Assembly (NCBI GenBank): GCA_016213695.1
Contig: JACQZV010000123.1
Location: 1-53,712, forward strand
Reading direction: 5' to 3'
From: Acidobacteriota bacterium
GTDB taxonomy: Bacteria > Acidobacteriota > Vicinamibacteria > Vicinamibacterales > UBA2999
DNA: 53,712 nucleotides
Shown: positions 1 through 53,712 of the stretch, piece by piece
Position numbering within the stretch: position 1 is the first letter of the stretch
Layout: every line of letters begins with the position of its first letter
Translations under genes and position numbers: made by a program
The notes under the pieces: model-generated
The model's database searches: none
What the model was told of the DNA's origin: nothing
Seen by the model: the letters and a program-made list of their open reading frames with translations, nothing else

Positions 1-310
1 CACAGTTCATGCGTCGAGATGTCTTCTCCTGATGACGCTCATACAAAGGCCCGACAGGAGCTTTCTGCGTCTAATACAGAGAGACGGCTGGTGGCATCGC
101 GAACATAGGTCTTTTGATTTATGTTTGCAAACTATTGATATATAAGACGTTATTACGAATGACCGAAGCCGACGATCCGGGTAATGTCACGATAGTTATT
201 CGGCCAGCGTATCAGGCAATAGGTTCATGGGCATCGTAATTGCATTGCACGTGCAGAACACAAGCTGTCGATAAGTACATTTGGCGGCGCGGAAGGGAGC
301 GGCAGGCATC

Positions 311-763
311 ATGGCGACCAAGACAAGGGCTGCGAAGGCATCGGCGAAGACGAGCCGGTACAACGAGTTGAAGCAGATGCTTGAGGAACGCCGCCGCGAG
401 CTGATGACCGAGGTGCAGGGCAGGATTCGCGACGTGCGGGCCGAAGGCAGCAAGGATCGCGACGTGTTCGACCAGGGCGAAAGTTCCGAGGTCGACATCC
501 AGGAAGACATCGAGTTCGCGCTCATCCAGATGAAGTCGGAGACGCTCAACAAGATCAACGAGGCGCTCCGCCGGCACGATGAGGGCACCTACGGCAACTG
601 CTTCGAGTGCGGTGAGGAAATCGCCGAGGCGCGTCTCCGGGCGTTGCCGTTTGCCGTGCGCTGCAAGGACTGCGAGGCGGCGCGTGAAACGGCCGAACAG
701 CGCGAGCGGATGCTGGCGCAGAAGCGCGGATCCTCGACGCTGTTTTTCGACATGTCCAACTGA
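311..763 (+). CDS. TraR/DksA C4-type zinc-finger family protein
   Basis: ORF 281..763; ATG at 311 preceded by GAAGGGAG. CFECGEEI...CKDC zinc finger and coiled-coil N-terminus typical of DksA/TraR. Confidence 0.85.
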   Translation: MATKTRAAKASAKTSRYNELKQMLEERRRELMTEVQGRIRDVRAEGSKDRDVFDQGESSEVDIQEDIEFALIQMKSETLNKINEALRRHDEGTYGNCFECGEEIAEARLRALPFAVRCKDCEAARETAEQRERMLAQKRGSSTLFFDMSN

Positions 764-796
764 GACGGTTCGGACCGTTCAAATCGGAACGCGTGC

Positions 797-828
797 AGGG
801 CGGCCTCAGGGCCGCCCTTGCTGTTTGG
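797..828 (+). terminator. Hairpin AGGGCGGCC-TCAG-GGCCGCCCT followed by TTGCTGTTT
   Basis: Perfect 8-9 bp stem with 4-nt loop and T-rich tail between the dksA-like gene and lon. Confidence 0.6.
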
Positions 829-836
829 AGCTGCCG

Positions 837-3275
837 ATGAGTGATCAGGACCAGGTGCCCGATCTCCAGGAACTCTCGGTGGGCGATCGCACCGACGCGA
901 TACCCGAAGAGCTCCCGATCCTGCCGCTGCGCGACACGGTGCTGTTCCCGAACTCGTTCATGCCGCTGGCGGTGGCGCGGGAGAGTTCGGTACGCCTGAT
1001 CGACGAGGCCATCTCGGGGGGCAAGCTGATTGGCGTCTTCACGCAGCGCGACGCCTCCCTCGAGGAGCCGCAGCAGGCCGATCTCTACCCCATCGGCACC
1101 GCCAGTCACATTCACAAGATGTTCAAGCTGCCGGACGGCAGCCTGCGCCTGATCGTCCAGGGTCTCACGCGGCTGACGCTCGACGAGGTGACCTCGGTGC
1201 GCCCGTACCTGCGGGCGCGCGTGCGTGCGGCGGCGGACACGACGCAGGAGACGGATCGCCTCGAGATCGACGCGCTGCTCCGGAACGTCAAGGCGAATTT
1301 TCAGCGCGTCGTGTCTCTCTCGCCGCTGCTGTCGGACGACCTGCAGACCCTCGCGTCCAGCATCGCCGACGCCGGACGGCTGGCCGATTTCATCGCCTCG
1401 AGCGTCACGACGCTAGAGACCGCCTTCAAGCAGGTGTTGCTCGAGACGCTCGACGTGCGGACGCGCATGGACAATCTCAACCGCATCCTGATCAAGGAGC
1501 TCGAAGTACTCGAGCTCGGATCGAAGATCCAGTCGCAGGTGCAGTCCGAGGTTGGAAAGAATCAGCGCGAGTACTTCCTGCGCGAGCAGATGAAGGCCAT
1601 TCAAAAGGAGCTCGGAGAGGGCGACGACCAGACGAAGGAAGTCGAGGAGCTCCAGCAGAAGATCGACGCGGCGGGCATGCCGGACCCGGTACGGAAGGAA
1701 GCGCAGCGCGAGCTCGACCGGCTCGCCAAGATGCCCGTCGCGGCCGCGGAGTACACCGTCTCGCGCACGTATCTGGACTGGCTCGTCATGCTGCCGTGGC
1801 AGAGGCGCACCGAGGAGGTCATTGATCTTCGCCTGACCAAGGACGTGCTCGACGCCGACCACACCGGCCTCGAAAAGGCCAAGGACCGCATCCTCGAGTA
1901 CCTGGCGGTGCGCAAGTTGAATCCCGAGATGAAGGGGCCGATTCTCTGCTTCGTCGGCCCGCCCGGGGTCGGCAAGACATCGCTCGCCCGCTCGATCGCG
2001 CGGTCGCTGTCGCGCACGTTCGTGCGGGTCTCACTTGGCGGCATGCGCGACGAGGCGGAGATCCGTGGCCATCGTCGGACTTACATCGGCGCACTGCCGG
2101 GCCAGATCATCCAGGGCCTGCGCCGCGCCGAGTCGAAGAACCCCGTTTTCATCCTCGACGAGATCGACAAACTGGGGTCGGACTTCCGCGGCGACCCGGC
2201 GTCGGCGCTGCTCGAGGTGCTCGATCCCGAGCAGAACTTCACATTCCGCGACCACTATCTCGACGTGCCGTTCGATCTGTCGGAGGTGCTGTTCATCACG
2301 ACTGCCAACGTGCTCGACCCGGTGCCGCCGGCGCTGCGCGACCGGATGGAAGTGCTCGAAATCCCGGGGTACACGGAAGAGGAGAAGCTCGCCATCGCCC
2401 GTGAGCACCTTGTCGCCAAGCAGGTGAAGAACCACGGCCTGACCGCCGAGCAGCTCACGATGACCGATTCCGCCATCGCCGCGATCGTCCGCGGGTACAC
2501 GCGGGAGGCCGGCGTGCGGAATCTGGAGCGCGAGATTGCCGCGGTCTGCCGCAAGGCCGCGCGCCGCCGCGCCGAGGGCGACATGGCGCCGGTCGTCGTG
2601 ACGCCAGACGTCGTCACCCGACTGCTCGGCGCGCCTCGGTTTCTTGACGAGGACGTCCACGAGCGCACCAGGGATCCGGGCGTGGCGATCGGACTGGCCT
2701 GGACGCCCGCCGGCGGCGAGGTGCTGTTCGTGGAGGCGTCGCGGATGTCGGGAACCGGCACGCTCACGCTCACCGGTCAGCTCGGCGAAGTGATGAAGGA
2801 GTCGGCGCGGGCGGCGCTGTCCTGGTTTCGTGCGCACGCCGCGGCGTACGGCGCCGACCCCGATTTCTTCGAACACTCGGAAATCCACCTGCACGTGCCC
2901 TCGGGCGCCATTCCGAAGGACGGCCCGTCGGCGGGCGTGACCCTCGCGGCCGCGCTGGCGTCCGAGGTGACGCGCCGGCCGGTCCGGGGGGACATTGCCA
3001 TGACGGGCGAAATTACGCTGTCGGGACGCGTGCTGCCCGTCGGCGGTATCAAGGAGAAGGTGCTCGCGGCGCGGCGGGTGGGCATTCGCGAGATCATTCT
3101 GCCGCGGCAGAACGAGAAGGACGTCAGCGAGGATCTCACCGAGGAACTCCGCCGCGACCTGACCGTCCACTTCGTGCAGGGCGTCGACGAAGTGCTGCTG
3201 CTCGCGCTGCTGCCAGCCCCGAAGCCGGTGGGTCAGCGGACAACCGAACACCGCCCCCAGCCGCGGGTGCAGTGA
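837..3275 (+). CDS. lon: ATP-dependent endopeptidase Lon
   Basis: In-frame ATG at 837 (MSDQDQVPD...). [19 protein letters not shown]-domain, [15 protein letters not shown] Walker [11 protein letters not shown] catalytic serine region. Confidence 0.97.
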
Positions 3276-3289
3276 ACCGCCGGTAGAGC

Positions 3290-3305
3290 GCAGGCGTCAG
3301 CCTGC
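3290..3305. terminator. Convergent-gene hairpin GCAGGC-GTCA-GCCTGC
   Basis: Perfect 6-bp stem between lon and the NUDIX gene, overlapping the NUDIX stop codon. No clear U-tract. Confidence 0.35.
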
Positions 3306-3842
3306 CTGACCGATCAAGGCCAGTCCGGCCGCCGTCTTGAGATCGACGATCTCTCCCGACCGGACCATCTGCCGAATGGCCGCCAATGAAAAGGCCTTGG
3401 GCTCGATGTCCTCGTCCTCATCCTGGTGCACGGCGGCGTCGCCCGCGATCGGCGGGCGCAGGCCCGTCGCGCGATAGAAATGCATCTCCTCGTCGCAATA
3501 GCCCGGCGTCGGATAGAAGCGGCCGAGCAGCTCGAGCGCCGTGGGGACGAGCCCGGTCTCCTCGTGGCATTCCCGGAGCGCCGCAGCCCGCGGGTCCTCA
3601 CCGTGCTTGAGGCTGCCGGCCGGCAGTTCCCACACGGCGCGGCCGATCGCGTGCCGGTACTGCCGCACGAGCACGATCTCGCCGTCGCGGGTCAGCGGGA
3701 TGAGGACGACCGATCCGGGATGCCGGACGATCTCGGCCTCCAGGCGCTCGCCGCGGGGCAGCGTGATGGATTCCACGCTCACCGTGAAGATACGCCCTTC
3801 GAATGCCTTCCGAATCTGCGTTGGTACGATCGGTCTATCCAT
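3297..3842 (-). CDS. NUDIX hydrolase (ADP-ribose pyrophosphatase-like)
   Basis: NUDIX box: GSLKHGEDPRAAALRECHEETGL. Confidence 0.92.
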   Translation of the reverse strand: MDRPIVPTQIRKAFEGRIFTVSVESITLPRGERLEAEIVRHPGSVVLIPLTRDGEIVLVRQYRHAIGRAVWELPAGSLKHGEDPRAAALRECHEETGLVPTALELLGRFYPTPGYCDEEMHFYRATGLRPPIAGDAAVHQDEDEDIEPKAFSLAAIRQMVRSGEIVDLKTAAGLALIGQAG

Positions 3843-4779
3843 CGTCTTTCCATCCAGGGAGATCGTCGAGCACGCGCGCCAGATCGTCCGGCAGAGGCAC
3901 GGTGAATTCCATACGGCGGCCGTCGCGCGGATGGGTAAAGACGAGTCGCTCGGCGTGGAGGAACGGGCGCTGGAGGCGCTGCAGGGCGCGCAGATCGCCG
4001 GGCACCCGCCGGCGCAGCCCGCCGTAGACCGAGTCGCCGACGATCGGGTGGCCGATTGCGCTCAGGTGGACGCGGATCTGGTGCGTGCGCCCCGTGTGGA
4101 TCGCGACCTGGCAGAGGGTGACGCCGCGCAGGTGATGCGCCCGCGTAATCCGGGTCACGGCGTGCCGGGCGTGCCGGGCGCGCGCCGACATCTTCTGACG
4201 GTCCACCGGGTCGCGGCCGATCGCGGCATCGATGCGCCGGCCCGCCTGCACGACGCCCCACACGAGCGCCACGTATTCCTTCTCCACTTCGCGATCGTGA
4301 AACTGCCGGGCCAGTTCCTGGTGCGCGGCATCGTGTTTCGCGACGACCATCACGCCGGACGTGCCGCGGTCGAGCCGGTGCACGATTCCGGGCCTGAGCT
4401 CGCCGCCGATCCCGCTCAGGTCGGACAGGTGGTGGAGGAGCGCGTTGACCAGCGTTCCCGACGCGTGGCCCGCGCCCGGATGGACGACCATGCCCGCCGG
4501 CTTGTTCAGCACGGCGAGATCCGCGTCCTCGTACAGGATCTCGATCGGCAGCGCCTCGCCGGCCACCCGCGACGGGGCGACCGCTGGCGGGTCGATCGTG
4601 ACGAGGTCCTGCTCGTGCATCGTGAGGTTGGCGCGGGCCTCCCGGCGCGCGACCTGCACGTGGCCGTCGGCGATCAGCTTCTGGATCTGCGACCGCGAAT
4701 AGCCATCGAGGACGGAGACGAGAAATCGATCGAGCCGCTGCCCGTCGAACTCCGACGGAACCGTGAACTCGAGCGGCAC
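3835..4779 (-). CDS. rluD: RluA/RluD family pseudouridine synthase
   Basis: GTG start at 4779 just after the lgt stop. S4-like N-domain, GIVHRLDRGTSGVMVVAK catalytic motif, HTGRTHQIRVHL. The longer track ORF upstream is read-through antisense to lgt. Confidence 0.93.
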   Translation of the reverse strand: MPLEFTVPSEFDGQRLDRFLVSVLDGYSRSQIQKLIADGHVQVARREARANLTMHEQDLVTIDPPAVAPSRVAGEALPIEILYEDADLAVLNKPAGMVVHPGAGHASGTLVNALLHHLSDLSGIGGELRPGIVHRLDRGTSGVMVVAKHDAAHQELARQFHDREVEKEYVALVWGVVQAGRRIDAAIGRDPVDRQKMSARARHARHAVTRITRAHHLRGVTLCQVAIHTGRTHQIRVHLSAIGHPIVGDSVYGGLRRRVPGDLRALQRLQRPFLHAERLVFTHPRDGRRMEFTVPLPDDLARVLDDLPGWKDDG

Positions 4780-4781
4780 GC

Positions 4782-5594
4782 CTAGGCGGCGAGGTTGCGG
4801 CCCCGCTCCATTTCCCGCGGCGTGTCCGGCGACTGCCTCGACAGCCACACCAGCATGATGAGGCTCAGCGGCGCGAGCACCACGGAGATGAACTGCGACG
4901 TCGAGAGTCCCAGCACCACCCCGCGCGGGTCGCCGCGATAGAACTCGATGATGAACCGCGAGACCGCGTACAGAAACATGTACGCCCAGAACGTCCGGCC
5001 GCGAAAGGCGCGGCCGCGGCGCTCGGTCGCCAGCAGCACGCCGAGGATGAGGAGCTCCGCGCCGGCTTCGTAGAGCTGGGTGGGGTGGAGCGGGATGCCG
5101 AGCGGCGTGCCGACGTTGGCGGCGGCCAGCGGATTCGTGAACGTGATCGCCCACGCGACGCTCGTCGGCCGGCCGTAGCAGCATCCCGCGGCCAGGCAGC
5201 CGAGCCGGCCAGTCACGTGTCCGAGCGCGATCCCCGGCGCGAACACGTCGCACGTCGTCCAGAACGGCAGGCGGTGGCGCGAGACGTACCAGAAGCCGAC
5301 GAGGACCGCGAGAATCAACCCGCCGTAGAAGACGCCTCCCGACCGGGCGAGCGACAGCAGGTCCGCCGGCGAGCGGCTGAACTGGTCGTAGTCGACGACG
5401 AGGAGGAGGAGCTTCGCGCCGACGAGCGCCGCGATGATGATGTAGATGCCCAGGTCGAGAATCCGGTTGGCGTCGAGCCCCCACCGGCGCGCCCGCCGCA
5501 TCGCCAGCCAGAGGCCGAGCAGGTACGAGACGGCGAGCAGCACGCCGTAGGAGTAGATGGTCACGGGGCCGAGGCTAAACAGCTCTGGATACAC
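4782..5594 (-). CDS. lgt: Prolipoprotein diacylglyceryl transferase
   Basis: Multi-TM; GRLGCLAAGCCYGRPT and HPTQLYEA motifs. Confidence 0.95.
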   Translation of the reverse strand: MYPELFSLGPVTIYSYGVLLAVSYLLGLWLAMRRARRWGLDANRILDLGIYIIIAALVGAKLLLLVVDYDQFSRSPADLLSLARSGGVFYGGLILAVLVGFWYVSRHRLPFWTTCDVFAPGIALGHVTGRLGCLAAGCCYGRPTSVAWAITFTNPLAAANVGTPLGIPLHPTQLYEAGAELLILGVLLATERRGRAFRGRTFWAYMFLYAVSRFIIEFYRGDPRGVVLGLSTSQFISVVLAPLSLIMLVWLSRQSPDTPREMERGRNLAA

Positions 5595-6078
5595 GGCGCC
5601 TTCCTATCTGCAGCAAGTCGAGAATCATAAGCGAGACGCCCACGGTGATGGCGGCGTCCGCCACGTTGAACGCCCAGAAATGCCAGGCGCGCCAGTGGAC
5701 ATCGACGAAATCCACGACGTAGCCCGATCCCAGCCGGTCGATGAGGTTCCCGGCGGCGCCCCCGACCATGAGCGCCAGCCCCGCCCGTGCGAGCCGCTGT
5801 CCGGCCGGGAGCGTGGCGCCGTACCAGGCGAGCGCTCCGAGCGCCAGCGCGGCCACGAGCGACAGCACGACCGTCTTCATCGGGAAGTCGGCGGCATTCA
5901 TCAGGCCGAACGCGGCGCCGTAATTGTGCACCCGCGTCAGGTTGAGCCACGCGGGAATCACCTCCACGCTCTCATGCAGCTCGAGCGTCTGGCGGACCAG
6001 CGCTTTCACCGCCTGGTCGAGCGCGACGACGGCCAGGACCACCGCGAGCTCGATCTGGAGACGTCCCGGACGCGCCAT
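5575..6078 (-). CDS. lspA: Signal peptidase II
   Basis: ATG at 6078 overlaps the ileS stop (TAATG). VGGAAGNLIDRLGSGYVVDFVDVHW and FNVADAAITVG carry the catalytic Asp motifs. Confidence 0.95.
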   Translation of the reverse strand: MARPGRLQIELAVVLAVVALDQAVKALVRQTLELHESVEVIPAWLNLTRVHNYGAAFGLMNAADFPMKTVVLSLVAALALGALAWYGATLPAGQRLARAGLALMVGGAAGNLIDRLGSGYVVDFVDVHWRAWHFWAFNVADAAITVGVSLMILDLLQIGRRRVSRAV

Positions 6079-8900
6079 TACCGCTTGACCGGTTCGGCCA
6101 GTGCCGCGACGCACCGGTCGCACAGACCGGCCCAGGCGGGATCGGTGCGGATCCGGGGCACGTACCGCCAGCACCGCTCGCATTTCACGCCCGGCGCCCG
6201 TTCGACGTCGATCGTCAGGCTGTCGGGGCCGTCGGGCACCCCGGCCCGCAGTGCGACGTCGGACACGATGAACAGCATCGGCAGATACGCGCGGTGCTGT
6301 TCGAGCAACGCGCCGATCGAACCGGTTGCCTGAATCGTGACGCGCGCGCCGAGCGAGTTGCCAATCACCTTGTCCTTGCGCTTCTGTTCGAGCGCGGCGT
6401 GCGCGGTGTCCCGCGCGTCGAGCAACCGCTTCCACGTGCCCAGGAGATCGGGATTACGCCATGCCGAGGCATCGGGGAAGTCGTCGAGGTGGACCGACGC
6501 GGATCGCGGTCCCGGCAGGTGGCGCCACAGATCGTCGGCCGTCACCGGCAGGATCGGCGCCAGGAGCCGTGCCAGCCCGTCGCAGATGACGTACATCGCC
6601 GTTTGCGTGGACCGGCGCTCGCGCGACGCCGCCGCAAACGTGTACATCCGGTCCTTCGTCACATCGACGTAGAAGGCGCTGAGGTCGATCGTGGTCAACG
6701 TATTCAGTGTCTGCGCGACGGTGGAGAAGTCGTACTCGTCGTAGCCGCGGCGCATCCGGTCCACTGCCTCGGCGTATCGCGCCAGGGCGTACCGGTCGAC
6801 GACATCGAGCTCGGCGAGCGGCACCAGGTCCGCCGCCGGGTCGAAATCGTAGAGGTTGGCCACGAGAATCCGGCACGTGTTCCGCAGCTTCCGGTACACA
6901 TCGACGACGCGCGTGAGGATCTCCTTGCTGACGCGCAGCTCCTCGGTGAATTCGGTCATCGCGACCCACAGCCGGATGATCTCCGCGCCGCTTTCCTTGA
7001 TGACCTCCTGCGGCACGATGGCGTTGCCGCGCGACTTCGACATCTTGCGGCCCTCGAGGTCGATCAGGAAGCCGTGCGTCAGGACCTCGCGGAACGGCGG
7101 GCGGCCTCGCGTGGCGAGCGCCACGAGCAGCGAGCTCTGGAACCATCCCCGGTGCTGGTCGCTCCCCTCCAGGTACATGTCTGAGGGCCATGACAGATCG
7201 TCGTACCGCGGGAGGACGGCCTCGTGGCTCGATCCCGAGTCGAACCAGACGTCGAGGATGTCCGTTTCGCGCTCGAACGTCGTCCCGCCGCAGGCCGGAC
7301 ACGCCAGGCCCGGCGGCAGGAACTCGGCAATCGGGCGCTCGTACCACGCGTCGGCGCTGTACCGATCGAAGAGCGCAGCCGCGCGCTCGACGAGCTCGGC
7401 CGTCAGGACGGCCTCGCCGCACGCCGTGCAGTCCACAGCGGGAATCGGCACGCCCCAGGCGCGCTGGCGCGAGATGCACCAGTCGGGGCGGTTCGACACC
7501 ATGTTGTAGATGCGGTCGCGGCCCCACGCCGGAATCCAGCGCACCTGGTTGTCGATGGCATGCCGCGCCGCGTCCCGGAGCGTCCGCGTCCGGCCGTCCT
7601 CGCACGCAATGACCGGGTCACCATCCATGCGGACGAACCACTGCGAAGTGGCGAGGAAGATCACCGGGTTGTGGCACCGCCAGCAGTGCGGGTACTGGTG
7701 GTCGAACGTCTCGCGGTGCCACAGGCGTCCCCGTGCGGCCAGCGCCTGCTCGACGTGGGGGTTCGCATCGAACACCCGTTGGCCGCCGAACAGGCCGACC
7801 GTGTCAAGGAAGTGCCCGCCAGGCCCGACGGGCGCGTAGATGTCGAGGCCGTACCTGACGCCGGTGAGGAAGTCGTCTGCGCCGTGGCCGGGCGCCGTGT
7901 GCACGGCGCCGGTGCCCTGTTCGAGCGTCACGTAATCAGCCAGCACACCGACGGCGTCGCGCTCGTACAGCGGATGGCGGAAGCGGACGCCCTCGAGCTG
8001 GCGTCCCGTCATCCGCGCGACCGGTGCACCGAAATGGCGGCCGACGGCCGCGCCGACGCGCTCGAACAGGCCTTCGGCGACAATCACCGCCCGCCCATCG
8101 ACCTCGTACGCGGCGTAGTCGAGCTCGGGATGAAAGGCGATCGCCAGGTTGGACGGAATGGTCCAGGGCGTCGTCGTCCAGATGAGGACCGACACGTCCC
8201 GTCCGGCCAGCGCCGGCACCCGCGCCGCGAGGTCCGTGGCGCCCGCCGGCCCGATCGGGAATTCGACGTAGATCGACGGCGAGGAGTGATCCTCGTATTC
8301 CACCTCGGCTTCAGCCAGCGCCGTCCGGCAATGGATGCACCAATGGACCGGCTTCTTGCCCTTGTAGACGAGACCGCGCGCCACGAATGTGCCGAGCGCC
8401 CGGGCGATGTCGCCCTGGTACTGAGGGTTCATCGTCACGTACGGACGATCCCACTTGCCGAACACCATCAGGCGCTGGAATTCGGCCGTCATGACGCCGA
8501 TGTACCGCTCCGCGTACGCACGGCAGGCGCGGCGAATGTCGGCGCGCGACATCTCGCGCTTCTTCGGCCCGAGCTCGCGATCGACGCGCAGCTCGATCGG
8601 CAGCCCGTGGCAGTCGTAGCCCGGCACGAACGGCGCGTCGAAGCCGGTCATCGTGCGCGACTTCACTACGAAGTCCTTGAGGATCTTGTTGAGCGCGGTC
8701 CCGAGGTGGATCTGCGCGTTCGCGTACGGTGGACCGTCGTGGAGCACGAATTTCGGAGATCCACGGCGCCGTGCGCGGATCTGGCCGTACAGATCCATGG
8801 CCGCCCACCGCGCCAGCGCTTCCGGCTCGGCGGTCTGCAGATTGGCTTTCATCGGAAAACCTGTGCGCGGCAGGTTGACGGTCTCTTTCCACTCGGGCAT
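6078..8900 (-). CDS. ileS: Isoleucyl-tRNA synthetase
   Basis: HDGPPYANAQIHLGTALNK (HIGH-like), GRKMSKSRGN (KMSKS), zinc-binding C-terminus CERCWRY...CDRC. In-frame ATG at 8900. Confidence 0.96.
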   Translation of the reverse strand: MPEWKETVNLPRTGFPMKANLQTAEPEALARWAAMDLYGQIRARRRGSPKFVLHDGPPYANAQIHLGTALNKILKDFVVKSRTMTGFDAPFVPGYDCHGLPIELRVDRELGPKKREMSRADIRRACRAYAERYIGVMTAEFQRLMVFGKWDRPYVTMNPQYQGDIARALGTFVARGLVYKGKKPVHWCIHCRTALAEAEVEYEDHSSPSIYVEFPIGPAGATDLAARVPALAGRDVSVLIWTTTPWTIPSNLAIAFHPELDYAAYEVDGRAVIVAEGLFERVGAAVGRHFGAPVARMTGRQLEGVRFRHPLYERDAVGVLADYVTLEQGTGAVHTAPGHGADDFLTGVRYGLDIYAPVGPGGHFLDTVGLFGGQRVFDANPHVEQALAARGRLWHRETFDHQYPHCWRCHNPVIFLATSQWFVRMDGDPVIACEDGRTRTLRDAARHAIDNQVRWIPAWGRDRIYNMVSNRPDWCISRQRAWGVPIPAVDCTACGEAVLTAELVERAAALFDRYSADAWYERPIAEFLPPGLACPACGGTTFERETDILDVWFDSGSSHEAVLPRYDDLSWPSDMYLEGSDQHRGWFQSSLLVALATRGRPPFREVLTHGFLIDLEGRKMSKSRGNAIVPQEVIKESGAEIIRLWVAMTEFTEELRVSKEILTRVVDVYRKLRNTCRILVANLYDFDPAADLVPLAELDVVDRYALARYAEAVDRMRRGYDEYDFSTVAQTLNTLTTIDLSAFYVDVTKDRMYTFAAASRERRSTQTAMYVICDGLARLLAPILPVTADDLWRHLPGPRSASVHLDDFPDASAWRNPDLLGTWKRLLDARDTAHAALEQKRKDKVIGNSLGARVTIQATGSIGALLEQHRAYLPMLFIVSDVALRAGVPDGPDSLTIDVERAPGVKCERCWRYVPRIRTDPAWAGLCDRCVAALAEPVKR

Positions 8901-8914
8901 CTGTCCCCAAATTC

Positions 8915-8920
8915 TATAAT
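8915..8920 (+). promoter_or_regulatory. -10-like TATAAT, 6 nt before the ATG of the M16 gene
   Basis: TATAAT-GCGGAG-ATG; implies a leaderless transcript. A minus-strand TATAGA overlaps it (8919-8914) toward ileS. Confidence 0.6.
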
Positions 8921-8926
8921 GCGGAG

Positions 8927-10261
8927 ATGGCCTCGCTCGAACATGCTGCTGCGGCCGGAACGCGCGTGCACGACGAAACCCTCGACAATGGCCTCCGCGT
9001 CCTGATCCAGGAGCTGCACACGGCACCCCTGGCATCCGTGTGGTGCTGGTACCGCGTCGGATCGAAGGACGAGACGACCGGCCAGACCGGCGTGTCGCAC
9101 TGGGTGGAGCACATGAACTTCAAGGGCACCACCAACATCCCGCGCGACAAGGTCAAGGGCATCATCGAGCAGTTCGGCGGCTACTGGAACGGCTACACCT
9201 GGATCGATCAGACCACGTACACGGAGACCGCGACGCGCGACGCGCTCGATCGCATGCTGTTCATCGAGTCCGAGCGGATGGCCAGCTGCCTCTACGACCC
9301 GGCCGACTGCGAATCGGAGCGAACCGTCATTATTTCGGAGCTCCAGGGCGGCGAGAACGATCCCGACACGCTGCTCGATCAGGAGCTGACCGCCGTCGCG
9401 TTCAAGTCGCACCCGTACCGCCATCCGACGATTGGCTGGCTCTCCGACCTGCAGACCATGACACGCGACGACCTGTACGCTCATTACCGCCGGTTCTACG
9501 TGCCGAACAACGCCACCCTGGTGATCGTCGGCGACATCGATGCCCGCGACGCGATGCGCGGCGTCGTCCGCCATTTCGGCGGCGTCAGGCCGGTCGAGGT
9601 AGTGCGGCGGCCGCTCACCGTCGAGCCGGCGCAGCTGGGCGAACGGCGCCTCATGGTGTCACGGGAAGGGACGACGGCCTACCTGAAGGTGGGCGTCCGC
9701 GCTCCCGCGATCGGCGACGCCGACTTTTTCCCGATGCTCGTGCTCGACGCCGTCCTGACGGGAGCCAAGGGGGTCAACCTCTGGGCGAGCTTCCGCACGC
9801 CGCCGCCACAGCGGAGCGCACGGCTGTACCGCGCGCTCGTGGACGCGGGCCTCGCCTCGTCGGTGAGCGGCGGCCTGGTGCCGACCGCCGAACCCTTTCT
9901 CTATACGATGTCGGCGACCGCGACGGCCGGCACGCCGCTGGCCAGCCTCGAGGCGGTCCTTGTCGAGGAGCTCGACAGGGTGCGGACGCACGGGATCACG
10001 CCGGGCGAGCTCGAGAAGGCCATTCACCAGCTGCGGGCGCGCCTCGTCTTTGAAAACGACAGCATCACGCACATCGCGCATCAGCTCGGATACTTCGAGA
10101 CCATCGCGAGCTGGCGCGGCGTGGCGTCGCTCCAGGCGCGAATCGAGGCGGTCACCCTCGAGAGCGTCGCGGCGGCTGCCGCCGGGCGGCTGGCTGCGGT
10201 CAACCGGACCATCGGCTGGTTCGAGCCGCGGCCGGTGGGCTCGGGCGAAGGGGCCCCATGA
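8927..10261 (+). CDS. M16 family zinc metallopeptidase (active-type subunit)
   Basis: HxxEH zinc motif in SHWVEHMNFKGT; downstream NERT/E-rich segment. Confidence 0.93.
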   Translation: MASLEHAAAAGTRVHDETLDNGLRVLIQELHTAPLASVWCWYRVGSKDETTGQTGVSHWVEHMNFKGTTNIPRDKVKGIIEQFGGYWNGYTWIDQTTYTETATRDALDRMLFIESERMASCLYDPADCESERTVIISELQGGENDPDTLLDQELTAVAFKSHPYRHPTIGWLSDLQTMTRDDLYAHYRRFYVPNNATLVIVGDIDARDAMRGVVRHFGGVRPVEVVRRPLTVEPAQLGERRLMVSREGTTAYLKVGVRAPAIGDADFFPMLVLDAVLTGAKGVNLWASFRTPPPQRSARLYRALVDAGLASSVSGGLVPTAEPFLYTMSATATAGTPLASLEAVLVEELDRVRTHGITPGELEKAIHQLRARLVFENDSITHIAHQLGYFETIASWRGVASLQARIEAVTLESVAAAAAGRLAAVNRTIGWFEPRPVGSGEGAP

Positions 10262-11535
10262 CCACCGCGCATCATCGCGGTCTCGCGCCCGTCCGGGCCG
10301 TGCTCGACAACGGCGCGGTCGTCATCGCACAGCAGTCGCCGACCACTCCCGCCGTCACGATCAACGCGACCGTCGCGGCCGGCACGGTGTGCGATCCGCC
10401 CGCGCAGGCCGGGCTGGCGCACTTCGTCTCACGGACGATCGATCGTGGGACGCACGCGCGCCGCGGTGAGGACATCGCGGAGGCGCTCGATCGCCGCGGC
10501 GTCTCGTTGTCGACATCGGTGAATCGCCACGTCCTGTCGCTGGTGTGCACCTGCTTGATCGACGATCTCGACGCCATTCTCGATCTGCTGGCCGACATCG
10601 TCCGGCATCCGGCGTTTCCCGAGGACACGGTCCGCACGCGGCGGAGCGAGATCGTGACGCTGATCCGCCAGGACGAGGACAGTCCGGCGACGGTCGCGAC
10701 CGAAGGCCTGCTGGCCGACCTTTACGGCCCCGCGCATGGGTACGGCCGCCGCCCGCGGGGTTCGGTCGAGAGCGTGGAGGGGATCGACCGCGCCGCGCTC
10801 GAGCGGTTTCACGCGGCGCGGTTCGGTCCGGGCTCGCTGTCGCTCGTGCTGGTCGGGGATCTCGAGCCGGCGCGCGCCGTCGACGCGGCCCGCTTGGCGT
10901 TTGGCGCCTGGCAGGCTCCGCCGGCGCCCGCCGTCGCGCTCGAGGCGCCGCCGCCAGCGGGGGTCCGGCGCGTCCGGGTTGTCCCGATGATGAACAAGGC
11001 GCAGGCCGACATCGCCTACGGCTTCACCGGTATCCGCCGGTCGGATCCGGCCTTCAACGCCTACTGGCTGATGAACAACATTCTCGGCCAGTATTCGCTC
11101 GGCGGCCGGCTCGGCGACAGCATCCGCGAGCGGCAGGGGATGGCGTACTACGTGTTCAGCTCGCTCGACGCGAACGTGATTCCCGGGCCCTTCATCATCC
11201 GCGCCGGCGTGAGTCCCGCGAACGTCGACCGCGCGCTGGCCTCCATCGATGAGGAACTCACCAGACTGGCGGCCGACGGCCCGACCGAGCGGGAACTGAC
11301 CGAGTCGAAGCAGTACCTGATCGGGTCGATGCCGCGGACGCTCGAAACGAACGCCGGCATCGCCACGTTTCTGCAGACCGTGGAATTTTTCGGCCTGGGC
11401 CTCGACTACGATCTGCGCATTCCCGAGCGGCTGCGGGCGGTCACCCGCGACGACGTGCACGAAGCCGCGCGCCGGACGCTCGTGCCCGCGCGGGCGACGG
11501 CGGTGATTGCCGGTCCCTATGCGCCCACCGGCTAG
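10258..11535 (+). CDS. M16 family peptidase-like protein (lacks HxxEH)
   Basis: Overlaps the previous gene by 4 nt. M16 fold segments (GRLGDSIRERQGMAYYVFS), but HFVSR replaces HxxEH. Confidence 0.88.
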   Translation: MTTAHHRGLAPVRAVLDNGAVVIAQQSPTTPAVTINATVAAGTVCDPPAQAGLAHFVSRTIDRGTHARRGEDIAEALDRRGVSLSTSVNRHVLSLVCTCLIDDLDAILDLLADIVRHPAFPEDTVRTRRSEIVTLIRQDEDSPATVATEGLLADLYGPAHGYGRRPRGSVESVEGIDRAALERFHAARFGPGSLSLVLVGDLEPARAVDAARLAFGAWQAPPAPAVALEAPPPAGVRRVRVVPMMNKAQADIAYGFTGIRRSDPAFNAYWLMNNILGQYSLGGRLGDSIRERQGMAYYVFSSLDANVIPGPFIIRAGVSPANVDRALASIDEELTRLAADGPTERELTESKQYLIGSMPRTLETNAGIATFLQTVEFFGLGLDYDLRIPERLRAVTRDDVHEAARRTLVPARATAVIAGPYAPTG

Positions 11536-12211
11536 AGCGGTTTTCTTCGACGTCGATTTCACGCTGATCTATCCGGGCCCGACCTTTCAGGGCGAGGGAT
11601 ACGCGGCGTTCTGCCGGCGCCACGGCATCGACGTGGATCCCGCTCGGTTTGGCAGTGCGGTCGCGGCGGCCTCGTCCATCCTGGAAGACGAGCGCGATCA
11701 CATCTACGACGCGCGCATCTTCGTCCGCTACACGCGGCGGATCATCGAGGAAATGGGCGGAACAGGCGATCGGCTCGACGCGTGCGCGGAGGAAATCTAT
11801 GCCGAGTGGGCCGCCTGCCAGCACTTCGTTCTCTACGACGATGTGGCGCCGGCGCTGCGCGCGCTGTCAGCGCGCGGCCTGAAAGTCGGTCTGATCTCGA
11901 ATTCGCATCGCAGCCTCGCGTCGTTCCAGCAGCATTTCGAGCTGGAGGGGCTCATCGCCGCGACGGTCTCCTCGTCCGAGCACGGCTACCTGAAGCCGCA
12001 CCCGAGCATCTTCGAATCGGCGCTGCTGCTGGCTGGCGTGTCGGCGGGCGAGTCGGTGATGGTCGGCGACAGCCTGCCGCACGACATCGACGGAGCCCTG
12101 CGCGTCGGCATGCGCGCGGTTCTGCTGCAGCGCTCGCCCCGCGCGACCTCGCCCGTGCCGCCGGACGTGCCCGTCATCCGCGATCTGTCAGAGCTGCCGC
12201 CGCTGCTCTGA
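11519..12211 (+). CDS. HAD-superfamily hydrolase
   Basis: FFDVDFTL motif I, LISNS motif II, KPHPSIFE and MVGDSLPHDIDGA motifs III/IV. ATG at 11519 overlaps the M16 3' end. Confidence 0.88.
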   Translation: MRPPARAVFFDVDFTLIYPGPTFQGEGYAAFCRRHGIDVDPARFGSAVAAASSILEDERDHIYDARIFVRYTRRIIEEMGGTGDRLDACAEEIYAEWAACQHFVLYDDVAPALRALSARGLKVGLISNSHRSLASFQQHFELEGLIAATVSSSEHGYLKPHPSIFESALLLAGVSAGESVMVGDSLPHDIDGALRVGMRAVLLQRSPRATSPVPPDVPVIRDLSELPPLL

Positions 12212-12307
12212 CCGTGACCACGCGCCGCAGGCCGCGGACGACTTGATGTATAACTACTCGCCGCAAGATACCGGGGTGCTGCCCTGTGGTGCGTCAACGG
12301 AGGATCT

Positions 12308-12844
12308 ATGTTCAGGTCATTGATCGTCGTGGCGGTGTGTGCCGTCTGTGCGGGGACGTCGGTCGCCTCGGCGCAGGGACGCGGTCGAGGCGGGGCGCCC
12401 GCACCGGCCCCGCCGCAGCTGAGCGCGGGAGACACCTATCTCTGGCACGGCGAGTTCGTCTCCCTCGATCCTGCCAGCCGCACGCTGACAGTGAAGGCAC
12501 GGCTGCTGCGCCAGGCCGCCCCTGACGTGGAGCGGCTGAATCCCGGCGATCGCGTTCTGCTGACGTGGTCGGGACAGGACATTCACGCAGGCGCCGTGCG
12601 CCGCGTCACCAGGTACGATCCGGGCCAGCAGATCGTCGAGTTCTTCGCGCTGCCGGCGGAACTGGGCTCGCGTGACGTGAGCGGCGACCTGATCACGGTG
12701 AAGGTGCGGGTGCCCGAGGCCTCGGTCGGCGCCGTCAAGGGGACCAAACCCACCGAATGGGTGTCGCTCATGGCGCGCCAGCGGCCGAAATCGGACGCCG
12801 ACGCGATTGCGACGGTCAGCGCATACGCGAAGCCGGAGAAGTAG
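12308..12844 (+). CDS. Hypothetical secreted protein
   Basis: Signal peptide MFRSLIVVAVCAVCAGTSVASAQ; GGAGG RBS upstream; no recognised family. Confidence 0.7.
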   Translation: MFRSLIVVAVCAVCAGTSVASAQGRGRGGAPAPAPPQLSAGDTYLWHGEFVSLDPASRTLTVKARLLRQAAPDVERLNPGDRVLLTWSGQDIHAGAVRRVTRYDPGQQIVEFFALPAELGSRDVSGDLITVKVRVPEASVGAVKGTKPTEWVSLMARQRPKSDADAIATVSAYAKPEK

Positions 12845-12869
12845 CGCGCGGGCGCGAGCCTGAGACGAC

Positions 12870-13214
12870 CTAGCCGGGCGGCCACGCCAGGCTGCGCCCC
12901 GCGAGCAGGTGCAGGTGGATGTGAAAGACCGTCTGGCCGGCCTCGCGGTTCGTGTTGAACACCGTCCGATAACCGCGCTCCTCGTACCCGTGCGCCCTGG
13001 CCAGCGCTGCCGCTCGCCGCATCAGCACGCCGATGAGCGCGTCATCCTCCGGTGAGAGGTCGTTGAGGGACGCGATGTGCTTCCGAGGCACGATCAGCAG
13101 GTGCAGCGGTGCCTGCGGGTTGATGTCCCTGAACGCCACGAGCGTGTCGTCCTGGTGGACCATCGCGGCGGGAATCCGGCCCTCGATGATCTGGCAGAAG
13201 AGGCAGTCGCTCAT
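12870..13214 (-). CDS. HIT family protein
   Basis: MSDCLFCQIIEGRIPA...; histidine triad HIHLHLLAGR. ATG overlaps the prmC stop (ATGA). Confidence 0.93.
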   Translation of the reverse strand: MSDCLFCQIIEGRIPAAMVHQDDTLVAFRDINPQAPLHLLIVPRKHIASLNDLSPEDDALIGVLMRRAAALARAHGYEERGYRTVFNTNREAGQTVFHIHLHLLAGRSLAWPPG

Positions 13215-14005
13215 TCGCGGTGAATGATAGCCGTTCGCGGAATCCCCTGCAGATCGTCGCGCACGCGCACCAGCCGGAGCTCCCGGTGCCGCGCGACCAG
13301 CGCTGCGACATCGTCTTCCTGGTCGTAGCCGAATTCCATGAACAGCCAGCCGCCGGGCCCGAGCTTCGCCGCGGCGGCATCGAGCACGCCGCCGATGTCG
13401 CGCAGCCCTCCGGCGCCGCCGAACAAGGCGACCTCCGGCTCGTGCCGTACGGCGAGTGCGAGCGCCGGCTTGTCGCCGTCCTTGACGTAGGGCGGATTGG
13501 CCGTGATCACGTCGAACGGCCCGTCCACGCGGTCGAGGTAGGACGTATGGACGAACGTCACCCGGTCGGCCACGGCATGCCGGATCGCATTGGCGCGCGC
13601 GACCTCGAGCGCTTCCGCCGACACGTCGGAGGCGACGACCCGGCACCCGCCGCAGTCGTGGGCGAGCGCCACGGCCACGCAGCCGCTGCCGGTGCCGATG
13701 TCGGCAATCCGCTCCTGCCCCCGCACCACGCGCAGCGCTTCCTCGACGATGAATTCCGTCTCGGGGCGCGGGATGAGGACCGAGGGCGTGACGGTGAAGT
13801 CGAGTCCCCAGAATTCGCGGACACCGACGATATAGGCGCTCGGCTCGCGACGTTCGCGCCGCGCGACCCACGCCGAGAACTGCGGCTCGAGGCCGGCGGG
13901 CGCGGCGTGGTGCTGTTCGGCCGCCAGACGCGCGCGGTCCCACCCGAGGATCGTGCGCGCGTAGAGGGCAGCGTCGATAGCCGCTTCCGTCTCGGCGATG
14001 CCCAC
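13211..14005 (-). CDS. prmC: Release factor glutamine methyltransferase
   Basis: VLIPRPETE, DIGTGSG and NPPYV motifs; directly downstream of prfA. Start GTG 14005, possibly further upstream. Confidence 0.92.
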   Translation of the reverse strand: MGIAETEAAIDAALYARTILGWDRARLAAEQHHAAPAGLEPQFSAWVARRERREPSAYIVGVREFWGLDFTVTPSVLIPRPETEFIVEEALRVVRGQERIADIGTGSGCVAVALAHDCGGCRVVASDVSAEALEVARANAIRHAVADRVTFVHTSYLDRVDGPFDVITANPPYVKDGDKPALALAVRHEPEVALFGGAGGLRDIGGVLDAAAAKLGPGGWLFMEFGYDQEDDVAALVARHRELRLVRVRDDLQGIPRTAIIHRE

Positions 14006-14058
14006 GGCGACCAGCCGCGCCCGCGCCCAGGCGAGCGCCTGAAACAGGGTTCGTGTCG

Positions 14059-15129
14059 TCAGACCGTCGTCGCTTCCTTGAGCTTCTCGGCGTTGTAGAA
14101 GGCGATCACCTGGTCGAGCATCTCGGCCGGATCGCCCTCGAGCACGTCGTGCAGCCGGTGGGTGGTGTAGTTGATGCGGTGGTCGGTGATGCGGCTCTGC
14201 GGGAAGTTGTACGTCCGGATCTTCTCCGAGCGCTCGCCGGTCCCGACCTGCCCGCGGCGCTCCCTGGCGATCGCGTCGTGCTGCTTCTGCATCTCCATTT
14301 CGTAGAGGCGCGCGCGCAGCACCTTCATGGCTTTCGCGCGGTTCTTGATCTGCGACTTCTCATCCTGCTGCGAGACGACCATGCCGGTCGGGATGTGTGT
14401 GATGCGGACCGCCGAGTACGTGGTGTTGACGCTCTGCCCGCCGGGACCGCTGGAACAGAAGGTGTCCACCCGCAGATCCTTGTCGTTGATCTGGATGTCG
14501 ACTTCCTGTGCCTCCGGCAGCACGGCGACCGTCGCCGTCGACGTGTGGATACGGCCGCTCGCCTCGGTAGCCGGCACGCGCTGGACGCGGTGCACGCCGC
14601 TTTCGTACTTCAACCGGCTGTAGACGCCGCGGCCCTCGATCGACGCCACAATCTCCTTGGCCCCGCCGGTGGCGCTCTCACTCGTCGACATCACGTCCAT
14701 CTTCCAGCCCTGGCGCTCGGCAAAGCGGCTGTACATCCGGAACAGTTCGGCGGCGAACAGCGCCGCTTCTTCACCGCCGGTGCCCGCGCGGATTTCGAGA
14801 ATGATGTTCTTCTCGTCGTTCGGGTCCTTCGGCACGAGGAGGATGCGCAGTTCGGCGAGCAACGCGTCGCGCCGGGCCTCGAGGGACTTCAGCTCCTCCT
14901 GCGCGAGCTCGCGCATTTCCGGGTCGCTGCCGGCGACGAGCTCCTGCGCACCCTCGATGTCCTTCCGGACCGCCTTGTACTCGCGGTACTTCTGGACGAG
15001 GGGCTCGAGCTCCGACAGCTTCTTCGCCGACTTCCGGTATTCAGCCGGGTCGGCCTGAAGGTCGGCCGTGCCGAGGCGGGCGGCCAGCTCCTCGTACTGC
15101 GACTCAAAAGTGCTGAGTTTGTCGAACAT
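14059..15129 (-). CDS. prfA: Peptide chain release factor 1
   Basis: [20 protein letters not shown] (GGQ motif), [11 protein letters not shown]. Confidence 0.97.
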
Positions 15130-15135
15130 ACGTCG

Positions 15136-15381
15136 TCATCCGCCTGAGACCGGCGGCAGGAAGGCGACTTCGTCGCCGTCGTGCACCGACGCGGTCATCC
15201 GCGCGTATTCGGCGTTCACTGCCACCGACATCGTGCTCTCGTACGCCGCAAGCGCCGGCATCTCCACGGTCAATGATCGCCAGACAGTGCCCACCGTGGC
15301 GGCGTCGGGGACGTCGCGAAGCAGCTCCCCGGCGCCGGCCAGGTCGCGCAGCCGCGCGAAGAGGCGTACGGTCACGCGCAT
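15136..15381 (-). CDS. moaD: MoaD/ThiS-like molybdopterin synthase small subunit
   Basis: MRVTVRLFARLRDLAG... ending VAFLPPVSGG (C-terminal GG). Overlaps moaE. Confidence 0.92.
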   Translation of the reverse strand: MRVTVRLFARLRDLAGAGELLRDVPDAATVGTVWRSLTVEMPALAAYESTMSVAVNAEYARMTASVHDGDEVAFLPPVSGG

Positions 15382-15848
15382 GCGATTCTGTATGCCTCCT
15401 GCTTCGCCTGTTCGTCGTCGGGATCGGCGGTGGCGCCCTCGAGCCACGTGTCGCCGCCCTCGAAATATTCGCGCTTCCAGATCGGCACCATCTGCTTCAC
15501 GCGCTCGATCGCGTAGCGGCACGCGGCGAACGCGTGGCTGCGATGCGGCGACGCGGCGGCGATGATGACGCTGGCCTCGCCGATCTCGAGCCGCCCGATC
15601 CGGTGGTGCAGGCCGACCCGCACGTCGGGCCAGGCCGCCCGCACCTCGTCGACAATTCTCGCCAGCGCCCGAACGGCCAGCGGCTCGTACGCTTCGTACT
15701 CCAGAAAGCGCACCCGTCGGCCCTGATTGTGGTCGCGGACCAGGCCGGCGAACGTGACGACGGCGCCGTCGCCGGCGCCGGGTCCGGCCACGTCACGTGT
15801 CAGTGCCTGCAGATCGAGCGGCGCCGATGTGACCGCCACCTGGGGCAT
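15372..15848 (-). CDS. moaE: Molybdopterin synthase catalytic subunit
   Basis: FAGLVRDHNQGRRVRFLEYEAYEPLA, HRIGRLEIGEASVIIAAASPHR, VPIWKREYFEGGDTWLEG. Confidence 0.95.
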   Translation of the reverse strand: MPQVAVTSAPLDLQALTRDVAGPGAGDGAVVTFAGLVRDHNQGRRVRFLEYEAYEPLAVRALARIVDEVRAAWPDVRVGLHHRIGRLEIGEASVIIAAASPHRSHAFAACRYAIERVKQMVPIWKREYFEGGDTWLEGATADPDDEQAKQEAYRIACA

Positions 15849-15854
15849 ACCGTC

Positions 15855-15860
15855 AGTATA
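15855..15860 (-). promoter_or_regulatory. -10-like TATACT, 6 nt before the moaE ATG
   Basis: Minus strand TATACT-GACGGT-ATG(15848). Confidence 0.55.
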
Positions 15861-15862
15861 AC

Positions 15863-15964
15863 GGACCGTTCGGGACGTTCGGATCGTTCGGGATGTTCGC
15901 GTGGCGTTCTGAACGGCCCGAACGTTACGAACGTCCCGAACGGTCCGAACGATCCGAACGATTC
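15863..15964. repeat. Degenerate 9-mer array arranged as a long inverted repeat
   Basis: Left units 15868-15903: GTTCGGGAC GTTCGGATC GTTCGGGAT GTTCGCGTG. Right units 15911-15964: GAACGGCCC GAACGTTAC GAACGTCCC GAACGGTCC GAACGATCC GAACGATTC. Arms 15863-15898 and 15911-15946 match at 32/36. Confidence 0.9.
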
Positions 15965-16737
15965 CAGAAGTGGTCCATCGGTCCGTGCCCCCGACCCAAT
16001 CCGGGCGCGTGGCGGATCGCGCCCGCGACGTACTGCTGGGCTCGCGGCACCGCGTCCGCGAGCGAGCGGCCGCAGGCCAGCATCGCTGCGATCGCGGCGG
16101 CGAAGGTGCACCCCGTGCCGTGCGTGTTCCGGCCGGCCACGCGTTCGCCGCGAAAATCGGCAAACGTATGGCCGTCGTACAGCAGGTCCACGATGTCGTG
16201 CGATGGCAGGTGACCGCCCGTGATCACGACGGCTCCCGCGCCCAGTCGGTGGATTCGCCGCGCCGCCTCGCGTCGATCGTTCTCGGTTCGGATCGTCGTC
16301 CCCGAGAGCGCTTCCGCCTCCGGGATGTTCGGCGTCACGACGAACGCCCGCCGCAGGAGCTCGGTCCTCATCGCCGCAACCGCTTCGTCGTCCATCAATG
16401 CGGTGCCGCTCTTGGCGATCATGACCGGGTCGACGACGAGCAGCGGACTCTCGAGAGCGGCCACCGCGGCGGCGACGGATTCGACGATGGCGGCGGTCGG
16501 CAGCAACCCCGTCTTGGCTGCCTCCGGCCGGATGTCGGATACGACGGCTTCGATCTGCGCGGTCACGAGATCCGACGACATGGCGTCCACGGCGGTCACG
16601 CCGAGCGTATTCTGCGCGGTTATTGCGGTCACGACGCTCAGGCCGTAGACGCCATGTGCGGCAAACGTCTTGAGGTCGGCTTGAATGCCCGCGCCGCCGC
16701 TCGGGTCGCTGCCGGCGATCGTTAACGCGGTGTGCAC
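15925..16737 (-). CDS. thiD: Hydroxymethylpyrimidine/phosphomethylpyrimidine kinase
   Basis: ALTIAGSDPSGGAGIQADLKTF...GTGCTFAAAIAA. GTG start at 16737. The last codons (NRSDRSDRSGRS) lie in the 9-mer repeat. Confidence 0.93.
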   Translation of the reverse strand: MHTALTIAGSDPSGGAGIQADLKTFAAHGVYGLSVVTAITAQNTLGVTAVDAMSSDLVTAQIEAVVSDIRPEAAKTGLLPTAAIVESVAAAVAALESPLLVVDPVMIAKSGTALMDDEAVAAMRTELLRRAFVVTPNIPEAEALSGTTIRTENDRREAARRIHRLGAGAVVITGGHLPSHDIVDLLYDGHTFADFRGERVAGRNTHGTGCTFAAAIAAMLACGRSLADAVPRAQQYVAGAIRHAPGLGRGHGPMDHFWNRSDRSDRSGRS

Positions 16738-17360
16738 ATGCGGCCGAAGAGCGTCCACAGGCCCGGGACGATGCCGGCGGCCGCGAGCAGTTTCAGCGCG
16801 TCCGCGACGACAAACGGATAGACGCCCGACGCGAGTGCGGCCTGCAGTCCGACAGCCCCGGTCTGGACCACGCTTCTGGCGAAAAACGCCAGCCACACGG
16901 CGCCGCCGGCGTAGATCACGGCGAGTCCAACGGCCATGGCCAGTACCGACGGGAGGTACCGCCGGTCGAATCCGCGCTCTGCCAGACGACCGACGCACCA
17001 GGCGGCCAGCGGGTAGGCCATCAGGTAGCCGCCGGTAGGCCCGAGCAGCCGCAGCGCCCCTGGTGGAAGCGCGCCGGAGGGCGCGAACACCGGGAGCCCC
17101 GCGATGCCGGCGAGCAGGTACAGCAGCTGGCTGCCGAGCGCGAGGCGGGACCCGAGCGCCAGACCGGCGAGCAGCACGACCATCGGCTGGAGCGTGAAGG
17201 GAACTTCGGTGAACGGCAGCGGCGCGCTCAGCTGCGCGGCGGCGGCCGTCAACGCCGTGAGGAACAGCGTGGCGCCGACCCGAAGCGCGCGGGCATGTAC
17301 GTCGCTTCGCATGGACAGCGCGCCGACAAACGTCGTGAAGGAGCCAGATGAACGCATCAC
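16722..17360 (-). CDS. bioY: BioY family biotin-type ECF transporter S component
   Basis: FTEVPFTLQPMVVLLAGLALGSRLAL...GPTGGYLMAYPLAA; multi-TM. GTG start 17360 lies 6 nt after TACAAT. Confidence 0.85.
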   Translation of the reverse strand: MMRSSGSFTTFVGALSMRSDVHARALRVGATLFLTALTAAAAQLSAPLPFTEVPFTLQPMVVLLAGLALGSRLALGSQLLYLLAGIAGLPVFAPSGALPPGALRLLGPTGGYLMAYPLAAWCVGRLAERGFDRRYLPSVLAMAVGLAVIYAGGAVWLAFFARSVVQTGAVGLQAALASGVYPFVVADALKLLAAAGIVPGLWTLFGRMCTPR

Positions 17361-17398
17361 CGCAGAATTGTACTGCAGGGGTCGATCCGGGTGACCGC

Positions 17399-18097
17399 TC
17401 AGCGTCCCAGGACGAGCAAGTATTGGTACGGCAGTGTCTGGCGGGCGGCCACGCGCAGGCCCGCCGCCTGGGCATCGCGTTCGACGGCCGCGCTGTCCAC
17501 GCGCACGCCTTCGACGGGCGCCGGCCCCGGACCGCCGTCGCCCGGCTTGTAGTTCACGATTCCGATGCGCCCATTCTGCTTGAGCGCGGCGGCGAGGTTG
17601 CGAAGGAACGCCACGCGGTTTTCAACTTCGGGATAGACGTCGACGACGAGCACCGCGTCGAGCGACCGTAGCGGCAGGTTCGGCGTGCTGTCGGACCCGA
17701 GCCGCGTCTGGACGTTTCGCAGCCCCTCGCGCGCGACCCGGCGCCGGATGGCCTCGAGCATCTGGCGCTGGACGTCCTGCGCGATCACGACGCCGTTCGG
17801 CCCGACACGGCGGGCGAGCCGGATGGTGAACCAGCCCGCGCCGGCGCCGATGTCGGCCACCGACGCGCCGTCGGCAATGCCGAGCGCGTCCATGATGTCG
17901 TCGGGCTTCTGCCACGTGGCACGGTCGGGTCCTTCGAGCAGGCCGAGGTCCTGCGGGGGAAACAGCCGGCCGTGCCGTTCGCCTGCGGGTACCTGTGCCG
18001 GCAGGCCGGCTACAACGCCGGCCGGGACGACGGCCAGTACAACGATCGCGGCACACGCGGAGAGGCAGGCTTTCCCACCGGCGTGACGGCCGATCAT
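17399..18097 (-). CDS. Class I SAM-dependent methyltransferase-like protein with signal-peptide-like N-terminus
   Basis: VADIGAGAGWFTIRLARRVG SAM motif after hydrophobic CLSACAAIVVLAVVPAGVVAG. ATG overlaps the upstream stop (ATGA). Confidence 0.8.
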   Translation of the reverse strand: MIGRHAGGKACLSACAAIVVLAVVPAGVVAGLPAQVPAGERHGRLFPPQDLGLLEGPDRATWQKPDDIMDALGIADGASVADIGAGAGWFTIRLARRVGPNGVVIAQDVQRQMLEAIRRRVAREGLRNVQTRLGSDSTPNLPLRSLDAVLVVDVYPEVENRVAFLRNLAAALKQNGRIGIVNYKPGDGGPGPAPVEGVRVDSAAVERDAQAAGLRVAARQTLPYQYLLVLGR

Positions 18098-19500
18098 CGT
18101 TTCACCTCACCGACGACGCCCGGCCGCGTCATGTTCTCCACCGACAGGACGCGGGCGAGCTGCGCAGCGTCCATCAGGCCGCGTGCGAGGACGATCTCAC
18201 GGATCGATTGTCCGGTGCTGATCGACTCCTTCGCAATCTCCGCGGTGGTGGCGTACCCGAGATGCGGGCTCAAGGCGGTGGCCGTGGCGGTGCTGCGGTC
18301 GAGCAGCTCGCGGCACCGCGCGGCATCCGCCTCGATGCCGTCAACGCATCGGAGCCGCAGCGCGGTCATCGCCTCGCGCAGGATGGTCGACGCGTGGAGC
18401 GCGTTCCAGGCGATGACCGGCATCATCACGTTGAGCTCGAGCTGGCCCGCTTCCGCCGCCACCGCGATGGTGACGTCGCACCCCATCACCTGGTAGCACA
18501 CCTGGTTGACCATCTCCGGGATCGACGGGTTCACCTTGCCCGGCATGATGGACGATCCGGGCTGCACCGCGGGCAGCGTCACCTCGCCGATGCCCGCGCG
18601 CGGGCCCATACTCAGCAGCCGCAGGTCGCTGGCGATCTTGCCCAGCTCGACCGAGAGTCTCCGCATGGCGCCCGAGTACGCAACGACGTCGCCCATGCTC
18701 TGCGTCACACGGAAGCGGTTGGCCGCAGGCGTGAGCGGCAGGCCCGTGGAGCGGCTCAAGTGGTCAACGGCGAGCGACGCGTAATCCTCCCCTGCGTTGA
18801 GGCCGGTGCCGACGGCGGTCGCGCCCAGATTGAGCTCGTGGAGTCCCTTCGCCGCATGGTCCACGTCGTCGGCGGCGTGCGAGAGACAGCCCGCATACCC
18901 GGCGAATTCCTGTCCGAGGGTCATCGGCACGGCGTCCTGCAGGTGCGTCCGGCCCACTTTCAGCACCGCGTCGAACTGCCGCGCCTTGGCGGCGCACGAG
19001 GCCGACAACGCGCGGGCCGACGCGACGAGCGGGCCATGGGCCATCAGCAGCGCGAGCCGCGTGGCGGTGGGGAACACGTCGTTGGTCGACTGTCCCATGT
19101 TGACGTGGTCGTTGGGATGCACGAGGCGGTACTCGCCGCGCGCGCCGCCGAGCAGCTCCGCCGCCCGGTTGGCGAGCACTTCGTTTGTGTTCATGTTGTG
19201 CGACGTACCGGCTCCCGCCTGGTAGACGTCGACAACGAAGTGGTCGCGGAGCGCGCCGCCGAGGACCTCGTCGGCGGCGCGGACGACGGCCTCGCCGACG
19301 GTCTGGTCCAGTCGATTGAGCGACAGGTTCGCCTGCGCGGCGGCCTTCTTGATGAGCACCGTGGCCGTCACGAGTGCGGCCGGCGCGCGCAGCCCGCTGA
19401 TCGGGAAATTGGCCGCGGCCCGGGCGGTCTGAATGCCGTAGTAGGCGTCAGCGGGGACGGCGAACTCGCCGAGAGGATCGCGCTCCGTTCTGAATTGCAT
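18094..19500 (-). CDS. aspA: Aspartate ammonia-lyase (class II fumarase/aspartase superfamily)
   Basis: EFAVPADAYYGIQTARAAANFPISG and GAGTSHNMNTNEVLANRA resemble aspartase more than FumC; GSSIMPGKVNPSIPEMVNQVCYQVMG signature. Confidence 0.8.
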   Translation of the reverse strand: MQFRTERDPLGEFAVPADAYYGIQTARAAANFPISGLRAPAALVTATVLIKKAAAQANLSLNRLDQTVGEAVVRAADEVLGGALRDHFVVDVYQAGAGTSHNMNTNEVLANRAAELLGGARGEYRLVHPNDHVNMGQSTNDVFPTATRLALLMAHGPLVASARALSASCAAKARQFDAVLKVGRTHLQDAVPMTLGQEFAGYAGCLSHAADDVDHAAKGLHELNLGATAVGTGLNAGEDYASLAVDHLSRSTGLPLTPAANRFRVTQSMGDVVAYSGAMRRLSVELGKIASDLRLLSMGPRAGIGEVTLPAVQPGSSIMPGKVNPSIPEMVNQVCYQVMGCDVTIAVAAEAGQLELNVMMPVIAWNALHASTILREAMTALRLRCVDGIEADAARCRELLDRSTATATALSPHLGYATTAEIAKESISTGQSIREIVLARGLMDAAQLARVLSVENMTRPGVVGEVKR

Positions 19501-19518
19501 TGGAGGCGTACCCCGTAA

Positions 19519-19526
19519 ATTATACT
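19519..19526. promoter_or_regulatory. Overlapping divergent -10 elements (aspA / fumarase)
   Basis: ATTATACT: TATACT on + (6 nt before ATG 19533) and TATAAT on - toward aspA. Confidence 0.55.
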
Positions 19527-19532
19527 GCTCGG

Positions 19533-21059
19533 ATGGCTTCGTCCTTTCGCGACAGCGTGCTCACGCTCATTGTCCGCACCTCGACCGATCTGCCGCCGGA
19601 CGTCCGTGCGGCCATGACAGCGGCGAAGGCCGCCGAAACGCCCGGGACCCAGTCGGCGCAGGCGCTGTCGATCATCGCGCAGAACATCGATCAGGCCGCC
19701 GAGTGCGAAGGCGCCATCTGCCAGGACACCGGCATGCCGACCTTCGAGGTGAAAGCGCCGGTCGGCGCCAACCAGATCGTGATGAAGCAGGAGATTCGCG
19801 ACGCGGTCGCCGAAGCGACCAGGCGCGGAAAGCTGCGTCCGAACTCCGTCGATTCCATCACCGGCGACAATTCCGGCACCAACCTCGGGCCCGGCACGCC
19901 GATCGTGCACATCGAGCAGTGGGAGCACGACGATATCGAAGTGAAATTGATCCTCAAGGGCGGCGGGTGCGAGAACATGAACGCCCAGTACTCGCTGCCG
20001 GCGGATCTCGCGGGGCTGGGGCGCGCCGACCGCACGCTCGAAGGCGTGCGCGCGTGCATCCTGCACGCGGTGTGGCAGGCACAGGGGAAGGGATGCGCGC
20101 CGGGCGCGGTCGGAGTGTGCGTCGGCGGCGACCGTACCTCCGGCTACGTGCACGCGAAGGAGCAGCTGTTCCGCACGCTCGACGACGTCAATCCCGACCC
20201 GCGCCTCGCGCAGCTCGAAGCCTCGATCATGGGCGAGGTCAACAGGCTGGGGATCGGCGCGATGGGCTTCGGCGGCCGGACGTCACTGATCGGCTGCAAG
20301 ATCGGCGCGCTGAACCGTCTGCCCGCCAGCTTCTTCGTGTCGGTGGCGTACGACTGCTGGGCGTTCCGTCGCCTTGGCGTCGTGCTCGACGGGGGCACCT
20401 CGGCCATCAAGCGATGGCTCTATCGCGATCCGGCCACTCCGGTGGCCGCCATGGCCGACCAGGCCGGCTTTCAGCGCACCGGGCGCGAGGTCGCGCTGCG
20501 GACGCCGCTGACGGAGGCACAGGTGCGCGCGTTGCACGTCGGCGACGTGGTCCTCGTGTCGGGCCGCGTGTACACGGGCCGCGACGCGGTGCATGCGTAC
20601 CTGATGAAGCACGAGCCGCCCGTCGACCTGCGCGGGTCGGTGCTGTATCACTGCGGGCCTGTCGTGGCCAGACAGGGTGAGGGATGGACCGTGACGGCGG
20701 CCGGACCGACGACCAGTATTCGCGAGGAGCCCTACCAGGCCGACATCATCCGCCGCTACGGCGTGCGCGCGGTGGTCGGCAAGGGCGGGATGGGCGCCAA
20801 GACGCTCGCCGCGCTGAGGGACGCAGGCGCCGTGTATCTCAACGCCATCGGGGGAGCGGCGCAGTTCTACGCGCGAGCCATCGACCGCGTTGAGGGTGTA
20901 TCGCTGATGGAGTTCGGGACGCCCGAGGCGATGTGGCATCTGCACGTGACCGACTTCCCGGTCATCGTGACGATGGACGCGCACGGACGCAGCCTGCATA
21001 CCGATATCGAGCAGGCGTCCGCCGCGGAATTGGCGGCGCTTGGCGCCGCGCGCGCGTAA
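19533..21059 (+). CDS. Class I fumarate hydratase
   Basis: CQDTGMPTFEVKAP, GGGCENMNAQYSLP, GPTTSIREEPYQADIIRRYGVRAVVGKGGMG; alpha and beta regions in one chain. Confidence 0.93.
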   Translation: MASSFRDSVLTLIVRTSTDLPPDVRAAMTAAKAAETPGTQSAQALSIIAQNIDQAAECEGAICQDTGMPTFEVKAPVGANQIVMKQEIRDAVAEATRRGKLRPNSVDSITGDNSGTNLGPGTPIVHIEQWEHDDIEVKLILKGGGCENMNAQYSLPADLAGLGRADRTLEGVRACILHAVWQAQGKGCAPGAVGVCVGGDRTSGYVHAKEQLFRTLDDVNPDPRLAQLEASIMGEVNRLGIGAMGFGGRTSLIGCKIGALNRLPASFFVSVAYDCWAFRRLGVVLDGGTSAIKRWLYRDPATPVAAMADQAGFQRTGREVALRTPLTEAQVRALHVGDVVLVSGRVYTGRDAVHAYLMKHEPPVDLRGSVLYHCGPVVARQGEGWTVTAAGPTTSIREEPYQADIIRRYGVRAVVGKGGMGAKTLAALRDAGAVYLNAIGGAAQFYARAIDRVEGVSLMEFGTPEAMWHLHVTDFPVIVTMDAHGRSLHTDIEQASAAELAALGAARA

Positions 21060-21143
21060 CAAGGCCGCGCGCACGGCCTAAGATACGGTATGTCAACGAG
21101 TTAGGACGGGCCCCCGTGCTTGCCCGGGAGCGACGGCGGAGCA

Positions 21144-21149
21144 TATAAT
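21144..21149 (+). promoter_or_regulatory. -10 TATAAT upstream of the IscA-type gene
   Basis: TTGCCC (21120-21125), 18-bp spacer, TATAAT; then an AGGAG RBS, i.e. a leadered gene. Confidence 0.5.
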
Positions 21150-21173
21150 CGAGCCACAGGAGCTTCAGAGACG

Positions 21174-21497
21174 ATGATCAATGTGTCCCCGACAGCGGCG
21201 TCGAAGATTAGCGAACTGCTTACCGAAGAGGGCAAGACGGGCAGCGGCCTGCGGGTGTTCGTGCAGGGCGGCGGCTGCTCGGGGTTCCAGTACGGCCTGA
21301 TGATCGAGGAAGGCGGCGGCGATCTGGACCAGGTGTTCGAGTCGAACGGCGTCAAGCTGTACGTCGACCCGGTCAGCGTCAGCTACCTCAAGGGCGCCGA
21401 GGTCGATTTCGTCGAGACCGTCACCGGCGGCGGATTCACCATCAAGAACCCGAACGCCGTGTCGACGTGCGGCTGCGGCCAGTCGTTCAACGTCTAG
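21174..21497 (+). CDS. HesB/IscA/ErpA family iron-sulfur assembly protein
   Basis: GGCSGFQYGL ... STCGCGQSF conserved cysteines. Confidence 0.93.
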   Translation: MINVSPTAASKISELLTEEGKTGSGLRVFVQGGGCSGFQYGLMIEEGGGDLDQVFESNGVKLYVDPVSVSYLKGAEVDFVETVTGGGFTIKNPNAVSTCGCGQSFNV

Positions 21498-21537
21498 GCA
21501 GCCAGCGGTCACAGGGCTTTTCTCCGTTTGACCTGAC

Positions 21538-22518
21538 GTGACCACGACCCTTTCGGAACTGACCCGTCTGAAGCCGACGGGCGGCAAGCGGTCGAGCAAA
21601 CGGGAGCAGATCGTCAACGTCTTCCTGCGCCAGGAAGGGCACCTCAGCGCCGACGATCTGGTCGATCTGATCCGCCGCGAGGATCAGCGCATCAGCCGCG
21701 CCACCGTCTACCGCACGCTGCAGTGGATGGTGGACGCCGGTATCGCGCGCAAGGTCGACTTCGGCGAGGGCCGCTTCCGGTTCGAGCACTCCTACCGGCA
21801 GCCGCGGCACTTCCACCTGATCTGCAAGACGTGCCACCGGTCGTTCGAATTTCTCAGCTCCGACATCGAAGCGCTCGTTGAGGAAGTCGCATCCGCCCGC
21901 AGCTTTTCCGCGTCGCAGAGCGTCGTCCAGATCTACGGCACGTGTGAGGAGTGCCGGACCGGCCGGCAGCCGAGCGCGGTCGACGGACACAAGGACCTGC
22001 TGTTTGCCCGCGACGCCCTGCGCATCGCGATCGCCACCGAGCGCAGCGGGCTCGAGTTCTACGGCCGCGCGGCCCGGATTACGCGCGATCCCCGCGGCCG
22101 GAAGGTCTTCGAGGATCTCGCGAAGGAAGAGAAAGAACACCTGAGCAAGCTCACCGCGCGGTACAACGAGCTGCTCCAGCGCGATCCGCAGCTCGAGTCG
22201 CGGCCCACGTTTCTCTTCTTCAAGGGCGCGGCGCACGGCCTGTTCGCGGAGGGCGCCGATCGCCTGGCGCGCGGGGTCAACGACCAGCAGGCGCTGCTCA
22301 TCGGCATCCGCTGCGAGCGCGGGTCGCACCGGTTCTTCAAGAAGTACGGCGAGCGCTTCGAGGATTCCGAAGGCAAGCAGATCTTTCTCGAGTTCGCCGA
22401 CGAGGAGCGCCAGCACCTCGAGCTCCTGATCCGGGAGTACCGCGCCCTCGTCAAGCGGCAGGGCCACCGGCGGCGCCCGGGCCGGCCCGGCTCATCGGCG
22501 GCGCGCGCCGCGCGGTGA
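21538..22518 (+). CDS. Fusion: N-terminal Fur-family regulator plus C-terminal rubrerythrin/ferritin-like diiron domain
   Basis: Fur part: RISRATVYRTLQWMVDAGIARKV, HFHLICKTCHRSFEF, CEEC. Ferritin-like part: ATERSGLEFY...EEKEH...CERGSHRFF...DEERQH (two E / ExxH sets). Single uninterrupted frame. Confidence 0.9.
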   Translation: MTTTLSELTRLKPTGGKRSSKREQIVNVFLRQEGHLSADDLVDLIRREDQRISRATVYRTLQWMVDAGIARKVDFGEGRFRFEHSYRQPRHFHLICKTCHRSFEFLSSDIEALVEEVASARSFSASQSVVQIYGTCEECRTGRQPSAVDGHKDLLFARDALRIAIATERSGLEFYGRAARITRDPRGRKVFEDLAKEEKEHLSKLTARYNELLQRDPQLESRPTFLFFKGAAHGLFAEGADRLARGVNDQQALLIGIRCERGSHRFFKKYGERFEDSEGKQIFLEFADEERQHLELLIREYRALVKRQGHRRRPGRPGSSAARAAR

Positions 22519-23360
22519 TCCCTCGACGGGCTCGGGCCCGCGTCGATCTCCACCTCCATACCACGGCGTCAGACGGCCGGTGCACGCCGCGCGAGCTCGT
22601 CGATCGCGTGTCGGACGCGGCGCTCACCGTGATGGCCGTGACCGACCACGACACGACCGCCGCGGTGGCCGATGTGCAGGCGCGTGCGCGCAGTCACGGC
22701 ATCGAGGCGATCAGCGGGATCGAAATCACGGCCGTCGAGGACGGCCGCGACATCCACGTCCTCGGCTACTTCATCGATCCGCTGCACGAGGCGCTTCAGA
22801 CCTTCCTGGCTGTGCAGCGGCAGGCGCGCCTGACGCGGATCGAGGCGATCGGCGTGCGGCTGGCCGAGCTCGGCATGCGGGTGGACGTGCGGCCGCTCGT
22901 CGAAGCGGCCACCGCGCAGCGCGGACGTTCGGTCGGGCGGCCGCTCGTCGCGCGCGCGCTGGTGGAGGCGGGCTACGTCGCCGACACGAGGGAGGCCTTC
23001 GACCGGTGGCTCGGCCGCGGCTGTCCCGCGTTTGTCGCGCGCGCCGGCGCTACCCCCGAGGTGGTCATCGGCGTCATTCACGAGGCGGGTGGCATCGCGT
23101 CGATCGCGCATCCAGGCAAGGCAGACCTTGCCGCGCGGATCCCGTCGCTGGCTGCCGCCGGACTGGACGCCGTGGAGGTGTTTCATCCCGACCACGACGA
23201 TTCCCTGGTCGCGCTGTACCTGCAGATCGCGCGCGACCTTCGGCTGTGCACGAGCGGCGGGTCCGATTTTCACGGCGATCCCGCCCACGGCCGGTCGCCC
23301 GGGTCGGTGACGCTTCCGCCGGAGGAATGGGATCGGTTGCGGGCGCATGGCCACCGGTGA
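22515..23360 (+). CDS. PHP-domain phosphoesterase (TrpH/YciV, RNase AM-like)
   Basis: VDLHLHTTASDGRCTP, VTDHDTTAA, GGIASIAHPGK, GSDFHGD. GTG overlaps the upstream stop (GTGA). Confidence 0.9.
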   Translation: MIPRRARARVDLHLHTTASDGRCTPRELVDRVSDAALTVMAVTDHDTTAAVADVQARARSHGIEAISGIEITAVEDGRDIHVLGYFIDPLHEALQTFLAVQRQARLTRIEAIGVRLAELGMRVDVRPLVEAATAQRGRSVGRPLVARALVEAGYVADTREAFDRWLGRGCPAFVARAGATPEVVIGVIHEAGGIASIAHPGKADLAARIPSLAAAGLDAVEVFHPDHDDSLVALYLQIARDLRLCTSGGSDFHGDPAHGRSPGSVTLPPEEWDRLRAHGHR

Positions 23361-24072
23361 GCCGGTCATCGATCTGCGCGGTGTCGTCAAACACTACGGC
23401 GGCCTTCGCCCCCTGCGCATCGAGCGGCTCGTGCTGCGGCAGGGTGAGACTGTCGCCCTCCTCGGGTTCGACCAGACGGCTGCCGAGGCGCTCGTGAACC
23501 TGGTGACCGCGGCGACGCTGCCCGATGAGGGCGACGTCGATATTTTTGGCGCGCCGACCAGCCGGATCGGCGATGCGGATGGCTGGTTCAGATCGCTCGA
23601 CCGTTTCGGGATTATCGGCTCACGCGCCGTGCTCATTGATGAGCTGACGGTGGAGCAGAACCTGGCGCTGCCGTTTTCGTTCGCGCTGGACGACATACCG
23701 CCCGACGTACGGCGGCAGGTCGATACGCTCGCCGACGAAGTCGGAATCCTCTCCGGCACGCGGCAGACGCCGATGGCCGCCGCCGACCCGATGATGCGAA
23801 TCCGGGTGCGGCTTGCCAAGGCGCTGGCGCTCGATCCGCGTGTCCTGCTCGCCGAGCACCCCTCCGCCGCCGTCCCGGCCGCGGACGCCGCCCGGCTGGC
23901 CGCCGATCTGAAGGCCGTGGCGCGGCAGCGCGACCTGGCGATGCTCGTCCTGACGGCGGATCCCGCGTTTGCCGCGGCCGCCTGCGACCGCGTGCTGATG
24001 GTTCGTCCTGCCACGGGGGCCCTGGCACCCACCGCGGCGTGGCGACGCTGGTTCGAGCGACACGACGCCTGA
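23347..24072 (+). CDS. Degenerate ABC-type ATPase domain protein
   Basis: ABC layout (IDLRGVVKHYGGLRPL..., VLIDELTVEQNLALPF, VRLAKALALDPRVLLAEHPSA), but Walker A reads GFDQTAAEA and there is no LSGGQ. Confidence 0.75.
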   Translation: MATGEPVIDLRGVVKHYGGLRPLRIERLVLRQGETVALLGFDQTAAEALVNLVTAATLPDEGDVDIFGAPTSRIGDADGWFRSLDRFGIIGSRAVLIDELTVEQNLALPFSFALDDIPPDVRRQVDTLADEVGILSGTRQTPMAAADPMMRIRVRLAKALALDPRVLLAEHPSAAVPAADAARLAADLKAVARQRDLAMLVLTADPAFAAAACDRVLMVRPATGALAPTAAWRRWFERHDA

Positions 24073-24266
24073 GGGACATCGGTCGGCTCAGCGCGTCAGT
24101 GTGGGGGATTGGGGAAAGCGGCCGTACACACCAGAGCGCGGCAGCGCGACGATACACGCAACATTGGGGAAACTGCGGCGGAGCGTGCCGCCCTGCGCGG
24201 GGCAGGGTGGCGGCATGGCAGCGACGCGTCTTCTCCCGGCCCCTCGAGGGGCCGGGCTGGATGAGG

Positions 24267-24473
24267 TCAGCTTTCGATCAGGCGAACATCTCCTGCGCGG
24301 GGTCCCTTCGTGGATTCCTCCGACTGGAAGTCCACCCGCTGCCCTTCCCGAAGCAGCTCAAATACCGCGCCGCGTACTGCACTGCGGTGGAAGAAATGCT
24401 CGATGCCGCCTTCATCGCGAATGAAGCCGAATCCCTTGTCGATGAGCAGGCGTGCGATAGTCCCGGTTGGCAT
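24267..24473 (-). CDS. Cold-shock protein (CspA family)
   Basis: TGTIARLLIDKGFGFIRDEGGIEHFFHRSAV. RBS GGAGGA upstream. Confidence 0.93.
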   Translation of the reverse strand: MPTGTIARLLIDKGFGFIRDEGGIEHFFHRSAVRGAVFELLREGQRVDFQSEESTKGPRAGDVRLIES

Positions 24474-24497
24474 AGCCGTGTCCTCCGATGCGCGTCA

Positions 24498-24517
24498 GCC
24501 TGGGGAAAATCCCAGGC
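24498..24517 (-). promoter_or_regulatory. csp leader hairpin GCCTGGG-ATTTTC-CCCAGGC
   Basis: Perfect 7-bp stem about 11 nt upstream of the csp Shine-Dalgarno (minus strand). Confidence 0.45.
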
Positions 24518-24628
24518 GCTCCATGAACCGCTGGTGAGCGAAGAATGAAGCCACCACAAGAAGCAGGCGGTCCAGTGCGCACCGGCGCCCTGAAGCGCGG
24601 CCAGTGTAGGAACTCCGGACATGGAAGT

Positions 24629-24650
24629 CAAGGAGTGCCAGAACTCCTTG
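24629..24650. repeat. Inverted repeat CAAGGAGT-GCCAGA-ACTCCTTG
   Basis: Perfect 8-bp arms in the csp/MocA divergent intergenic region. Confidence 0.7.
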
Positions 24651-24699
24651 CATATGTGCAAATTGCGCCCGTCGAACGATCCCGTTACGATTCTGCACA

Positions 24700-25311
24700 A
24701 TGGTTACGGCCATCGTTCTAGCCGCCGGCGAGTCGAAGCGGATGGGGCGTCCCAAGGCCCTTTTGCCCGATCGTGAGGGCCGGCCGTTTGTCGCCAGGCT
24801 CGTGCGGGCATTTGCGGCGGCTGGGGTGGACGACGTCATCCTCGTGACCGGCACTCAGCACGCCGCCATTGCCGCCGCGGTGGCCGCCGACGCCCCGCTG
24901 GTTTCCCCCACCATCCTGATCAACCCGGACCCGGCGCGCGGACAGTTGTCGTCGCTCTGGATTGGACTCGAGGCGGCCGCCCGGCCCGGTCTGGAGGCGG
25001 TGCTGGTGACGCCGGTCGACATCCCGATGGTGCGGCCGTCGACCATTCAGCAGGTCGTCGAGGTCTGGAGGACCACACGCGCGCCGATTGTCCGGCCGGC
25101 GGTCGGGGCGCGTCACGGCCATCCCGTGCTGTTCGACCGTGCCGTGTTCGATGAACTGCGGCGTGCGCCGCTTGCTGATGGCGCGCGCGCCGTCGTGCAC
25201 GCGCACGCCGACTCGCTTGTGAACGTGCCGGTAGACGACGAGGGGTGTCTCGTGGATGTGGACACGCCCGCGGACTACGACGCGCTGATCAGGCGCTCGT
25301 CAGGCGCCTGA
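24700..25311 (+). CDS. MobA/MocA-like nucleotidyltransferase (molybdenum cofactor cytidylyltransferase-like)
   Basis: IVLAAGESKRMGRPKALLP, VTPVDIPMV, RHGHPVLF. Confidence 0.88.
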   Translation: MVTAIVLAAGESKRMGRPKALLPDREGRPFVARLVRAFAAAGVDDVILVTGTQHAAIAAAVAADAPLVSPTILINPDPARGQLSSLWIGLEAAARPGLEAVLVTPVDIPMVRPSTIQQVVEVWRTTRAPIVRPAVGARHGHPVLFDRAVFDELRRAPLADGARAVVHAHADSLVNVPVDDEGCLVDVDTPADYDALIRRSSGA

Positions 25312-27459
25312 CACGGCCTCGATGGTGACGAGCGCGTTGTAATCGGGCTCGAGCGACTCCGGATCGATCGCCGATCCAGACAGCAGGACGTTGCCTTCCG
25401 GCCAGTGCACTTCGACGTTGCCCGGCCTGATCTCGGACGCCTTGAGGCGGCCTTCGAAGGTTCCGGACGTGGAGCGCAGTCGAACGGGCTGGCCGTCATG
25501 CAGGCTGAGCCGCTCCAGGTCGTCCCGGCTGATGAACACGTCGTCGCGCCGTGCGCCGGTCAGCGGGTCGACGTCGCGCTGGACGATGGAATTGAACTGC
25601 TTGCCGCGGCGGGTGGACAAGGCGAAGCGGGCTTCTTCGCGCCGCGCGCGTCCCGCCTGAACCGGCGCGAAGTACGCCCTGCCGTCGGAGGTGGCGAAGC
25701 GCCCGTCCGCGTAGAGAACGGGGCCGCCCCACTGCACGTGGTCGCCTTTGGCTCGCAGCGTGTCGATGCCGGCATACAACGGGATGGCCCTGGCGATCTC
25801 CCGCCTGATCGCGTCAGCGTCGGCACACCGGATCAGGTGAGCGTCGGCGGGCCTGACGCGCGCCATCACCTCGCCGAACACCTCCCACTCCGGCCTCGCG
25901 GTGCCGACGCGACGGCCCGGTATTTCGGGCGAGAAGATGATCCGGCGCTCAGTCGAGGTTTCCGTCACGCCGCCCGGCGACTCGTACCGCGTCGTCGCCG
26001 GCAGGATGAGCACGTCGCCGTCGCCTTCGACCAGCATCGAGGAAGACAGGACGATATCCTGGTGGACCCGCAACCGCGGCCGCCGCAGAGCGCGGTGGGT
26101 CCGTGCGGCGTCGGGAAGCGTCTCGAGGAAATTGCCGCCGACAATCCAGAACGCGTCGATCTCGCCGTCTGCCGCGTGCTCGATCATCTCCGGCGCCGCC
26201 CAGCCCTTCTGCGGCGGGACGGGAAACCCCCACACGCGCGCCCAACGGTCTGCCGATGCGGCATCGACACCCGGCGCGCAGCCGACCTCTGCGCCGCCCT
26301 GCACGCCCGAATGACCGCGGATGGGCACGAGGCCCCGGTGCGGACGGCCGGGCAGTCCGCGCGCCAGGCCGACGTTGACGAGCGCTCTGATCGTCTCCAC
26401 TCCGTGCGCATGCTGGGTGAGCCCCATCGACCAGACGAGCACGGCGTTGGGCCGCTCGACGACCAGCGCGGCGAATGCCTGCATCGAGTCGCGCGTGGCG
26501 CCGCTCTCGCGCTCGAGGGCGTCCCACGATGAGGCCAGCGCGCGGGCGCGCGCGTCCTCGAAGCCCGACGTACGGTCCCGCACGTACGCCTCGTCGATGC
26601 CGCCGGCTTCGACGAGCGCGCGCAGCACGCCGACGAGAAAAGCCAGGTCGCCGCCGGTGTGCACGTCGAACCAGTGGTCGGCGAACCCGGTGCCGAACAC
26701 CGCACTCTTCGCGATGGAAGGCACCCAGTAGCGCGCGAGACCCGGTTCCCGCAGCGGGTTGACCACGGCCACCTGCGCGCCGTTCTTCTTCGCGTGGTAC
26801 AGGTACTTCATGGTCACGGGCTGGTTGTTCGCCACGTTGGACCCGAACAGCACGATGAGGTCGGCGTGGAGCCAGTCGGCGTAGCTGCAGGTGGAGGCGC
26901 CGTAACCCAGCATGGACTTCATGGCGACGGTCGATGCCGCGTGACACAGGCGCGCGGAGTTGTCCACATGGCTGGTGCCGTAAAAACGCGCGGCCTTCTG
27001 AGCCGCGTAGTACACCTCGTTCGAGATGCCCCGGGACGTCAGGTAGAAGGCCGTCCGCGATGGCTCGATGCGGCGAAGCTGGGCCGCGATCATGTCGAGC
27101 GCTTCGTCCCAGCCGATCACGCGGAAGCCGCGGTCGCCCGGGCGACGCAGCATGGGATGCGGAAGGCGCCCGAGCGCGCGCAGTTCCTGTGACGATCGGG
27201 CCTCGAGCGGCGCGACGTCGGCCAGCACGGCCGGGTCGAGTGGGGGAGCCGTATTCAGCCGCAGCAGTTCGAGCCGCACCATGCAGAGGTGGGTGCCGGG
27301 GATGGTCCAGTCCGCCAGGCCAGACGTGCCGAGGGCGCATCCGTCGCAGACGCCGTTGCTCAGAATGCGCCACGCAAACGGCAGCGAATCGCGGTTGTCC
27401 CACGCGATCCGGAGCATCTCGCGGTAGTGGTGCGGCTTCTGCTGTCCGATGCCGAACAT
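25300..27459 (-). CDS. FdhF/YdeP family molybdopterin oxidoreductase
   Basis: GQQKPHHYREMLRIAWDNRDSLPFAWRILSNGVCDGCALGTSGL...; RGISNEVYYAAQKAARFYGTSHVDNSARLCHAAS; C-terminal molydopterin-binding domain. Confidence 0.9.
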   Translation of the reverse strand: MFGIGQQKPHHYREMLRIAWDNRDSLPFAWRILSNGVCDGCALGTSGLADWTIPGTHLCMVRLELLRLNTAPPLDPAVLADVAPLEARSSQELRALGRLPHPMLRRPGDRGFRVIGWDEALDMIAAQLRRIEPSRTAFYLTSRGISNEVYYAAQKAARFYGTSHVDNSARLCHAASTVAMKSMLGYGASTCSYADWLHADLIVLFGSNVANNQPVTMKYLYHAKKNGAQVAVVNPLREPGLARYWVPSIAKSAVFGTGFADHWFDVHTGGDLAFLVGVLRALVEAGGIDEAYVRDRTSGFEDARARALASSWDALERESGATRDSMQAFAALVVERPNAVLVWSMGLTQHAHGVETIRALVNVGLARGLPGRPHRGLVPIRGHSGVQGGAEVGCAPGVDAASADRWARVWGFPVPPQKGWAAPEMIEHAADGEIDAFWIVGGNFLETLPDAARTHRALRRPRLRVHQDIVLSSSMLVEGDGDVLILPATTRYESPGGVTETSTERRIIFSPEIPGRRVGTARPEWEVFGEVMARVRPADAHLIRCADADAIRREIARAIPLYAGIDTLRAKGDHVQWGGPVLYADGRFATSDGRAYFAPVQAGRARREEARFALSTRRGKQFNSIVQRDVDPLTGARRDDVFISRDDLERLSLHDGQPVRLRSTSGTFEGRLKASEIRPGNVEVHWPEGNVLLSGSAIDPESLEPDYNALVTIEAVSGA

Positions 27460-27463
27460 CGCG

Positions 27464-28306
27464 TCACCTCACCCGGGCTGGATGCGTATACACGTTGAAG
27501 CCGCCATCCCGGACGAAGCCGACGAGCGTCACGCCGACGTGGGCGGCCAAGTCGATCGCGAGCGTCGTGGGGGCGGACACGGCGGCGACGACGGGAATAC
27601 CGGCCAGCGCCGCCTTCTGCACGATCTCGAACGACGTGCGGCCGCTGACGCAGAGGAGCCGGTCCGAGAGCGGGAGCGCGCGGCCGAGCAGCCGGCGCCC
27701 GATGACCTTGTCGACCGCATTGTGGCGTCCGATGTCTTCGGCGGCGTCTTCGAGCCCGCCGTCGGCCGTGAACAGCCCGGCCGCGTGAAGGCCGCCCGTA
27801 CGGTCGAACACGCCCTGCGCCTCGCGCAGCCGGGACGGCAGGGCCCCGAGCGTCGCGGCGGCGACGCCGATGCGTGAGTCAATCGCCGGGGTGTCGGCGC
27901 GAACCGCTTCGATCGTCAATCGTCCACACATCCCGCAGGAGGCGTTGGTCATCACCTGCCGGCGATGGCTCAGCAGCTCGTCGAGCGCTGCTTCCCGGCC
28001 GCCCGCGAGCGTGACATCCAGGATGTTGTCGGGATGCTCAGCCGACGGGTGAGGGCACCGCTCGATCGCGGCAAGGTCGTCCGCTCCTGTCAGCACCCGC
28101 TCGGAGAAGAGGAACCCGGCGGCGAGTTCGCGGTCGGCGCCCGGCGTGCGCATGACGACGGCGAACGCGCGTCCGTGCAGGCGGATCTCGAGCGGCTCCT
28201 CCGTCGCCGCGAGGTCGCGGTCGGTCGTGCGGACGCCGTCGCGCAGGCGGACGACGCTCACGTCGCGAAACTCGTCCATCGAACGCGCTATGTTACTCTC
28301 AGCCAC
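27464..28306 (-). CDS. fdhD: FdhD family sulfurtransferase
   Basis: TNASCGMCGRLTIEAV; EDIGRHNAVDKVIG; SGRTSFEIVQKA. Confidence 0.95.
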   Translation of the reverse strand: MAESNIARSMDEFRDVSVVRLRDGVRTTDRDLAATEEPLEIRLHGRAFAVVMRTPGADRELAAGFLFSERVLTGADDLAAIERCPHPSAEHPDNILDVTLAGGREAALDELLSHRRQVMTNASCGMCGRLTIEAVRADTPAIDSRIGVAAATLGALPSRLREAQGVFDRTGGLHAAGLFTADGGLEDAAEDIGRHNAVDKVIGRRLLGRALPLSDRLLCVSGRTSFEIVQKAALAGIPVVAAVSAPTTLAIDLAAHVGVTLVGFVRDGGFNVYTHPARVR

Positions 28307-28326
28307 GATCTTCGCTGGAGGCTCGC

Positions 28327-29865
28327 ATGAAGGGACGTACTGTTGTCGTTGCCGCGGTTGCCGTCACGATGCTATGGGCGGCTCGCCCGACCATCTCGCA
28401 GGTGGCCGATCCGATTCCCGCGCCGATCCCGAAGCGCGGACTTCGCGTCGAGATTCGCGATGTGGCGCGGCTGCCCGACACCCGCAACCTGCGTCCGGGG
28501 AGCGAAGACACGGCGCCCGGCGCCTGGGCGCGTGTCAGCTTCGTGCGGGATCTGCCGGACGGCCGCCGGTTCGCCAACGACTCGCGCGGCCGCCTCTATC
28601 TGCTCGCCGGGGACGGCCGGCCCGCGCTGTACCTGGATCTGGCCGCCGAATTTCCGCTCGGGTTCTACCGCAGCCTCGAAAGCGGATTCATCGCGTTCAC
28701 GTTCCATCCCGATTTCGCGCGCAACGGCCTCATCTACACCGTGCATGGTGAGAAAGTGCAGGGGAACCCCGGGGTGCCGCACTTCATCCCGCCCGGGTTC
28801 ACCCGGTCGGAGATCACGTACCAGACCGTCATTACCGAGTGGCATGCCACGGCGCCGGCGGCGAATGCGTTCAAGGGCACGCACCGCGAGATGCTCCGCG
28901 TCGCGCACGTCGTGGACAACTACTTCCATCCGATCGGCGCGCTCGAATTCAACCCGACCTCGCGGCCGGGGTCGCCCGATTACGGGCTGCTCTACATCGG
29001 CAGCACCGACTTTGGCTTCAGCAACGGCGGCGGCCCGCGTGCCAGCAACCCCGCCCAGACGCAGCGGCTCGACAGCATTGTGGGCGCGATCCTGCGGATC
29101 GATCCGCGCAGTCCCAGTGCGTCGGGCGGCGTGAAAGGGATCGGCGATTACACCATTCCGCCGGTTAACAAGTTTGCCGCCGACGGCGATCCGAAGACAC
29201 TCGGAGAAATCTACGCGTACGGGTTTCGCAACCCGCACCGGTTGTCATGGGATCTCGCCGACGGCACGCTGTTCGCCTCCGACATCGGCATGAGCCAGGT
29301 CGAGGAAATCAACATCGTCCGCGAAGGCGGCAACTACGGCTGGATGAAGCGCGAGGGCATCTTCGAGAACGGCGTCCAGCGGCCGGGCGGCGTGCTGGGC
29401 CAGGTGTTCCCGCTGCCGGCCAACATTCTCGACGGCTCGGTGAAGGACGGATTCACCTACCCGGTCGCGATGTACGACCACGGCGAAGGCGTCTCGATCA
29501 CCGGGGGGTTCGTGTACGGCGGGCGCATTCCGGCGCTGCGCGGCAAGTTCGTCTTTGGCGACATCAATCGCGGCCGCGTGTTCGCCGCCGACGTCGCGGC
29601 GCTCAAGAAGGCCGACGACGGAATTCCGGCCACGGTGGCGCCGATCGAGGAAATCGAGCTGCTGGTGCGTCAGCCCGGCGGCCCGGCAGCGGCAATGACG
29701 TTCAAGGCGCTGGTCGAGAAGACGATGGGCGGGCAGCTCGCGCGCGCCGACCTGCACATCCATCGTGCGGCGGATGGCGAACTGTTGCTGTCATCGAGGC
29801 AGGACGGGTGGATTCGAACGCTGGCGGCCGCGGAGGCGACCACGCGGACATCCGCTGAGCGGTAG
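28327..29865 (+). CDS. Secreted PQQ-type sugar dehydrogenase (glucose/sorbosone dehydrogenase family)
   Basis: Signal peptide; YAYGFRNPHRLSWD, FASDIGMSQVEEINIVREGGNYGW. Confidence 0.88.
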   Translation: MKGRTVVVAAVAVTMLWAARPTISQVADPIPAPIPKRGLRVEIRDVARLPDTRNLRPGSEDTAPGAWARVSFVRDLPDGRRFANDSRGRLYLLAGDGRPALYLDLAAEFPLGFYRSLESGFIAFTFHPDFARNGLIYTVHGEKVQGNPGVPHFIPPGFTRSEITYQTVITEWHATAPAANAFKGTHREMLRVAHVVDNYFHPIGALEFNPTSRPGSPDYGLLYIGSTDFGFSNGGGPRASNPAQTQRLDSIVGAILRIDPRSPSASGGVKGIGDYTIPPVNKFAADGDPKTLGEIYAYGFRNPHRLSWDLADGTLFASDIGMSQVEEINIVREGGNYGWMKREGIFENGVQRPGGVLGQVFPLPANILDGSVKDGFTYPVAMYDHGEGVSITGGFVYGGRIPALRGKFVFGDINRGRVFAADVAALKKADDGIPATVAPIEEIELLVRQPGGPAAAMTFKALVEKTMGGQLARADLHIHRAADGELLLSSRQDGWIRTLAAAEATTRTSAER

Positions 29866-29881
29866 GGACGGACGAAAGAGC

Positions 29882-29957
29882 TGGTGGACCTGACCGGGAT
29901 CGAACCGGTGACCTCCTGAATGCCATTCAGGCGCGCTCCCAACTGCGCTACAGGCCC
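29882..29957 (-). tRNA. tRNA-Ala (anticodon GGC)
   Basis: Minus strand GGGCCTGTAGCGCAGTTGGGAGCGCGCCTGAATGGCATTCAGGAGGTCACCGGTTCGATCCCGGTCAGGTCCACCA. Anticodon loop ATGGCAT, G3-U70 alanine identity pair, encoded CCA. Confidence 0.96.
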
Positions 29958-30067
29958 ACATCTTGCGGGACGCCGAACATTCAATGCTAACACGGGCGCA
30001 CGGGCCTGCCCGCCAATGCTCGCCGCCCGCAAGCGGGCGCAATGACCTGGGCTGTCACGCGTGAAGG

Positions 30068-30355
30068 CTAAATTTTGCTCGCGGCCGTCTCTACGGCAGG
30101 GGCGAGCGGCCGCCGGTGCGCGAGCGAGAGCCACTCGGTGAGCTGGCGGGCGGCGGCGTCTGGCGTCGGCCCGTAGAACGGCATCATCGCGGTCGGGACG
30201 CCGGGGGCGCGCAACAGCTGCGCCCGCCACCGGTTGCCGACGGGCACGACCTCGATGAGGTACGCGCGCCCGCCGATGGTTTCTTCGAAGCGATGAACGG
30301 TCACGATACGCTGGTTGTGTAAGGGAAGCGGCTGTTGATCATAGTGAACGTGCAC
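30068..30355 (-). CDS. Hypothetical protein
   Basis: 95-aa ORF with plausible composition; no recognised motif. Confidence 0.5.
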   Translation of the reverse strand: MHVHYDQQPLPLHNQRIVTVHRFEETIGGRAYLIEVVPVGNRWRAQLLRAPGVPTAMMPFYGPTPDAAARQLTEWLSLAHRRPLAPAVETAASKI

Positions 30356-30453
30356 GCGCGATCAAGCGAAGCGCCACGCGAAGGCCGCGTCCACAGCCAT
30401 CGCCACGTTCAATTCCGGACGCGTCCGGCGAAAAAAAAATTTGCGCGCGCAGG

Positions 30454-30495
30454 TTCTCCACAAGTTTTGCACGCATCGTCCACAAGTTTTCCACA
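30454..30495 (+). repeat. Four DnaA-box-like 9-mers at 11-bp period
   Basis: TTCTCCACA (30454), TTTTGCACG (30465), TCGTCCACA (30476), TTTTCCACA (30487); next to A9TTT (30431-30442). Confidence 0.7.
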
Positions 30496-30565
30496 ACCTG
30501 CGCGGATGAGCGTCGATGCGAGGGGTACGGCGCGAAGGTACAATGGGTGGCCCCGTTTCAATACT

Positions 30566-31939
30566 GTGATCCGCACGACCATTGTTCTGGCGCTCTCGTG
30601 GCTCACCGTGCCCGCCCTGGCTGGGGCGGCTCCCGACGCCATGCTGTTCCGCCTGTACCTCACCGACGGCACCGCCGTCGTGAGCTATGGCGAATTTTCG
30701 CGCGTCGGCGACCGCGTGGTCTTCTCCATGGTGCTCGGCGGCGCCGCCGAGCCCCGCATTCATGCCGCCACGCTGCCGGCCAGCGTCATCGACTGGACGC
30801 GGACCGACCGCGACGCCGCCTCGACCCGCTATCAGTGGTACGCGCACACACGCGGTGAGGACGACTTCGGGCGCGTCAGCGACGAGGTGGCAGCTGTCCT
30901 CAATGCCGTGGTCCGCGGGCAGAACCGCGCGCAGGCGCTCGACGCGGCCCAGCGGGCGCGCGCGACGCTCACCGAGTGGGCGCACGACCATTTCGGCTAC
31001 CGGCAGCAGGATGTGCGCGAGATCCTGGCGGTTCTCGACGAAGCCATTTCCGATCTGCGGGCGGCGACCGGCGTGGCCGCCTTCGAAGTGTCGCTCGTGG
31101 CACGGGCCTCCGACGTGGCGCTCGAGCCGATCGCCGGCATGCCCTCGGTGCTCGAGCAGATCAACCAGACTTTTCACGTGGCGGCGCTGACCGACGCGCC
31201 GGCCGAGCGCGTGGCGCTGCTCCAGGCGGCGCTCCGCCTGATCGCCGAGGAGCGATCGGTGCTCCCGCCTGTCGAGGCGGCCAACCTGCGCCGGTTCGCT
31301 GAATCGCGCATTCGTGAGGAGCAGGTCATCGACCGGCGCTACGCCGATCTGACACGGCGCCTGATGACGCAGGCCGCGCAGGGGGCGTCGCGGGCGCTGA
31401 GTGGCGACGTCCAGCGTGTGCTGGATCGCCTTCCCCGCGAAGACGCGCGGCTCGGCCGCCGGCGGCCGGACGTCGTGCAGGCCCTGCGCGTGTCGGTGCA
31501 GGCGCAGCTCGACGCCGCCCGGCGCCTGCGCCTGCTCCGCGATCAATGGGCCATCCGCCGGTCGCTCTACTCCCAATACCAGCGGTCGGTCGGCGTACAG
31601 CTGTTGCAGCTCGTGAAGTCGCAGCCCGCGCTCGAGGCCATCCGCCGGCTCGACGGCCCGCCGCCCGAAATGCTCCGGACCCTGCAGGCCCGCCTGCGCG
31701 GCGGCGCCGAGCGCCTCGAACGCGTCCAGGCTCCCCCCGACCTGCGGACGATGCACGAGCTGCTGCTCGGTGCGTGGCGGTTTGCAGAACAGTCCGTGAA
31801 CGGCCGGTACGACGCGGCCCGGACGGCGAATGTCGGCGCGGCATGGGAGGCCTCGTCATCGGCCGCCGGCGCGCTGCTGCTGCTCTCGCGGGCGCAGCAG
31901 GAGCTCAGGACGCTGCTCGAGCCGCCGAAACTGCAGTGA
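30566..31939 (+). CDS. Hypothetical secreted, helix-rich protein
   Basis: GTG start in frame with signal peptide VIRTTIVLALSWLTVPALAGA; TACAAT at 30539-30544. Confidence 0.75.
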   Translation: MIRTTIVLALSWLTVPALAGAAPDAMLFRLYLTDGTAVVSYGEFSRVGDRVVFSMVLGGAAEPRIHAATLPASVIDWTRTDRDAASTRYQWYAHTRGEDDFGRVSDEVAAVLNAVVRGQNRAQALDAAQRARATLTEWAHDHFGYRQQDVREILAVLDEAISDLRAATGVAAFEVSLVARASDVALEPIAGMPSVLEQINQTFHVAALTDAPAERVALLQAALRLIAEERSVLPPVEAANLRRFAESRIREEQVIDRRYADLTRRLMTQAAQGASRALSGDVQRVLDRLPREDARLGRRRPDVVQALRVSVQAQLDAARRLRLLRDQWAIRRSLYSQYQRSVGVQLLQLVKSQPALEAIRRLDGPPPEMLRTLQARLRGGAERLERVQAPPDLRTMHELLLGAWRFAEQSVNGRYDAARTANVGAAWEASSSAAGALLLLSRAQQELRTLLEPPKLQ

Positions 31940-34854
31940 TCACGGCCCGCACGACACGGCTCGTGCGCGCGCCCAACCTTCATGCCTTTCGGCAGGCCGC
32001 CGCGGACCTGGCCTGCGGCGGAACGCCGTTTGACATCCGCGACCGCCTGGTGCTGGTGCCCACACGGGCGGCCGCAGCCTACCTGACGCGCTCCATCGAA
32101 CGCCGGCTCGCCGACGCCGGCGCATTCGTCCTGCCCGACTTCGTCACTCGACACGAACTGCACGCGCGGCTGGCCCAGCGGCTGCCGCAGCCGCCGGCGG
32201 TGCTGACCAGCGCCGAACGCGAGGTCCTGATGGCGGTCGCGTGCGACGTCGCGGCCAGGGCGGGCGCCGAGCCGCCGTTCCACCTTCGGCCCGGGCTCGT
32301 CGCCGCCATTCTGGAGTTCTACGACACGCTCCGGCAGAACGCGCGGCAGGTCGACACCTTCGAGCGCCTGGCGCTCGGCATGCTCGAACCTGGCGCGGCC
32401 GACGACCGCGGCGCCGAGCGGCTGCTCCGGCAGACGCGGTTTCTTGTGGCGGCGTACCGGGCGTTCGAGCGCCTCCGTGAAGAGAGCGGGGCCGCCGACG
32501 AGCACGTGCTGCGCGATCGGCTGCTGGACGAACCCGCGTCACGGCCATGGCGACACGTGGTTGTCGCCGTAGGCGACCGGGCCTTCGATCCCTTCGGGTT
32601 GTGCGTGGCCGACTGGGATCTGCTCGCGCGCCTGCCCGGGCTCGAGCGCCTGGACGTACTGGTGACCGACGAGGTGCTCGCAGGGGCATTTCACGAGCGG
32701 ATGCATCACCTGCTCCCGGGCATTGCGGAAACGAGGGTCGATGCGCGCGACGCAACGGCCGGGCCGGTTCTGCTCGTGCCGCCGGGTGGCGCGCTCGTAC
32801 ACGCCGCCCGCGACCGCGAGGAGGAAGTGGCGGGCTTTGCACGATGGGTGCGGGCCGGGCGGCCGGTGCTGGATCGGGTCGCCCTGGTCGTTCGCCGCCC
32901 CCTGCCGTACGTCTATCTGACGCGCCAGGTGCTGCGATCGGCGGCGATTTCCTCGCAGATGTTCGACGCGCTGCCGCTTGCCGCCGAGCCGTTCGCGGCG
33001 GCGCTCGATCTGGTGTGGGCGTGCGTCAGCGCCAACTTCGCCCGTGGCCCCGCGATCGCGCTCCTGCGGTCCCCGCATTTCACGTTCGACGCCGGCGGGG
33101 CCGCGCCGGCGCCGCGCGGCATTGCCGATCTCGACCGCGCGCTCGGCGAAGCCGGCTATCTTGGCGGCCTCGAGGCCCTCGAACGCCTGGTTGCGGGGTG
33201 GAGCGGGGCCGATTCCGGATCGCCGTCGACGGCGGCGCGCACGGCCGCCGCCGTGCTGCTGGCGACAAGCCGTGAGCTGGCACCTCTCGGCACCGCAGCG
33301 CCCTGCGCCGACCATCTCGACCGGCTCCTCGCGTTTCTCGGCGCCCACGCGCGGCTGCCGGCGTCCGACGATCCCATCCGCGTACGACTGCTGCGCGGCC
33401 GGGCCGCCGTCCTGGACGTGCTCGCCGCCCTGCGGGACGCCTACGGGCGTTTCGATCTCCGGCCGGTCGAGGTCCAGGTGGTCGCGGCCGTCGTGCGCCG
33501 ATGGATCGAGGCGCGCACGTTCGCGCCGTTCACGGGCGAAGGCGGTGTCCACCTGATCGATGCCGACAGCGCGCGCTTCGGCGATTTCGATCGCGTGCAG
33601 GTCGCGGGCCTGGTCGAGGGCGAGTGGCCCGAACGGCCGCGCCGGAACATCTTCTTTCCCGCGTCCCTCCTGCGCGAGCTGGGCTGGCCGGCCGAGTCGG
33701 ATCGGCTCCACTACGAGCGGGCGGCCTTCCGCGATCTCCTCCGGCTGCCCTCGTCACAGCTCGTCGTGTCGACATTCACACTCGAAGACGACGCGCTCGT
33801 GGCGCCGTCGCCGCTGGCGGATGTCGTCGCCGAATCCGGGCTGTCGGTGGAGGCGTACCAGGCGCCGGTCTCCCGCGTCTTCGACTACGAGGCGCTTGCA
33901 TTCGACCCCGTGGAGCTCCGGTACGTGAGCGAAACCGCACGGACGGCGGCCGTTCGGCGGATCGAGGCCTCTGGCAGGTCGAGCGACCGCAAGGGGAGGA
34001 CGACCGCGCGGCCGCTTGCCGCGTACGCGGTGGGGGCGATCGAGCGCTACCAGGATTGTCCGTTCAAGTTCTTTGCGGCCGACATACTCCGGCTCGAGGA
34101 GCCGCCCGCGGACCAGTCGGTGCTCTCGCCACGGGCGCACGGCACGTTCGTGCACGAAGTCTTTCAGCGGTTCTTCGAGGCGTGGGACGCGCGGGGCGAC
34201 GGCACGATGACGGTCGATCGTTTCGACGAGGCGCGCGCGCTGTTCGAAGACGTCGCCGCGCCGCTGCTGGAACGGCTCCCCGCGCCGGATGCGGCGCTCG
34301 AGCGGGCACGGTTGTTCGGGTCGGCCGCGTCATTGGGCATTGCCGACGTTGTCCTCGGGATGGAAGCGTCGCGGCCGGCCCGGGTCGAGGAGCGGTGGCT
34401 GGAGTACCGGCTGGAGGGGGACTTCTCGCTCGGCACGCCCGACGGCCGGCGGGTGCCGCTCAAAGGCGTCGCCGATCGGGTCGACCTGCTCGAGGGCCAC
34501 CGGCTCCGCGTGATCGATTACAAGTCCGGATCTGCGCCGAATCCCAGGCGTGCGCTGCAGGCGGCGATCTACGCGCTTTGCGCGCAGGAGCGGCTTGAGG
34601 ATCGCGGGCGCGGCGCGTGGGCAGTTGACGAGGCGTCCTATGTCGCCTTTGCCGGCAAACGGACGGTCGTCCCCGTCGTGCGCGCGGGTGGCGCCGATGC
34701 CGCTGCCGTCCTGAGCAGCGCCCGCGAGCGTCTGCTCGAGGCCGTTGACGGGATCGCGCGCGGCGAGTTCCCGCCGAGGCCGCATGAGGTGCGGATCTGC
34801 ACGTACTGCGCGTACCCGTCCGTCTGCCGAAAGGACTACGTTGGCGACGACTAA
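31936..34854 (+). CDS. addB: AddB-like PD-(D/E)XK helicase-nuclease subunit
   Basis: GTG overlaps the upstream stop (GTGA). FDRVQVAGLVEGEWP, YQDCPFKFFAADIL...VIDYKSG...CTYCAYPSVC (nuclease domain with Fe-S cysteines). Confidence 0.85.
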   Translation: MITARTTRLVRAPNLHAFRQAAADLACGGTPFDIRDRLVLVPTRAAAAYLTRSIERRLADAGAFVLPDFVTRHELHARLAQRLPQPPAVLTSAEREVLMAVACDVAARAGAEPPFHLRPGLVAAILEFYDTLRQNARQVDTFERLALGMLEPGAADDRGAERLLRQTRFLVAAYRAFERLREESGAADEHVLRDRLLDEPASRPWRHVVVAVGDRAFDPFGLCVADWDLLARLPGLERLDVLVTDEVLAGAFHERMHHLLPGIAETRVDARDATAGPVLLVPPGGALVHAARDREEEVAGFARWVRAGRPVLDRVALVVRRPLPYVYLTRQVLRSAAISSQMFDALPLAAEPFAAALDLVWACVSANFARGPAIALLRSPHFTFDAGGAAPAPRGIADLDRALGEAGYLGGLEALERLVAGWSGADSGSPSTAARTAAAVLLATSRELAPLGTAAPCADHLDRLLAFLGAHARLPASDDPIRVRLLRGRAAVLDVLAALRDAYGRFDLRPVEVQVVAAVVRRWIEARTFAPFTGEGGVHLIDADSARFGDFDRVQVAGLVEGEWPERPRRNIFFPASLLRELGWPAESDRLHYERAAFRDLLRLPSSQLVVSTFTLEDDALVAPSPLADVVAESGLSVEAYQAPVSRVFDYEALAFDPVELRYVSETARTAAVRRIEASGRSSDRKGRTTARPLAAYAVGAIERYQDCPFKFFAADILRLEEPPADQSVLSPRAHGTFVHEVFQRFFEAWDARGDGTMTVDRFDEARALFEDVAAPLLERLPAPDAALERARLFGSAASLGIADVVLGMEASRPARVEERWLEYRLEGDFSLGTPDGRRVPLKGVADRVDLLEGHRLRVIDYKSGSAPNPRRALQAAIYALCAQERLEDRGRGAWAVDEASYVAFAGKRTVVPVVRAGGADAAAVLSSARERLLEAVDGIARGEFPPRPHEVRICTYCAYPSVCRKDYVGDD

Positions 34855-37800
34855 CGCCCGGATTGTGGCGCGCGATGCGGACGCCCGGCAGCGGGCCGTC
34901 GACCCGCGGTTCAACGTGGCGCTGGAAGCGTCGGCGGGAACCGGCAAGACACGGGTGCTGGTGGACCGCTACATCAACCTGCTTCGTGCCGGCGTCAATC
35001 CCGCCAACATCCTGGCGATCACCTTCACGCGGAAAGCCGCGGCCGAGATGCGCGATCGCATCAGGGTGAGCCTGCTCGCGGCGGCGGAGCGGGGCGAGAT
35101 TCCGCCGGCGCGGTGGCGCGAGCTGCAGGACCGGACCGCCGACATTGCCATCAGCACGATCGACGCCTTCTGCCTGTCGCTGCTGCGGGAGTTTCCGCTC
35201 GAAGCCGACGTCGATCCCGGGTTTGCCGTCGCGGACGAGACCGAGCTGCCCCGGTTTGTTGACGACGCGCTCGATCGGGCGCTCCGCATCTGCCGTGCGG
35301 TGGCCCGGCAGGATGAGGACATTGCGCTGGCGCTCGCCCAGCTCGGGGAGCGGCGTGTGCGTGCGGCGCTGGCGGCGCTCCTCGGGCGGCGGCTGGTTGC
35401 GCCCGGCGTGCTGCAGCGGTACCTGGCGAGGGGGCCGTCCGATCTGAACGGCGTCACGGTGAGCCAGCGCGCGGCCCGGTCGCTGTTCCAGTTCTTCGAC
35501 TCGATGCGCGGCGGCTTCGACCGGTTCGTCGACACGGGGCCGCCGGAGCCCGCCTTCGCGCTCCTGCGGCGGAGTCTCAACCGCGCCCGCGAGGCGTCGG
35601 GCGGAGCAGCCGCCGACCCGGTCGCGGTCCGCGCGGCGTTCGCGCGGGCGCGCGATCACTTCCTGACCCAGGAGGAACATCCGCGCATCCGGTCGCCGTA
35701 CCCGCGACGGCTGTTTGCCAACGAATCGGATTGGCGCGCCCACACCGCGCTCGTCGCCGATCACGCACCGGCGTTTGCGCAGATCTACCGTGGTTATCGG
35801 CGCGATCTGAATGTCCTCCTCTCGCGCGGCATGTTCCGCATGTTCCGAATCGCCGACACGGAATACCGGCGAACGCTCGACGCGCACGCGCTGCTGGATT
35901 TTTCGGATCTGGTGGCGCGCGCGCTCGATCTGCTGCGCCGGATGGAGGAGTTCTCGCAAAGCCGGTACCGCCTTGAATCGCGCTATCACCACGTGCTGGT
36001 CGACGAGTTCCAGGATACGAGCCGCGCCCAATGGGAGCTGGTGTCGCTGCTCGTGCAGTCGTGGGGGGCCGGTGCCGGACTGGCCGGCGGCGGCCCGCTC
36101 CAACCCTCGCTGTTCATCGTCGGCGACCGGAAGCAGTCGATCTACGGTTTTCGCGACGCCGATGTGTCGGTGTTGCGCGAGGCGGCGCGGCAGATGGAGC
36201 TGCTGCGTCCCGACCGCGACGTGCGCCGCTCGATTTCGCGCAGCTTTCGCGCGGTGCCGGCGTTGCTGGCCTTCGTCAACGACGTGTGCCAGGACATGGA
36301 GAAGGCCGGCGGAGACGGGGCGTTCGAGTACGAAGAGACCGACCGGTTTCCGGTCGAGGCCTCTGGGTCCGGTGCGTCCGACATAGCTGACGCGCTCGGC
36401 CTGGTGCCCGGCGCGACACCCGAAGACTGCGCCGAGGCGACCTCCGCCGAAATCGCACGGCTGCTGACGGAGGGAACGCCGGTGCGCGACCGGGAGAGCG
36501 CCGTCGTGCGGCCGGTGCGCCCCGGGGACATCGGCATCCTGTTTCGCTCGCGGGAGAGCCATCGCGAGTTCGAAGCGGCGCTGGCGCGGCGGAACATCCG
36601 CTCGTATGTCTACAAGGGCCTGGGGTTCTTCGATGCCGATGAGATCAAGGATGTCCTGGCGCTCATCCGGTATCTCGCGGATCCCGAATCGGACCTGGGC
36701 GCGGCGGCGCTCATGCGATCGCGCGTGTTCGGCGTGTCGGACGAAGCGCTGCGCCTGCTGGCGCCGCATCTGGCAGACGCGCTCGCTGCCGCTCGCGCGC
36801 CGCGGGCAGCGGCGGCGCTCGACGCGCCCGACGGGCAGGCCCTCGAACACGCCCGGACGTCGACCGCGCGATGGCTCCGGCTGGTCGACCGGATCGGACC
36901 GGCTGAACTGGTCGATCTGGCGCTGACTGAATCAGCGTACGCATTCGAACTGCGGGGCCTGCGGTTCCCACAGGCCCGTGAGAATCTGAAGAAGATGCGC
37001 GCGCTGCTCCGGCGCCTGCAGAACCGCGGCTACGCCACGCTGGCGCGCGTGGCGGCGCATCTGGACCGCCTGGCTGTCGGCGACGAGGCGAACGCCGCCA
37101 TCGATGCTCTCGACGCCATCAACCTGATGACCGTGCATGCAGCCAAGGGCCTCGAATTTCCCGTGGTGTTTGTCGTCAATATCGGGCGTGGAACCGGCGC
37201 CCGGCGCGAGCCGGTGCGATGGTCGCCGGCATCAGCATCCGGACCGGAATCGGTGTCGGTCGGCGACTTCCGCTCAGACGCCGACGACGAGCGCGACACC
37301 AGGGAGCGTGAAGAGACGAAGCGGCTCCTGTATGTCGCGCTGACGCGCGCCCGCGATCGACTGTACTTTGCCGCCACGGTCAACGACGGCCGCACTGCCT
37401 CGTCGCGCGGCAGCCTGGCGGAGGTGTTGCCGGCGTCTCTCCTCCAGATGTCTGCGAGCGCGCGGCCGCCGCATGCGGAGTGGCGCTCGTCGTCCGGTTC
37501 CCGTCATCGATTTCGTGTCTGCGCCGTCGAAGAGGGCGGTGCGACCGATGTGTCTCCGTCCCCGCCGGCCGCCACGGCGGGGGCGATCGAGGATGATTTC
37601 GTCCCGCTCGTCGATACGACGTCGCCGCGTCAGACGAGCGCGTCTCGCGTGACCGATGGCGATCGTCAGCGCGATCGGCCGAGTGATGGAGGCGACGACT
37701 CGGATCGCCTTGTCGGCATCATGGTGCATCGGCTGCTGCAGCGGTTCGGCGTCGAGGCCAACAGCGCGGAACTCGGGGCGGATGTCGCCCTCCGTGTGCT

Positions 37801-38152
37801 GGGGACCGGCGAGGTGGCCGGGACGCCGCCGTCGCGGCCCATCGCGGCTCTGGCGGATGAGGCGCTCGCCGCGTACCGGTCGATTTGCCGCCGTTCCGAC
37901 GTGCGGGATCTCTACGGCGCCGGCGAGCGGCTGCACGAAGTGCCGTTCACGATGCGCGTTGACGGCCGAATCGTCCGCGGCACCCTTGATTGCCTGGTCC
38001 GCGGCGGATCGGATCGGCTGACCGTGCTGGAGTTCAAGACCGGTCGCCCTCGCGAGGAGCATCGGGCGCAGCTCGACCTGTATCGACGCGCCGCGGAGCG
38101 TCTGTTCCCAGGCATGCGCGTCGACGGCACGCTGGTGTACGCCGACACCTGA
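34841..38152 (+). CDS. addA: AddA-like UvrD/REP helicase-nuclease
   Basis: EASAGTGKTRVLVDRYINLL, FTRKAAAEM, LVDEFQDTSRAQWEL, VHAAKGLEFPVVFVVN, LLYVALTRARDRLY, C-terminal LEFKTGRP. TTG 34841 or GTG 34865 start. Confidence 0.92.
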   Translation: MATTNARIVARDADARQRAVDPRFNVALEASAGTGKTRVLVDRYINLLRAGVNPANILAITFTRKAAAEMRDRIRVSLLAAAERGEIPPARWRELQDRTADIAISTIDAFCLSLLREFPLEADVDPGFAVADETELPRFVDDALDRALRICRAVARQDEDIALALAQLGERRVRAALAALLGRRLVAPGVLQRYLARGPSDLNGVTVSQRAARSLFQFFDSMRGGFDRFVDTGPPEPAFALLRRSLNRAREASGGAAADPVAVRAAFARARDHFLTQEEHPRIRSPYPRRLFANESDWRAHTALVADHAPAFAQIYRGYRRDLNVLLSRGMFRMFRIADTEYRRTLDAHALLDFSDLVARALDLLRRMEEFSQSRYRLESRYHHVLVDEFQDTSRAQWELVSLLVQSWGAGAGLAGGGPLQPSLFIVGDRKQSIYGFRDADVSVLREAARQMELLRPDRDVRRSISRSFRAVPALLAFVNDVCQDMEKAGGDGAFEYEETDRFPVEASGSGASDIADALGLVPGATPEDCAEATSAEIARLLTEGTPVRDRESAVVRPVRPGDIGILFRSRESHREFEAALARRNIRSYVYKGLGFFDADEIKDVLALIRYLADPESDLGAAALMRSRVFGVSDEALRLLAPHLADALAAARAPRAAAALDAPDGQALEHARTSTARWLRLVDRIGPAELVDLALTESAYAFELRGLRFPQARENLKKMRALLRRLQNRGYATLARVAAHLDRLAVGDEANAAIDALDAINLMTVHAAKGLEFPVVFVVNIGRGTGARREPVRWSPASASGPESVSVGDFRSDADDERDTREREETKRLLYVALTRARDRLYFAATVNDGRTASSRGSLAEVLPASLLQMSASARPPHAEWRSSSGSRHRFRVCAVEEGGATDVSPSPPAATAGAIEDDFVPLVDTTSPRQTSASRVTDGDRQRDRPSDGGDDSDRLVGIMVHRLLQRFGVEANSAELGADVALRVLGTGEVAGTPPSRPIAALADEALAAYRSICRRSDVRDLYGAGERLHEVPFTMRVDGRIVRGTLDCLVRGGSDRLTVLEFKTGRPREEHRAQLDLYRRAAERLFPGMRVDGTLVYADT

Positions 38153-38245
38153 TCGTCACGATCCGGTCGTGCCGACCCATGGTGTGGCCGTTATTGCACC
38201 GCCAAATCCTCGTTTTATGGCCTGAAACCACGAGTATTGTCGAGT

Positions 38246-38261
38246 TGGCCGGGCCCGGCCA
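38246..38261. repeat. Perfect 16-bp palindrome TGGCCGGGCCCGGCCA
   Basis: Intergenic after addA, 10 bp upstream of a TTGCGC-N18-TACAAT promoter. Confidence 0.8.
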
Positions 38262-38270
38262 CTTTCTGCA

Positions 38271-38300
38271 TTGCGCTTGTCTGATCCCATCTCCTACAAT
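38271..38300 (+). promoter_or_regulatory. Sigma70-like promoter TTGCGC-N18-TACAAT
   Basis: Positions 38271-38276 and 38295-38300, upstream of the zinc-ribbon ORF. Confidence 0.5.
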
Positions 38301-38366
38301 CGAGTAAAAGGACGCGCCAGGGCGTTCAGTAGGAGTTGCCGTTTGACGACCAAAGAGGAGACGCGC

Positions 38367-38588
38367 GTGGCGCTGACCTGCCCCAGTTGTGGGAACGACC
38401 AGAACTTCCTCGTGAAAACGCTTCAGATGCACGTCGTGCACCTGGACGATTCGCGTGTGGAGGTGTCTGAGGAGGGCCGGCCGGCGGTGCTCGAGGTCCT
38501 GTGCGACGAGTGCGAGCACGCCCTCAACCTCGAGGAGATGGACGAGGGCATCCGCAAGGAGCTGCTGCTGACGCTCGGCGCGCGCTAG
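38367..38588 (+). CDS. Small zinc-ribbon protein, function unknown
   Basis: GTG 38367 after GAGGAG RBS. CPSCGNDQNF...CDECEHALNL. Confidence 0.65.
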   Translation: MALTCPSCGNDQNFLVKTLQMHVVHLDDSRVEVSEEGRPAVLEVLCDECEHALNLEEMDEGIRKELLLTLGAR

Positions 38589-38676
38589 AGCACGGCCGCC
38601 CGGCTCGTCCACGGGCCCTTCCTTCACAGGTGCAGTTGACTTCGCGCCTGCCGATCCCTAAGGTACCCTCGAATTC

Positions 38677-39069
38677 ATGAACGTCGACACGAGCTGTTTC
38701 GCGGACGAAGTCGTCGTCGATTTTCCGTCGGTCGCCCCGGCGGTTGAGCGGATGCGCCGGTCGTTTCTTGCCGAGGAGCGGGTGGCTGCGCTGCGCGCGA
38801 CGATTCTGCTCACGGCGCACGCGGCGCGGCGCGGCGCCATGGTACCGGTCGAGGTGCCCGTCCCGCGCACCTGCCGCGCGTGCGGCGGCCGCGGCGAAAC
38901 GTGGACCGGGCCGTGCAGCTGCTGCCGCGGCAGCGGCGACGAGCTTCGGCGCCATCAGCTGCAGGTTGCGGTGCCCGCCGGCGTCCTCGACGGCGCGCGG
39001 TTCACCGTCACGCTCTCGTCCCGCCACAACCCGCCAACCCGTCTCGAGCTCCGCGTCCTCGTCTCGTAA
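38677..39069 (+). CDS. DnaJ-like zinc-finger/C-terminal-domain protein lacking a J domain
   Basis: CRACGGRGE...CSCCRGSGD zinc motif followed by a DnaJ CTD-like VAVPAGVLDGARFTVTLS; no HPD. Confidence 0.7.
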   Translation: MNVDTSCFADEVVVDFPSVAPAVERMRRSFLAEERVAALRATILLTAHAARRGAMVPVEVPVPRTCRACGGRGETWTGPCSCCRGSGDELRRHQLQVAVPAGVLDGARFTVTLSSRHNPPTRLELRVLVS

Positions 39070-39465
39070 GTGGATCGCCACGTCAGGCTTCTCGGCATCC
39101 TGGCGAGCCTCTGGGGCGCGCTGGCGACGCTGGTCGGCGTCTCCATGCTCCTGCTGGCCGGCGGCGCCCTGGCCATCGTCGCCGATCCCGAGGCCACAGC
39201 CGTCTCCTTCGCCGCGGGACTCACGGCGTGGATCTTTGCCTCGATCGGCGTCTTCTCGCTGGTCTGGGGAGTGGCGCATCTCTGGGTCGCTACCCGACTG
39301 CGACGGCGGCACGCGCGAGGCCGCGTCGTCATGCTCGGTCTGGGCGTCGTCAACCTGCTGGTGTTTCCTTTCGGTACCGCGCTCGGTGCGTACGCGCTGT
39401 GGGTGCTGCTGACCAACGAGGGGCGCCGCCTGTTCGTGGCGCCGCACGTCGAGGCGATAAGATAG
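39070..39465 (+). CDS. Hypothetical membrane protein
   Basis: Several hydrophobic helices; GTG immediately after the upstream stop. Confidence 0.65.
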   Translation: MDRHVRLLGILASLWGALATLVGVSMLLLAGGALAIVADPEATAVSFAAGLTAWIFASIGVFSLVWGVAHLWVATRLRRRHARGRVVMLGLGVVNLLVFPFGTALGAYALWVLLTNEGRRLFVAPHVEAIR

Positions 39466-39467
39466 AG

Positions 39468-40571
39468 ATGATGTCCTCGACGCTCGATCGCGATGCGGTG
39501 CTGGGTGCGCTCAAGATCGTGACCGATCCCGACTTGCGGCGCGATATCGTGTCGCTCGGCTTCGTCAAGAACCTCACAATCGACAGCGGCCGTGTGTCGT
39601 TCACCATCGAGCTGACCACGCCTGCCTGCCCCGTCAAGGATCAGTTGCGGGAGCAGGCGGCTGCCGCGGTGCGCGCGCTGGCCGGCGTGGTCGACGTCAC
39701 GATTCAGATGACGGCCAACGTCCGTTCGGTGTCTGCCCCCGAAACCGGGAGGACTCCGCTGCCCGGCGTGAAAAATGTCGTCGCGGTCGGGGCCGGCAAG
39801 GGAGGGGTCGGGAAGACGACCGTAGCGGTGAATCTCGCGCTGGCGCTGGCCCGCTGCGGGAGCCGTGTCGGCATTCTCGACGGCGACATCTACGGACCGA
39901 ACGTGCCCATCATGCTGGGACTGCAGACGCAGTTGACCACGGACGGGCAGCGCATCCAGCCGGCGGAGAAGTACGGCGTGCAGGTCGTGTCGATGGGCTT
40001 CCTCACCGGGGAGGACGCCCCGGTGATCTGGCGCGGCCCGATGCTCCACGGCGCCATCCAGCAGTTTTTCCGGGACGTCGCGTGGCACGACCTGGACTAC
40101 CTGATCGTGGACATGCCGCCCGGCACCGGAGACGTGGCGCTTAGTCTCAGTCAGACCGTCCCGGTGGCCGGCGCGATTGTCGTGACGACGCCACAGCAGG
40201 TATCGCTCGCGGACACGCGCCGCGCGGTCCGGATGTACCAGAAACTGAACATCCAGCCGCTCGGCGTCGTGGAGAACATGAGCTATTACGCGTGCCCCAA
40301 CTGCCACCACGAGGCCGACATCTTCGGGTACGGCGGCGGCGAAACGCTCGCGCAATCGATGGAGGTGCCGTTCCTCGGCCGTCTACCGGTGTACCAGCCA
40401 ATCCGGGAGGGGAGCGATAACGGAGTGCCGTTGGTTGTCAGCGAGCCGGGGTCGCCGGCGGGGCGTGCGTTCGTCACGTTGGCCGAGCGCACGGCGGCGC
40501 AGATTTCGATCGCGGCGCACAAGGCCGCCGAGGCGAACAAGGGGAAGATTCCGCTTATTCAAGTCCGGTGA
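39468..40571 (+). CDS. Mrp/NBP35-type iron-sulfur carrier P-loop ATPase with N-terminal MIP18-like domain
   Basis: DRDAVLGALKIVTDPDLRRDIVSLGFVKNL; GKGGVGKTTVAVNLA; ACPNCHHEADIFG CxxC. Confidence 0.94.
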   Translation: MMSSTLDRDAVLGALKIVTDPDLRRDIVSLGFVKNLTIDSGRVSFTIELTTPACPVKDQLREQAAAAVRALAGVVDVTIQMTANVRSVSAPETGRTPLPGVKNVVAVGAGKGGVGKTTVAVNLALALARCGSRVGILDGDIYGPNVPIMLGLQTQLTTDGQRIQPAEKYGVQVVSMGFLTGEDAPVIWRGPMLHGAIQQFFRDVAWHDLDYLIVDMPPGTGDVALSLSQTVPVAGAIVVTTPQQVSLADTRRAVRMYQKLNIQPLGVVENMSYYACPNCHHEADIFGYGGGETLAQSMEVPFLGRLPVYQPIREGSDNGVPLVVSEPGSPAGRAFVTLAERTAAQISIAAHKAAEANKGKIPLIQVR

Positions 40572-41556
40572 CGCGCACGCCGGCGGCGGTCTGGAACGCC
40601 GCGCTGGCGGCGACGCGGACGGCGTCACCTGCGGGGATCAGATAGAGCGCCGCCACACGGTGCGCCTCTGCCCAGCGCAGCCCCTCATCCGGTCCCATCA
40701 CAAAAAGCGCCGTCGAGAGCGCGTCGGCCGCCAGCCCGCGCCGATGCCAGACGCTCACCGATCCGCCAAATCGCGCGGGTTGACCCGATCGCGGATCGAA
40801 GATGTGACTGACGCGAATACCGTTGACGACGAGGTTTCGTTCGGATCCGCCGCTCGTAGAGAGCGATCCCTCCAGCAGGCGAACCTGCAGAAACGGCCGG
40901 TCGCGGTGGCGGGGGTCTGCTATGGCAACCGGCCATCCGCCGGCCGGAGTCGGTCCGCCGACCGAGATCTGACCGCCGAGGTTGATCATCCACGCAGAAT
41001 CACCGAGTGCCGCGTCGACGCGGTCGAGCGCTTCACCCTTGCCGAACGCGCCCACGTCGATCGTGGCGTCAGCGTGCTTCGTGAGCGTGCACCGCGACGA
41101 GTCGAAGGAGAGCCGCGACAGACCCGAGAGCGATTGGGCCCGGCGCGCAGCCTCCCGCGTTGGTATCGCGCCCTCCCCATGAACGTCCCAGGCTTCGAGC
41201 AGCCGTCCGATACCTGGGTCGAACGCGCCGCCGGTCGCCTCGTACCACTGCCATACGGCGGCAAACATGTGGCACAGCGTGGGCGTCGCCTGCCACGGCA
41301 CTCCGACCGGCTGATGGTTCAGCGCTGAGATGCGGCTCGTGTCGCGCCACGTACTGAGTTCGCCCTCTGTCTCGTCGAGCACCGCAAGGGCGGTGTCGAG
41401 CGCGGCACGTCCTGTGTCGCGCGTCGGTGCGTAGGCGGCGAGGGTTGCACGGGTGCCCATGACGTAGACGTCACGCGCGACAAGCGCGGGGGCGCCGCCT
41501 CTGGCAGCGAGGGCGGCGCAGCTCGTCAGCGCCAGCGCCGTAACGAGCCGTGTCAC
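40555..41556 (-). CDS. apbE: FAD:protein FMN transferase (ApbE family)
   Basis: YVMGTRATLAAYA; IDVGAFGKGEALDRV; WMINLGGQISVGG; HIFDPRSGQPA; LSTALFVMGPDEGL. GTG overlaps the upstream TGA. Confidence 0.93.
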   Translation of the reverse strand: MTRLVTALALTSCAALAARGGAPALVARDVYVMGTRATLAAYAPTRDTGRAALDTALAVLDETEGELSTWRDTSRISALNHQPVGVPWQATPTLCHMFAAVWQWYEATGGAFDPGIGRLLEAWDVHGEGAIPTREAARRAQSLSGLSRLSFDSSRCTLTKHADATIDVGAFGKGEALDRVDAALGDSAWMINLGGQISVGGPTPAGGWPVAIADPRHRDRPFLQVRLLEGSLSTSGGSERNLVVNGIRVSHIFDPRSGQPARFGGSVSVWHRRGLAADALSTALFVMGPDEGLRWAEAHRVAALYLIPAGDAVRVAASAAFQTAAGVRVTGLE

Positions 41557-42008
41557 GCCACCTCGCGGACGGCGGAATTCTGTCGGCGCCCAAGACGAGC
41601 GCTGACGACGAGGTGTGCGCCGTATGTCAGGGAAAAGACCGCGCCGGCTGCCACGTGAGCGATCACGAGCGCGCGCAGCCACGCGGCGTCGGATGTGACT
41701 TGCAGCAGGTAGCCGGACAGGACCATGAGGGCAAGAGTGCCGAGCGAGAGGTAGCCCGAACGCCGGTTCGGCAGCGCCGACGCGCCGAGCTTCTTCATCA
41801 CATGCGCATCGAGGACGATGCCGAACACAAAAATGAAGCCGGGCGAGGCGATGACGTGCAGGCTGAGTGCGGGCACCTGCCAGGGGTGGTTCACCACCGC
41901 AAAGGCGTCTGCTGCCTCGACAAAATATTTCATCCACAGGTACGCGAAGCCGGTGGCTGAGACGACGAACGCCAGCGCATTAAACGTCCATCGCTGCCAG
42001 CGCTTCAC
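41553..42008 (-). CDS. Four-TM, His-rich membrane protein (b-type cytochrome-like)
   Basis: Four hydrophobic helices; His in NHPW, LHVIA, DAHVMKK, IAHVA, GAHLVV. GTG overlaps the upstream TGA. Confidence 0.7.
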   Translation of the reverse strand: MKRWQRWTFNALAFVVSATGFAYLWMKYFVEAADAFAVVNHPWQVPALSLHVIASPGFIFVFGIVLDAHVMKKLGASALPNRRSGYLSLGTLALMVLSGYLLQVTSDAAWLRALVIAHVAAGAVFSLTYGAHLVVSARLGRRQNSAVREVA

Positions 42009-42565
42009 CGCCCGCCTCCACCCATCAGCACCTGATCGACGGCGAGTACACGCCTGACGGCTTCAGTGGCGGCCCGGGCCGTCAGTGTCGCGCCCGCGAG
42101 AGGACGAAGCGCGCGGTTCATCGCCAGGTCGTTAGTGAGACCTCGTCCCTGGTATTGCCGAAGCCACGGTTCCGGCGCGTGGAACTCCGGCGGCTCGAGA
42201 AAAGCGGTGACGTCGAGACGCAGGACGTGTCCCTCAGAGTCGAGCGAGATCAGCAGGCTTTCCTTCTTCGTTCGCACGGTGTGAGTGTCGACGTAGGCGC
42301 GCCCGACGGTTCGGCCGTCCCGCGACGCGACATAGCGGGCGACCAGTGCGGATGGGACGCGTGTTCCTGCCCGCACCGCGGCCCCCTTCATCTGCGCCGG
42401 CGTCAGGAACAGCTGCTCGGCCCGGATCTGCGCGCCAGGATATACACCGGCCAGCGCCTCCTCGCGGCTGAGCGCCTGCGTATTCGGGGTGGCTCCCGCG
42501 TAGATCCAAAGCCCGACACACAGAGCTTGAAGCCCGCGCATTCGATATGTCACGGCGTCGCGCAT
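42005..42565 (-). CDS. FMN_bind domain protein, exported
   Basis: N-terminal hydrophobic segment; C-terminal LAGATLTARAATEAVRRVL resembles the ApbE flavinylation motif (S/T)GAT. Confidence 0.75.
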   Translation of the reverse strand: MRDAVTYRMRGLQALCVGLWIYAGATPNTQALSREEALAGVYPGAQIRAEQLFLTPAQMKGAAVRAGTRVPSALVARYVASRDGRTVGRAYVDTHTVRTKKESLLISLDSEGHVLRLDVTAFLEPPEFHAPEPWLRQYQGRGLTNDLAMNRALRPLAGATLTARAATEAVRRVLAVDQVLMGGGGR

Positions 42566-42566
42566 C

Positions 42567-43928
42567 TCAGAAGGCGTATCCGAGACTAACGTTGAACTGG
42601 CCGCGACCCGTGCGGGCGGCGTTGGTGACCCGCTGGTAGTCAGCCTTGATTGCCACGTTCGGAATCGGCTTCAGTTCCACACCGAGTGTCGTGAACGTGC
42701 CGTCGCGCGCGAGGTCTTCTCGAAAGCCCTGCGGAATGCGGCTCTGCGTGTTCACTCGTTCGTAGCGCACGTACGGCGTCAGGGCGAGCGCTGTGCCGTA
42801 CTGAGACAGGACGTTGTAGCCCGCCTGAACGTAGCCGCCATGCATCGTCTCCGCGACGGGGGTTTCGACCGCGAGGCCAATCGCGCGGCTGGCCTGGCCA
42901 GCGTTGTCGACGCCCGCATGCGCGAACAGCGCCCGGAAATCGATACCGCGTACCTGCGCCTGGGCATGACCTTCAACGATCGTCGTCTGGACTTCGAGGT
43001 CGCCAAGCGCCGCCTGGCCGGAGTTCCCGGTGTAGAGGCCGATGCCCCCGACGATGCCGGGTACTGGAGCGACATCCAGTCGGCCGGAAAATGCCGGTCT
43101 GTCGGCGACCGCCTCGACGCCGCCCTGCCTGCCGCCGCGCAACCCGGCCGAGGTGAAGCTCTCGGCTTTGAAACCGTTGGTGATGTAGGCGCGGACGTTG
43201 AGCCGGCCAACAGATGCGAGCAGGCCGGCGCCGTTTTCATGCCAGGTGGACGGGATGATGCGCCGCTCGGTTTCAGGCCGGCGCGTGCCGAGAAACACGT
43301 TCGGCTCGTGGAACTCGTTGACGAGCCCGAGCGGAATCAGCACCATCCCGCCTCGTAGCGTCAGCCTGTCGTTCACGAGGTAGTCGATGTACGCGAATTC
43401 GACGCCCACCTCTTCACCGCCGTGTTCCAGTTCGATCTCCGAGTTGACGAGGAACCGGTCGTTAAAGCGGTAGCCCGCATACAGCACCGCGCGAAGGAAA
43501 TCGAGGCGCGTGGACGGGGCCCCCGCAGCGCCGCGTTCGTTCTCGTCGTTGAAATGTTCGAGCAGCATCTCGCCGTAGCCGGCGAGCGATACGCCTTGAG
43601 TGGCGCGTCGATAGGTCGCGGCGGCCGAGGGCGCCAGACCGAGCGCCCGTCGCCGCTCCTCGGTCAGTTCGGCCTGGGCCGCTTCGCCGCTGCGAAGCTG
43701 TTCGACTTCGGCCGCGAGAACATCGATGCGTCGGCGGAGCTCATCGATCGACGTGCTCTCCTGCGTTTCGACGGCGGATGCGGGCCCGGGAGCGTCAGCG
43801 GGTTGAGTGGTGGTCGATGGACCGCCGTCGATAGCCCCGTCGGGCTGCTGCGCGGCTGTCGGTGCCGCGGAAAGTGTGAGCAGGGCGGCTGCGAAGCAGA
43901 ATCCCGTGGCGCGCGTGGTGCGAGGCAT
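42567..43928 (-). CDS. Outer-membrane porin-like protein
   Basis: Signal peptide; coiled-coil N-terminus IDELRRRIDVLAAEVEQLRSG; beta-strand pattern ending GQFNVSLGYAF. Confidence 0.8.
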   Translation of the reverse strand: MPRTTRATGFCFAAALLTLSAAPTAAQQPDGAIDGGPSTTTQPADAPGPASAVETQESTSIDELRRRIDVLAAEVEQLRSGEAAQAELTEERRRALGLAPSAAATYRRATQGVSLAGYGEMLLEHFNDENERGAAGAPSTRLDFLRAVLYAGYRFNDRFLVNSEIELEHGGEEVGVEFAYIDYLVNDRLTLRGGMVLIPLGLVNEFHEPNVFLGTRRPETERRIIPSTWHENGAGLLASVGRLNVRAYITNGFKAESFTSAGLRGGRQGGVEAVADRPAFSGRLDVAPVPGIVGGIGLYTGNSGQAALGDLEVQTTIVEGHAQAQVRGIDFRALFAHAGVDNAGQASRAIGLAVETPVAETMHGGYVQAGYNVLSQYGTALALTPYVRYERVNTQSRIPQGFREDLARDGTFTTLGVELKPIPNVAIKADYQRVTNAARTGRGQFNVSLGYAF

Positions 43929-43963
43929 CGAACATGAACTCCTGGCGGCGGCTGTTATTTATC

Positions 43964-43980
43964 GTGAGATTGAGTCTCAC
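43964..43980. promoter_or_regulatory. Fur-like inverted repeat GTGAGA-TTGAG-TCTCAC
   Basis: Perfect 6-bp arms. Core TGAGATTGAGTCTCA matches the 7-1-7 Fur core TGATAATnATTATCA at 10/14. Downstream of the porin -10. Confidence 0.5.
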
Positions 43981-43994
43981 TTTCACGTCAGGAG

Positions 43995-44022
43995 TCTATA
44001 TCCGACTACTTTAGTCGGTCAA
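43995..44022 (-). promoter_or_regulatory. Promoter TTGACC-N16-TATAGA for the porin/FMN/ApbE operon
   Basis: Minus strand: TTGACC (44022-44017), TATAGA (44000-43995). Confidence 0.55.
44002..44018. promoter_or_regulatory. IscR/Rrf2-like operator CCGACTA-CTT-TAGTCGG
   Basis: Perfect 7-bp inverted repeat; GACT-N5-AGTC spacing as in IscR type 1 sites (TGACTRWWWYAGTC). Lies in the -35/-10 spacer. Confidence 0.5.
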
Positions 44023-44052
44023 GCACAGAGACCCGGGATAGGATGCGGTGGC

Positions 44053-45366
44053 GTGGAATACGCAACGCTTCCCTTCATCAAGCAGACGCTCGCCAATGCG
44101 CTTGACGTCATCGTCCACGAGGACCACCACATCCCGATTGTCGCCGTAAACATCTGGTATCACGTGGGTTCAAAGGACGAACAACCAGGCCGTACGGGAT
44201 TCGCCCACCTCTTCGAGCACCTGATGTTCGAAGGCTCCGAACACCACAACTCGGGCTTCTTTCCACCGTTGCAGCAGGCCGGTGCGCTCCTCAACGGCTC
44301 CACCAATACCGACCGTACGAACTACTGGGAAGTCGTGCCGACGAGCGCGCTCGACCGGGCACTCTGGATGGAATCGGACCGGATGGGGTATCTGCTGCCG
44401 GCACTCACGCAGGACCGGTTTGAGACGCAGCGCGACGTCGTCCTGAACGAACGGCGGCAGAATTACGAAAACCGGCCGTACGGGTTCGCCATGATGGCGA
44501 TGACGGCAGCGTTGTTCCCTGAGGACCATCCGTATCACTGGCCCACTATCGGGAGCCCTGATGACATTCGTGCCATGCGCCTTGAGGAAGTGCGGGACTT
44601 CTTCCGGACGTATTACCACCCCGGCAACGCCTCGCTGACGCTGGCCGGTGACATTGACCCCGCCCGGGCGCTCGAACTCGTCGAGCGGTACTTCGGTGAT
44701 CTGCCCGCTGGTCCGAAGCCCCAGTCGGTGCGCGCGGTGGCCGCGCTCGATCGCGAGCGCCGCCTTCTTCTCGAAGACCGCGTGGAGTTGCCGCGTGTCT
44801 ACATGGCCTGGCACTCGCCGCGAATCTTCGCCGACGGCGACGCAGAGATGGATCTCCTCGCCGACCTGCTGGCCAACGGGAAGACGTCCCGTCTCTATCG
44901 CACGCTCGTATTCGAGCGTCGTGTGGCGCTCGATGTCTCCGCGGCTCAGAGCTCGCGCGAGCTGGCAGGCTTCTTCTTGCTGGTCGCCACGGCCGCTCCA
45001 GGACAATCGCTCACCGAGATCTGTGCGGTGATCGATGTCGAACTGCAGAGGCTGGCGGAAGCAGGTCCGTCGGAGGCTGAGATGGAGCGCGCGCGCGCCC
45101 AGACCGAAGCCCAGTTCATGTACCGCCTTCAGACCATCGGTGGCTTTGGGGGCAAGTCCGACCAGTTGAACGCCTACAATGTGTTTCGCGGCGACCCCGG
45201 ATTTTTTGCCACCGATTTGGCCCGTTACCGCGACGCGACGCGTGACGGCGTCGGCGCCGCGGCGCGCCGGACACTCACACGTGACCGCCGCGTGGTCCTT
45301 AGCGTGGTACCACGCGGCCAGGCGCCGCTCGCGTTGCCGGGATCCGACCAGGTCTCTGTCTTCTGA
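44053..45366 (+). CDS. M16 family zinc metallopeptidase (active-type)
   Basis: HxxEH in FAHLFEHLMFEG. GTG 44053 gives VEYATLPFIKQTLANALDVIV; the upstream track ORF is antisense to the porin. Confidence 0.92.
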   Translation: MEYATLPFIKQTLANALDVIVHEDHHIPIVAVNIWYHVGSKDEQPGRTGFAHLFEHLMFEGSEHHNSGFFPPLQQAGALLNGSTNTDRTNYWEVVPTSALDRALWMESDRMGYLLPALTQDRFETQRDVVLNERRQNYENRPYGFAMMAMTAALFPEDHPYHWPTIGSPDDIRAMRLEEVRDFFRTYYHPGNASLTLAGDIDPARALELVERYFGDLPAGPKPQSVRAVAALDRERRLLLEDRVELPRVYMAWHSPRIFADGDAEMDLLADLLANGKTSRLYRTLVFERRVALDVSAAQSSRELAGFFLLVATAAPGQSLTEICAVIDVELQRLAEAGPSEAEMERARAQTEAQFMYRLQTIGGFGGKSDQLNAYNVFRGDPGFFATDLARYRDATRDGVGAAARRTLTRDRRVVLSVVPRGQAPLALPGSDQVSVF

Positions 45367-46733
45367 TGCGCGTGGATCGATCGCGTCTCCCCGATGTCGG
45401 GCCGGACCCCGCCTTTGCATTTCCGAGCATCGCCCGGCATACGCTCGGCAACGGCCTCGACGTCCGCACCGTCGAGCATCAGACGGTCCCGGTCGTGACG
45501 TTCGTCGTCCAGGTCGAGGGGGGGCTCGGCGCCGATCCGGCTGGTGCGGAAGGGCTCGCGGCGCTCACGGCCGACATGGTGGACGAGGGGACGGGCACGT
45601 TGGGCGCCCTCGAGGTCGCCGAATCACTGGCGGCGATCGGCGGCGATTACGACGTCGACGTCGGGCCGGATGTCACCGTGTTCACGCTGACCACGCTGGG
45701 GCGTTTTGCGGAACGTGGCGCGACCCTGCTGGCCGATCTCCTGGTCCGCCCCAGCCTGCGCGACGCCGATTTCGATCGGGTACGGCGCCTGCGACTCGAT
45801 CGCCTCCGTCAACTCAAGGACCTGCCGCCCGCCCTGGCCGAGCGGGCGTTTCTCCGGCTGCTGTACGGCGACCACCCCTACGGCCACCTGGCTATCGGCA
45901 CCGAGTCGGCGCTCACCGGGCTCCAGCTGGACCGGGTCGTTGCATGTCATGCGCGCACATTCGTGCCGAGCCGCGCCACGCTCGTCATCGCCGGCCCGAT
46001 GGCGCATGCCCGATTGCGGACCGTTGCCGAGAACGCATTCTCGCGGTGGCCTGAACACGCGCGAAGCGGAGGCCTCCAGGCCGCCGCCATCGAGCCGATC
46101 AGCCTGCCGACGCGACTGGCGATGGTGCCGCGTGAGGGTGCGGCGCAGTCCGAGCTGCGGATCGGGCACCTGTCGGTTCGACGCAACACGCCAGACTACC
46201 CGTCACTGCTGGTGATGAATGCGGTCCTCGGCGGCCAGTTCGTCAGTCGAATCAATCTCCGTCTTCGTGAGGAGAAGGGCTACACGTACGGCGCCCGGAC
46301 GGGCTTTGCGTGGCGACGCGGGATGTCACCGTTTTCGCTGCAGGCGAGCGTGCGCACCACGGCGACCGCCGACGCCATCCGCGACGTGCTGGCCGAATTC
46401 GAGGCGCTGCGGGGGTCTCGGCCGCCCTCCGACGACGAGATGGCGCTCGCCAAGGCCTCGCTCACGCGGGGCTACCCCCGGAACTTCGAAACGTCGCAGC
46501 AGGTCGCGCGCGCGGTGGCGCAGCTGGCGCTGTACGGTCTGCCCGATACGTATTTCGAAACGTTCATCCCGGAGGTGAACGCGGTCCAGACAGCAGACGT
46601 GGTTCGCGCCGCGAAGCACTACGTCGATCCGGCGCGCGCGGCAACGCTCATCGTGGGCGATCATGCCGTGATTCGCGACTCACTGGACACGCTGGGCCTC
46701 GGCGCCCCGGAGCTGCTGTCGCCCGGCCCATAG
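45366..46733 (+). CDS. M16 family peptidase-like protein (lacks HxxEH)
   Basis: TGATG coupling. RINLRLREEKGYTYGARTGF M16 motif; AGLAALTADMVDEG in place of HxxEH. Confidence 0.9.
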   Translation: MRVDRSRLPDVGPDPAFAFPSIARHTLGNGLDVRTVEHQTVPVVTFVVQVEGGLGADPAGAEGLAALTADMVDEGTGTLGALEVAESLAAIGGDYDVDVGPDVTVFTLTTLGRFAERGATLLADLLVRPSLRDADFDRVRRLRLDRLRQLKDLPPALAERAFLRLLYGDHPYGHLAIGTESALTGLQLDRVVACHARTFVPSRATLVIAGPMAHARLRTVAENAFSRWPEHARSGGLQAAAIEPISLPTRLAMVPREGAAQSELRIGHLSVRRNTPDYPSLLVMNAVLGGQFVSRINLRLREEKGYTYGARTGFAWRRGMSPFSLQASVRTTATADAIRDVLAEFEALRGSRPPSDDEMALAKASLTRGYPRNFETSQQVARAVAQLALYGLPDTYFETFIPEVNAVQTADVVRAAKHYVDPARAATLIVGDHAVIRDSLDTLGLGAPELLSPGP

Positions 46734-46761
46734 GACGTTCCGTGACGGCCCGCCCCGCGGC

Positions 46762-47817
46762 CTACAGATTCTTTCGAAGGAACTGCGTCAGGACGTAGCC
46801 GTCAACGAACTTGAACGGGGCCAGTCCGGTGCTGTAGTGGCCGCAGGGCAGCACCACGACTTTGTGCGGCAGTTCGCGCCGCCGGAACTCGGTGACGAGT
46901 TCGCGGGAGAGATCCACTGGAAACGTCAGGTCGTAGCGCGCGTAGACCAGGAGTGTCCGTGCGTGACCGATGCGATCGAAATAAGACGAGGGGCTGATCG
47001 GACGCCACAGGGCCCGAAGCAGATCGAGATCGACGCTGGCGTCGAGTCCCTCACGCACGTGGCGCGTGGAAATTCCCCGCCAGACGACGTCGGCAAATCG
47101 CGGCGAGACGTGGTTGAGCGCCTGGACGCGTATGCGCGGCTCGTGCGCCGTCGTCAGCAGTGCCAGGCAGGAGCCGAGGCTCGTTCCGAGAATGCCGATC
47201 CGCTCGTAGCCCTGCCGGGCGAGCCATCCCACCGCGCGGCGAGCGTCGAGCACTGCCTGGCGGCACACCTGAACCGTCCGCGCGACGTTCGAGCTGACGA
47301 TGTAGTCGGCGCGGGCCAACTCGGGCGGCATGCGGGCATCGTGATATGGCAGGCTCATCCGCAGCGCCGATACCCCGAACCGGGCCAGCACGCGCGCCAG
47401 GCCGATGTGCCCGTCGGCATCGGCGTTCCACTGGGGCAGCACCACCACCGCGCGGCCCCGCCGGCCCGGCCGTCCGACGGCCGGCTCGCCAGGGGCGGGG
47501 AACCAGCGGGCCCACACGACGTTGTTCGCCGGATGGGGCGTCGTGAGCGCGCTCGGAAATCGGAGCGTCCCGGTCCCGCGGCGCGCGCCACGGCCGCCCT
47601 CGACCGGATCGAACTCGTACTCACGGGTCGACGGCGTCTCGAAAAACGCCTCCGTGTCGAGCATGACTTCGTCCACCCAGCGCAGCAGACGGTCGACCGG
47701 CGCCTGGGCGCCGTTCGGGGGAATCCAGTCGAGTCCCCACTCGAACGGCCGAACGACGCGATTGGTGGTCGCCGCCACCAGGCGGCGTTCCCACGTGTGA
47801 AAGAGCGACGAGATCAT
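46762..47817 (-). CDS. Alpha/beta hydrolase (ABHD18-like)
   Basis: GILGTSLGSCLALL nucleophile elbow; ARYDLTFP and CGHYSTGLAPF catalytic Asp/His regions. In-frame ATG 47817. Confidence 0.82.
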   Translation of the reverse strand: MISSLFHTWERRLVAATTNRVVRPFEWGLDWIPPNGAQAPVDRLLRWVDEVMLDTEAFFETPSTREYEFDPVEGGRGARRGTGTLRFPSALTTPHPANNVVWARWFPAPGEPAVGRPGRRGRAVVVLPQWNADADGHIGLARVLARFGVSALRMSLPYHDARMPPELARADYIVSSNVARTVQVCRQAVLDARRAVGWLARQGYERIGILGTSLGSCLALLTTAHEPRIRVQALNHVSPRFADVVWRGISTRHVREGLDASVDLDLLRALWRPISPSSYFDRIGHARTLLVYARYDLTFPVDLSRELVTEFRRRELPHKVVVLPCGHYSTGLAPFKFVDGYVLTQFLRKNL

Positions 47818-47845
47818 CTGCGCCGGTGATTGAACGGCCCCAGCC

Positions 47846-49207
47846 TCAACGCGACATTCCCGTTGCCAGGCAGGGCTCCAGCGCGGCGGCGAGGTCGAGC
47901 AGGGCGGCGGTTCCGCCCTGCGAGCCCACGAGCTGCGCGCCGACGGGGAAGCCCTCGGCCGACGTGCCACAGGGGAGCGTCATCGCGGGGTGTCCCGTGA
48001 GGTTGAACAACTGTGTCAGACGGAGCATGACGTTGCGGATCGGCTCGTCGGCGCCTGCGAGGCGTACCACGTCGGCGCCGATTGTCGGAGCGGGTATCGG
48101 CAGCGTCGGCAGCACCAGCGCATCGCAGCCGCGCAGGGCCCGATCGACATCTTCGCGCAGGACCTCGCGTTCGCGCAGGGCCTGCGCGTAGTCCTCGCTG
48201 AGGATGCCGCGTCCTCGCTCGAGCCGCAGGCGCACGTTCGGCGTGTACAAATCGGGCTGCCGCTCCAGCGTGGCCGCATGATACGCGGCCGCTTCACTCA
48301 GCACGATACGGGTATAGACCAGTCCGATGTCGCCGGCGTGCGGGATCACGGCATCGCGCAACTCGGCGCCGGCCTCGCGCATGCGAAGGCACGCCTGGTG
48401 GAACGCCGACTCCACCTCCGGATCGAGCAGCGCCATGAAGTAGTCGCGCAACACTCCCAGCCGCAGTCCGCGGAGGTTGCGGCGCGTCCCCGTCGCCACC
48501 GGAGACGGTTCACCCCGAAGCGCGTCGTACAGGATCCGCGCGTCGGTGGCCGATCGACAGATCGGGCCCACGTGGTCGAGGGTCACGCTGAGCGGGACGA
48601 CCCCGTCGGTGGAAATCTCTCCGAAGCCGGGTTTCAGCCCGACCAGGCCGCACGCCGCCGCGGGAATGCGAATCGAGCCGCCGGTATCGGTGCCGATTGA
48701 CGCGTACGCCATGCCGGCGAGCACCGATGCTGCGGAACCCCCCGATGATCCGCCCGGCGATCGGCGGGGATCGAGCGGATGGCGTGCAGGGCCGAATGCC
48801 GAATCCTCGTTCGTCGGACCGAGGGCGAACTCGTGAAGATTGTTCTTCCCGACCAGGATGGCGCCGCCCGCGCGCAGGGCGCGGACCGCGGCTGCGTCGT
48901 TGCGGGCCATATGGCCCGCGCGCACGCGCGAGGCGGCCGTCGTCGGAGCGCCCGCCACGTCAAAGAGGTCCTTGATCGAAAGTGGAACGCCGTGCAGGGG
49001 TCCGCGATCCCGCCCCGCCGAGAGGTCCACGTCGGCCTGACGAGCCTGCGCGCGCGCCTGGTCGGCGAAGACCGTAATGAACGCGTTCAACGACGGGTTG
49101 CGCGCCGCGATCGACTCGAGGCAACGCTCGGTGGCGACTTCGGCAGTCAGGTCGTGCGCCCTCAGCGCCCGCGCGAACTCTGCGATCGTGTGCGGTTCAG
49201 CGTGCAT
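47846..49207 (-). CDS. Amidase signature family protein
   Basis: GGSSGGSAASVLAGMAYASIGTDTGGSIRIPAAACGLVGLKPGFG. Confidence 0.92.
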   Translation of the reverse strand: MHAEPHTIAEFARALRAHDLTAEVATERCLESIAARNPSLNAFITVFADQARAQARQADVDLSAGRDRGPLHGVPLSIKDLFDVAGAPTTAASRVRAGHMARNDAAAVRALRAGGAILVGKNNLHEFALGPTNEDSAFGPARHPLDPRRSPGGSSGGSAASVLAGMAYASIGTDTGGSIRIPAAACGLVGLKPGFGEISTDGVVPLSVTLDHVGPICRSATDARILYDALRGEPSPVATGTRRNLRGLRLGVLRDYFMALLDPEVESAFHQACLRMREAGAELRDAVIPHAGDIGLVYTRIVLSEAAAYHAATLERQPDLYTPNVRLRLERGRGILSEDYAQALREREVLREDVDRALRGCDALVLPTLPIPAPTIGADVVRLAGADEPIRNVMLRLTQLFNLTGHPAMTLPCGTSAEGFPVGAQLVGSQGGTAALLDLAAALEPCLATGMSR

Positions 49208-49240
49208 GTGCCGCGTCGGCGTCGTCGCGCGGCGCGCGCG

Positions 49241-49726
49241 CTATCCCCACCGCTCCTCCAGATACGTCTTCAGCGCGCGCAGCGCGAGCATCCAGCCGTT
49301 CGACATGATGTCGTAATACCTGGCCCAGCGCTCGCTTGTCTCGTCGTAGCCCGATTGCCGCAGACGCAGCAGCGTACCGTCGCCGTGTGCCGTGGCCCTC
49401 ACATCGAGCGCCATCGGCCCGATCGGCTCTCCGTCGGGCGGGTGCCAGTACAGGTCCGCGATGAAGAAGTCGCGCCCCGGCGTGAACTCGACCACGGTGC
49501 CGTGCAGGGTGCCGCCGAGCCGGCCGAGCATCGCGTCGCGCCACGCGGTCGGCTCCCATTCCACGGCGTAGCTGCCGAAGGCGCGCGGCACGCACACCGA
49601 TCGCGAGACCTCCCACCAGACCGACAGCGCCTCGGGGTCGAAAAATGCGTCGAGGGCCGCGGCGGGCGGTGCGTGAACGACGAAGCTCTGGACGAAATCC
49701 CGCATGAACGGTTGTCCTTTCCGCAT
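49241..49726 (-). CDS. SRPBCC/AHSA1-like protein
   Basis: VHAPPAAALDAFFDPEALSVWW; start could be 49705 (MRDFVQSF). Confidence 0.75.
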   Translation of the reverse strand: MRKGQPFMRDFVQSFVVHAPPAAALDAFFDPEALSVWWEVSRSVCVPRAFGSYAVEWEPTAWRDAMLGRLGGTLHGTVVEFTPGRDFFIADLYWHPPDGEPIGPMALDVRATAHGDGTLLRLRQSGYDETSERWARYYDIMSNGWMLALRALKTYLEERWG

Positions 49727-49746
49727 TGTGCCTCGATAATCGCGGA

Positions 49747-50604
49747 ATGCAGCCGCTTGCCTACCTCGATCCCGAGTTCCTCAACAGCGCGGAAGCCCGA
49801 CCGCTGCGCATCCTGGCCGAGTACCTCGAGCCGCTGCAGCGGTTCAAGGCGGAGGACATCCAGGATACCGTCGTCTTTTTCGGTTCGGCGCGGATCCACA
49901 GCCGCGAGCACGCCGAACGGGCGCTGGCCGGACTTGTGCGCCGCCTCGCGGGCCGGCGCAGTGTCGATCCCGAGGGCCGCCTGGCGCGCGGCCGCAAGGC
50001 GCTCGAATGGTCGCGTTACTACGAGGAGGCGCGCGAGCTGGCGCGGCTGCTCACCGGCTGGTCGCGTTCGCTGGAGTCGTCTCATCACCGGTTCGTGGTC
50101 ACGTCGGGCGGCGGCGCGGGGATCATGGAAGCGGCCAACCGCGGCGCGATGGAAGCGGGCGGCAAGACGATGGGGTTCAACATCAAGCTGCCGCTCGAGC
50201 AGGACGCCAATCGCTACATTACCGACGGCCTGCACTTCGAGTTCCATTATTTCTTCATGCGCAAGTTCTGGTTTGCCTATCTGGCCAAGGCGCTGGTGAT
50301 CTTTCCGGGAGGCTTCGGAACGCTCGACGAAATGTTCGAAATCCTCACGCTGATGCAGACCGAAAAACTCGACAAGCAGATCCAGATCATCCTCTACGGC
50401 ACCGACTACTGGGACCGGATTCTCGATTTCGAGCCGCTCGTCCAGTGGGGCGCCATCAGTCCGCACGACATGAAGCTGCTGCAGCGCGCCAACGCCCCGG
50501 GGGACGCGTTCGAGCTGCTCAAGGCGCACCTGACGACGCATCATCTGGCCACCGGGACGACGCAGGAGATGAAGGCGCCGGGGATCGCCAAGACGCGATC
50601 GTGA
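49747..50604 (+). CDS. LOG family protein (Rossmann fold, lysine-decarboxylase-like)
   Basis: TSGGGAGIMEAANRGA; VIFPGGFGTLDEMFEILTL (PGGxGTxxE). Confidence 0.9.
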   Translation: MQPLAYLDPEFLNSAEARPLRILAEYLEPLQRFKAEDIQDTVVFFGSARIHSREHAERALAGLVRRLAGRRSVDPEGRLARGRKALEWSRYYEEARELARLLTGWSRSLESSHHRFVVTSGGGAGIMEAANRGAMEAGGKTMGFNIKLPLEQDANRYITDGLHFEFHYFFMRKFWFAYLAKALVIFPGGFGTLDEMFEILTLMQTEKLDKQIQIILYGTDYWDRILDFEPLVQWGAISPHDMKLLQRANAPGDAFELLKAHLTTHHLATGTTQEMKAPGIAKTRS

Positions 50605-50643
50605 CCACAGGCCCGGCGGCACAGGAGGACCTTCCGGTCCGCC

Positions 50644-51825
50644 TCAGTACAGGAGGTACGGCCGCCGCAGGCGTGCGAACGCGTCTTCGTCTTCGCGCCA
50701 TGCGCCGATCAATTCGTCTAGCGGCGCGTCCGACTCGATCTGCCGCCGCAACCGGTCGGAGCCCGCGAGGATATCGATCGGCGGCTTCTCGCGCTCGTAC
50801 TCGTAGGGCGGAGGTCGCCAGGCGAACGCCGCCGGGTCGAATCGGCGGAACATCTGGATGAGCGCCACCCCTGTCAGCACCGGGCGGAATGCATCCCGGT
50901 CGACGACGTGAATCTGGCAGCCGCCGCACGCGCGCTGCGCGTGCTTCTGAAACGTCGGCTCGAAGGCGGCGGGCCGGAAGAACACCCCGGGAAGCTCGAG
51001 GGCATGCATCGCGGCGGCGAAGCGGTCCGCATCGATCCCCGGCGCGCCCACCAGCTCAAACGGCCTGGTCGTGCCGCGTCCTTCCGACAGCAGGGTGCCT
51101 TCGAACAGCACGGTGCCGGGGTACACGATCGCGGTGTCGAGGGTCGGCATGTTTGGCGACGGCATCACCCAGGGCACGCCGATCTGGTCCGCGTACAGAG
51201 CCCGATGCCACCCTTCCATCCTGACAATCTCGAGCGAGGCGCCGATGCCGAAGTGCTCGTTGAACAGTGCGGCCAGCTCGCCGATGGTCATGCCGTGGCG
51301 CATCGGAATCGGGAACTGCCCGACGAACGATTCGAATCCGCGCACCAGACTGGCGCCCTCGACCTGGACGCCCCCAATCGGATTCGGCCGATCGCAGACG
51401 ACCACCGGGACGCCGTGCCGCGCCGCCGCACGCAGGCAGTGCGCCATCGTGTAGATGAACGTGTAGATGCGCGCGCCGATGTCCTGCAGATCGATCACGA
51501 GGATATCGACAGTACGCAGCATGTCGGCCGTCGGCTCGCGCGTCTCGCTGTACAGGGAGTAGACGGGCACGCGTCGCGCCGGATCGTGCCCGTGCGCCGA
51601 CTCCACCATGTTGTCCTGGACGTTGGACCGGAACCCGTGCTGCGGTCCGAAGATCGCCGCCAGACGGACCCCGTCGGCCTCCGCCAGGGCATCGACGACG
51701 TGCCGGAACGTCCGGTCGATCGACGCATGGTTACAGACGACGCCGACGCGCGCGCCGCGAAGCCGATCGGAATTGAGAAGGAGTTCCGACCCGACGCGCA
51801 CGTGGTTGGCGCCAACAAGAGACAT
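50644..51825 (-). CDS. DUF1343 / NamZ-like exo-beta-N-acetylmuramidase
   Basis: AIFGPQHGFRSNVQDNM; LVIDLQDIGARIYTFIYTMAHCL; CDRPNPIGG; SEGRGTTRPFELVGAP. ATG 51825 lies 6 nt after CATAAT. Confidence 0.88.
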   Translation of the reverse strand: MSLVGANHVRVGSELLLNSDRLRGARVGVVCNHASIDRTFRHVVDALAEADGVRLAAIFGPQHGFRSNVQDNMVESAHGHDPARRVPVYSLYSETREPTADMLRTVDILVIDLQDIGARIYTFIYTMAHCLRAAARHGVPVVVCDRPNPIGGVQVEGASLVRGFESFVGQFPIPMRHGMTIGELAALFNEHFGIGASLEIVRMEGWHRALYADQIGVPWVMPSPNMPTLDTAIVYPGTVLFEGTLLSEGRGTTRPFELVGAPGIDADRFAAAMHALELPGVFFRPAAFEPTFQKHAQRACGGCQIHVVDRDAFRPVLTGVALIQMFRRFDPAAFAWRPPPYEYEREKPPIDILAGSDRLRRQIESDAPLDELIGAWREDEDAFARLRRPYLLY

Positions 51826-51950
51826 TCCATCATTATGCGGCGCCCCGCTCCGGTCCTGATGGATCATGTTGACCGTCGCAGAACGCTCGCCGGCGGCGGT
51901 CGATGCGATGGAGGTGCACACCAGGTGAGCTATGCTGGGCTGCACTCACC

Positions 51951-52880
51951 ATGAAAATTGCCGTGATGGGATCGGGCGGGCTGGGCGGCCTGTACGGCGG
52001 CCGGCTCGCGCACGCCGGCTTCGACGTCGCGTTCATCGCGCGCGGCGCCCACCTGACCGCGATGCGGAAGGACGGGCTGCGGCTCGAAAGCGACGCCCAT
52101 GGCGACGTCCAGCTTGCACGGGTCACCGCCACCGATGATCCGTCGGCCGTCGGCCCCGTCGACTACGTGCTGATGGCTGTCAAGCTGTGGGACACCGACA
52201 GCGTCGTCGGCGCGATCCGGCCGATGGTCGGGCCGGACACCGCGGTGATCTCGCTGCAGAACGGCGTCATCAAGGACGATATCCTGCGCCGGGAGTTCGG
52301 CGACGGCGCCGTGATGGGAGCGGTCGCGTACGTCGCGACCAACATCGCCAGACCTGGCGTCATCAGGCAGACCGGACCGATGCAGCGGTTCATCCTGGGC
52401 GAGTACGACGGCCGCCGTTCGGCGCGTGCCACACGACTGCTCGAGGCGTTGCTCACGGCCGGCATCCAGGCCGAGATCTCGGACGACATCCGGCGCACGC
52501 TCTGGGAAAAATATGTCTTCCTCGTCGGCCTGTCCGGTACGACGACAACGATGCGGTCCACTGTCGGCCCGATTCGGGAACATCCGCAGGCGCGCGCCTT
52601 CCTGCGCGACCTGATGCAGGAGACGGTGGCCGTCGGCCGCGCGCACGGCGTGAACCTGCCGGACGGCTACGCGGACGAGCGGCTGGCCTTCCTCGACTCG
52701 GTGCCGCCCACGATGACCTCGTCGATGCATCACGACCTCGAGCACGGCAACAAGCTGGAGGTCGCGTGGCTGTCGGGGGGCGTGGTGCAGCTCGGGCGCG
52801 CCGTGAACGTACCGACGCCGGCCAACCGCGCCGTCTGGGACATCCTCGCGCTGCATGCCAACGGCCGCGCCGCCCGCTGA
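51951..52880 (+). CDS. 2-dehydropantoate 2-reductase-like protein (PanE/ApbA family)
   Basis: MKIAVMGSGGLGGLYGGRLAHAGFDVAFIARG; VKLWDT; WEKYVFL. Confidence 0.9.
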   Translation: MKIAVMGSGGLGGLYGGRLAHAGFDVAFIARGAHLTAMRKDGLRLESDAHGDVQLARVTATDDPSAVGPVDYVLMAVKLWDTDSVVGAIRPMVGPDTAVISLQNGVIKDDILRREFGDGAVMGAVAYVATNIARPGVIRQTGPMQRFILGEYDGRRSARATRLLEALLTAGIQAEISDDIRRTLWEKYVFLVGLSGTTTTMRSTVGPIREHPQARAFLRDLMQETVAVGRAHGVNLPDGYADERLAFLDSVPPTMTSSMHHDLEHGNKLEVAWLSGGVVQLGRAVNVPTPANRAVWDILALHANGRAAR

Positions 52881-53712
52881 CATCACCCTGCCGCGGCTCA
52901 GCATCCGCGCCATCCGGGCGGTGCCGGTGCTGGTGCCGATGACCTGCGCGCTCGGTACGAGCGCGGCCACCGTGCGGAGCGCCCCGCTCCTGCTCGTCGA
53001 TCTCGAAACGCACGAAGGCGTCACCGGCTGCGCGTATCAGTTCTGCTACCGGCTGGCGGCGGCGCCGGCCATCGCGCGGTTTCTCGACGACATCCTCGAC
53101 CTGATCCGTGGCGAACCCGTCGTTCCCGCCGATCTCTGGGCGGCGCTGACGAAGCGCTACACGCTCATCGGCGTGCAGGGGATCGTGCGGATGGCGATGG
53201 CGCTCGTCGACGTGGCGGGATGGGATGCGCTGGCGAAGGCCGCCGGCGTGCCGCTGGCGCGGCTGCTCGGCGCGGACCCGCGGCCGGTGCCCGCCTACAA
53301 CAGCAACGGCCTCGGTCTGATGCCGACGGGCGAACTGGCCGACCAGGCCGAGCAACTGCTCGAGGGGGGCTTCCGCGCGGTGAAGCTGCGACTGGGGTAC
53401 CCGACGCTCGATGAGGACCGTGCGGCGGTCCGGGCTGTGCGGACACGCGTCCCGGCCGGCGTCGCCGTCATGGTCGATTACAACCAGGCGCTCACCGCCC
53501 CCGACGCGGTGCGGCGCGCGCGCGCCCTGGACGAGGAGGGCGTCTACTGGATCGAGGAGCCGGTCCGGCATGACGACTTCACGGGGTGCGCCGGCGTGGC
53601 GGCGGCGGCGAAGACGCCGGTGCAGATTGGCGAGAACTTCTCGCAGGTGTCCGACATGCAGAAGGCGCTGGACGCGCGGGCGTGCGACTGCGTGATGCCC
53701 GATCTCGAGCGC
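52855..53712 (+). CDS. Mandelate racemase/muconate lactonizing enzyme-like protein (truncated by the window edge)
   Basis: ATG 52855, open to the window end. VPAYNSNGLG, GFRAVKLRLGYP, VMVDYNQ, WIEEPVRHDD, IGENF. Confidence 0.85.
   Translation, partial: MPTAAPPADITLPRLSIRAIRAVPVLVPMTCALGTSAATVRSAPLLLVDLETHEGVTGCAYQFCYRLAAAPAIARFLDDILDLIRGEPVVPADLWAALTKRYTLIGVQGIVRMAMALVDVAGWDALAKAAGVPLARLLGADPRPVPAYNSNGLGLMPTGELADQAEQLLEGGFRAVKLRLGYPTLDEDRAAVRAVRTRVPAGVAVMVDYNQALTAPDAVRRARALDEEGVYWIEEPVRHDDFTGCAGVAAAAKTPVQIGENFSQVSDMQKALDARACDCVMPDLER

Follow-up and report, generated by a model that had tools for sequence, protein, structure and literature searches.

It is established for the Fur family that Fe(II) at the regulatory site drives DNA binding. 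In a survey of domain architectures Fur is a monolithic family (PMC5882156), and the coupling of iron sensing to oxidants inside one bacterial regulator is an open question. The hemerythrin diiron domains of BRUTUS are iron/redox sensors that are oxidised by O2 and H2O2 and whose iron is labile when reduced (PMC12022348), and bacterial hemerythrin domains joined to effectors act as O2/redox sensors (PMC9388753). Hemerythrin-domain sensors of this kind (BRUTUS, FBXL5, DcrH, Bhr-DGC) have in common with the protein described here a diiron four-helix domain joined to a regulatory module, but theirs is a His-rich ligand set in another fold family, and none among those reviewed is joined to Fur (PMC12022348; PMC9388753). 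In Firmicutes, Fpa/YlaN is an Fe(II)-binding partner protein that weakens Fur DNA binding in trans (PMC11559061). It resembles the present case as an Fe(II)-binding modulator of Fur, but it is a separate protein and carries no diiron four-helix domain joined to Fur.

Here, we describe a Fur-type repressor that continues, within one polypeptide, into a ferritin-like diiron domain, and that is encoded in a stretch of 53,712 nucleotides (the window) from a bacterium of the acidobacterial order Vicinamibacterales. Full-text searches of a collection of open-access papers found no description of a Fur-rubrerythrin fusion. Throughout an order of soil and water bacteria, largely uncultured, the diiron domain is covalently attached to the housekeeping Fur, and this order-wide fusion suggests that the repressor may respond jointly to iron and oxidants. 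If that is true, one protein would be both the iron regulator and the O2/peroxide regulator, in many members of the order without any other Fur-family protein beside it.

Anatomy of the fusion protein

The preliminary description placed a Fur-like and a ferritin-like module in a single frame of 326 codons, and both the frame and its two modules are borne out (Table 1). The frame opens with GTG and closes with TGA, Pfam FUR (PF01475) matches residues 15-133 (E 7.6e-26, 91.1 bits against a cut-off of 23.1), and Pfam Rubrerythrin (PF02915) begins at residue 160 (E 1.8e-12, 48.3 bits against 22.8) and falls into two stretches that match the two-fold internal repeat of the ferritin-like fold. The motifs quoted in that description are also where it had them, with H91-F-H93-L-I-C96-K-T-C99 and C136-E-E-C139 in the Fur half and, in the ferritin half, E168 in ATERSGLEFY, E198 and H201 in EEKEH, E260 in CERGSHRFF, and E290 and H293 in DEERQH. 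The predicted diiron ligands are thus distributed over helices A (E168), B (E198 and H201), C (E260) and D (E290 and H293).

Table 1. Coordinates of the fusion gene, its domains and its neighbours in the window.
Feature	Position	Strand	Basis or remark
fur::rbr fusion gene	21538..22518	+	open frame, 326 aa; Pfam FUR + Rubrerythrin
Fur-type repressor module, residues 15-141 (winged helix + dimerisation/metal-binding half)	21580..21960	+	Pfam, PDB, Foldseek
Ferritin-like (rubrerythrin/COG1633-type) diiron domain, residues 156-304	22003..22449	+	Pfam, hmmsearch, AF2, ligands
A-type Fe-S carrier gene (erpA/iscA-like)	21174..21497	+	PF01521 E 4e-20; 40 bp upstream of fusion
Class I [4Fe-4S] fumarase gene	19500..21059	+	PF05681/PF05683
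PHP-domain gene overlapping 3' end of fusion	22515..23360	+	PF02811
Candidate sigma-70-like promoter (TTG...TATAAT) upstream of erpA-like gene	21120..21149	+	window match

Sequence matches of the Fur half in the PDB are to Fur, PerR and Zur. It has in common with Fur (PF01475) the winged helix, the regulatory site residues, the Cys4 site, and R59 with E104. The fusion differs from Fur in its C-terminal diiron domain of about 150 residues, in the canonical Fur box, which our genome scans did not find, and in its scores against the NCBIfam Fur equivalogs (at best 70.6-70.9 bits against cut-offs of 146 and 220), which are models that describe other lineages. The residues that discriminate PerR from Fur are, in B. 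subtilis numbering, N61 as against R61 and D104 as against Glu (PMC8638851). In the fusion, which has the fold and metal-site layout of PerR, R59 and E104 are invariant where PerR has its hallmark N61 and D104, and PerR identity is thereby ruled out. With these Fur-type residues, peroxide sensing by oxidation of the Fur site in the manner of PerR is not predicted, and any peroxide input would need to come from the diiron half. In Zur, the regulatory Zn site has among its ligands a Cys that belongs to neither CxxC motif. Zur identity is likewise rejected, based on a model score of 58.9 bits against a cut-off of 167 and on the translation, in which the only cysteines are the four CxxC residues and C259 of the ferritin half, leaving the Fur half with none outside its two motifs.

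The second half matches by sequence TM1526 and encapsulated ferritins in the PDB, and an hmmsearch with a profile of 17 ferritin domains gave 1vjx (TM1526) and 2fzf as the best solved relatives, with 2oh3 (COG1633) further down. Modelled alone by AF2, the ferritin-like domain consists of four long helices (pLDDT 92, pTM 0.87) and lies near 2fzf and 2oh3 (TM 0.64-0.74, with weak E-values). The AF2 model of the full-length fusion is moderate (pLDDT 77.7, pTM 0.52), so that the relative placement of the Fur and ferritin halves is unreliable; its top Foldseek matches are Fur-DNA complexes such as 4rb2.

The term "rubrerythrin-type", applied to this domain at the outset, holds in part. The PF02915 match and the six ligands agree with it, but Pfam and NCBIfam scans of the fusion found no rubredoxin-like FeS4 domain (there is no CxxC after residue 139), and the nearest solved relatives belong to the TM1526/COG1633 branch. 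The fusion has in common with the rubrerythrin/COG1633 proteins (TM1526 1vjx, 2fzf, 2oh3) a four-helix bundle that is internally duplicated and holds two copies of E + ExxH, and differs from them, beyond the missing rubredoxin domain, in being joined to Fur and in having a conserved P-x-FLxF plus IFP-like crossover segment. A Pfam scan of the fusion gave no hemerythrin match, the matches being to rubrerythrin and DUF2383 and the ligand set being E/E/H/E/E/H.

Both predicted metal-binding modules are strongly constrained in Vicinamibacterales. The five regulatory residues (H35, E83, H91, H93 and E104), the four cysteines of the CxxC pairs (C96, C99, C136 and C139) and the six diiron ligands are invariant in all 112 order members compared. 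Across the 17 ferritin domains, which are 30-83% identical to the domain in the window, only 16 columns never vary, and these include all six diiron ligands. Within the order, the ferritin half is somewhat more variable than the Fur half at non-synonymous sites, yet clearly constrained.

Distribution, neighbourhood and natural losses

The fusion is present in 136 of 146 genomes of Vicinamibacterales (some copies being cut by contig ends) and in 0 of 24 genomes from other orders (four other families) of the class. A scan of public genomes found it at full length at 80 independent loci, with 66-91% identity. Their labels are Acidobacteria/Vicinamibacteria or similar acidobacterial names, apart from a few MAGs labelled "Acidimicrobiia". 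Diverged fusions (30-44% identity) occur in families f20, f23, f33, f40, f52, f57, f60, f65 and f67 of the phylum. The window consists of one contig from a draft genome, and a sequencing frameshift joining two genes was among the refutations that the preliminary description had named. Against such an artefact, or a chimeric assembly, stands an uninterrupted fusion at the 80 public loci and in the order genomes, with diverged copies in other families, which makes the artefact wildly improbable; the fusion is genuine, and it is conserved with an intact predicted diiron site throughout the order.

MAGs deposited under the "Acidimicrobiia"-type label (L008, L013, L040, L079) carry the acidobacterial locus with its usual neighbours. 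They are probably mislabelled, and those placed in trees group inside the order. Beyond MAGs with this label, plasmid records and a pattern scan for close relatives revealed no fusion outside Acidobacteriota. When 297 genomes were searched with the ferritin profile, the top 57 matches (E <=2e-30; including one fusion locus with a masked stretch, L133) lie at fusion loci or in fusion-length frames and free-standing ferritin-like proteins begin at E 5e-25, a gap that is partly by construction since the profile was built from fusions. Trees of the Fur half and of the ferritin half contain similar groups, and the fusion may have had a single origin, with which both trees are compatible.

Of 28 carriers, 19 encode no PF01475 protein besides the fusion; the genome from which the window comes (90.6% complete) is one of them. 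The other carriers have a second, stand-alone Fur-family gene, and a DtxR-type regulator is also present in most carriers. In genome G035 (L140 and L131), the stand-alone Fur is closer to the Fur half of the window than is that genome's own diverged fusion. In one MAG (L264, ~942-1775), an in-frame deletion of about residues 83-130, which could be real or an assembly error, has removed most of the Fur metal site from a protein that keeps the HTH and an intact diiron domain.

At all 112 order loci the fusion is immediately preceded by the erpA-like gene, a putative operon partner, which has a TATAAT-like box ahead of it in 82 of 110. The fumarase gene is found upstream in many, not all, of the order loci and the PHP gene downstream in most, with PHP and ABC genes as the usual followers.

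Ten genomes of the order do not carry the fusion. Five of these have no cognate erpA-like gene and are possible assembly gaps, one has an erpA-like gene at a contig end, and four belong to family f86 (L248-L251; genomes G338, G346, G347, G344), where the PHP gene comes straight after the erpA-like gene and the fusion has been lost cleanly, as a unit. A different kind of loss is found in family f40, in which some or all of the diiron ligands are gone (L120, L124-L130, L135, L136; kept in L123) and all nine Fur/zinc ligands are retained. Mean identity in f40 is 0.78 for the Fur half as against 0.50 for the ferritin half, which has drifted and is evolving faster. As read from translations, the f40 fusion has nuoB, nuoD, map, nuoI, lpd and lipB-type genes as neighbours, with the A-type carrier 2.5-6 kb upstream in most. 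Since the f40 fusion is kept despite its lost ligands, the diiron site is dispensable there, and hence not indispensable to the architecture everywhere; its retention points to either a metal-independent role or slow decay. Together, the ligand-loss series of f40 and the whole-gene losses of f86 make the sensing question directly testable.

Possible roles of the diiron domain

In light of these findings, what might the diiron domain do? The preliminary description had suggested a built-in peroxide or O2 sensor, or detoxifier, that may gate DNA binding, and the conserved fusion with its intact predicted diiron site supports this in part. We tentatively propose that the fusion is the main, and often the only, Fur-type iron repressor of Vicinamibacterales and that its C-terminal diiron domain serves as an in-cis co-sensor of iron and oxidants, a proposal that we hold to be plausible but short of probable. 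Fe(II) at H35, E83, H91, H93 and E104 would allow the dimer to bind DNA, as in ordinary Fur, and the diiron domain (E168, E198, H201, E260, E290, H293) would take up Fe(II) from the labile pool that also serves the Fur site and, once loaded, would be oxidised by O2 or H2O2. The occupancy or redox state of the diiron site would then move the Fur half into or out of its DNA-binding state, in a putative gating step whose direction and target genes are likewise matters of prediction, and the resulting repression would reflect free iron and oxidant together. Co-sensing draws on the intact state of both modules with their nine and six invariant ligands, on the near-universal presence of the fusion in the order and its frequent standing as sole PF01475 protein, on its loss as a unit in f86, on its constant linkage to an A-type Fe-S carrier, and on the precedents of BRUTUS, the bacterial hemerythrin sensors and Fpa/YlaN. 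Counting against it are the ligand loss in f40, the moderate full-length AF2 model, and genome scans in which neither Fur box nor targets were found. It is possible, if doubtful, that the fusion represents a new class of Fur in which the built-in diiron centre, not the Fur site, senses O2/peroxide, so that a single protein combines the tasks of Fur and of a PerR/OxyR-type regulator; f40 would then be an iron-only revertant.

Other roles can be envisaged for the same domain. Relatives of the ferritin-like fold reduce peroxide or oxidise Fe(II), and the intact 4Glu/2His ligand set would suit an in-cis detoxifier, a diiron ferroxidase/peroxidase that clears Fe(II) and H2O2 near the Fur site and shields it from Fenton damage without any conformational signal. 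The ferroxidase activity of the MbfA ferritin-like domain (PMC7762939) also counts in favour of detoxification. However, the fusion lacks a rubredoxin domain that could supply electrons, its neighbourhood holds no constantly linked gene for a separate electron donor, and one active site per repressor would give a regulator little catalytic capacity, which leaves such a role rather unlikely. A purely structural domain, in which the four-helix bundle mainly determines how Fur oligomerises or which protein contacts it makes and the metal site stabilises the fold, would accord with the persistence of the f40 fusion after ligand loss. We nevertheless judge it improbable, as the six ligands are invariant in the 112 order members and in most other families, and their place among the 16 invariant columns is more than a scaffold needs.

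The erpA-like gene directly upstream at all order loci, along with the capacity of A-type proteins to bind both iron and Fe-S clusters (PMC12683245), could also be read as an iron relay, with the diiron domain as an iron buffer that gives Fe to the A-type carrier or takes it from it and so couples Fe-S assembly to Fur. This is very unlikely, given that the fusion is not adjacent to the carrier in other families, that the carrier persists in f86 where the fusion is lost, and that deletion of IscA/SufA raises, and does not abolish, the cluster in E. coli Fur (PMC12683245).

Searches for Fur boxes and target genes

No palindromic Fur box was seen upstream of the erpA-like gene in the window or at 110 order loci, and autoregulation through such a box was rejected, as palindrome and Fur-consensus scores hardly differ there from those of shuffles. 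Genome scans of the window's own genome and its relatives found no convincing Fur-box regulon or target genes, and no palindrome was common to the FeoB upstream regions compared. Some feo loci adjoin DtxR-type genes, and hence the fusion may not control Feo.

When 3 mismatches were allowed, the scan of the window's own genome gave 12 Fur-box-like sites, most of them inside genes, against 2 in the control. Among the intergenic sites, the clearest adjoin a DtxR/MntR-like gene (L148) or separate a leuA-like gene from a LysR regulator (L150); with such neighbours, they are not evidence for Fur. The site at L148 (near 1501; G000:C72), TGATAATTTTGATTA, lies between the DtxR/MntR-like gene and a divergent gene and is probably a DtxR-family site. 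A TGATAAT-type palindrome recurs in three genomes (L150, L214, L221; near 1501), with a 2-isopropylmalate-synthase-like gene on one side and a divergent LysR regulator on the other, and is probably a LysR site. At 2 mismatches, the sites found in relatives precede a separate, stand-alone Fur gene of PerR-like type (L219, L222) and not the fusion gene. These sites (~1501) are the Fur/PerR-box-like palindromes TGATAATTGCTATCA and CGATAATCGTTATCA, and the stand-alone Fur-family gene near them has Asp at the PerR D104 position (L143, L144).
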